This document shows positions 1 to 34,094 of a DNA stretch of 34,094 bases, piece after piece. Location: positions 1-34,094 of the forward strand of contig CAMCZE010000003.1 of NCBI GenBank assembly GCA_945885655.1, given 5' to 3'. Both the position numbers and the translations under genes were made by a program. Position 1 is the first letter of the stretch. Each line of letters begins with the position of its first letter. A model generated the notes under the pieces. That model saw nothing but the letters and a program-made list of their open reading frames with translations. It was not told where the DNA came from and made no database searches. This DNA comes from Bacteriovorax stolpii. Lineage in GTDB: Bacteria; Bdellovibrionota; Bacteriovoracia; Bacteriovoracales; Bacteriovoracaceae.

Positions 1-846
1 ATCTTCACCTATTTCAATATTGGCACCCATTTTTGTTAACGTATCCAAAACATAAGAAAGATGTTTTGGGTTAAAGCCTTCTACCTTAACTTCCCCACCA
101 CTCATGATACCTGCAATAATGAATGTAGCCGCTTCAATGCGATCTCCAATTACACGATAGGGTTTTGGAGTTGGTTTTAATTTTTTAATATCTGTTCCAT
201 GAATCGTGATGCGAGAAGTTCCAGCACCTTCAATCTTCACTCCTTGAGTGATGAGAAAATCGGCAAGATCATCAATTTCAGGCTCCATGGCCGCATTTTC
301 AATCGTCGTCTCACCTTCTGCTAGTACGGCGGCCATCATGAGGTTTTCAGTGGCGCCCACACTTGGAAAAGGCATATTGATCACACAGCCTTTAAGCTTA
401 GAAGCTTTGGCCTTAATATATCCATTTTCAATTTGAATCTCTGCACCCATTTTCTCTAAACCCATGAGGTGAATATCAACAGGCCTTGCACCAATAGCAC
501 ATCCACCAGGAAGAGAGACACTCGCCACACCAAATCGCGCTAAGAGTGGACCCAGAACGAGAACGGAAGCACGCATGGTTTTAACTAGTGCATAGTCAGC
601 ATGCTGCTTATCAATTTGTGAACCATCCAAAACGATTTCATCACCTGACTTAGTTACCTTAAGTCCCATGCTTTGCAGAAGTTTAAGAATCGTTCCTACA
701 TCCATCAAGTCAGGAATGGACTTGAATGTAACCGGATACGGACACAAAAGTGCTGCCACCAAGATAGGTAGAGTCGCATTTTTGGCCGAAGATATGTGAA
801 CTGAGCCGTTTAAAATAGTGGGCCCGATAACTTGTAACTTATCCAT
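1..846 (-). CDS. murA: UDP-N-acetylglucosamine 1-carboxyvinyltransferase (partial, C-terminus beyond window)
   Basis: MurA transfers enolpyruvate from PEP to UDP-GlcNAc, the first committed step of peptidoglycan synthesis, in the cytoplasm. I translated this frame by hand because the ORF runs off the left edge. It starts MDKLQVIGPTILNGSV, has the N-terminal SAKNATLPILVAALL motif, and carries the fosfomycin-target loop GGCAIGARPVDIHLMG with the catalytic Cys. About 282 of the usual ~420 residues are present. The ATG is preceded by AAGGAT at 5-nt spacing. The gene lies 39 nt after prmC on the same strand, so it is probably the last visible gene of the rho-prfA-prmC operon. The family call is firm. 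Confidence 0.95.
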   Translation of the reverse strand, partial: MDKLQVIGPTILNGSVHISSAKNATLPILVAALLCPYPVTFKSIPDLMDVGTILKLLQSMGLKVTKSGDEIVLDGSQIDKQHADYALVKTMRASVLVLGPLLARFGVASVSLPGGCAIGARPVDIHLMGLEKMGAEIQIENGYIKAKASKLKGCVINMPFPSVGATENLMMAAVLAEGETTIENAAMEPEIDDLADFLITQGVKIEGAGTSRITIHGTDIKKLKPTPKPYRVIGDRIEAATFIIAGIMSGGEVKVEGFNPKHLSYVLDTLTKMGANIEIGED

Positions 847-885
847 AGGAATCCTTTTAAAAATGTTTTTATTTTAAACTTGGCG

Positions 886-1686
886 TTATGAAATTGCTTC
901 TAAAAAACGATCTCGCCCTGAAAAATCCTGAATAAGTTTTACTTGATTAAATCCGACAGTCCTTAACATCTGGGCCTGATCTTTGAGTTCGAGCTCGTGC
1001 CCTTCCATCATAAATAGCCCACCTGCCAGCAAATGTTTTTTGACTTCCATAAAAAACTCTCGAAACCATGTTTGGTAATCTTCATCTGGAAGATAAAGCG
1101 CCATCTTTGGCTCGAACTGGTCCACACTTTCATGAACCAGGGCCCGATGAGTTTTTTCCTTTATGTAAGGAGGATTGGAAACGATAAGATCAAATTGTCC
1201 TGAAGCCTTTTCTAAACGATCTGAGAGTCTAAACTCACATCTCTGTTCAAGTCTTAATCTCTCTCGATTAACATGAGCAACTTTTAAAGCCGCCACTGAA
1301 AGATCCAACCCTAACCCCATTTTAGCGACATTTTGATCTAAGAGAGAAAGAAGAATAACTCCACTTCCTGTGCCCACATCTAAAACATGTTGATATTTTT
1401 TTCTAGAGTTTACGATGAGATCCACCAGCTGTTCAGTTTCTGGTCTCGGTATCAAGACATCGGGAGAAACAAAAAACTTATGTCCATAAAACTCGGCCTC
1501 TCCTAACAGATAAGGAAAAGGCACACCTTTGAGAAAGCAATCTTGCAGCTCCGTGGAGACTACAGAAGAAATAGAATAAGAAGAATCATCTAAACTTAAA
1601 ATATGTTTTTTTGAGCGAAGTTTTAAGAGATCGAGGACTTCCAAGAAAAACCTCTGAAGATTTAATCCAGGATAATGCTTTTCCAA
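886..1686 (-). CDS. prmC: Release factor glutamine methyltransferase PrmC (HemK)
   Basis: PrmC uses SAM to N5-methylate the glutamine of the GGQ motif in RF1 and RF2. The protein has an N-terminal helical segment, a SAM site (VLDVGTGSGVILLSLL) and the signature NPPY (VSNPPYIKE). The coordinates use the only conventional start, a TTG with no Shine-Dalgarno sequence. The open frame continues upstream to an ATA at 1738-1740 that overlaps the prfA stop as ATAA. That ATA has AAGGGG seven nt before it, and the extra 18 residues (beginning KNLRETWSS) look like the missing first helix. The likely true protein is therefore 284 aa, close to E. coli PrmC (277 aa). It directly follows its substrate gene prfA, a conserved pairing. 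Confidence 0.93.
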   Translation of the reverse strand: MEKHYPGLNLQRFFLEVLDLLKLRSKKHILSLDDSSYSISSVVSTELQDCFLKGVPFPYLLGEAEFYGHKFFVSPDVLIPRPETEQLVDLIVNSRKKYQHVLDVGTGSGVILLSLLDQNVAKMGLGLDLSVAALKVAHVNRERLRLEQRCEFRLSDRLEKASGQFDLIVSNPPYIKEKTHRALVHESVDQFEPKMALYLPDEDYQTWFREFFMEVKKHLLAGGLFMMEGHELELKDQAQMLRTVGFNQVKLIQDFSGRDRFLEAIS

Positions 1687-1736
1687 CTCGACAGCATGTG
1701 ATGAGAAAAAAGAACTCCAAGTTTCCCTGAGGTTTT

Positions 1737-2807
1737 TTATTCTTCATCCCCTTGAAGCAAGATCGCCTGATTATGAGCAATAAGTGCATCAATGACCTGA
1801 TCGATATCTCCATTCATGAAGTTTGGAAGATTATAGATGGTGAAGTTGATTCGGTGATCCGAAATTCGTCCCTGAGGATAGTTATAAGTCCTAATACGTT
1901 CTGAACGATCTCCCGTACCTACAAGACCCTTACGAGTGGCCGCTTCTTTTGCATGAGCTTCTTGAATGCGAAGATCGTAGATTTTTGTTTTTAAGATCTT
2001 AAAAGCTTTTTCTTTGTTTTTTAACTGGGAACGCTCATCCTGCATGGCGATCACAATACCTGTAGGCATGTGGGTTAAACGAACCGCAGAATCGGATGTA
2101 TTCACCGATTGACCACCGGAACCGCCAGAGCGGTAAACGTCGATACGAATTTCATTCATATCAAGCACCACATCCCCTACCTCATCGGCCTCTGGCATAA
2201 CTGCCACAGTGATAGTCGAAGTGTGAACACGACCCTGAGCTTCCGTTTCCGGTACACGCTGAACCCTGTGGGCACCAGATTCATATTTCATACGTGAATA
2301 AACTTTATCCCCAGAAACGTTAACGATGATTTCTTTGATGCCACGTTCCCCCTCTGAAAGAGAAACCACTTCGGCCTTCCAGCCTTTGGCACCAAAATAA
2401 CTTCGGTACATACGCCACATATCTCCGACAAAGATAGAAGCTTCATCACCACCAGCACCTGAGCGGATTTCAAGGATAACGTTTCTGTCATCATTGGGAT
2501 CTTTAGGAAGAAGCAGAAGTTTTAATTCTTGCTCAACCAATGGAAGTTTCGCTTCAAGATCTGAGAGCTCTTCTTTGGCCATATCACGCATCTCTTCATC
2601 TTTTTCATTATGAATGATGTCTTTATTGCCTTCGATTTCTGCTTTGATTTTTTTATATTCTCTGAACTTAAAAACGATAGGCTCAATGTTTGCACGTTCA
2701 GTATTAGTTTCACGTAACTCGGTCGGACGATCGTAAAGAGAAGGATCTGAGAGTCTTTCTGTTAAAATTTCAAAACGCCTTACGACGGCCTCTAGTTTAT
2801 CGAACAC
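1737..2807 (-). CDS. prfA: Peptide chain release factor 1
   Basis: RF1 recognises UAA and UAG in the ribosomal A site and triggers peptidyl-tRNA hydrolysis. The 356-aa length is typical. The catalytic GGQ is in GSGGQSVNTSDSAVRLTH, and the PxT stop-codon recognition motif reads PET in RVPETEAQGR. This supports RF1, since RF2 would have SPF. The start is GTG, preceded by AAGGAT at 7-nt spacing. It follows the DUF1385 gene by 21 nt and overlaps the probable AUA start of prmC. No frameshift site of the RF2 autoregulatory kind is present, as expected for RF1. Confidence 0.97.
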   Translation of the reverse strand: MFDKLEAVVRRFEILTERLSDPSLYDRPTELRETNTERANIEPIVFKFREYKKIKAEIEGNKDIIHNEKDEEMRDMAKEELSDLEAKLPLVEQELKLLLLPKDPNDDRNVILEIRSGAGGDEASIFVGDMWRMYRSYFGAKGWKAEVVSLSEGERGIKEIIVNVSGDKVYSRMKYESGAHRVQRVPETEAQGRVHTSTITVAVMPEADEVGDVVLDMNEIRIDVYRSGGSGGQSVNTSDSAVRLTHMPTGIVIAMQDERSQLKNKEKAFKILKTKIYDLRIQEAHAKEAATRKGLVGTGDRSERIRTYNYPQGRISDHRINFTIYNLPNFMNGDIDQVIDALIAHNQAILLQGDEE

Positions 2808-2828
2808 GGTGAATATCCTTAATTGTAA

Positions 2829-3953
2829 CTATTCTAGAAATTCTTTAAGTGTAGAATTTGTATTTTCTATTTCCGAGAGATGGGCAATATCAATTTCTTC
2901 AAGTTTTATGACTCGGCCCTTTGCTTCTTTAAGATTAAATTTTTCTTCTAAAAAGAGCACGGCCTTGATGCTTGAAAGTGCCACCTCAAGTTGTTTATCA
3001 TCAGGCTCTTTAGTTGTGAGTTTCTGAAGAAGCATGCCAGGAGCACTCATGGCCCTTGCCCACCAGCGGTCAGAACATTTGCCACTGATCTTAATCAATT
3101 CATAACTAATTCCAGCGATAGGAAGCATCAGAACCACTTTAAAGAGTACGGCCACCACATGCCTTAAAATACCTGGAAGACCTTGGCCTACTGGAATCAA
3201 TGTGAACACTGCAGAAAATAAAATAATAGAAACAAGGATTAAGAAAAAAACAAAACTTGTTCCACAACGAGGATGAAGAGTGGTGAACTTACGGGCATTT
3301 TCAACTGTAAGATCAAGACCAGCTTCAAATGTGGCAATGGATTTATGTTCAGCTCCGTGATACTGAAAAACACGGTAGACATCTTTCATAAACGAGATGC
3401 CCCAAATATATCCTACGAAGATAAAACCTTTAATAATCCCGTCCACAACGTGAAAAGCAAAACTATCCAAGGTCCAATCGTAACCTAAAAGTTCCCCTAT
3501 CCAAAAAGCAGCGGTATGGGGAACAAAAACAAACAGAGCAATCCCAAAACTGAACGAGATCGCCATGGTAAAAAAAGTGGCCCAGTCCACTTTTTCTTTT
3601 TTCTTCTGAGAAGCTTCAAACTCCTCAATAGTTTTACCCTTTTTAAGGGCCTTTTCTCTTTCTTCTTCGGCCATCGCAATGTTCGCTGAATAGTTAAGAG
3701 AAACAACTCCATTGGCCATCGTCTCAACCAACATCAGAATTCCACGCAAAAATGGTTTTTTAAAGATATCGAGTTTTTTTGAAAGACCATACCACTGGTC
3801 TCTTCTTAAACGAATCGTGCCATCAGGTTTCCTTACGGCCACCACAAAAGCATTAGGAGATCTCATCATTACTCCTTCAATCACGGCCTGACCTCCAATA
3901 GAGGTAAACTGTTTTGAAAGAAGAAGAATGATACGTTTAAGAGTATTTTTCAT
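2829..3953 (-). CDS. DUF1385 family membrane protein (YqhQ-like)
   Basis: A 374-aa polytopic membrane protein of the DUF1385 family, whose biochemical role is unsettled. The N-terminus has the family motif SIGGQAVIEGVMMRSPN. Further family blocks are YHGAEHKSIATFEAG and HPRCGTSFVFF. About four hydrophobic segments are visible: WATFFTMAISFSFGIALFVF, IIKGFIFVGYIWGISF, FVFFLILVSIILFSAVF and VVAVLFKVVLMLPIAGI. An acidic/basic linker rich in Lys and Glu precedes the first. The ATG overlaps the rho stop as TAATG, implying translational coupling. Synteny with rho and prfA is common for this family. Confidence 0.92.
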   Translation of the reverse strand: MKNTLKRIILLLSKQFTSIGGQAVIEGVMMRSPNAFVVAVRKPDGTIRLRRDQWYGLSKKLDIFKKPFLRGILMLVETMANGVVSLNYSANIAMAEEEREKALKKGKTIEEFEASQKKKEKVDWATFFTMAISFSFGIALFVFVPHTAAFWIGELLGYDWTLDSFAFHVVDGIIKGFIFVGYIWGISFMKDVYRVFQYHGAEHKSIATFEAGLDLTVENARKFTTLHPRCGTSFVFFLILVSIILFSAVFTLIPVGQGLPGILRHVVAVLFKVVLMLPIAGISYELIKISGKCSDRWWARAMSAPGMLLQKLTTKEPDDKQLEVALSSIKAVLFLEEKFNLKEAKGRVIKLEEIDIAHLSEIENTNSTLKEFLE

Positions 3954-5200
3954 TATGAATTTAATTTATCCAAGAACGATTGATTCGTTTTTGTATCTTT
4001 AATCCGTTCTAAAATGAATTCCATAGAATCCATCGTGTTCATCGGGTTAAGCACTCGACGAAGAACAAATACACGTTGAAGATCCTTATCGTTCATAAGA
4101 AGGTCTTCTTTACGAGTTGATGACTTGTTGATGTCTAAACATGGAAAAATTCGTTTTTCCATAAGTTTACGATCAAGCTGAATTTCTGAGTTACCAGTCC
4201 CTTTGAATTCTTCAAAGATAACTTCATCCATTCTTGAACCGGTATCAATGAGGGCCGTTGCGATGATAGTCAATGACCCACCATTTTCAATATTTCGGGC
4301 TGCCCCAAAGAATCTTTTTGGTTTATGAAGAGCATTTGAATCAACACCACCAGAAAGAATTTTTCCTGATGGAGGAACAACAGTGTTGTAAGCACGAGCA
4401 AGACGAGTGATTGAATCCAAAAGGATAACAACATTTTGTTTAGCTTCAACTAAACGTTTAGCCTTCTCAATAACCATCTCGGCCACTTGTACGTGACGAG
4501 TAGCTGGTTCATCAAAAGTTGAAGAAACAACTTCTGCACGAACGTTACGTTTCATATCAGTTACTTCTTCTGGTCTTTCATCAATCAAAAGAACAATCAG
4601 TTTTGTATCTGGGTGGTTATCAGAAATCGAGTTAGCGATGTCCTGCATAAGCATGGTTTTACCAGCTTTAGGAGGAGCAACGATCAAACAACGTTGACCA
4701 AAACCTTGAGGTACAAAAAGATCAATAATTCGTGTTGAATAATTATTTGGTTTAGCTTCAAGGTTTATTTTTTTATCTGGATAAAGCGGAGTTAAGTTGT
4801 CAAAAAGAACAGTAGAACGGTGTTGTTCAGGATCTCTGAAGTTAATGTGATTAACTTTAAGTAGGGCAAAATATCTTTCGCCCTCTTTCGGGGTTCTAAT
4901 CTGACCTTCAATTGTATCACCTGTGCGAAGACCAAAACGTCTGATCTGAGAAGGAGAAACATATATATCATCCGCTCCAGGAAGATAATTATACGAAGGA
5001 GAGCGTAGGAAACCAAATCCATCTGGAAGAATTTCTAAAACGCCATCACCAAAAATCTCTTCATTGTCTTTAGATTTTTTGGTGAGGAGGGAGAAAATAA
5101 GTTCGTGTTTTTTTAATCCCGCCGCATTCTCAATCGTAGCCTCTTCGGCCATTTTGGTTAACTCTTCGATGTCTTTGTCACGCAGACCACTCAGATGCAT
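3953..5200 (-). CDS. rho: Transcription termination factor Rho
   Basis: Rho is the hexameric RNA helicase that ends transcription of untranslated RNA. The 415-aa protein has an N-terminal helical region, an RNA-binding OB fold ([18 protein letters not shown]), Walker A in [11 protein letters not shown], and the block [15 protein letters not shown]. The Q- and R-loop region includes [20 protein letters not shown] and [17 protein letters not shown]. No long insertion domain is seen. It is the first gene of the operon continuing to murA and is divergent from dinB. Its promoter is annotated at 5323-5350, giving a leader of about 115 nt. Confidence 0.98.
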
Positions 5201-5270
5201 TTTAACTCCACGGTAATGTTAAATAAATTTCTATGTTGTCGTTGTCGGCTCATAATTTAAATTTGGGGAT

Positions 5271-5363
5271 TTAGTCTCTATAACGAGATTTAATATCGAG
5301 ATATACCTGTTGATTCTTGTCTATCTTAACCTGAAAGATGCTAAAGTCAAAATCTTCTTTCAT
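5271..5363 (-). CDS. Possible 30-residue small ORF in the rho leader region
   Basis: A short ORF, too short for the supplied track, encodes MKEDFDFSIFQVKIDKNQQV and ten more residues. The composition looks protein-like, and a weak AAGAGA lies 9 nt before the ATG. The predicted rho -10 and -35 lie inside it, so translation would need a transcript starting farther upstream. No homology is recognised, and it may be chance. Confidence 0.2.
   Translation of the reverse strand: MKEDFDFSIFQVKIDKNQQVYLDIKSRYRD
5323..5350 (-). promoter_or_regulatory. Sigma70-type promoter for the rho operon
   Basis: On the minus strand TTGACT is followed after 16 nt by TAAGAT. Transcription would start near 5316 and leave a leader of roughly 115 nt before the rho ATG. 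The leader holds a small TCTC-GTTATA-GAGA dyad, but no convincing attenuator was found. Confidence 0.6.
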
Positions 5364-5408
5364 GAAAATAATTCTCTTAAGCTAGCAAACAAATCAAATA
5401 GTTAAGCA

Positions 5409-5437
5409 TAGACACGTACGCATATTTTCCGTATACT
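5409..5437 (+). promoter_or_regulatory. dinB promoter, apparently leaderless
   Basis: TAGACA and TATACT are separated by 17 nt. The -10 ends 6 nt before the dinB ATG, so transcription should begin at or next to the start codon. No Shine-Dalgarno sequence is present. The spacer and -10 contain a TACG-N9-CGTA inverted repeat (5417-5433) that could be an operator. Confidence 0.65.
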
Positions 5438-5443
5438 GATTTC

Positions 5444-6502
5444 ATGCGTAAAATTATCCACATTGATATGGACGCTTTTTTTGCCTCGGTTGAGATGCGA
5501 GACAATCCTTCTCTTCGAAATAAACCAATCGCTGTCGGTGGATCTTCTGAACACCGTGGAGTGTTATGTACGGCCAATTATGAGGCAAGAAAATTTGGTG
5601 TAAAATCGGCCATGCCATCAGGGCTTGCGCGAAGACTTTGTCCCAACTTGGTTCTAGTGCAACCTAATTTTAAAAAATATTCAGCAGCTTCAAAAGATGT
5701 TTTTAAAATCTTTCAAGATTACACGGATCTCATTGAACCACTCTCTTTAGATGAGGGTTATCTAGATGTGACGGCTTCAAGTGCTCACCGCAACTCCGCC
5801 TCTCTTATGGCCCAAGAAATTCGTTTACGGATTTCAAAAAAGCTTGAACTCACCGCCTCTGCCGGCATATCGTGTAATAAACTCTTAGCGAAAATGGCAT
5901 GTGATTATAATAAACCTAATGGTCAATTCACCGTGGCACCTCACGAAGTAGAAGCCTTTATAAAAAGAGTTCCCATCGAAAAGCTCTGGGGCATTGGTAA
6001 AGTCACAGCTAACAGGCTCCATCAATTGGAAATTAAAAATTGTGACGATCTTCAAAAATACTCCCGCCAAGATCTCATTCATTACATGGGAAAATTTGGC
6101 AACAACCTCTACGATTATTGCCGGGGAATTGATGAGCGTGAGGTTGAAAGTGAGTGGGAAAGAAAGTCCGTAGGTAATGAAGAAACTTTTAGGGAAGATG
6201 TCTCTGACCTAGGGGAAATGAAGATGATCACCCTACGCCTCGCCGCAGAGCTCAAAGAAACTCTTGAACAATATAAAGATCGCATCATCAAAAATCTTCA
6301 CGTTAAAATTAAGTATTTTGATTTTAAACAAACGACCATTGAGAGGCAGATGAACTTTTCTGAACAAAGTTTTATGACACTTTTAGAAGAACGCTGGAAT
6401 CAAGATCCTCGTCCAGTCAGACTTTTGGGAGTCGGAATTAAGTTTGTGGAAACTAAAAATGATCCTTTCCAACTTCCACTTTTGACGGAACTCGCCGTTT
6501 AA
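5444..6502 (+). CDS. dinB: DNA polymerase IV (Y-family)
   Basis: DinB is an error-prone translesion polymerase that extends damaged or misaligned templates. The 352-aa protein begins with the catalytic palm motif HIDMDAFFASVEMRDNP. It continues with YEARKFGVKSAMPSGLA and the second metal site SLDEGYLDVT, then a thumb helix-hairpin-helix region (IEKLWGIGKVTANRL) and a little-finger domain. It ends QLPLLTELAV. That tail resembles a clamp-binding peptide (QLxLF-like), which is inference. It is divergent from rho, and ruvX follows after 14 nt. A promoter giving a leaderless mRNA lies directly upstream. Canonical LexA boxes were not recognised. Confidence 0.96.
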   Translation: MRKIIHIDMDAFFASVEMRDNPSLRNKPIAVGGSSEHRGVLCTANYEARKFGVKSAMPSGLARRLCPNLVLVQPNFKKYSAASKDVFKIFQDYTDLIEPLSLDEGYLDVTASSAHRNSASLMAQEIRLRISKKLELTASAGISCNKLLAKMACDYNKPNGQFTVAPHEVEAFIKRVPIEKLWGIGKVTANRLHQLEIKNCDDLQKYSRQDLIHYMGKFGNNLYDYCRGIDEREVESEWERKSVGNEETFREDVSDLGEMKMITLRLAAELKETLEQYKDRIIKNLHVKIKYFDFKQTTIERQMNFSEQSFMTLLEERWNQDPRPVRLLGVGIKFVETKNDPFQLPLLTELAV

Positions 6503-6510
6503 GTTACACC
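6482..6510 (+). promoter_or_regulatory. Possible internal promoter for ruvX
   Basis: TTGACG, in the last codons of dinB, is followed after 17 nt by TACACC, which ends 6 nt before the ruvX ATG. The -35 is strong and the -10 weak. The geometry equals that of dinB and would yield a leaderless ruvX mRNA. Confidence 0.4.
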
Positions 6511-6516
6511 CACCTC

Positions 6517-6990
6517 ATGAATGAATTCACTCTTCCCTCTGACCACAAACTTAATCTTAAAACCATTCTCGCTTTGGATTTTGGGGAAAAATATATTGGT
6601 GTCGCAAGTTTTTGTGTCAACCGCGATCCTTATCCCACTCCTTATGGAAGAATCGCAAATAAAGGTGAAGAGCACGTGATCAAAGAACTCAGGGCCATCG
6701 TGGAAAACGAATGTGTGGAGTTGATTGTGATTGGGCTACCTCACCTTATTGATGGAAAGAAGACTACGACCACGGCCAAGGCCCAAGTGTTTTTAGACAT
6801 GATACGCAAGCGTTTCACTCTATTAATAGAAGAACAAGATGAAACCCTTTCAACATTTGAGGCCGAATCTCGAATGAAAAACTCTCCTCGTTATAATTTC
6901 CAAGTAGATTACTCACAGATTGATGCCGTTGCTGCTTCTGTTATTTTAGAAGATTTTATTCGCCGCAAGAAGAGGAACTCTGCCTTATAA
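6517..6990 (+). CDS. ruvX: Putative pre-16S rRNA nuclease / RuvX (YqgF)
   Basis: This 157-aa RNase H-like protein of the YqgF/RuvX family is associated with trimming of the 16S rRNA 5' end. The first acidic residue is in ILALDFGEKYIGVAS. The second conserved block is ELIVIGLPHLIDG, followed by IEEQDETLSTFEAESRM, and the C-terminal acidic site is IDAVAASVILEDFI. The N-terminal 15 residues precede the domain. No Shine-Dalgarno sequence precedes the ATG, which lies 14 nt after dinB. It is probably expressed with dinB and mltG and perhaps from its own leaderless promoter. Confidence 0.92.
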   Translation: MNEFTLPSDHKLNLKTILALDFGEKYIGVASFCVNRDPYPTPYGRIANKGEEHVIKELRAIVENECVELIVIGLPHLIDGKKTTTTAKAQVFLDMIRKRFTLLIEEQDETLSTFEAESRMKNSPRYNFQVDYSQIDAVAASVILEDFIRRKKRNSAL

Positions 6991-7012
6991 TCAAATGATA
7001 TAAGGAAAGATC

Positions 7013-8041
7013 ATGATTAAAAAGACCGTACTATTCACTATCATTGTGGCTCCACTGTTGGCATTTATGCTTATTGGTGCCCACGTTACTTTCATTTTTA
7101 AACAAACTTATGATGGCCCGGATAAACTTTTTAAAGTTAAAAATGGCGATACGTTTGGAAAAATTAATCAGCGTCTTAGTGATGATGGGCTTATTTCCAA
7201 CACTCGTGTGTTCCACTACTACTCTAAGTATCTTGGTGTGATGACAAAATTCCGTGCTGGAACTTTCACCATTCCCACTGGATCTAACATGTCGCAAGTT
7301 TTGGATACTCTGATTAATGGCCAGCCCAATCTTAAAAGTATCACCATTCCTGAAGGCAAAAATATGTATGAGATTGCTAAACTCATTGAAGCCGCAGAAA
7401 TCACTTCAGCAGAAGAATTTCTTAAGGCGGTACAAGAGACAGATATCATCTCTCAGTTTAACATACAGGCCAAAACCCTTGAAGGTTACCTGTATCCTGA
7501 GACCTATCGTTTTGCCCCTGAAACTCCTGCTAAGACTGTAGTGAAAACGATGATTGATTTGTTTAATAAAAAAACTGAAGACATCGATTTCGGCCATCCT
7601 TTTTTAAATAAACATCAAGTCATAACCCTCGCTTCTTTAGTTGAAAAAGAAACAGGTGCTAAAATCGAACGTCCGGCCATCGCAGGAGTGTTTACGAACC
7701 GTCTGAAAAAAAGAATGAGACTTGAATCTGATCCTACGACTATCTATGGAATATGGAGCAGGTATCAAGGGAACATCAGAAAAGCTGATTTATTAGAATT
7801 CACTCCTTATAATACATACAAAATTCCTGCCCTTCCAGTGGGACCTATTTCTAACCCAAGTCTTGAGGCCATAAAAGCTGTTCTTAATCCTGAAGAACAT
7901 GAGTTCATCTTTTTTGTGAGTAAAAATGATGGCACCCATGTTTTTTCAAAAAACTATAAAGACCATTCAAATGCGGTGAATGACTATCAAAAAAATTCGC
8001 GTGCAAGAAAAGGAAAAAGCTGGAGAGAACTAAAGCAATGA
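7013..8041 (+). CDS. mltG: Endolytic murein transglycosylase MltG (YceG-like)
   Basis: MltG cleaves nascent glycan strands at the inner membrane and may set strand length. The 342-aa protein has an N-terminal transmembrane helix (TVLFTIIVAPLLAFMLIGAH). A LysM-like segment follows (FKVKNGDTFGKINQRLSDDG), then the YceG catalytic domain. The catalytic Glu lies in LASLVEKETG, followed by the family blocks RLESDPTTIYG and YNTYKIPALPVGPISNP. AAGGAAA precedes the ATG. It lies 22 nt after ruvX. Its 3' end overlaps the convergent lipoprotein gene by 12 nt. Confidence 0.95.
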   Translation: MIKKTVLFTIIVAPLLAFMLIGAHVTFIFKQTYDGPDKLFKVKNGDTFGKINQRLSDDGLISNTRVFHYYSKYLGVMTKFRAGTFTIPTGSNMSQVLDTLINGQPNLKSITIPEGKNMYEIAKLIEAAEITSAEEFLKAVQETDIISQFNIQAKTLEGYLYPETYRFAPETPAKTVVKTMIDLFNKKTEDIDFGHPFLNKHQVITLASLVEKETGAKIERPAIAGVFTNRLKKRMRLESDPTTIYGIWSRYQGNIRKADLLEFTPYNTYKIPALPVGPISNPSLEAIKAVLNPEEHEFIFFVSKNDGTHVFSKNYKDHSNAVNDYQKNSRARKGKSWRELKQ

Positions 8042-9372
8042 GGAACACTTCTCAGTAAAATTAGGGAAATTTAAATTCACTGTATCGTTCCACATAAATA
8101 GCGTAGTGGTCTTAACAGTTCTTAGATTATTGATATTCATCTCTAGGTAATAATGTTCCGACGGAAGATTACTTTCATAAGTTTGAATCTTTGCAAATTC
8201 ATCCACCATCACCCCAAATGATTTACGTGGAAGATCCACTTCAAAGGTATACCAAGGGCCCCTATTTCGACCCAACTGCTGGATCCAATCAGAGATCTTT
8301 TTAAAACATTTTGGATAGGAAGTCGTTTCACGAGCATTACCATTTTCAACCATCTTCACGCCAAAAATGACGTAAGGTATTTTAGATTCTAAATGTGCTT
8401 CAAATTTAGTTTTTAAGATAGAAAAAAGATTTGTTGTCGAAATGATCTCCGAACGGGCCGTCTCTAGTGCGGTTAATTCCATGTCTTTTGAACATTCCTC
8501 ATAATCTAATACATCGGTATCATAAATCGTTGGGGCACAGGCCATGTTCGTCACATGAAACATGTTACGAAGAGGCTGATTTAAAAGCTTTTCCTTCTTA
8601 AGGAACTCCTCATGAATTTTAGCATCACTGTCTTGTGAAACTAGTCCACGAACTTTACCCATGCTATCTATAACAGGAGCTCCCGTATTACTGTTTTGGA
8701 AAGGGCATCCAGAAAATAACATGTTTGGAGAAGACTCATTGGCCGCCAATGGATTGACATAACTGCCATGAAGAACTTTACAGCTTTTACGAGTCAGCAG
8801 GGCACTATAATCATCCACTTGATCCACAGACCATACCAACATTTCTTTTTTATCTGGCATTCCATCTCTACTAAAAACAGGACTTCTGCGGTTAAATACC
8901 GTGGCATCGGTTTGTAGAAAACTGATGTCACTTCTCCATAAACTTGGATTTTTTAGTTCGGGGTCACGAGTTTCAATGCTGCTGGCCTGAAGGACTTTTT
9001 TACATCCCACTCTTTCAGCTTTTCGGCTAAAAGATCTAGGAAAGAAAAAGAACACATCCCCTCTGCAATCCTGACCATTTAAACGTAGAAGATTTGTAAG
9101 ACAACTCGAACTCGTAGCAATGATATCGGGAGCAGTTAAAAATCCGGTACAAAACTTAGCTAAACCATTCTCAATAATGACAACTTTTGCAACTGTCGAC
9201 GGACAAGGAAGCTTGTCATCACAAATGACTTCTTGTTTATCCAAAAAAAGTTCTTTATCCGTAATAAGATTTTCTTGAAAACGTTCAATGGATGTTTTTT
9301 CTCTTCTGCTTTTTTGCCACAGCCAAAAGAAATGAAACATAGGAATAGAAACAAAGTGTGAACAAATATCAT
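8030..9372 (-). CDS. Trypsin-fold lipoprotein, catalytically degenerate, with an apparent frameshift after the signal peptide
   Basis: The long ORF (8030-9340) encodes a chymotrypsin-fold domain. Its counterpart of the ATAGHC motif reads ATSSSC, so His has become Ser. SDISFLQTD supplies the Asp. The GNSGSP region reads NTGAPV, so Ser has become Thr. It is therefore probably a pseudoprotease. A C-terminal region of about 170 residues is unfamiliar. The annotated N-terminus MFHFFWLWQKSRR is unconvincing. In the neighbouring frame an ATG at 9372, overlapping the upstream stop as TAATG, encodes a clear lipoprotein signal, MIFVHTLFLFLCFISFGC. Two A6 runs (9295-9300 and 9310-9315) lie where the frames must join. 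One extra A in either would fuse them, for example as EEKKTSIERFQ. Real frameshifting, mutation and sequencing error are all possible. Confidence 0.75.
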
Positions 9373-9848
9373 TAGTAATCGGCCCCAGACTTTCTTAAGT
9401 GAATCAATGGTTTTGATTCTGCATTAAAGATGTAAGAGGATTTAACTTCGGCAAAAATAAGCTCATGATCACCTGGCCGTGCAGAACCAATCATCTGGCA
9501 CTCCATAGCAGATTTGGCCTGAGTAAGAAGAACTCCTCCATTTACGCCCATTTCATATGGAATCTCATTAAATGGATTATGATTTGGATCATAGCCTTTC
9601 CAGAAATGCTTTAAATAAGTTTTATCGTGATCACCAGCGACATTCACCGCAAACTTTTTTCCGGCCTTAATAAGGTCATAGGCCGGTCTTCCTGGTTTAA
9701 TGGCCAAGGCTATGATGAGAGGATTAAATGATATTTGTTGAACAAAACTTGCTAAGTACCCATCTATACTTTCGTCACCCTTAACGGCAACAATAAATAG
9801 CCCGGAAGGAATATTTCCAACGGCCTGAGCCACGCTGTCCTGCAGCAT
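9372..9848 (-). CDS. Flavin reductase-like (FMN-binding split-barrel) protein
   Basis: This 158-aa protein resembles the flavin reductase-like domain family (DIM6/NTAB type), which bind FMN and reduce flavins or act as small oxidoreductases. Supporting signs are the opening VAQAVGNIPSGLFIVAV, the core YLASFVQQISFNPLIIALAI, the segment KAGKKFAVNVAG, and the late block MIGSARPGDHELIFAEV. The substrate cannot be named. GGAGG lies 5 nt before the ATG. It is the first gene of a two-gene unit with the trypsin-fold lipoprotein, coupled through TAATG. The functional link is not obvious. Confidence 0.8.
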   Translation of the reverse strand: MLQDSVAQAVGNIPSGLFIVAVKGDESIDGYLASFVQQISFNPLIIALAIKPGRPAYDLIKAGKKFAVNVAGDHDKTYLKHFWKGYDPNHNPFNEIPYEMGVNGGVLLTQAKSAMECQMIGSARPGDHELIFAEVKSSYIFNAESKPLIHLRKSGADY

Positions 9849-9879
9849 AAGTCCTCCATTTTTAAGGGTTAATTACGTC

Positions 9880-9909
9880 ACAATATCGACCGTCGCTTAT
9901 CTTTGTCAA
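9880..9909 (-). promoter_or_regulatory. Sigma70-type promoter for the flavin reductase-like gene
   Basis: On the minus strand a perfect TTGACA is followed after 18 nt by TATTGT. The start would be near 9873, leaving a leader of about 25 nt that contains GGAGG. Confidence 0.6.
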
Positions 9910-9985
9910 TGCAACCACTCTAATTCCTTCAAAAGCCAGGATATTTTTCAATTTACAGTCAAATATTGCCGATACAACAGATCAC

Positions 9986-10014
9986 TTGAATGGAGCTACT
10001 ACTCCATTTAAAAT
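9986..10014 (+). promoter_or_regulatory. dksA-like gene promoter with a 20-bp dyad in the spacer
   Basis: TTGAAT and TAAAAT are separated by 17 nt. An inverted repeat, AATGGAG-CTACTA-CTCCATT (9989-10008), covers the end of the -35 and the whole spacer up to the -10, which is an operator-like placement. The leader of about 34 nt carries GAGGAGG. That site can pair with CCTC just downstream in a 4-bp, 4-nt-loop hairpin (10041-10052). Confidence 0.6.
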
Positions 10015-10054
10015 AAGAGAGCATTGAAAGTATCCCTAAAGAGGAGGACCTCCC

Positions 10055-10426
10055 GTGGACAAGAAAAAGATTGAGACTTATAAGCAGATGCTTCTTCGTC
10101 ATCGTCAGCAAATTTTAAACATTGGACTTCTTAACAAGTCCGAGGATCTATATGTTTCCGAGGAGGATCTCTCGGATGAAACTGATTTAGCGACCTCATT
10201 GGTTCAACAGCAAATCAACTGCACGATTCGTGACCGCGAATTCCTAAAGCTTAAACGCATCGATGCGGCCATCGATCGAGTTAACGAAGGCACCTATGGA
10301 CATTGTGAAGAATGCGATGAAGAAATTGCTCAAAAGCGCCTTGAAAACCAGCCATGGGCGGAACTTTGCATTCAGCATGCTGAAGAAAAAGAGCGTGAAG
10401 AAGCTCAAATCTTTCGTCAAGCCTAA
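10055..10426 (+). CDS. dksA: DksA/TraR family RNA polymerase-binding regulator
   Basis: DksA-type proteins enter the RNA polymerase secondary channel and, with ppGpp, reset transcription at rRNA and amino-acid promoters. The 123-aa protein has a coiled-coil hairpin whose tip reads SDETDLATS. This keeps the D-x-x-D-x-A pattern that E. coli DksA needs. The zinc-finger half is GTYGHCEECDEEIAQKRLE, then AELCIQHAEE, so the fourth Cys ligand is replaced by His (C-C-C-H). The GTG start is chosen because GAGGAGG lies 7 nt before it. It is monocistronic, with its own promoter and a terminator at 10450. Other small DksA/TraR homologues may exist, so the symbol marks the family rather than proven orthology. 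Confidence 0.88.
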   Translation: MDKKKIETYKQMLLRHRQQILNIGLLNKSEDLYVSEEDLSDETDLATSLVQQQINCTIRDREFLKLKRIDAAIDRVNEGTYGHCEECDEEIAQKRLENQPWAELCIQHAEEKEREEAQIFRQA

Positions 10427-10449
10427 CCCAAACTAAACAGTATTTACTT

Positions 10450-10469
10450 AGGGCTCTTTCGGGGGCCCT
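10450..10469 (+). terminator. Rho-independent terminator after the dksA-like gene
   Basis: AGGGCTC-TTTCGG-GGGCCCT forms a 7-bp stem with one G-T pair and a 6-nt loop, followed by TTGTCAT. The U tract is poor, but position and stem strength support termination 24 nt after the stop. Confidence 0.6.
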
Positions 10470-10562
10470 TTGTCATAGTGACCAAACTTTCAACAGTTCT
10501 CAGAATTTCGACACCTTACCTCCCCCTCACGACCTAGATTTCATCCACTTAGAAACCTTTCA

Positions 10563-10579
10563 TTGGCAAGAGACTTGCT
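10563..10579 (+). promoter_or_regulatory. Sigma54 (-24/-12) promoter candidate for the subtilisin gene
   Basis: TTGGCAAG-AGAC-TTGCT matches the sigma54 consensus TTGGCACG-N4-TTGCW at all but one fixed position, and the GG-to-GC distance is the required 12 nt. It lies 65 nt before the RBS/start region of a secreted protease. Transcription would begin near 10590. rpoN is encoded in the same window. No enhancer-binding site was recognised upstream. Confidence 0.55.
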
Positions 10580-10643
10580 TCATAGAATGTAAGGAAATGC
10601 AGGGCCCGTGCTCTTCATTCTTAACTGTGGTAAGGATAAGATA

Positions 10644-11693
10644 ATGAAAAAAGCTGCTCAAATTCTTCTTACACTTACATTGGGCCTAAACCTTTCATTG
10701 GGTTTTGCTGCTCCATTGGCCCCACCTTCATTAGCTTATGCAGCAGATCTTCTTCTTTCCCGTTTTGCTAGCTGGGGTATTGACCCGGACAAACACCTTG
10801 CAAGTATCAACCTTAAAGATTCATGGACTAAGTTCAGAAAAAATAAAGATGTGATTGTTGCTGTTATCGATACTGGTATCCAGGGTGACCATACATTTTT
10901 GGCCAATAACCTTCATGTTATGAGTGGTTCAAAATCAAATTCAAACTATGGTGTGGATTTCTCAAATCCTTCTAAAGTAACAAATTCTCCATATGACCAA
11001 CATGGGCATGGGACTCACGTTTCTGGTATCATTAAATCAATCTTCCCTGAAGTTAAAATCCTTGCTCTTAAATATTACAATCCTAAAGCTTCTGGTCAGG
11101 CGAACCTAGATGCTACGATCAAAGCTTTAAAATATGCTGTTGAAAATAATGTTGATGTTATTAACTACTCAGGTGGCGGTCCAGAAGCTTCAGTTGAAGA
11201 ACTAAGAGTTCTTAAAGCAGCTGAAAAAAAAGGTATCCTTGTAATCGCAGCTGCTGGTAACGAGAGATCAAATATTGATGACAAACGTCACGCTTATTAC
11301 CCAGCATCTTACGGTCTTTCCAACATCATCACTGTTGGTGCTCATGATGATGCTTTAAATATCATCCCCTCTTCTAATTTCGGTAAAAACTCTGTTGAAA
11401 TCGCAGCTCCAGGCCACCGGATTCGCTCAGCGATTCCAGGTAATGGTGCCGCTTATATGACAGGAACAAGCCAAGCGACAGCTTTTGTAACTGGTGTTGC
11501 TGCTCTGATTAAATCAAAGTACCCGAATATGAAATTTGACCAAGTTAAAAACATCATCTTAAGTTCTTCTCTTAAAGTTAAAAATTTTGAAGGCAGGATT
11601 CTTGGTGCTGGCAAACTTGATGCTGGTCGCGCCATTGAACTTGCTGACAGTGTTAATCAAAAACTTACATCTCCAGCTGTAGCTAACCGTTAA
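10644..11693 (+). CDS. Exported subtilisin-like serine peptidase (S8 family)
   Basis: A 349-aa subtilase. The track starts at a GTG at 10608, but the ATG at 10644 is better: it follows AAGGAT at 8 nt and begins a normal signal peptide (MKKAAQILLTLTLGLNLSLG, cleavage likely after AYA near residue 33). The triad is visible: Asp76 in AVIDTGIQ, His122 in QHGHGTHVSG, and Ser276 in MTGTSQATAFVTGVAAL. The oxyanion Asn206 is in AAAGNE. The peptide between signal and catalytic domain is short, so a full inhibitor propeptide is absent. It probably acts in the periplasm or outside the cell. A sigma54-type promoter lies upstream, suggesting regulated production. Confidence 0.93.
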   Translation: MKKAAQILLTLTLGLNLSLGFAAPLAPPSLAYAADLLLSRFASWGIDPDKHLASINLKDSWTKFRKNKDVIVAVIDTGIQGDHTFLANNLHVMSGSKSNSNYGVDFSNPSKVTNSPYDQHGHGTHVSGIIKSIFPEVKILALKYYNPKASGQANLDATIKALKYAVENNVDVINYSGGGPEASVEELRVLKAAEKKGILVIAAAGNERSNIDDKRHAYYPASYGLSNIITVGAHDDALNIIPSSNFGKNSVEIAAPGHRIRSAIPGNGAAYMTGTSQATAFVTGVAALIKSKYPNMKFDQVKNIILSSSLKVKNFEGRILGAGKLDAGRAIELADSVNQKLTSPAVANR

Positions 11694-11702
11694 TATTTCC
11701 TC

Positions 11703-11708
11703 TACAAT
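11703..11708 (+). promoter_or_regulatory. Candidate -10 element for lnt
   Basis: TACAAT ends 6 nt before the lnt ATG, the same spacing as at dinB. No good -35 was found 16-18 nt upstream and no Shine-Dalgarno sequence is present. A leaderless transcript is inferred from geometry only. Confidence 0.3.
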
Positions 11709-11714
11709 GAACAG

Positions 11715-13256
11715 ATGAAATCTTTTGTGCTCCCACATCTCACAACATTTATAGCAGGGGCCTTATACGCCTTGGCCTATCCCTCAGAATTTGGTGAAGG
11801 TTGGTTTCCCCTTCTTTTTATCGCTCTTCCTCTTTTTTTGTGGCGTCTTGAAGAGGCTCCCTTCAAAAGAAGTTTAGGCCTTATCTTCTTTTATAACTTA
11901 GGTCTGGGTACTGTTGGTTATTATTGGATACCCCACACACTGAGAGAATTTGGACAACTTCCTTATATCATCTCCGTCGTTCTTGGGATCGCTTTTGCTC
12001 TTATTTTGCAACCTCATTGGTGGTTATATGCTCTTTTTAAAAGGAAACGACCCGATCTTAAATGGTTCTCTGAATCTGGCATTCTCCTCACCGCCATTTG
12101 CATGACCTTGCTTGAACGTTACTTTCCACAACAGTTTCCTTCTTATGTGGGAAGTCCATGGCTCCACCTTGCACCTTATTTAGGTCTGACTCCATGGTTT
12201 GGAGTGGTGGCATTTAGTTTTATGACTTTCTGGGTTTCATTAGAAGTTGTGGCCCAATTAAAACTCAAAAAACTTCGAATTCAAGTCTGGGTTGTTCTTG
12301 CTGGTTTTGTTATCTTAAACGCTGCCTCCCCCTTAAAAATGTCCTATGGAGATAAAAAATTATCAGTACGAGTGGTTCAACCCAATATAGGGAATTTTAT
12401 TAAAATTTCCTCTGAACAAGGGGATGCGGCAGCATTTCAACAGATCAGCGATAGGTATTACGGTCTATCAACAACTCTAAATAATTTCAAACCAGAACTT
12501 ATTGTCTGGCCTGAAACAGCTTATCCAAATTCTTTTTATGGAACTGATACACAGCTTGAGAGTGTCTTCACACGCATCATGCAAGACACCGGATCAGAGA
12601 TGCTCATTGGTGGTTATGAAATGGATATCACCAAAGGGCCTGGAGATTTTATTGAATCTGTTTTTAATTCTTCGATTTTTATGAGTGATGGCCAATATAA
12701 AACGGCCTATCATAAAAATATCCTCATCCCATTTGGGGAAACTCTCCCTTTTGGTCCGTTCAATCGCCAAGTGATTTCCATTGTGCCGGCCATTTCTCTA
12801 TTTGCACGAGGAGATAGTATTCCTTTGATGCAAACCAGAGATCAGTATCGTTTTGTTACCCCTATTTGTTATGAAATTCTTGAATCAAACTACATGCGAA
12901 GTTTACTAAACCGTCATGGAAAAAATCAATTTATCGTCAACCACACCAATGATTCTTGGTATGGTGATACGGCCGAACCTCTTCAACATTTATTTTTATC
13001 CAAATGGCGCGCTTTAGAATTTTTATTACCGATCGTTAGAAGTACTAATACCGGAATCACTTCTATTATTTACCCTGATGGTTCTGAGTCACCCAGACTT
13101 CCCATCGGAGCTGAAGACATTTTAGATGTTGAGATGCCACTCAGTTCAGGGGAAGAGACAAAGTATCAGCAGTGGGGAGTTCTACCCACACTACTGATGA
13201 TGTTCATTTTTCTTTTAACTAGCTTATGGCGAGAGAAGAAGAAAATCCGGCCTTAA
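11715..13256 (+). CDS. lnt: Apolipoprotein N-acyltransferase
   Basis: Lnt adds the third acyl chain to lipoproteins at the outer face of the inner membrane. The 513-aa protein has an N-terminal set of membrane helices, roughly residues 5-205. A nitrilase domain follows, with the Glu-Lys-Cys triad in the expected places: Glu267 in VWPETAYP, Lys334 in YHKNILIPFGE, and Cys385 in TPICYEILE. A final membrane helix lies near the end (LLMMFIFLLTSLW). Lipoproteins elsewhere in the window would be its substrates. The last 38 nt overlap the convergent kdsD gene. Confidence 0.97.
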   Translation: MKSFVLPHLTTFIAGALYALAYPSEFGEGWFPLLFIALPLFLWRLEEAPFKRSLGLIFFYNLGLGTVGYYWIPHTLREFGQLPYIISVVLGIAFALILQPHWWLYALFKRKRPDLKWFSESGILLTAICMTLLERYFPQQFPSYVGSPWLHLAPYLGLTPWFGVVAFSFMTFWVSLEVVAQLKLKKLRIQVWVVLAGFVILNAASPLKMSYGDKKLSVRVVQPNIGNFIKISSEQGDAAAFQQISDRYYGLSTTLNNFKPELIVWPETAYPNSFYGTDTQLESVFTRIMQDTGSEMLIGGYEMDITKGPGDFIESVFNSSIFMSDGQYKTAYHKNILIPFGETLPFGPFNRQVISIVPAISLFARGDSIPLMQTRDQYRFVTPICYEILESNYMRSLLNRHGKNQFIVNHTNDSWYGDTAEPLQHLFLSKWRALEFLLPIVRSTNTGITSIIYPDGSESPRLPIGAEDILDVEMPLSSGEETKYQQWGVLPTLLMMFIFLLTSLWREKKKIRP

Positions 13257-14211
13257 ATAAATCATGGAGTCTTAAAACCCCTAGAAATTCTTCACCTAAA
13301 ATAATAGGCACTACCGAAACTTGTTTCTGTGGTGTCTCCATCGCTTTAAGGGCCTCAAATGCCAGGATATTGGGAGCAAAAGAAAGAGGTTTTGCTGTCA
13401 TGTGATCTTTGACAAGAGAATTTATGGCATCTTTACTCTTAGCAAAAGCTCGACGGATATCACCTTCAACCAAAATACCTTTTAGTTTTTTACCATCAAC
13501 TACAGCACACATACCCACTGGTTTTTGAGTCATGGCAAGAATTGCTTCTTGAAGAGTTGAATTCTCATCCACAGAAGGGCAATCATTTTTACTGATCATA
13601 AGTCTTTCAACTGTTAGTGAAAGTGATTTGCCTAGAAGTCCCGCTGGATGATTAACTGCAAATTTTTCTTTCGAAACACCTAAAACGTTTTCATAAAGTA
13701 CTGCCATGGCATCACCCAAAGCGAGAGCGACTGTTGTACTCGTTGTTGGTGCTAAATCGTTAATACAGGCCTCTTTTTCAACCGATGCATCTAAAACAAT
13801 TCCTGATTTTTGAGCAATTGGAGAATTGGTATTACCTACTAACGCGATGACTCTTTCTTTTGGTACAGAAACATAAGGAAGCATGGCCAGAAGTTCTTCT
13901 GTAGTGCCTGACTTACTTATTAACACGATGGCATCAAACTTCGTCACTCGTCCTAAATCTCCGTGCATGGCCTCGGTTGGATGAAGAAAAAACGAAGGTA
14001 AACCAAGAGAGGAAAATGTTGACGCAATTTTCTGAGAGATAAGACCTGATTTTCCCACTCCTGAGATTATCAAACTTCCGCCCGTATGGGCGAGGATTTC
14101 AAAAAGAGTAACAAGCTTTTCGGCTTCTTTGGCCTCAAAACGGGAAGCCGTTCGTTTCAAAGCTTCAGCTTCAGTGATTAATACTTGGGTAAAGAGGTTT
14201 TTATGATCCAT
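13219..14211 (-). CDS. kdsD: Arabinose-5-phosphate isomerase (KdsD/KpsF family)
   Basis: KdsD interconverts ribulose-5-phosphate and arabinose-5-phosphate, the precursor of Kdo in LPS. The protein has an N-terminal SIS domain (GGSLIISGVGKSGLISQKIA, HPTEAMHGDLGRV, LISKSGTTEELL). Two CBS domains follow, starting near VERLMISKNDCPSVDENSTL and KDHMTAKPLSFAPN. The track starts at a TTG at 14223. The ATG at 14211 (MDHKNLFTQ) fits better, with GGAAGGG just before it, giving 330 aa. Its 3' end overlaps lnt. GutQ- or KpsF-type paralogues cannot be excluded, but LPS genes in the window support KdsD. Confidence 0.9.
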   Translation of the reverse strand: MDHKNLFTQVLITEAEALKRTASRFEAKEAEKLVTLFEILAHTGGSLIISGVGKSGLISQKIASTFSSLGLPSFFLHPTEAMHGDLGRVTKFDAIVLISKSGTTEELLAMLPYVSVPKERVIALVGNTNSPIAQKSGIVLDASVEKEACINDLAPTTSTTVALALGDAMAVLYENVLGVSKEKFAVNHPAGLLGKSLSLTVERLMISKNDCPSVDENSTLQEAILAMTQKPVGMCAVVDGKKLKGILVEGDIRRAFAKSKDAINSLVKDHMTAKPLSFAPNILAFEALKAMETPQKQVSVVPIILGEEFLGVLRLHDLFKAGFSSSLAIS

Positions 14212-14249
14212 AGGCCCTTCCAATGATTTCTTTTTATTTGAATCATTGA

Positions 14250-14255
14250 TAACAT
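14250..14255 (+). promoter_or_regulatory. Candidate -10 element for the small lipoprotein gene
   Basis: TAACAT ends 7 nt before the ATG. There is no Shine-Dalgarno sequence and no strong -35 at 17 nt. It is listed because it repeats the spacing seen at better promoters in this window. Confidence 0.25.
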
Positions 14256-14262
14256 AAAAGTC

Positions 14263-14784
14263 ATGAAATTTTATCCTTTAATTATTATGACGCTCTTTCT
14301 TGGCAGCTGTGCGAACTACGAAAAATTCCGCCAAATCACTGAAGAACTAGAGATCCCAACAAAAATATATAAAGCCGATTATAACCAGACATGGCAGGCC
14401 GTGATCCAGGTTATGAGAAAATATGATATTGCACAACAAAACCAAGAAGCTGGTTTTATTAAAACCCGCTGGATGGATAATACCCTGGAAGTAAATTTTG
14501 CTGATTCTTTTGGCTCATCAGATGCTGTAAAGGCCGCAAAATACAAACTTGTGGTAAACGTTGTTAAGGGGTTTAGGGCATCACGAGAAGTGACAAAAGT
14601 GACCGTCTATAAACGCCAGCTCATGGAACAAGACTTCCTTCAAGGTTGGAAAGAAGTACCAACGGATTCGATCATTGAAAAAACTCTACTCTACCGCATA
14701 GAAAGACTTATTGCCACCGACAACCGCCTAAAAGATATTGATAAGGCCCGTGAAAAAGAACAACTTGAGGGGAGTGGTCTTTAG
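14263..14784 (+). CDS. Small lipoprotein of unknown function
   Basis: A 173-aa protein with a lipoprotein signal peptide (MKFYPLIIMTLFLGSC; lipobox LGSC, lipidated Cys at residue 16). The mature part contains YKADYNQTWQAVIQVMRKYD and EAGFIKTRWM. This pattern recalls BamC/NlpB-type periplasmic domains that open with a strand followed by a long helix, but similarity is too weak for a call. The residue after Cys is Ala, so there is no Asp+2 inner-membrane retention signal. An outer-membrane location is likely by E. coli rules. Its stop overlaps the convergent HEAT-repeat gene by 4 nt. Confidence 0.75.
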   Translation: MKFYPLIIMTLFLGSCANYEKFRQITEELEIPTKIYKADYNQTWQAVIQVMRKYDIAQQNQEAGFIKTRWMDNTLEVNFADSFGSSDAVKAAKYKLVVNVVKGFRASREVTKVTVYKRQLMEQDFLQGWKEVPTDSIIEKTLLYRIERLIATDNRLKDIDKAREKEQLEGSGL

Positions 14785-15554
14785 ATCTTCTTAGACGATA
14801 ACTGAGCAAGGTTAGACCAAAATTTTCTTCTCTGTTCTGCTGAGTTAGGTGAAATTTTACCCGTAATTTTTTCCAAAGAATAATCTAGGTCTTCAACCAA
14901 ATCTGCATACTTTGCTTTCTGAATCAGTTTTGCAAGAGGTTTTGTGGCCTTCTCAAAACGTACATCCCCTACCGTTCGGATAATACTTCTTACGATGGAT
15001 GTTCGCTTACGTTGACCTGCCTCACCACTGTAATTAGATTTATCATACATCATGCTCCAGACTTGAGGGGCCAGGGGTTTGATTTGTAATTGAGAAATGT
15101 TATCGAGGGCCTGAACCCTGACTATTAGTGAGGGGTCTTTTAACGCTTTAGCGTAGACTGCGTGATACTCATGTTGTTTTAAACCTAAAAGAGCTTTGAG
15201 TGAAGCCACTCTCATCATCCAATGAGGATGGTCAGCAAATTTGGAGATAAAAGGAGCTGCCTTTTTGCCCATGACTTGTCCCATTAACATGGTGGCCTGC
15301 CAACGATTTTGCTCGGGGTACTTAGCTTCTTTCATAACCTTAATCAGAATGGGCACTGCTTTATGTTGATGTTTGAGCGTATTTCGTTTGAGCATGGCCG
15401 AAAGCCCAGGAGTCTTTGCATCCATTTCAAACATTTTTTCTAAACGTTCTAGGCTTACAAGATCTTCTTTTACCACAGATTTTGAAGTTGTTATTGGAGC
15501 CGCTAAAGCAGATCCTGATAAAGTCAAAACTAAAACACTCATGTAAAGCTTCAT
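14781..15554 (-). CDS. Exported HEAT-repeat protein
   Basis: A 257-aa protein with a cleavable signal peptide (MKLYMSVLVLTLSGSALAA, likely cut after ALA). Several helical repeats of HEAT type follow, for example RWQATMLMGQVMGKKAAPFI, MMRVASLKALLGLKQHEYHA and IVRVQALDNISQLQIKPLAP. Such repeats usually form curved protein-binding scaffolds, and no enzymatic motif is visible. It starts 2 nt after the membrane-anchored coiled-coil gene, so the two are co-translated. Because this protein is periplasmic and the partner's coiled coil is probably cytoplasmic, contact would have to be at the membrane or N-terminus. The function is unknown. Confidence 0.8.
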   Translation of the reverse strand: MKLYMSVLVLTLSGSALAAPITTSKSVVKEDLVSLERLEKMFEMDAKTPGLSAMLKRNTLKHQHKAVPILIKVMKEAKYPEQNRWQATMLMGQVMGKKAAPFISKFADHPHWMMRVASLKALLGLKQHEYHAVYAKALKDPSLIVRVQALDNISQLQIKPLAPQVWSMMYDKSNYSGEAGQRKRTSIVRSIIRTVGDVRFEKATKPLAKLIQKAKYADLVEDLDYSLEKITGKISPNSAEQRRKFWSNLAQLSSKKI

Positions 15555-15556
15555 GC

Positions 15557-16501
15557 TTACCCCAACATTTTTTCAAATTCCGAAAGAAGATCTTCAGGAG
15601 TCTTTTCTGATTTTGATTTAGTTTCTTCTGTATTTTCTGAAGTGGCCACAATCTCGGCTTCAGGTTCTTGAGCTGGGGACGGCTCTTCCACAGGTGCCCT
15701 CGCCTCGATCTCTTCTGGAGCGCTCAACATATCCTCTAGTGCCCTATTCTCTTCTAAGTTAGGAGCTACAGGCTGACCCAGATCCGCTAAAATATCAGAA
15801 ACATCCGCTGCTTGAGGTGTCGGTAATGATCCACCTTGTGCTGCTAGTGAACGTTTCAGTTGTTCATTTTCTTGCTGAAGACGTTTTAAATTTGCCAGAT
15901 CATCTGCGATGATTTCAAATTCTTTTAAACGGTCTTTAAGATCATCACGCTCTTTACTGAGCATGCTGAGTTCATTTTTAAGACCCTCATCACCACCGGC
16001 ACCATTTCGAGACTGAGCAAGCAAAGCTTCCAGTTCTTTTATCTTGGCCTCTAACGTGGCTATGGTATTTAAATGCTGACTGTTTTTACTTTCAAATTCA
16101 CGTTGTGCATTTTGAAGTGTGGCCATTTGCGATTCAAGAACAGAGATATGTGCTTTCTTTTGATTCAATTCTTCCATCAGTGCTGTGGAGGGTGCTCCAC
16201 TCATGGCCATGTTATCTCCCCCCATCAAATGACCAAGAGGCATAACTGAAGGAATACCATTAACCTCTAGGCCACCACCACGAAATAGAGATGATTTTAA
16301 CGAGGTTGAGTTTTGAATAATTGAATCGAGATAACTTTTAACAACGTTGGCCGGTATGGCGTGTTTTAAATTGTGATATTTTCTGCGATTTGAATACCAT
16401 AACCAGAGAAAAAGTGTACAAATGATAATTAAAAATCCGAACTGAATCGTAAGAATTTCTAACCCAAATTTATCTACATTATTAATTAAAGAATCGAACA
16501 C
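15557..16501 (-). CDS. Membrane-anchored coiled-coil protein with acidic Pro/Glu tail
   Basis: A 314-aa protein with no recognised family. One N-terminal transmembrane helix (TIQFGFLIIICTLFLWLWYS) is followed by a basic stretch (NRRKYHNLKH), suggesting a cytoplasmic C-terminal body. A Gly/Met-rich linker leads into a coiled coil at about residues 105-215 (heptads around LEAKIKELEALLAQSRNG). The last 90 residues are acidic and low in complexity, rich in Pro, Glu and Ala. They contain three similar short blocks: VSDILADLG, ALEDMLSA and PEDLLSEFEKMLG. The start is a GTG with GGAGGGG just upstream. A near-consensus promoter precedes it. A scaffold or polar-organiser role is speculation. Confidence 0.75.
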   Translation of the reverse strand: MFDSLINNVDKFGLEILTIQFGFLIIICTLFLWLWYSNRRKYHNLKHAIPANVVKSYLDSIIQNSTSLKSSLFRGGGLEVNGIPSVMPLGHLMGGDNMAMSGAPSTALMEELNQKKAHISVLESQMATLQNAQREFESKNSQHLNTIATLEAKIKELEALLAQSRNGAGGDEGLKNELSMLSKERDDLKDRLKEFEIIADDLANLKRLQQENEQLKRSLAAQGGSLPTPQAADVSDILADLGQPVAPNLEENRALEDMLSAPEEIEARAPVEEPSPAQEPEAEIVATSENTEETKSKSEKTPEDLLSEFEKMLG

Positions 16502-16554
16502 AACCCCTCCATGGATATGAGTTCCGAAGGCTACTAAAAAGCTACCTTCAGTTC

Positions 16555-16583
16555 ATTATCTAACCCATGGGAATTCTTGTCAA
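16555..16583 (-). promoter_or_regulatory. Near-consensus sigma70 promoter for the coiled-coil/HEAT pair
   Basis: On the minus strand a perfect TTGACA is followed after 17 nt by GATAAT, the best promoter match in the window. The start would be near 16548, leaving a leader of about 47 nt with GGAGGGG before the GTG. Confidence 0.75.
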
Positions 16584-16596
16584 AGCAAAGCTAACT

Positions 16597-17433
16597 TTAC
16601 CTATTAAGTATCTTCTTAAGTGAAGAGTAGAGGGTGGGATCCGCGGTTAAAATAGAAGAGCAAAACGCATGATAGGTACCACCTTGCATATCAGATATTT
16701 TGACTCCAGCTTCTTGACAGATAAGTCCTGCAGCTGCGACATCCCATGGTTTTAAATTATATTCCCAATAGGCATCCAACATTCCGGCCGCAACATAACT
16801 CATCTCAAGAGCAGCACTTCCAAATCTTCTCATGGCCCTGACTTCAGGAAAGCTTTTTAGTAAGTCTTTTTCTACTCGTTTACTTGAAAGATTGGCCGAC
16901 AGAAGAGCTTCTTTAAAAATCTTCTTTTTGCCATTCACCTTTAAACGAACTTTGACTTTTTTATCACCTATCAAGCGAACAAGGTAAGCACCCTTGCCTT
17001 TAACGGCATAAAAGAGCTCGCAGCTCACGGGATTATAAACCACACCCACCAGGGTCTCACTTCCCTTGTTCATGGCAAGGCTCACACAAAAGAAAGGAAC
17101 CTTATTAAAAAAATTATTTGTTCCATCCAAGGGATCGATTAACCAAAGATACTGATCATCTTTAACACCTAAAAGTTTTAGCTCTTTAGCAAAAGCATCT
17201 TCTTCAGAAAGAATGAAATGATCAGGGTAAGACTGCTTAATTTTTTTCATCACGTGGGCTTCTGAAAGGATATCCGCTTCAGTGGCAAGCCCTTGGCTAC
17301 CCTTATCTAAAATTTTGAGTGGAGTCTTATAGGACTTAATCAGATGAGAATTGAGAATGTCACCACACTCAAAAGCCCATTCAATCATTTGTTCTAAAAC
17401 TTTATTAAGGGATATGGTCTTCGTCTTTTTCAT
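16597..17433 (-). CDS. Inositol monophosphatase family protein (SuhB/CysQ-like)
   Basis: A 278-aa Mg-dependent phosphatase of the IMPase fold. Metal-binding motifs are present: ILSEEDAF, then LWLIDPLDGTNNFF, and the late KPWDVAAAGLICQEAG. Members dephosphorylate inositol-1-phosphate, fructose-1,6-bisphosphate, PAP or histidinol phosphate, and the substrate cannot be told from sequence alone. It overlaps the 3' end of yacG by 29 nt and belongs to a three-gene unit with yacG and the class IV aminotransferase-fold gene. The first 10 residues are Lys/Thr-rich and the ATG could be slightly further in. Confidence 0.9.
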   Translation of the reverse strand: MKKTKTISLNKVLEQMIEWAFECGDILNSHLIKSYKTPLKILDKGSQGLATEADILSEAHVMKKIKQSYPDHFILSEEDAFAKELKLLGVKDDQYLWLIDPLDGTNNFFNKVPFFCVSLAMNKGSETLVGVVYNPVSCELFYAVKGKGAYLVRLIGDKKVKVRLKVNGKKKIFKEALLSANLSSKRVEKDLLKSFPEVRAMRRFGSAALEMSYVAAGMLDAYWEYNLKPWDVAAAGLICQEAGVKISDMQGGTYHAFCSSILTADPTLYSSLKKILNR

Positions 17434-17620
17434 CTATCATTTGCTCTAAGGTTTGAACTTCTTCTTCCGTTATCTTCTCAACGGGTACAGTATAAGATTC
17501 ATTCAACCATTGCCCTAAGTCAATAAGCCGACACTTTTCACAACAAAAAGGACGAAACTCTGAAGAATAGTAGTTAAACTTTTTTTTACAACGAGGACAT
17601 GTAACTTCAAGATTTTTCAT
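17405..17620 (-). CDS. yacG: Zinc-ribbon protein YacG (DNA gyrase inhibitor family)
   Basis: A 71-aa zinc-binding protein matching the YacG/DUF329 pattern: CPRCKKKF, then RPFCCEKCRLIDLGQWLNES and YTVP. The four zinc ligands are CxxC and CxxxC. E. coli YacG binds GyrB and inhibits gyrase; whether this holds here is inferred. The start overlaps the upstream stop as ATGA. The acidic C-terminal tail overlaps the start of the IMPase gene. Confidence 0.9.
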   Translation of the reverse strand: MKNLEVTCPRCKKKFNYYSSEFRPFCCEKCRLIDLGQWLNESYTVPVEKITEEEVQTLEQMIDEKDEDHIP

Positions 17621-18417
17621 GGATAAACTGTGCTTATTAATTTTTTAAAGAGATTTAAAACATTTTGTTCTCGTTTTAACTCATGATCATCGACTCGATC
17701 AATTAAAAAAGGACCTCTAACACTATTAGACCCAAATATCATATCGGCTTTGTATACTTGGAGCAAAGTGGACTCAGTCTCAGTGACTTCTTCAAAAAAC
17801 TCTGAACTGGCCTCTAATATTTTTTTTCTCATCACGCCTTCAAGAACATGGGGACCCAAAGGTGCAGTATAAAGTTTTTTATTCCTAACAATAAAGATAT
17901 TGGCCACCGATGATTCTAGAACTGTATCCATACCTGATAAAAAAAGAAGATCATCATCTCCTTCTTTTAGGTACATCTTTTGTAACAAGATGTTTTCGAG
18001 GTAATTTCCAGACTTTAAAAAACTTGGCCACCAGTAAGGTCGACTCGGTGCCGGACATGTACGCAGCTTAAAACTTTGTTCACTAAATGTTAAAGGATCA
18101 ATCAAAGATGAATGCACATGAATCTTAAGATCAGAAACAGAGATGAGGCGGCCACGACTTAATCCCCTACTTCCTTCCAAATATACCGTGAGACGAATAA
18201 TCTTATTTCCACTCTCATTCTCAAGTCGTACTTCGATGAGATTTTTGAAAAGAATTGACCATTCCTGACTTTCATTAAAAGGTCCATAGAGATATTCTAT
18301 CCCACGTCTCAGTCGGTCAAAATGCTCATCCCAATCACAAAGAAGATTATCTTTCATCCTCATTGTTGTGAAAATCGATTCACCGTAGAGAAAAGCACGA
18401 TTTAGAGATTCAGTCAT
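17617..18417 (-). CDS. Class IV PLP-dependent enzyme (PabC/BCAT fold)
   Basis: A 266-aa fold-type IV PLP protein. The N-terminus has NRAFLYGESIFTTMRM and the HFDRL motif. The likely Schiff-base lysine is in LKSGNYLENILLQ. The PLP-phosphate and substrate loop follows (GMDTVLESSVANIFIV), then LYTAPLGPHVLEGVMR. The Asn in KSGNYLEN and the overall size resemble 4-amino-4-deoxychorismate lyase (PabC), but branched-chain and D-amino-acid transaminases share the fold. GGAG lies 9 nt before the ATG. It is first of a unit with yacG and the IMPase gene and is divergent from the pantothenate operon. Confidence 0.82.
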   Translation of the reverse strand: MTESLNRAFLYGESIFTTMRMKDNLLCDWDEHFDRLRRGIEYLYGPFNESQEWSILFKNLIEVRLENESGNKIIRLTVYLEGSRGLSRGRLISVSDLKIHVHSSLIDPLTFSEQSFKLRTCPAPSRPYWWPSFLKSGNYLENILLQKMYLKEGDDDLLFLSGMDTVLESSVANIFIVRNKKLYTAPLGPHVLEGVMRKKILEASSEFFEEVTETESTLLQVYKADMIFGSNSVRGPFLIDRVDDHELKREQNVLNLFKKLISTVYP

Positions 18418-18447
18418 ATTGGCCAGCTCCGAGTGATCATGATAGCG

Positions 18448-18475
18448 TTGATCAGGAGTTTCAAACCAGTACTAT
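18448..18475 (+). promoter_or_regulatory. Promoter of the pantothenate/CoA operon
   Basis: TTGATC is followed after 16 nt by TACTAT, which ends 5 nt before the ATG at 18481. No Shine-Dalgarno sequence is present, so a leaderless mRNA is expected. This placement also argues against the upstream start used in the ORF track, which lies before the promoter. Confidence 0.5.
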
Positions 18476-18480
18476 TTATG

Positions 18481-19410
18481 ATGCAGCTAACAATCATTGG
18501 CTTCGGCAATCAGGCTCGCGCCTGGGCACAAAACTTAAAAGATTCTGGCTTTCCCTTAAGAGTTGCTCTGAGGGCAGGCAGTTCATCATTTCAAAAAGCT
18601 CGAGAGATGGGTTTTGAAGTCGTTGAGATTGGGCATGCTGATTTTTATCAAGGGGAGGCTTTCGCTCTTTTAACTCCGGATGATTCCCACCATACTTTTT
18701 TAGAAGAGTTTGCAACAAAACTTAACCCACAAAGTATTATTCTATATGCTCACGGTTTTTCATTAGGAAAAGATGAGTTTGAAAAAACATATCCAAAACT
18801 CAGGCATATACTTTTTGCTCCTAAATCCATCGGGTCAGAACTTCGACGTCAATATGAGCTCAAAGGTAAATTGGGTGCCGTGTATTCATTAGAACATCTC
18901 AGTGATCACAAAAAAGAAGTTGAAGACTGGTTGTTTGAATTGGCCAGAAGTCTAGGCATTAACCTTGGGCCATATAAAACAAGTTTTAAAAAAGAGACAC
19001 AAGCCGATCTTTATTCAGAACAGGGGCTTCTTTGCTCCATCGTCCCCTATACCGCTGGGGAAATGTTCAAACATCTAGTGGAAGCGGGGGTGGAGCCAGA
19101 ACTTGCTTATTTTGAATGTTGGCACGAACTTAAACTCATTGTGAATGCGATGGTTGATAAAGGACCTGAGGGTTTTTATGACCTCATTAGTCCTAATGCT
19201 TTGATTGGTTCAGAAAAAGGTTTTAAAAGGCTTTTTAATGATGATTTTAAACAACGTTTAAAAAGTCTTCTTACTGAAATTCAAAATGGCTCCTTTGATC
19301 AAGAAATCGAAACAGTGGATATTCCTGAACTTCGTCATCGAATAAAATCTCGTTGGGCAGCCTCTCCATTAATGAAAACCTTTAATCAAATCAATGTGGA
19401 TAAAACATGA
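18481..19410 (+). CDS. IlvC-like (ketol-acid reductoisomerase family) protein, candidate ketopantoate reductase
   Basis: A 309-aa protein built like class I ketol-acid reductoisomerase. The NAD(P)-binding start is LTIIGFGNQARAWAQNLKDS. Residues equivalent to KARI active-site residues are kept: His91 in YAHGFS, Lys115 in APKSIG, Asp176 and Glu180 in DLYSEQ, Glu212 and Glu216 in FECWHELK, and Ser237 in LISPNA. Other normally fixed stretches differ: GSQGHAHA is GNQARAWA, APKAPG is APKSIG, and SNTAEYG is SPNALIG. It is the first gene of an operon with panB, coaX, coaBC and panC, with panB overlapping as ATGA. IlvC is known to reduce ketopantoate in some bacteria, so this may replace PanE. It could instead make the valine-pathway intermediate feeding PanB. 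The upstream track start at 18433 is rejected. Confidence 0.8.
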   Translation: MQLTIIGFGNQARAWAQNLKDSGFPLRVALRAGSSSFQKAREMGFEVVEIGHADFYQGEAFALLTPDDSHHTFLEEFATKLNPQSIILYAHGFSLGKDEFEKTYPKLRHILFAPKSIGSELRRQYELKGKLGAVYSLEHLSDHKKEVEDWLFELARSLGINLGPYKTSFKKETQADLYSEQGLLCSIVPYTAGEMFKHLVEAGVEPELAYFECWHELKLIVNAMVDKGPEGFYDLISPNALIGSEKGFKRLFNDDFKQRLKSLLTEIQNGSFDQEIETVDIPELRHRIKSRWAASPLMKTFNQINVDKT

Positions 19411-20168
19411 AAAAGCTTAATGTCCGTGACATCAGAAAAAGTAAAAATGGAAAACTTCAGGTTCTTACCTGTTATGATTTTCAAACTGCTTCCATGCTTA
19501 ATCAAACAACTCTGGATATGATCCTAGTGGGAGATAGCTTAGGTAACGTGATGCTGGGTTATGACACTACAGTTGAAGTCAGTCTAAAGGAAATGGAGAT
19601 TTTTTCTAAAGCCGTCCGCCGAGGTGCCCCAGATAAGTTTATGATTGTGGATCTGCCTTTTGGTAGTTATTCCACCATCTCTCAAGGCATTTTTTCTGCC
19701 ACAAAACTTTTTCAACAAACAAAAGCTGAGGCCGTAAAACTTGAAGGAGCCTTTCCCTATCAGTTAAAAATGATTGAACGCCTCACTCAAACAGGCATTC
19801 CTGTCATGGGACATATTGGTTTAGTTCCTCAGTCCGTGCATCAACTTGGTGGATATTATGTCCATGGAAAAAATTATGAATCAGCGAAACGAATTATGCA
19901 AGAAGCTAAAGCCTTGGAAGCGGCCGGCGTTTTTTCCGTCGTTTTAGAATGTGTGGAAGAAGGCCTTGCCACTCAAATCACTCAGGCCCTCTCTATTCCT
20001 ACTATCGGTATTGGTTCTGGGCGCAAAACTGACGGACAAGTTTTAGTGATCAATGATCTTTTAAAAATGGGGCCAAACACTCCTCCTAAGTTTTGCACCC
20101 CCATTGCAGATTTATTTCAGGTGAAAAATGACCTCATTAATCAATATTTAGAAGATCAGAGAAAGTAA
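19407..20168 (+). CDS. panB: 3-methyl-2-oxobutanoate hydroxymethyltransferase
   Basis: PanB adds a hydroxymethyl group from methylene-THF to 2-ketoisovalerate, giving ketopantoate. The 253-aa TIM-barrel protein shows the family blocks LTCYDFQTASML, MILVGDSLGNVMLGYDTTVE, VDLPFGSY, AVKLEGAF, GIPVMGHIGLVPQSVHQLGG and IPTIGIGSG. The catalytic Glu is in VLECV. The start overlaps the IlvC-like gene by 4 nt, and the next gene begins 1 nt after its stop. Confidence 0.97.
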   Translation: MKKLNVRDIRKSKNGKLQVLTCYDFQTASMLNQTTLDMILVGDSLGNVMLGYDTTVEVSLKEMEIFSKAVRRGAPDKFMIVDLPFGSYSTISQGIFSATKLFQQTKAEAVKLEGAFPYQLKMIERLTQTGIPVMGHIGLVPQSVHQLGGYYVHGKNYESAKRIMQEAKALEAAGVFSVVLECVEEGLATQITQALSIPTIGIGSGRKTDGQVLVINDLLKMGPNTPPKFCTPIADLFQVKNDLINQYLEDQRK

Positions 20169-20169
20169 G

Positions 20170-20913
20170 ATGCAGGGCCTTGTTACCATTGATTTCGGAA
20201 ACTCACACCCTCATGCAGGCATTTTCCAAAAGCTTGGTGGTCGTTGGTCACTGATTAAAGTTGTGCCTTTTAAAGAGTTACAACTTTTTTTAATTCAGCT
20301 TTTCATGAATCCAAGTAATACCTCCATCGTTTTATGTGATGTCAAACCTCGTGAGGAAGAAATTGAAGGATTAGTTGAACAGGGTTTTCTTATTACGAGA
20401 CTTAAACAGTACTGGAAAGGCCAACGTTTTGCGGGCATGCCTGTTCATTATGCTAATACTCTTGGTGAAGATAGATTAGTTGAAGCATTTTATTGTTATA
20501 AAAAAGATAAAACACCCACTCTTCTTATTGATGCTGGCACTTTTGTCACTATGGATGTGATAAATGCAGATGGATTCATGGGAGGATACATCATTCCAGG
20601 AACAGAAGCCTATTTTGAATCTTATTTAAAAGGTGAACAACTTAAAGATGTGGATCTTGTTCCATACTCAAATCAAAAACTCCCCCAAAAGACAGCTGAC
20701 GCCATGGCCGGAAGTTATCAGGCTTTTGCTGCGCTGGCTAAACAACTTATTCAGGAACACGATCTTAAAAAAGTTGTTTTAACTGGTGGAAAAGGAGCTT
20801 TTTGGGAAGTTTTTTTCACATTTAAGTCAGGAACGGTAGTTGTAGAGTCAGAGCCACATTTGATACACTTGGCCCTCCAATATTGGATGACAACACAGAT
20901 TGAACCGCTATGA
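20170..20913 (+). CDS. coaX: Type III pantothenate kinase
   Basis: CoaX phosphorylates pantothenate, the first step of CoA synthesis proper, and is unrelated to the CoaA type. The 247-aa ASKHA-fold protein has the phosphate-1 motif TIDFGNSHPHAGIF, the LGEDRLVEA motif with the catalytic Asp, the phosphate-2 motif LLIDAGTFVTMDVI, GGYIIPGTE, and the C-terminal VVLTGGKGAF. The dimer contact region looks normal, although sequence between motifs is divergent. It begins immediately after panB and overlaps coaBC by 4 nt. Confidence 0.9.
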   Translation: MQGLVTIDFGNSHPHAGIFQKLGGRWSLIKVVPFKELQLFLIQLFMNPSNTSIVLCDVKPREEEIEGLVEQGFLITRLKQYWKGQRFAGMPVHYANTLGEDRLVEAFYCYKKDKTPTLLIDAGTFVTMDVINADGFMGGYIIPGTEAYFESYLKGEQLKDVDLVPYSNQKLPQKTADAMAGSYQAFAALAKQLIQEHDLKKVVLTGGKGAFWEVFFTFKSGTVVVESEPHLIHLALQYWMTTQIEPL

Positions 20914-22142
20914 ATTACCTTCTTGCCGTTACCGGATCGATTGCTAGCTACAAAAGCTTTGATGTTGCACGCCAGTTAGTAAAAAATGGTCATCATGTAA
21001 AAGTGATTCTCACTTCCGGCGCACTGGAGTTTATCAAACCAGAAACTTTTCGTTACCTTGGAATCGAGGCCACTTATTTGCCTCAAGATGATTTTAAACC
21101 CGAACATCTCCAGTTAAAAGAAACCGTTCTACATATTGAACTGGCCAAGTGGGCCGATAAATTAATTATCGCTCCTTTAAGTGCGAACACCCTTAACCGC
21201 CTGGCACTTGGTTTAAATAATGATCTTCTAGGAAGTGTCTTTCTAGCTTTTGCACAAAAACCCATTCTCCTTTTTCCTGCCATGAACACGCACATGTGGG
21301 ACAACGCCAGGGTGCAAGAACATGTAGAAAAACTTAAACAACAATTTCGAATTGGATTCATCAATCCTGTTTCAGGACTACTTGCGTGCGGAGACATCGG
21401 CTCAGGAAAATTTCCTGACGTGAGTGCAGTAGTAGACCTCATTGAAACCTTTGAGCCCCTCAAAAAAATGGCAAAAAAAGTTATCATCACCGCTGGTGCT
21501 ACGGCTGCACCTTTGGATCCTGTCCGATATATGACTAATCCATCCAGCGGAAAAATGGGTATGGCCATTGCTGGTTCTTTTTTAAAGGCCGGTTATGATG
21601 TCACCGTTCTTGCTGGCCATCAGTGTTTGCCAGAGATTGAAAACTTTAAAGGTCATCCTCATTTTAAATTGGAAAAAACTGCCACGACCGAACTCATAAA
21701 ACAAGCGGCCATGCGTTTATTTCCTGAAGCTGATTTGTATATCTCCACTGGTGCCATTGCCGACATTGAATTTGATGCTGTTCATACAAAGATAAAAAAA
21801 GAGGCCATGGGCCAGAGCCTTCCTTTTCATCAAGCGGCCGACATCTTAAAGGAAATTTTAAAGCTTCAAAAACCACATCAAAAAGTTGTGAGTTTTGCCG
21901 CTGAAACTGAGACCACGTCAGAAGTTTTCACAGAAAAGATGAATCGTAAACCCGTGGATCTGATGATTGGAAATAAAGTCGCCAATGGACTTATTGGCCA
22001 AGCTCAAGTTGAAGGTTTTCAAAGTCATGATGGCCAATACTTTGTTGTTCAAAAAAATTCCATAAAGGGTCCCATCAGTTTAACAAAAAAAGCGTTAGGT
22101 CTTAAACTTGTTGAATGGTTTGAAGGACAACCTTCATGGTAA
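20910..22142 (+). CDS. coaBC: Bifunctional phosphopantothenoylcysteine decarboxylase / phosphopantothenate-cysteine ligase
   Basis: CoaBC first joins cysteine to 4'-phosphopantothenate (CoaB) and then decarboxylates the product (CoaC). The N-terminal FMN-dependent CoaC domain has VTGSIASYKSFDVARQL, the catalytic His in VLHIELAKWAD, PLSANTLNRLALG, PAMNTHMWDN, and the substrate-clamp motif LLACGDIGSGKFPD. The CoaB domain starts near residue 190 with VIITAGATAAPLDPVRYM and NPSSGKMG. The 410-aa length is usual. It overlaps coaX by 4 nt and panC by 7 nt. Confidence 0.97.
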   Translation: MNYLLAVTGSIASYKSFDVARQLVKNGHHVKVILTSGALEFIKPETFRYLGIEATYLPQDDFKPEHLQLKETVLHIELAKWADKLIIAPLSANTLNRLALGLNNDLLGSVFLAFAQKPILLFPAMNTHMWDNARVQEHVEKLKQQFRIGFINPVSGLLACGDIGSGKFPDVSAVVDLIETFEPLKKMAKKVIITAGATAAPLDPVRYMTNPSSGKMGMAIAGSFLKAGYDVTVLAGHQCLPEIENFKGHPHFKLEKTATTELIKQAAMRLFPEADLYISTGAIADIEFDAVHTKIKKEAMGQSLPFHQAADILKEILKLQKPHQKVVSFAAETETTSEVFTEKMNRKPVDLMIGNKVANGLIGQAQVEGFQSHDGQYFVVQKNSIKGPISLTKKALGLKLVEWFEGQPSW

Positions 22143-22993
22143 AATTGATAACATCGACACAAGAGTTACTAAAGACAAGATCAGCTGAAACAGAAGTGAT
22201 CGGTTTTGTGCCCACCATGGGCAATCTCCACGCTGGCCATATCTCACTACTAGAAGCTGCCCTAAAAGATTTTGATCATGTTTATTTTTCGATCTTTGTG
22301 AATCCCACTCAGTTTGGCCCAAATGAAGATTTTAACCAATACCCAAGAACTTTAGAAAAAGATCTCAAACTTATTGAAGACTTATTAATAAATTATCCTG
22401 GCAAAGAGGTCGTGGTTTATTCCCCTAAACATCCGCAGGAAGTTTATACTGATGATATTAAAAATCGAGTGATTAGTGTAAAAGGCCTTAAAGACATTAT
22501 TGAAGGTGCGATTCGACCTGGACATTTTGACGGTGTGGCCACTGTGGTCTTCAGACTTTTTGAGCTGGTGAAACCTTACAAAACCTATTTTGGACTTAAA
22601 GACTATCAACAGTTTTTAGTCATCAAAAGAATGATTCAGGATTTAAATCTACCCATAATGATTCAAGGTATGCCTATCATTCGTGAACCTACCGGCCTTG
22701 CTTTATCAAGCCGCAATCAGTACCTTAGCCCCCAACAAAAAGAAAAGTCGCTGCTCCTTAATTATGGGCTTAAACAAATTGAAGATACTTTAGCGGGAGA
22801 TAAACTAAATATTCCCGTTGCAAGAGAGCTTATCACGAAATTAAAAAATGATTGCAACTGGAACTACCTTGAACTTAGAGATGCTGACACCCTAGATGAA
22901 GATCTTTCATCATCTTCAAAAGTCACTATACTCGGCGTTTACCAATTAGGGACGACACGTCTTTTGGATAACCGTCAAATGGAACTTAAATGA
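22136..22993 (+). CDS. panC: Pantothenate synthetase (pantoate-beta-alanine ligase)
   Basis: PanC condenses pantoate and beta-alanine through a pantoyl-adenylate. The 285-aa protein has the adenylate-forming HIGH-type motif in PTMGNLHAGHISLL. It also has FVNPTQFGPNEDFNQYPRTL, the pantoate site YFGLKDYQQFLVIKRM, and the KMSKS-equivalent GLALSSRNQYLSP. The start overlaps the coaBC end by 7 nt and hflX overlaps its end by 4 nt. Beta-alanine must come from elsewhere, as no panD is present here. Confidence 0.96.
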   Translation: MVKLITSTQELLKTRSAETEVIGFVPTMGNLHAGHISLLEAALKDFDHVYFSIFVNPTQFGPNEDFNQYPRTLEKDLKLIEDLLINYPGKEVVVYSPKHPQEVYTDDIKNRVISVKGLKDIIEGAIRPGHFDGVATVVFRLFELVKPYKTYFGLKDYQQFLVIKRMIQDLNLPIMIQGMPIIREPTGLALSSRNQYLSPQQKEKSLLLNYGLKQIEDTLAGDKLNIPVARELITKLKNDCNWNYLELRDADTLDEDLSSSSKVTILGVYQLGTTRLLDNRQMELK

Positions 22994-24324
22994 ATCATGA
23001 TGATTACAAATTACCTCTTGGACAAAAAGCTTCATTGGTCTCCATGGTGTGTGATAAGTTTGAAAGTCACTCCACTGCTATTGAAACCAATACCTCATTA
23101 AAAGAACTCAGAGAGTTACTTCGCACCCTAGGGATAGTCGGAGGTGAAGAATACGTTCAAAATAAAAAACAAATTGATTCTGCCACGATGTTAGGGGCCG
23201 GAAAGCTGGAAGAGATCGCCGATGATGCCCGTGCTGAAGGTTCAAGCCTTTTGGTTTTTGATTTTGAACTCACAGCTTCTCAGATCAGAAATATTAAAGA
23301 GATCACTAAACTTGAAGTTGTCGATAGAAATACAGTCATTCTTGAGATTTTCGCTCATCACGCTAGAACCAAAGAGGCGAAGATTCAAATCGAAATCTCC
23401 CGGCTTCAATACCTTCTACCACGCCTCACATCCATGTGGGGTCACTTTTCGAAACAACGTGGCGGTGGTATGGCCGTTGGTGGTGAAGGTGAGCAACAAC
23501 TTGAGCTTGATAGACGGATGGTGCGTGAGCGTATAGAGCACTATAAAAAGCAACTGGAAGAAGTTCAAAAGTCTCGTGAGCAACAAAGAAAAAAAAGACA
23601 AAACCAGGCAGTAACTGCGGCGTTGGTGGGTTATACTAACGCCGGTAAATCATCTTTAATGAACCGTTTATGTAAAGTGAACGTTCTAGAAGAAAACAAA
23701 CTTTTTGCGACCCTTGACTCTACCTTCAGAACACTTAACCCTGATTCAAAACCACCCATGATCATGATTGATACAGTGGGGTTCATTTCTAATTTACCTA
23801 ATACACTCATCCAGGGTTTTAAAACCACACTTGAATCGGCCCTGGAAGCTGATCTACTTCTGGTTGTCTGTGACATCTCCGACCCTAACTATCAAAAGCA
23901 TCTTAAAGTCACACAAGAAGTTCTTAAAGAACTTAAGATTGAAGACAAACAACAGATCATTGTATTCAACAAAAAGGATCTACTCAATGATCCGGTACGT
24001 GCTCGTATCATCATGAGAAATTATCCAAACTCATTTTTAGTCTCTTCCTACAATGAAGAAGATATGAGTAATCTTAGAAATTTTGTCATCAATTATTTTC
24101 TTGCGAAACAAGATCACTATGATCTTTTTGTTCCTTATGAAATGGGTGAAGCCCATTCTAGAATTCGTGCCAACGCAAATATCCTAAATAATATTTCACA
24201 TGAGCAAGGAATTTTTTACCGAATTCGTATACCTGACTTTATTTTTCAACAGTTAGGATTAAATGCATTTATCCTTGGTCCTACGGAAGCAAAAGAGTGG
24301 GAAGAAATAAAAAATTCACTTTAA
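22990..24324 (+). CDS. hflX: Ribosome-associated GTPase HflX
   Basis: HflX binds the 50S subunit and rescues or splits stalled ribosomes. The 444-aa protein has the N-terminal HflX domain (DSATMLGAGKLEEIADDARA, LEVVDRNTVILEIFAHHART) and a helical linker with SKQRGGGMAVGGEGEQQLEL. The GTPase domain shows G1 in VGYTNAGKSSLMNRL, G2/DSTFRT, G3 in IDTVGFISNLP and G4 in VFNKKDLL. It is last in the pantothenate/CoA operon, overlapping panC as ATGA. Its link to CoA synthesis is probably only transcriptional. Confidence 0.96.
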   Translation: MNHDDYKLPLGQKASLVSMVCDKFESHSTAIETNTSLKELRELLRTLGIVGGEEYVQNKKQIDSATMLGAGKLEEIADDARAEGSSLLVFDFELTASQIRNIKEITKLEVVDRNTVILEIFAHHARTKEAKIQIEISRLQYLLPRLTSMWGHFSKQRGGGMAVGGEGEQQLELDRRMVRERIEHYKKQLEEVQKSREQQRKKRQNQAVTAALVGYTNAGKSSLMNRLCKVNVLEENKLFATLDSTFRTLNPDSKPPMIMIDTVGFISNLPNTLIQGFKTTLESALEADLLLVVCDISDPNYQKHLKVTQEVLKELKIEDKQQIIVFNKKDLLNDPVRARIIMRNYPNSFLVSSYNEEDMSNLRNFVINYFLAKQDHYDLFVPYEMGEAHSRIRANANILNNISHEQGIFYRIRIPDFIFQQLGLNAFILGPTEAKEWEEIKNSL

Positions 24325-24332
24325 AATTTTGC

Positions 24333-24361
24333 TTGTATCTATGTCAAAAAAAAATTACGCT
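24333..24361 (+). promoter_or_regulatory. Possible promoter for the DnaA domain I protein
   Basis: TTGTAT is followed after 17 nt by TACGCT. Transcription would start near 24368, only about 5 nt before the ATG. No Shine-Dalgarno sequence is visible. Confidence 0.35.
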
Positions 24362-24372
24362 TTATCCCCAAA

Positions 24373-24810
24373 ATGAAAAAAACTCGTGTAATTAAAAGAA
24401 AAAGCAGCCTAAAAACGCGTTGGAGTCAACGTGAGGGTAGCTTAAAAGAAAAAAATTTAAACCTCGCTCATCCAGTAGTGAAGGCTTCTTATGTCTGGTC
24501 AATTATTTCAGATCAACTCTGTGATGTTTTAGGATCAGCTGTTCATCATCAGTGGTTCAAACAAGTCAAACCCTTAGTTATCTCTCATAACGTTCTTATA
24601 CTTGAAGTCCCTAATCATTTTAATGCTCAATGGATTCACACTCATTATCATGAACTTGTCGATGTGCTTTTATCTGTGATGGATAAAAAATTAAGTAGTT
24701 TTTTTGTCTCTCAATCAGAAAGACATGTTGCACCGAAGATGGTTGGCCGAGGACCATCAGAAAGCACCGCTCCTGAAATAAAGCGTCAAAACGAAGACGA
24801 GAAAACTTAA
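24373..24810 (+). CDS. Stand-alone DnaA domain I-like protein
   Basis: A 145-aa protein. A basic N-terminal stretch (MKKTRVIKRKSSLKTRW) is followed by a segment resembling the N-terminal DnaA domain I: VWSIISDQLCDVLGSA, HHQWFKQVKPL, NVLILEVPNHFNAQWIHTHY, and then a final helix. In DnaA the W-x-x-I/L, WF-x-x-x-x-P and PN-x-F-x-x-x-W signatures mark this domain, which binds DnaB, DiaA/HobA and other DnaA copies. The AAA+ and DNA-binding domains are absent, and the tail is charged and low in complexity. The gene stands alone after the hflX operon. It could compete with or recruit DnaA; this is inference. Confidence 0.7.
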   Translation: MKKTRVIKRKSSLKTRWSQREGSLKEKNLNLAHPVVKASYVWSIISDQLCDVLGSAVHHQWFKQVKPLVISHNVLILEVPNHFNAQWIHTHYHELVDVLLSVMDKKLSSFFVSQSERHVAPKMVGRGPSESTAPEIKRQNEDEKT

Positions 24811-24888
24811 GCTTAGTCCAACGATAAGGACGATTTTATCTTTATCCATGCCTTCATTATAAAGCTAATAAGAAATTAAACCAATACA

Positions 24889-25236
24889 CTAACTGAGTTC
24901 ACCCAAAAAATGCTGAAGCTGCCCATGAACCTTAAAAGGGTCCAATGGTTTTTTTAATTCACCTATTTTATGGGAAATAAAGCCTAATTCTGGTGCCGAT
25001 CCGATAAGAATAAATGGAACCGTTTTAAATTTTTCATATTGCCTCTGAAAGGCCTCTATGCCCTCTAGTGCTGTCTGAGCGTCAAGTATGATCACTTGAG
25101 GCTTAAGATCCTCCACCAAATAATCAAAGTTCTCGACAGAGCTAAGGCCATAAAATGGCAAAGATTTTTGTTTAAAGACTTTCTCGATGAGTTTCGTAGA
25201 AAACTCATTTTTATCAATCCATAGAACTAGACCCAT
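24889..25236 (-). CDS. Single-domain response regulator receiver protein
   Basis: A 115-aa CheY-like receiver with no output domain. The phospho-acceptor is probably Asp52 in VIILDAQTALEG. The switch residue Ser80 lies in ILIGSAP, and the conserved Lys is in ELKKPLDPF. The acidic pair at the N-terminus reads IDKN, so only one of the two Mg-binding Asp residues remains. This may weaken phosphorylation or make it atypical. AAGGAT lies 8 nt before the ATG. Its start region overlaps the upstream part of a divergent ORF, but the real start of that gene is probably farther in. No kinase is encoded nearby. Confidence 0.8.
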   Translation of the reverse strand: MGLVLWIDKNEFSTKLIEKVFKQKSLPFYGLSSVENFDYLVEDLKPQVIILDAQTALEGIEAFQRQYEKFKTVPFILIGSAPELGFISHKIGELKKPLDPFKVHGQLQHFLGELS

Positions 25237-25249
25237 GACTCTTCATCCT

Positions 25250-25279
25250 TTGACAAACATAACTCAGGATGTCTACCAT
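25250..25279 (+). promoter_or_regulatory. Promoter of the 91-residue orphan gene, leaderless geometry
   Basis: A perfect TTGACA is followed after 18 nt by TACCAT, which ends 6 nt before the ATG at 25286. No Shine-Dalgarno sequence precedes that ATG. The promoter lies inside the ORF-track version of the gene, which supports the shorter protein. Confidence 0.6.
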
Positions 25280-25285
25280 CGGGGC

Positions 25286-25561
25286 ATGGAAAATGAAAAG
25301 CTTAAAATCCAAGTTCTCGATGTGAGCTCAAATCAAGTGCTCTTTGAATGCTCTCTGGAGGATTCACAAAAAGCTTATGTTTTCGCCGGTGAAATGGAAG
25401 ATATTGGTTTGCACGTAAAAGTTTTGAACCCAACTTTGGCCGAGACTCTTACCAACTCACTTGGCCTTTCTCATGAAAAGACCTTGGAATATTTTAAAAG
25501 CATGGATCACGAGCTTGAAGAACACGAAGGCTCTTGTTGCGTCGATAATTCTGCCAAATAA
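25286..25561 (+). CDS. Small conserved-looking protein of unknown function (91 aa)
   Basis: The track gives a 124-aa ORF from 25187. That start would place a promoter inside the gene and overlap the divergent receiver gene by 50 nt. From the ATG at 25286 the 91-aa product begins MENEKLKIQVLDVSSNQVLF. It looks like an alpha/beta fold with a beta-rich first half (VLFECSLED, AYVFAGEMEDIGLHVKVLN) and a helical second half. It ends in an acidic segment with two adjacent cysteines (EEHEGSCCVDNSAK), which might bind metal. No family is recognised. It is divergent from the receiver-domain gene and may share control with it. Confidence 0.6.
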   Translation: MENEKLKIQVLDVSSNQVLFECSLEDSQKAYVFAGEMEDIGLHVKVLNPTLAETLTNSLGLSHEKTLEYFKSMDHELEEHEGSCCVDNSAK

Positions 25562-25607
25562 TTTTTAAACTCAAATGTGTTGGGTCTAAATACGAAAAAT
25601 TGACAAG

Positions 25608-27389
25608 CTAAAATCGGTGCCCATAATGCGCAAAAAGAGACAATGGAGTAGTCGAATAGCCAAATGAATTCTCATACTCCCGATCAAAGACATTTAAAAG
25701 CTGAAACCCCACTTCATCTTTAGTAAATGAGTACTTACATCCTAGATCCAGTATTTCATAACTGGAGAGCTTCACAAAACGATCCTGAACCCTGGGATCA
25801 AGATCAAGTCTTGACCCCATCCATTTCCCTTTGGCAGAAATTTCAAAAGACGCTGTCATGAAATAAATCAATTGTAATTGGGCCGAATTCTGAGGACGTC
25901 TTAATATTTTTGTCTCTTCATCTTTAAAGGTCTGATGAGTAAAACTCGGGGCAATTTGAAAATCTTGACCTTTGATGGTGCTACTTAATTCAACCCCTTC
26001 AACAATAAAGTTACCTTGATTCTGAAATCCTTGGGCCACATTATAAACGATCAAATCGTTTAGACTATTCTGAAATACAGAGACCTCAAAATATTCCGTT
26101 TTACCTATGAGTTCTAGGCCATGATTTTTTTCTGGCACTAAATCCCTGTTCCCAACGGCAAAACCAAAAGATGCTGGGCCATAAAGTTGATAAAGAGACG
26201 GGGCCTTAAAGCCTTGTGAGTACTGGAGCCCTAATTCACTTTTATTTTTATATAAAGCGATCCCTGCTGAACTTGTATCAAATCGACCGTACTTCGAATG
26301 CTGCTCGCTTCGAAGTCCCAACTGATACTTAATAATTTCTTGTTTATAAAAACTCTGTATAAATAATGATTTCAGATCACTTTCTTTCTTAATTGTCTTT
26401 AGATCAAGGTCTTCACGCTCATTTCCTAATCCTGAAAGAATGTGCCAGTCCGAAGAATGATCATACTGATAAAGAAGTTCATGCTGATAAAGGTCACCTT
26501 CAAACTGAGTCAATCCTTGCCCAAGCATCCTTATGGCACGTTGGTGACGACTTAAACCATTTCGAAGCGAGAATGAGGACTTTTCATTAAGTTCATAGTT
26601 TGTCTTCTGCTGCAGAATATACTGATCATTTACACTGTGATCTTTTGTATTCTCAGTAATCCCACCATCCAACTCATTTTTTCCATGTAAATATGAGGCC
26701 AAAAGCTCACTACTCCATTTAGGGTTCCAATGGTGGGCAGAGGAAGAAGTAACCTGAGTAATATCCGCAGCATCACGTTCACGGGCCCTAAATCGTTTGT
26801 CGTTTAAACGGGAAAGTCCATCACTATGAAAACGTGTGGCCGTGAGAGTTCCGTGATGATTTTTGTTTTTCCAGTCTGAAGACAATGATGAGTCGATAGT
26901 TCCAAAACTCCCACCATTTATTTCTAATCTTGTATCAGGGGCATTTTCACCTTTTCTTGTTTTCATCTCGACCTGACCACCTAAAGCATCCGAGCCATAA
27001 AGCACTGCTTGAGGACCCTTATGAACATCTATCTCTGCTAGAAATGGTGATGTAAAAAAAGAAGAATCAAACTGACGGTCATTATTAGAGGGATCATTAA
27101 GTTTTAGCCCATCCAATGTAAATGAAACATGTCTGCTCTCAGTGCCTCTAATAAAATAGGAAACTCTTCCTCCCGGGCCACCATCTTGAACAGTCATTGT
27201 TCCAGACACACTTTCTAACAAAGTGGTGATAGTTGCGTCTTTTTTTTCTTCCAGGGAAATTTTTTTGGAGCTACTAAAACTAAAGGCCGAAACATTTTTA
27301 GTCGCTTTAACTTCAATAGGGGCCAAAATATCTTCGGCAAAAAGCTGATGGGATAAAAAAAGCAATAACCACATTAAGCATACAGACAT
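25608..27389 (-). CDS. btuB: TonB-dependent outer-membrane receptor, cobalamin type (BtuB-like)
   Basis: A 593-aa receptor preceded by a cobalamin riboswitch, so vitamin B12 or a corrinoid is the likely ligand. A signal peptide (CLMWLLLFLSHQLFA) is followed by a TonB-box-like stretch (ILAPIEVKATK). The plug domain has SVSGTMTVQDGGPGGRVSYF and the motifs IRGTESRHVSFTLDG and VLYGSDALGGQVEMKT. A beta-barrel of about 450 residues ends in HYGHRF with the terminal Phe of outer-membrane proteins. GAGGAGG is 7 nt before the ATG. E. coli BtuB is of similar length. No BtuCDF transporter is in the window. Confidence 0.9.
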   Translation of the reverse strand: MSVCLMWLLLFLSHQLFAEDILAPIEVKATKNVSAFSFSSSKKISLEEKKDATITTLLESVSGTMTVQDGGPGGRVSYFIRGTESRHVSFTLDGLKLNDPSNNDRQFDSSFFTSPFLAEIDVHKGPQAVLYGSDALGGQVEMKTRKGENAPDTRLEINGGSFGTIDSSLSSDWKNKNHHGTLTATRFHSDGLSRLNDKRFRARERDAADITQVTSSSAHHWNPKWSSELLASYLHGKNELDGGITENTKDHSVNDQYILQQKTNYELNEKSSFSLRNGLSRHQRAIRMLGQGLTQFEGDLYQHELLYQYDHSSDWHILSGLGNEREDLDLKTIKKESDLKSLFIQSFYKQEIIKYQLGLRSEQHSKYGRFDTSSAGIALYKNKSELGLQYSQGFKAPSLYQLYGPASFGFAVGNRDLVPEKNHGLELIGKTEYFEVSVFQNSLNDLIVYNVAQGFQNQGNFIVEGVELSSTIKGQDFQIAPSFTHQTFKDEETKILRRPQNSAQLQLIYFMTASFEISAKGKWMGSRLDLDPRVQDRFVKLSSYEILDLGCKYSFTKDEVGFQLLNVFDREYENSFGYSTTPLSLFAHYGHRF

Positions 27390-27404
27390 ACATATTCCTC
27401 CTCG

Positions 27405-27530
27405 GGATGTCTTTGCTCCTCAAAATGTCGTATCTGACTTCCATTTCTGGTCACAGTTGCGGGACAGTGTTGGATTTACACCAAACTTCCGAGATAAAGG
27501 GAGATGTGGTAGGAACTTAACGCAGTTTTT
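27405..27530 (-). ncRNA. Cobalamin (B12) riboswitch
   Basis: The minus strand upstream of the receptor gene contains the conserved core GGTGTAAATCC, CCCGCAACTGTGA and a B12-box-like GGAAGTCAGATAC at 27432-27445. These are in the order and spacing of the AdoCbl riboswitch class. The receptor Shine-Dalgarno GAGGAGG follows about 30 nt after the B12 box, which suits control of translation initiation. No clear terminator with a U tract was found in the platform. The boundaries are approximate. Confidence 0.85.
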
Positions 27531-27578
27531 TAGATAATGCAAAAGATTAGGTAAATGCCCATCGTTACAAAACTAGCT

Positions 27579-27612
27579 TATAAATGCCCCTGCATTCGCA
27601 GGGACATTTATA
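27579..27612 (-). terminator. Strong hairpin between hpf and the B12 riboswitch, likely the hpf terminator
   Basis: A 12-bp stem, AAATGYCCCTGC with a 4-nt loop, extends to about 15 bp through flanking A-T pairs. It sits 19-50 nt after the hpf stop on the minus strand. A real U tract is lacking (GTTTTG lies about 9 nt later), so termination efficiency is uncertain. It may instead stabilise the mRNA 3' end. Confidence 0.5.
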
Positions 27613-27630
27613 TAGATAAAGATTGTTATT

Positions 27631-28014
27631 TTAAGCTGATTCTTCGATTTCATCCGCGGCCGCTTCTTCATCACGGATTTTTTTTCGGATTTCAATGTTT
27701 TTCGGATTATCCGAAGGATCTGTGTGGAGTTTGTTTTTCCAGTGGTCTTTTTGTTTTTCCACCTGGCGTTCGATCTTCTCGATAACAATGTCTAAAGATT
27801 TATACATGTTATCCGAACTCGCTTTTGCAAAAAAATCGAACTTAGGACCATGGACCTTAATATCTGCCCAATGTTGGTTTTCGTGGACCCAGCACACCCA
27901 TTGAACATGAATGTCACCATTAAAATACTTTTCTAATTTTTCAGATTTTTCACGAATGCGCTCATCAAGCGCTGGCGTGTGGTCAAGATGCTTAAAGGAA
28001 ATTTTCAATTTCAT
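27631..28014 (-). CDS. hpf: Ribosome hibernation-promoting factor (HPF/YfiA family)
   Basis: HPF binds the 30S A/P-site region in stationary phase and silences ribosomes. The 127-aa protein has the family core MKLKISFKHLDHTPALDERI, then YFNGDIHVQWVCWVHENQHW, and FFAKASSDNMYKSLDIVIEK with following basic residues. It has an acidic tail (EEAAADEIEE) and lacks the long-form C-terminal dimerisation domain, so it is a short HPF. Its place right after rpoN is a widely conserved arrangement. GAGG lies 9 nt before the ATG. Confidence 0.95.
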   Translation of the reverse strand: MKLKISFKHLDHTPALDERIREKSEKLEKYFNGDIHVQWVCWVHENQHWADIKVHGPKFDFFAKASSDNMYKSLDIVIEKIERQVEKQKDHWKNKLHTDPSDNPKNIEIRKKIRDEEAAADEIEESA

Positions 28015-28097
28015 AATACGTGCCTCAAAAAGTTAGTAATCGGCCACTGAAAACTCTCTCTAACTCGCTTTACGACATTAATACCTCCTCGTAAGGG

Positions 28098-29549
28098 TTA
28101 CTTCTTTCGTTTAGAAGATGGGGCGATTCCCATCATCTCACGGTACTTGGCGACAGTACGGCGGGCGACAATAATATCTCTGGTGCTTAAGAGTTCCGAA
28201 ATCTTCTGATCTGAGAGCGGCCGTTTAGGGTCTTCATTCCCGATCATTTCTTTAATTTTGAGCTTTAAGCTTTCTCCAGCAATATCTATCCCACCATTTT
28301 TACCACCAATACCGGCGTTAAAAAAATACTTAAGTTCAAAGGTTCCAATTGGTGTATGCATGAACTTGTTTGTTGTTACACGAGAAACTGTTGATTCATG
28401 CATACCAATTTCATTAGCAATATCTTTTAAAATCATTGGTTTTAATGATGCCGGACCTTTTTTAAAAAACTCTTGCTGTGTGCGAACAATTGAGTTGGCC
28501 ACTTTATAAATTGTTTTTTGTCTGTTATCGATGGATTTAATTAACCACAGGGCCGCACGAAGTTTGTCTTGAACAAACTCTTTGGCCTCAGCGTTCTCTT
28601 GGCCGCTCTTAATCAAGGATTTGTAAAGGTTAGAAACACGCAGACGAGGAACCCCTTCATCATTCACCTGAACAACGAATTCACCACCCACTTCGGCCAC
28701 AAAGATATCAGGGACAACATATTGAGTCTCCTCTGCTGACACTAGACGGCCTGGTTTGGGATTAAGACCCATGATGATGAGTTCTGCGTCTTTAACCTTA
28801 TCTTTCGAAACACCAAAATCTTTAGAAATTTTGTTATAATCTTTTTTCTGTAAGTCATGTAAATTTCTTTCAATAATCAATTCAACCAGAGGGGATCTCT
28901 CGGCCAACAAACGGGCCTGAATACCTAGACATTCCTCAAGAGTTTGTGAGCCACATCCTACTGGGTCCAGGTTCTGAATAAGCTTAAGAATATGAAGAGC
29001 ATCTTCTCTTTCAACTTGATATTTTCCGATCACTTCATCTACTGGAACTTCCAGATATCCGTCATCATCAATGTTATGTATATAGGCCAGTGCCAGGTTT
29101 AATTCATCAGTCGACAAACTCTCCATGCGCAACTGCCATTCTAAGTGCTCTTGAAGACTTTGGCTTTTTGAAACCATGTTTTCATAACTAGGCATATCAT
29201 CTGGAGAAAGATTCTCTTTCATATTCGGAGACGACGACGACGAACTATTAAATGATTCTGTGTATGATTCCCAATCAAAAGTCTCTTTTGAGCCTTCAAT
29301 CAGTTCTGGCCCTGAAAAGTTTTCCGCAGTGGCTTCCTGGACTTCTATTTCTTCACGTGAAGTTTCTTCTCCGATAGAATCCATTTCATTATCAATTTCT
29401 TCAAGCATAGGATTTTCAACCATTTCTTGAGAAATGAGAGTTGTCATCTCTAGATGGGTGAGAGTCAGAAGCTTGATGGCTTGCTGAAGCTGAGGCGTGA
29501 TCATTAGGCTTTGAGATTGTCTCAGCCCCTGATGCATTTTAATCGCCAT
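28098..29549 (-). CDS. rpoN: RNA polymerase sigma-54 factor
   Basis: RpoN directs RNA polymerase to -24/-12 promoters that need enhancer-binding ATPases. The 483-aa protein has the Gln/Leu-rich activator-contact region I (SQSLMITPQLQQAIKLLTLT), an acidic region II, and a core-binding domain (SLQEHLEWQL, GYLEVPVDEVI). The HTH is at HESTVSRVTTNKFMHTPIG. The C-terminal RpoN box ARRTVAKYREMMGI contacts -24 DNA. AGGGGA lies 7 nt before the ATG. It is 11 nt after lptB and is followed by hpf. A matching promoter is proposed at 10563. Confidence 0.98.
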   Translation of the reverse strand: MAIKMHQGLRQSQSLMITPQLQQAIKLLTLTHLEMTTLISQEMVENPMLEEIDNEMDSIGEETSREEIEVQEATAENFSGPELIEGSKETFDWESYTESFNSSSSSSPNMKENLSPDDMPSYENMVSKSQSLQEHLEWQLRMESLSTDELNLALAYIHNIDDDGYLEVPVDEVIGKYQVEREDALHILKLIQNLDPVGCGSQTLEECLGIQARLLAERSPLVELIIERNLHDLQKKDYNKISKDFGVSKDKVKDAELIIMGLNPKPGRLVSAEETQYVVPDIFVAEVGGEFVVQVNDEGVPRLRVSNLYKSLIKSGQENAEAKEFVQDKLRAALWLIKSIDNRQKTIYKVANSIVRTQQEFFKKGPASLKPMILKDIANEIGMHESTVSRVTTNKFMHTPIGTFELKYFFNAGIGGKNGGIDIAGESLKLKIKEMIGNEDPKRPLSDQKISELLSTRDIIVARRTVAKYREMMGIAPSSKRKK

Positions 29550-29560
29550 AAATAATTCCC

Positions 29561-30286
29561 CTACATCTTAAATTCTTCCCCTAAGTAAAACTTACGGGCG
29601 GTTTCATTATTGATGATCTCATCCGGTGTCCCACTCACAAGCAACTCACCACGGCTCATGATATAGGCCCGGTCTACAATACCGAGAGTCTCGCGCACAT
29701 TATGATCAGTGATGAGTACTCCGATATTTTTTTGCTTAAGCCTTTTAATGATTTGCTGGATATCACTCACAGCAAGTGGATCTACTCCGGCAAAAGGTTC
29801 ATCAAGCAAAACAAACTTCGGATCTAGAGCGAGGGCCCTAGCAATCTCAACCCTTCTTCTTTCTCCCCCAGATAACTCACGACCTTTTGATTTTCGTATG
29901 TGGTCCAAACTAAAATCGTGGATCAAATCATCTAAGGTATTCAAACGTTGCTTGGAGTCCAAGTCCTGCACTTCAAGAACGGAAAAAATATTTTCTTCTA
30001 CTGTGAGTTCTCTAAAAACACTGGCCTCTTGTGGAAGATAACCAATACCTTTTTTCGCTCTCACATGAAGGGGAAGTTCTGTAATGTTTTCATCCAAGAG
30101 ATTAATTTTTCCCTCGTCTGCCTTCACAAGCCCTACCATCATGTAAAAAGATGTTGTCTTACCAGCTCCATTGGGACCTAAAAGACCAACAACTTCTCCT
30201 CGCTCAACGTCTATGCTTACATTCTTAACGACCACCCGGCCATTATATGTTTTCTTAAGATCTCTTGCGTGAAAACTAGCATCCAT
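29561..30286 (-). CDS. lptB: LPS export ABC transporter ATPase LptB
   Basis: LptB powers extraction of LPS from the inner membrane with LptFG and LptC. The 241-aa ABC ATPase has Walker [14 protein letters not shown], a Q-loop in [12 protein letters not shown], signature [15 protein letters not shown], Walker [16 protein letters not shown] and switch His in LITDHN. The context downstream of an LptC/LptA-type gene and upstream of rpoN is diagnostic and separates it from amino-acid transporters of similar sequence. It lies 1 nt after the lptC stop. Confidence 0.97.
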
Positions 30287-30287
30287 A

Positions 30288-31316
30288 CTATTCCTCTGTT
30301 TCTGCTTCTTCTTTTTTCTTTTTCTTATCCTTATCCCTTTTCTTCACATGCATATCCGACATTGAGTCATCTACTTCAATGAGATCGACGTTTTCACGGA
30401 TAGTAATCCTATAACCTTTAAGAGCATCATTTCCTTGTTCTACTCGTGGCGCACCAGAAAGGATCATTTTTTGCTCTCTTCCAAATCCTTCCAGTCTCTC
30501 TGAAAAGGATTTTCGGATAACCACTCCTGTCGGAGTTTGCATAGTTTCCGTTACTTTCACATCGTCATTCAAGACGAAATACTTGAGGCTTTTATTATAG
30601 TTTTCTAAAAAGATATCGGCTTTTCCGGAGGTTATAACGTAATTATCCCTTATAAGTTTCACATCCCCTTCCAGCTTTGCCAAAGAATCCAGACCCGTGA
30701 GCTCTAGTTTCTGAGAGAAGAATGTTGTCTTACCTTCATATTGTTTTTTACGCTGAATGTAGCCATCAACATTCTCTTCAAACAGACTGTATTGTTTTTC
30801 TGGATAAGCACGCATGCGCTCAGATTTAACATGAACAACATCTCCAGTTTTAAGATCAGTTCCAAAAAATCTGACATGACCTTTTCCTAAAACTAAATCT
30901 TTATCCATAAAGTACTGCACATCATCAGCAAAATATTGTGAATCATCTGAATTAAGTTTCACTTCATTTTCAAGTTCTAAAAACTGATCAGCTTTTCGAT
31001 AATACCCCTTCAGCCCTTGGTATCTCATCGTTTTATTTTTTTCCGGATAATTGTACACCCCCTTGGGAGAGACAAATTCTACCCGAGCGTTATCTTCGGA
31101 AATCATTTTATCCGCGGCCAATGAAATTTGGGGCACACCTTTTTTTGAGAAAAAATAATCCAAATACTCCACCTCCGTGAAGTCCGGAACATTTTGACCT
31201 AACGAGGGCATCGTCATTTCCTCCATAGGAGAAACATAAGAGGCCACAATCACCGCAGTGTTGAGAATGGCAAAAGCTAAAATGACATTAATGGAACGAA
31301 TATCTCGAATTCTCAT
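30288..31316 (-). CDS. LptC-LptA type LPS transport protein, apparent fusion
   Basis: A 342-aa protein directly before lptB. An N-terminal membrane helix ([20 protein letters not shown]) anchors a periplasmic domain resembling LptC. Further beta-rich OstA/LptA-like repeats follow, such as [40 protein letters not shown] and [21 protein letters not shown]. coli LptC and LptA are each about 185 aa, so this length fits both domains in one chain, and no separate lptA is found. It ends in an odd Lys/Glu-rich tail ([18 protein letters not shown]). No Shine-Dalgarno is seen. A -10-like CATAAT ends 7 nt before the ATG. Confidence 0.82.
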
Positions 31317-31323
31317 GTTTATT

Positions 31324-31329
31324 ATTATG
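31324..31329 (-). promoter_or_regulatory. Candidate -10 element for the lptC-lptB-rpoN-hpf operon
   Basis: On the minus strand CATAAT ends 7 nt before the ATG. No clear -35 was found. There is no Shine-Dalgarno sequence, so this joins the leaderless candidates. Confidence 0.3.
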
Positions 31330-31392
31330 ACCTATTTGTGGGATTACAGATAGTTAAAGAATCCCTTGCTTCATAGCGCTGGCCAAAAGAAG

Positions 31393-31421
31393 ATGACGTT
31401 TTTCCTCCATTTTTGTACCTT
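31393..31421 (+). promoter_or_regulatory. mutS promoter, leaderless geometry
   Basis: ATGACG is followed after 17 nt by TACCTT, which ends 7 nt before the ATG at 31429. Two earlier in-frame ATGs (31393 and 31423) lie within or directly next to the promoter and are unlikely starts if it is used. Confidence 0.45.
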
Positions 31422-31428
31422 GATGGCT

Positions 31429-34094
31429 ATGCAAAATCATACACTTCCTGAATCTCCCACTCTGCAAGACTTAGTTACGAATGGCGTTAAGCTCACTCCC
31501 ATGATGGAGCAGTACTATCAAGTCAAAAAACAATATCCTCAAGTTCTTTTGATGTTTCGTATGGGCGACTTTTACGAAATGTTTTTTGAAGATGCCCGAG
31601 AGGCTTCTCGTTTATTAAACATCACTCTTACAGTTAGGGGAAAATTAGGTGACGTTCCTATTCCTATGGCCGGAATTCCTCACCACGCAGCCGCAACTTA
31701 TGTGGATCGTATCTCACAGTTAGGAAAAAAAGTTGTCATCTGTGAACAGATTGAAGATCCCAAACAGGCCAAAGGAATTGTTAAACGTGCTGTGACTCAG
31801 ATTGTGAGTCCTGGAATGCCTTACGATTTAGATAAGGCCCAAGGATCAGAAAATAAGTATATTGCTTCTGGATTTTTATTTAACGGTCGTTACGTTCTCA
31901 TCCTTTTAGATTTCACTACTGGAGATTTTTTTGGACTCTGTTTTAAACAAATGGAAGATTTTTGTGAAAGACTTTTATTGGTTCGTCCTAAAGAGTTCAT
32001 TACATATATGGGTCAGTGGGAAAAACATCCAGAGCTGGAGAATTATCTAGAAAGCATGGACGTTCTTAAGACACATTTGTCCCAAGAGTACTTTGATGAA
32101 AAACATACCAGCTTTTATATACAAAAACTTATTCCAACCTATCAAAGAGACGGCATCATCGCTCAGACCCCAGAAGTTTTGTGCCCATTAGGTGCTCTGA
32201 GCTATTATGTAACCTCAACTCAGTCCATTGAGAAGATTAGCCACTTACGTCCCTTTAAACTCATCAATAATGAAGATGCCATGAGAGTAACTTATGCCAC
32301 TCTTTCAGGCCTAGAGATTTTCCCACGATCACGCGAGACAGAAAAAAATTCTCTTCTAGGATTCATGGATAAAACCAGAACATCCATGGGGGCGAGGCAG
32401 ATAAAACAGTATTTTCAATCACCATCTTGTGATCTTAATCTCATCACAAAAAGATTAGATCTTATTCAGAGTCTAATGGCCAAACCACAACTCATGAAAA
32501 ATCTCCGAACCAATCTTGATGATGTACGAGACCTTGACCGTATCATGGCCAAGATCTCAACTAAAAAAGTCACAGCTGGAGATATTTTGAGTCTGGCCAA
32601 GGCAACAGAAGTCTTTTTTAACATGCAAACAGAAATGGATGATGAAGGTTTTAGTTTTTTCCAAAAGCTTCCTAAAAAAGACGTGGAGTTTCTGAATAAA
32701 CTTAAAACAGAAATTCTTGTAACCGTTAGCCATGAAATGGGTGCTCACCCCGACAAAGGTAATCTCATCCGACCTGGTGCAAATGATGAAAGAGACCGTC
32801 TCTGGAAACTCTCAAATTCAGCGGCCGATGAAATCATCAAACTTGAAACAAAATATCGAAATGTTACGGGTATCGGCAATCTCAAGATTAAACACAACAA
32901 TATCTCAGGTTATTTCATTGAGATTTCTAATTCTCATCTCTCAAAAGTTCCAAGCACTTTCATGCGTCGTCAGACTCTTGTGAATAACGAACGTTATGTG
33001 ACAGCTGAGCTTGAAGCCTTTGAAAAAGATGTGACTCAAGCTCTAGATAAACTCATACGTTTAGAAAAAGAAATCTTTGATGGTATCACAAACACGATTG
33101 CTGACCATTCTCTTTTGGTCTTAGATGTTGCCAAACGACTGGCCCAGATTGATGTTTTTCAATCGCTTGCTTGGATCAGTCTACAAGAAAGTTTTGTTCG
33201 TCCCACACTACACGCTAATAAAAAAATTATTGAGATCAAAGGTGCTTGGCATCCACTTATTAAGGCCAACATCAGAGAAAGTTTTGTCACTCATGATGTT
33301 TCTTTAAGTGAAACATGTTTTTTTGCATTGATCACTGGTCCCAATATGGCGGGAAAAACCACCGTTATGAGAGAAGTGGCGATCATCCAGTATCTTGCTC
33401 AAATGGGATGTTTTGTTCCTGCCCACTCAGCTGAACTGGGAATCACTGATTATCTTTTCTCAAGACTTGGGGCATCTGATGACATTATTAAAGGTCAATC
33501 AACCTTTATGGTAGAGATGAGTGAGACAGCAGAAATTCTGCGTCACGCTTCCTCTAAATCCCTCATCATCCTTGATGAGATCGGCCGTGGGACTTCAACT
33601 TATGATGGCCTATCTATTGCCTGGTCGCTGGTTGAACATTTTGTAAAAAAATTAAAACCTCTAACACTTTTTGCAACTCACTATCATGAACTTATCGAAT
33701 TGGTAAAAAGTCTTCCAGAGGCAAAAAACTATACTGTAAGAACTGAACAAAATAATGGCAAGGTCCAGTTCATGTATGAACTTATAGAGGCCGGAGCAAC
33801 CCAAAGTTTTGGCATCCATGTGGCCGAACTAGCAGGACTCCCTAAAGAAGTTCTTAAACGCTCTCGAGAGATTTTAAAAGAGCTAGAAAAAGGTCAGAGT
33901 TCATCCACAGAGCTGGTGGATCGTATATCCTTTGGTAACAATCAGCTGACATTTTTTGATGCTGCTCCAGTGGCCCAAATAATTCCTGAACATCTAGAGA
34001 AGATAGAAAAAAGCCTCAAAACACTTGATATTATGAATATGACTCCTATACAGGCCCTACAGAAATTACAAGACTTAAAGGCTCAAGCGACTCT
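31429..34094 (+). CDS. mutS: DNA mismatch repair ATPase MutS (3' end just beyond window)
   Basis: MutS recognises mismatches and small loops and starts repair. I translated it by hand, since the ORF runs off the right edge. The mismatch-contact motif FRMGDFYEMFFEDA includes the Phe-x-Glu pair. A connector and core follow, then clamp region and ATPase: Walker A GPNMAGKTTVMREV, STFMVEMSETAEIL, and Walker B DEIGRGTSTYDGLS. The HTH/dimer region is QSFGIHVAELAGLP. The 888 codons present reach MTPIQALQKLQDLK, which matches the usual C-terminal end, so only a few residues should be missing. It is divergent from the lpt-rpoN operon. Confidence 0.96.
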   Translation, partial: MQNHTLPESPTLQDLVTNGVKLTPMMEQYYQVKKQYPQVLLMFRMGDFYEMFFEDAREASRLLNITLTVRGKLGDVPIPMAGIPHHAAATYVDRISQLGKKVVICEQIEDPKQAKGIVKRAVTQIVSPGMPYDLDKAQGSENKYIASGFLFNGRYVLILLDFTTGDFFGLCFKQMEDFCERLLLVRPKEFITYMGQWEKHPELENYLESMDVLKTHLSQEYFDEKHTSFYIQKLIPTYQRDGIIAQTPEVLCPLGALSYYVTSTQSIEKISHLRPFKLINNEDAMRVTYATLSGLEIFPRSRETEKNSLLGFMDKTRTSMGARQIKQYFQSPSCDLNLITKRLDLIQSLMAKPQLMKNLRTNLDDVRDLDRIMAKISTKKVTAGDILSLAKATEVFFNMQTEMDDEGFSFFQKLPKKDVEFLNKLKTEILVTVSHEMGAHPDKGNLIRPGANDERDRLWKLSNSAADEIIKLETKYRNVTGIGNLKIKHNNISGYFIEISNSHLSKVPSTFMRRQTLVNNERYVTAELEAFEKDVTQALDKLIRLEKEIFDGITNTIADHSLLVLDVAKRLAQIDVFQSLAWISLQESFVRPTLHANKKIIEIKGAWHPLIKANIRESFVTHDVSLSETCFFALITGPNMAGKTTVMREVAIIQYLAQMGCFVPAHSAELGITDYLFSRLGASDDIIKGQSTFMVEMSETAEILRHASSKSLIILDEIGRGTSTYDGLSIAWSLVEHFVKKLKPLTLFATHYHELIELVKSLPEAKNYTVRTEQNNGKVQFMYELIEAGATQSFGIHVAELAGLPKEVLKRSREILKELEKGQSSSTELVDRISFGNNQLTFFDAAPVAQIIPEHLEKIEKSLKTLDIMNMTPIQALQKLQDLKAQAT

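Follow-up and report, generated by a model that had tools for sequence, protein, structure and literature searches.

Ketopantoate reduction by IlvC has long been known, so the reaction discussed here is not in itself new. Activity of this kind has been reported for the IlvC enzymes of C. glutamicum, Buchnera, E. coli and B. subtilis (PMC4306246, PMC11487621). In C. glutamicum, Buchnera and B. subtilis, where PanE is absent or redundant, a KARI (IlvC) protein covers the step, and this one enzyme also serves the synthesis of branched-chain amino acids. Dedicated ketopantoate reductases are found in two other families, PanE/ApbA and PanG. A report on Francisella assigns ketopantoate reductase activity to PanG (DUF2520, FTT1388; PMC4572677), and in another bacterium a DUF2520 gene is numbered directly ahead of panB-panC-panD (PMC9705837). 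BurG, a cyclopropanol synthase, is a refunctionalised KARI in which Tyr133 contacts the substrate (PMC9359912).

The window analysed here is a stretch of 34,094 nucleotides of Bacteriovorax stolpii (contig CAMCZE010000003.1). The source genome is a MAG of 2.9 Mb that is 84.7% complete. Because it is incomplete, each gene absence rests partly on the genomes of relatives, and the same profile searches were extended to 116 genomes of the order, all of one family (Bacteriovoracaceae) and spanning 46 genera. The genes of interest are as follows.

18481..19410, forward strand: KARI-family (IlvC-like) gene, divergent, 309 aa, with Pfam KARI_N and KARI_C; proposed dedicated ketopantoate reductase
19407..20168, forward strand: panB, ketopantoate hydroxymethyltransferase (TIGR00222, 270 bits); ATGA overlap with the KARI-like gene
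20170..20913, forward strand: coaX, type III pantothenate kinase (PF03309, 83 bits; TIGR00671, 65.8 bits; both above cut-off)
20910..22142, forward strand: coaBC, phosphopantothenoylcysteine synthetase/decarboxylase (TIGR00521, 311 bits)
22136..22993, forward strand: panC, pantoate-beta-alanine ligase (TIGR00018, 275 bits)
22990..24324, forward strand: HflX-like GTPase gene, overlapping panC; named by reading of the sequence
17617..18417, reverse strand: class IV aminotransferase, PabC/IlvE-like (PF01063, 117.6 bits); no equivalog cut-off reached
16597..17433, reverse strand: inositol monophosphatase-family gene (PF00459, 174 bits), adjoining the aminotransferase in a conserved pairing

The sequence-only reading had described an IlvC-family gene of 309 aa joined to panB by an ATGA overlap and followed by coaX, coaBC and panC. 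Family profiles bear this out, as does a direct reading of the junction (...ACATGAAAAAG...), in which the ATG of panB stands at 19407 and the stop codon of the KARI-like gene ends at 19410. An alternative in-frame GTG at 18433 would lengthen the protein from 309 aa (ATG at 18481) to 325 aa. All neighbours in the row from the KARI-like gene to panC overlap or stand 1 bp apart. The HflX-like gene follows panC in at least 62 of 96 loci in relatives, many of the others ending at contig or region borders; it is probably co-transcribed with the pan/coa row, yet it is no pathway enzyme. As that reading also held, the operon lacks a beta-alanine supply: PanD was found neither in the window genome nor in its genus, and it is present in 55 of the 116 family genomes.

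A gene-order scan places the aminotransferase head-to-head with the KARI-like gene in 87 of the 96 loci. Whether the aminotransferase supplies ketoisovalerate was considered; its match to PabC is at least as good as that to ilvE_I (100.7 versus 60.5 bits, both below cut-off). Most genus mates carry a second class IV aminotransferase of about 362 aa.

The KARI-like protein belongs to the KARI superfamily. Both of its domains score above the curated Pfam cut-offs (KARI_N, PF07991, 90.6 bits against 20.6; KARI_C, PF01450, 101.2 bits against 29.1), and its AlphaFold2 model (pLDDT 97.1) has the KARI fold, the best PDB matches being without exception class I KARIs (TM 0.77-0.88). It shares with class I KARI the fold, the NADPH loop, the two-metal site and the catalytic His, Lys and Ser. 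It differs in standing in a pan/coa operon, in an organism without IlvD, and in falling below every NCBIfam IlvC equivalog cut-off (TIGR00465, 186.4 against 226.15; NF004017, 198.3 against 336). The PanE/ApbA family (TIGR00745) is absent from its NCBIfam matches, and its identity to KARIs found within the same order is 23-30%.

The KARI metal and catalytic residues named from the sequence alone (D176, E180, E212, E216 and K115) are all present, together with H91 and S237; in S. aureus numbering the set corresponds to H107, K130, D190, E194, E226, E230 and S251. These residues are near-invariant over 97 homologues, at identities down to 34%. In the clade of pan-linked KARIs (the pan clade, see below) R48 is kept and the NADPH-loop Ser is usually kept. 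The substrate pocket is different. Pro132 is found in 15 of 15 ilv KARIs, and in the pan clade its position is occupied by Ile or Val in 47 of 48 rows and by Thr in the last. Other near-uniform changes in the clade are Thr189 to Ala, Gly or Ser, Gly193 to Ser or Thr, and Glu255 to Leu or others. The window protein, in which I117 is the Pro132 position, has Pro132 to Ile, Thr189 to Ala, Gly193 to Ser, Thr253 to Asn and Glu255 to Leu when compared with class I KARI. Alignment also maps Tyr133 of BurG to the Pro132 position. BurG thus resembles the window protein as a KARI paralogue in a new role with this position changed, but it is NAD+-dependent, belongs to secondary metabolism, and has a different reaction and gene context. 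The residue pattern fits a pocket re-tuned over predicted conserved chemistry. Since both metal sites are kept, residual isomeroreductase activity is possible, and the window enzyme may have it.

Could the protein be a true valine-biosynthesis KARI, beside panB by chance and feeding PanB with valine-pathway product? The fold and the complete metal and catalytic set are what such an enzyme would have, and the substrate of PanB is indeed ketoisovalerate. The product of KARI is dihydroxyisovalerate, however, and IlvD is needed to convert this to ketoisovalerate. IlvD was not found in the window genome or its genus, nor in 113 of the 116 family genomes, and this absence contradicts the proposal, which the sequence-only reading had offered as its alternative. 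The three genomes that do have IlvD (G081, G083 and G111) carry a canonical ilvC of their own, standing with ilvB and other ilv/leu genes, and G083 keeps a pan-type copy besides. We consider a true valine KARI very unlikely.

The searches for other reductases give a consistent picture. The window genome contains one KARI, the divergent one, and no second ilvC; PanG/DUF2520 was not found, and PanE is represented only by two short Rossmann-motif matches in large frames, with no full match. PanE/ApbA, a different family for the same proposed reaction, is thus not found in this genome. Genus mates agree in having a single KARI and in lacking IlvD and PanE. Across the family, divergent pan-type KARIs (45-104 bits) occur in 97 of the 116 genomes and stronger KARIs (170-252 bits) in five, namely the three with IlvD plus G077 and G094. 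The stronger KARIs in the latter two genomes resemble canonical IlvC at first sight but are something else: their genes belong to sugar/2-hydroxyacid-dehydrogenase clusters, the catalytic Lys130 is replaced by Arg, and they were treated as a separate group. Full-length PanE-family proteins occur in five of the 116 genomes, four of them above cut-off, and pan genes were not seen near any of the five.

panB is the next gene downstream of the KARI-like gene in 94 of the 97 carrier genomes (93 of the 96 relatives, on the same strand), the three exceptions being G077, G082 and G107, where the two genes are unlinked. The KARI-like gene overlaps panB in 65 of the 96 relatives, in 41 of them by exactly four bases. 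The full order KARI-panB-coaX-coaBC-panC is seen in 71 of the relatives' stretches; many others end at contig or region borders, and in some the coaBC-panC part falls outside the stretch examined. With 94 of 97 genomes in agreement, the adjacency to panB is not chance.

The strongest single argument for function is an exchange with PanG in the same slot, which the sequence-only reading had not foreseen. Of 107 family genomes with panB, 97 have a pan-type KARI, nine have PanG (DUF2520), one has neither and none has both. The nine genomes without panB have neither gene. Apart from the nine PanG genomes, none of the 116 has DUF2520, and in all nine of these it stands directly before panB, with panC, coaB/coaC and coaX behind. 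PanG within Bacteriovoracaceae therefore shares with the KARI-like gene the proposed step and the position before panB; it differs in belonging to another protein family and in never occurring in one genome with it among the 116. Within one genus, one species has PanG and panB, one has the KARI and panB, and one has none of these. Fisher tests give p = 1e-8 for KARI with panB over the family genomes and p = 3e-12 for KARI versus PanG among those with panB, both values being overstated because the genomes are related. This is the co-occurrence expected of a ketopantoate reductase, present with panB and excluding other reductases, but three genomes (G005, G102 and G114) have both the KARI-like gene and a full PanE-family protein.

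The same observations bear on two further proposals. One is that the protein is an accessory or regulatory member of the pan operon, and that an unseen enzyme reduces ketopantoate. Its KARI-like activity is a prediction from sequence, and one genome (G105, 75% complete) has panB while the KARI-like gene, PanG and PanE were not found there. An accessory protein would hardly keep catalytic and cofactor residues (near-)invariant over 97 sequences, nor be replaced in its slot by a proven reductase family, and there is little chance that this account is right. The second is a generalist enzyme that reduces ketopantoate and has another KARI-type role as well, for example on other 2-keto acids or acetolactate from the prey. 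It overlaps with our main reading and disputes only the word "dedicated". KARIs are promiscuous (PMC4353338) and both metal sites are kept, but none of the nine panB-less genomes has kept the gene, and the strict co-occurrence with panB argues that it is pantothenate synthesis that maintains it. We regard a generalist as improbable, less so than either a valine KARI or an accessory protein.

A maximum likelihood tree of 61 sequences (LG+C20+F+G4, PMSF) separates the pan-clade KARIs, those from further Bdellovibrionota families among them, from the ilv-operon KARIs and the unlinked orphans, so that the window protein does not group with ilv-operon KARIs. The dividing branch has support 100/97 and was present in all 200 bootstrap trees checked. 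The expectation that pan-linked IlvC homologues would form a branch of their own is thus confirmed, and a quick tree of 89 rows has the same pan group at support 98. The inner branches on the pan side are long, and for this reason the common ancestry that the tree suggests for the Bacteriovoracaceae and the other pan-linked groups deserves less confidence than the split between them and the ilv KARIs.

The pattern extends beyond the order. A survey of 241 genomes of the phylum found further KARIs in other families, with the KARI-panB order at twelve loci outside the family. Among 40 KARI-bearing genomes outside the order, panB is above cut-off in 35, IlvD is present in one (and not found in the other 39), and PanE is above cut-off in one. 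With panB in 35 of 40 versus IlvD in 1 of 40, an orphan KARI accompanied by panB is common across the phylum. Three families (f3, f4 and f9) have an orphan KARI not adjoining panB. In the unlinked orphans the Pro132 position is Ala in 18 of 25, and some lack D190 or E230. Some Bdellovibrionota species have panB without a KARI.

On the basis of these observations, we propose, in line with the sequence-only reading, that the product of the KARI-like gene is a dedicated ketopantoate reductase; it would descend from KARI and depend on NADPH and Mg. The missing PanE, PanG, second ilvC and IlvD, the exchange with PanG and the separate branch in the tree support this strongly, and we put the probability that ketopantoate reduction is the physiological role of the product at about 0.92. 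Valine from the prey would be deaminated to ketoisovalerate, PanB would add a hydroxymethyl group to it, the KARI-like protein would reduce the resulting ketopantoate to pantoate, and PanC, CoaX and CoaBC would take pantoate to phosphopantetheine. The steps of PanC, CoaX and CoaBC are established for those families. Chemically, ketopantoate reduction corresponds to the reductive half of the KARI reaction, which comes second; the isomerase half would be dispensable in this organism, since it lacks a valine pathway. We lean towards a complete loss of acetolactate activity in the pan-type KARIs, though with clear reservations. With similar reservations we favour the wider proposal of a third dedicated ketopantoate reductase family besides PanE and PanG, which would have arisen from KARI in Bdellovibrionota after loss of the valine pathway, by re-tuning of the pocket (Pro132 to Ile or Val) and with the acetolactate isomeroreductase function given up; the unlinked orphans, mostly with Ala at this position, would represent a parallel route.

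The window lineage is unlike the shared IlvC enzymes in being separate, anchored in an operon and without a valine pathway to serve. Open-access papers that mention ilvC or pantothenate for Bdellovibrio or Halobacteriovorax say nothing about the KARI-like gene, and as far as we found in open-access text, a dedicated, operon-anchored KARI lineage in valine-auxotrophic predators has not been described before.

If our reading is true, the one gap in vitamin B5/CoA synthesis is filled for a large group of predatory bacteria. These predators look valine-auxotrophic yet pantothenate-independent, and in this they differ from B. bacteriovorus, for which a metabolic model requires both valine and pantothenate to be supplied (PMC7529429). 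Automatic annotation would label pan-type KARIs as valine-synthesis enzymes or give them no name, and an orphan KARI gene should not be taken as a sign of valine synthesis. The family would be a natural example of an enzyme whose promiscuous side activity took over as its main function after loss of the original pathway, with PanG in the same operon slot as a natural replacement control.

The KARI-like gene and its operon are bordered in the window by two further genes:

17617-18417 (-), class IV aminotransferase, head-to-head with the KARI-like gene
22990-24324 (+), HflX-like GTPase, overlapping panC

The head-to-head pair is kept in 87 of 96 relatives, and the position of the HflX-like gene 3' of panC is conserved across the family. 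PabC and a valine aminotransferase are both candidate roles for the aminotransferase. In genome G105 the locus (L163) runs panB-coaBC-panC-hflX, without the KARI-like gene and without coaX, and the aminotransferase (L163:6136-7140) carries a fused YacG-like domain. G105 is 75% complete, and searches of it turned up no ketopantoate reductase. As for beta-alanine supply, neither the window's genome nor its genus yielded a PanD (aspartate decarboxylase), an enzyme present in 55/116 family genomes.

Other Bdellovibrionota families have orphan KARIs that are not linked to panB (e.g. loci L278, L284, L288, L291 and L301; genomes G117-G181). In these, Pro132 is mostly replaced by Ala, and a metal ligand is sometimes lost (D190N, E230G/K). 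Most of their host genomes contain panB and have neither IlvD nor PanE. The neighbours examined (uvrB, mlaC, yceD, Fic) gave no clue to their role.

A third KARI-type paralogue occurs in two genomes, each time in a sugar/polysaccharide-like cluster and directly preceded by a D-2-hydroxyacid dehydrogenase gene:

L057:7261-8337 (G077), third KARI-type paralogue
L058:7598-8608 (G094), third KARI-type paralogue

Because its catalytic Lys is replaced by Arg, and its APRMPG motif resembles the APRMYG of BurG, a KARI refunctionalised as a cyclopropanol synthase, this paralogue may, judging from its sequence, likewise be a refunctionalised KARI.
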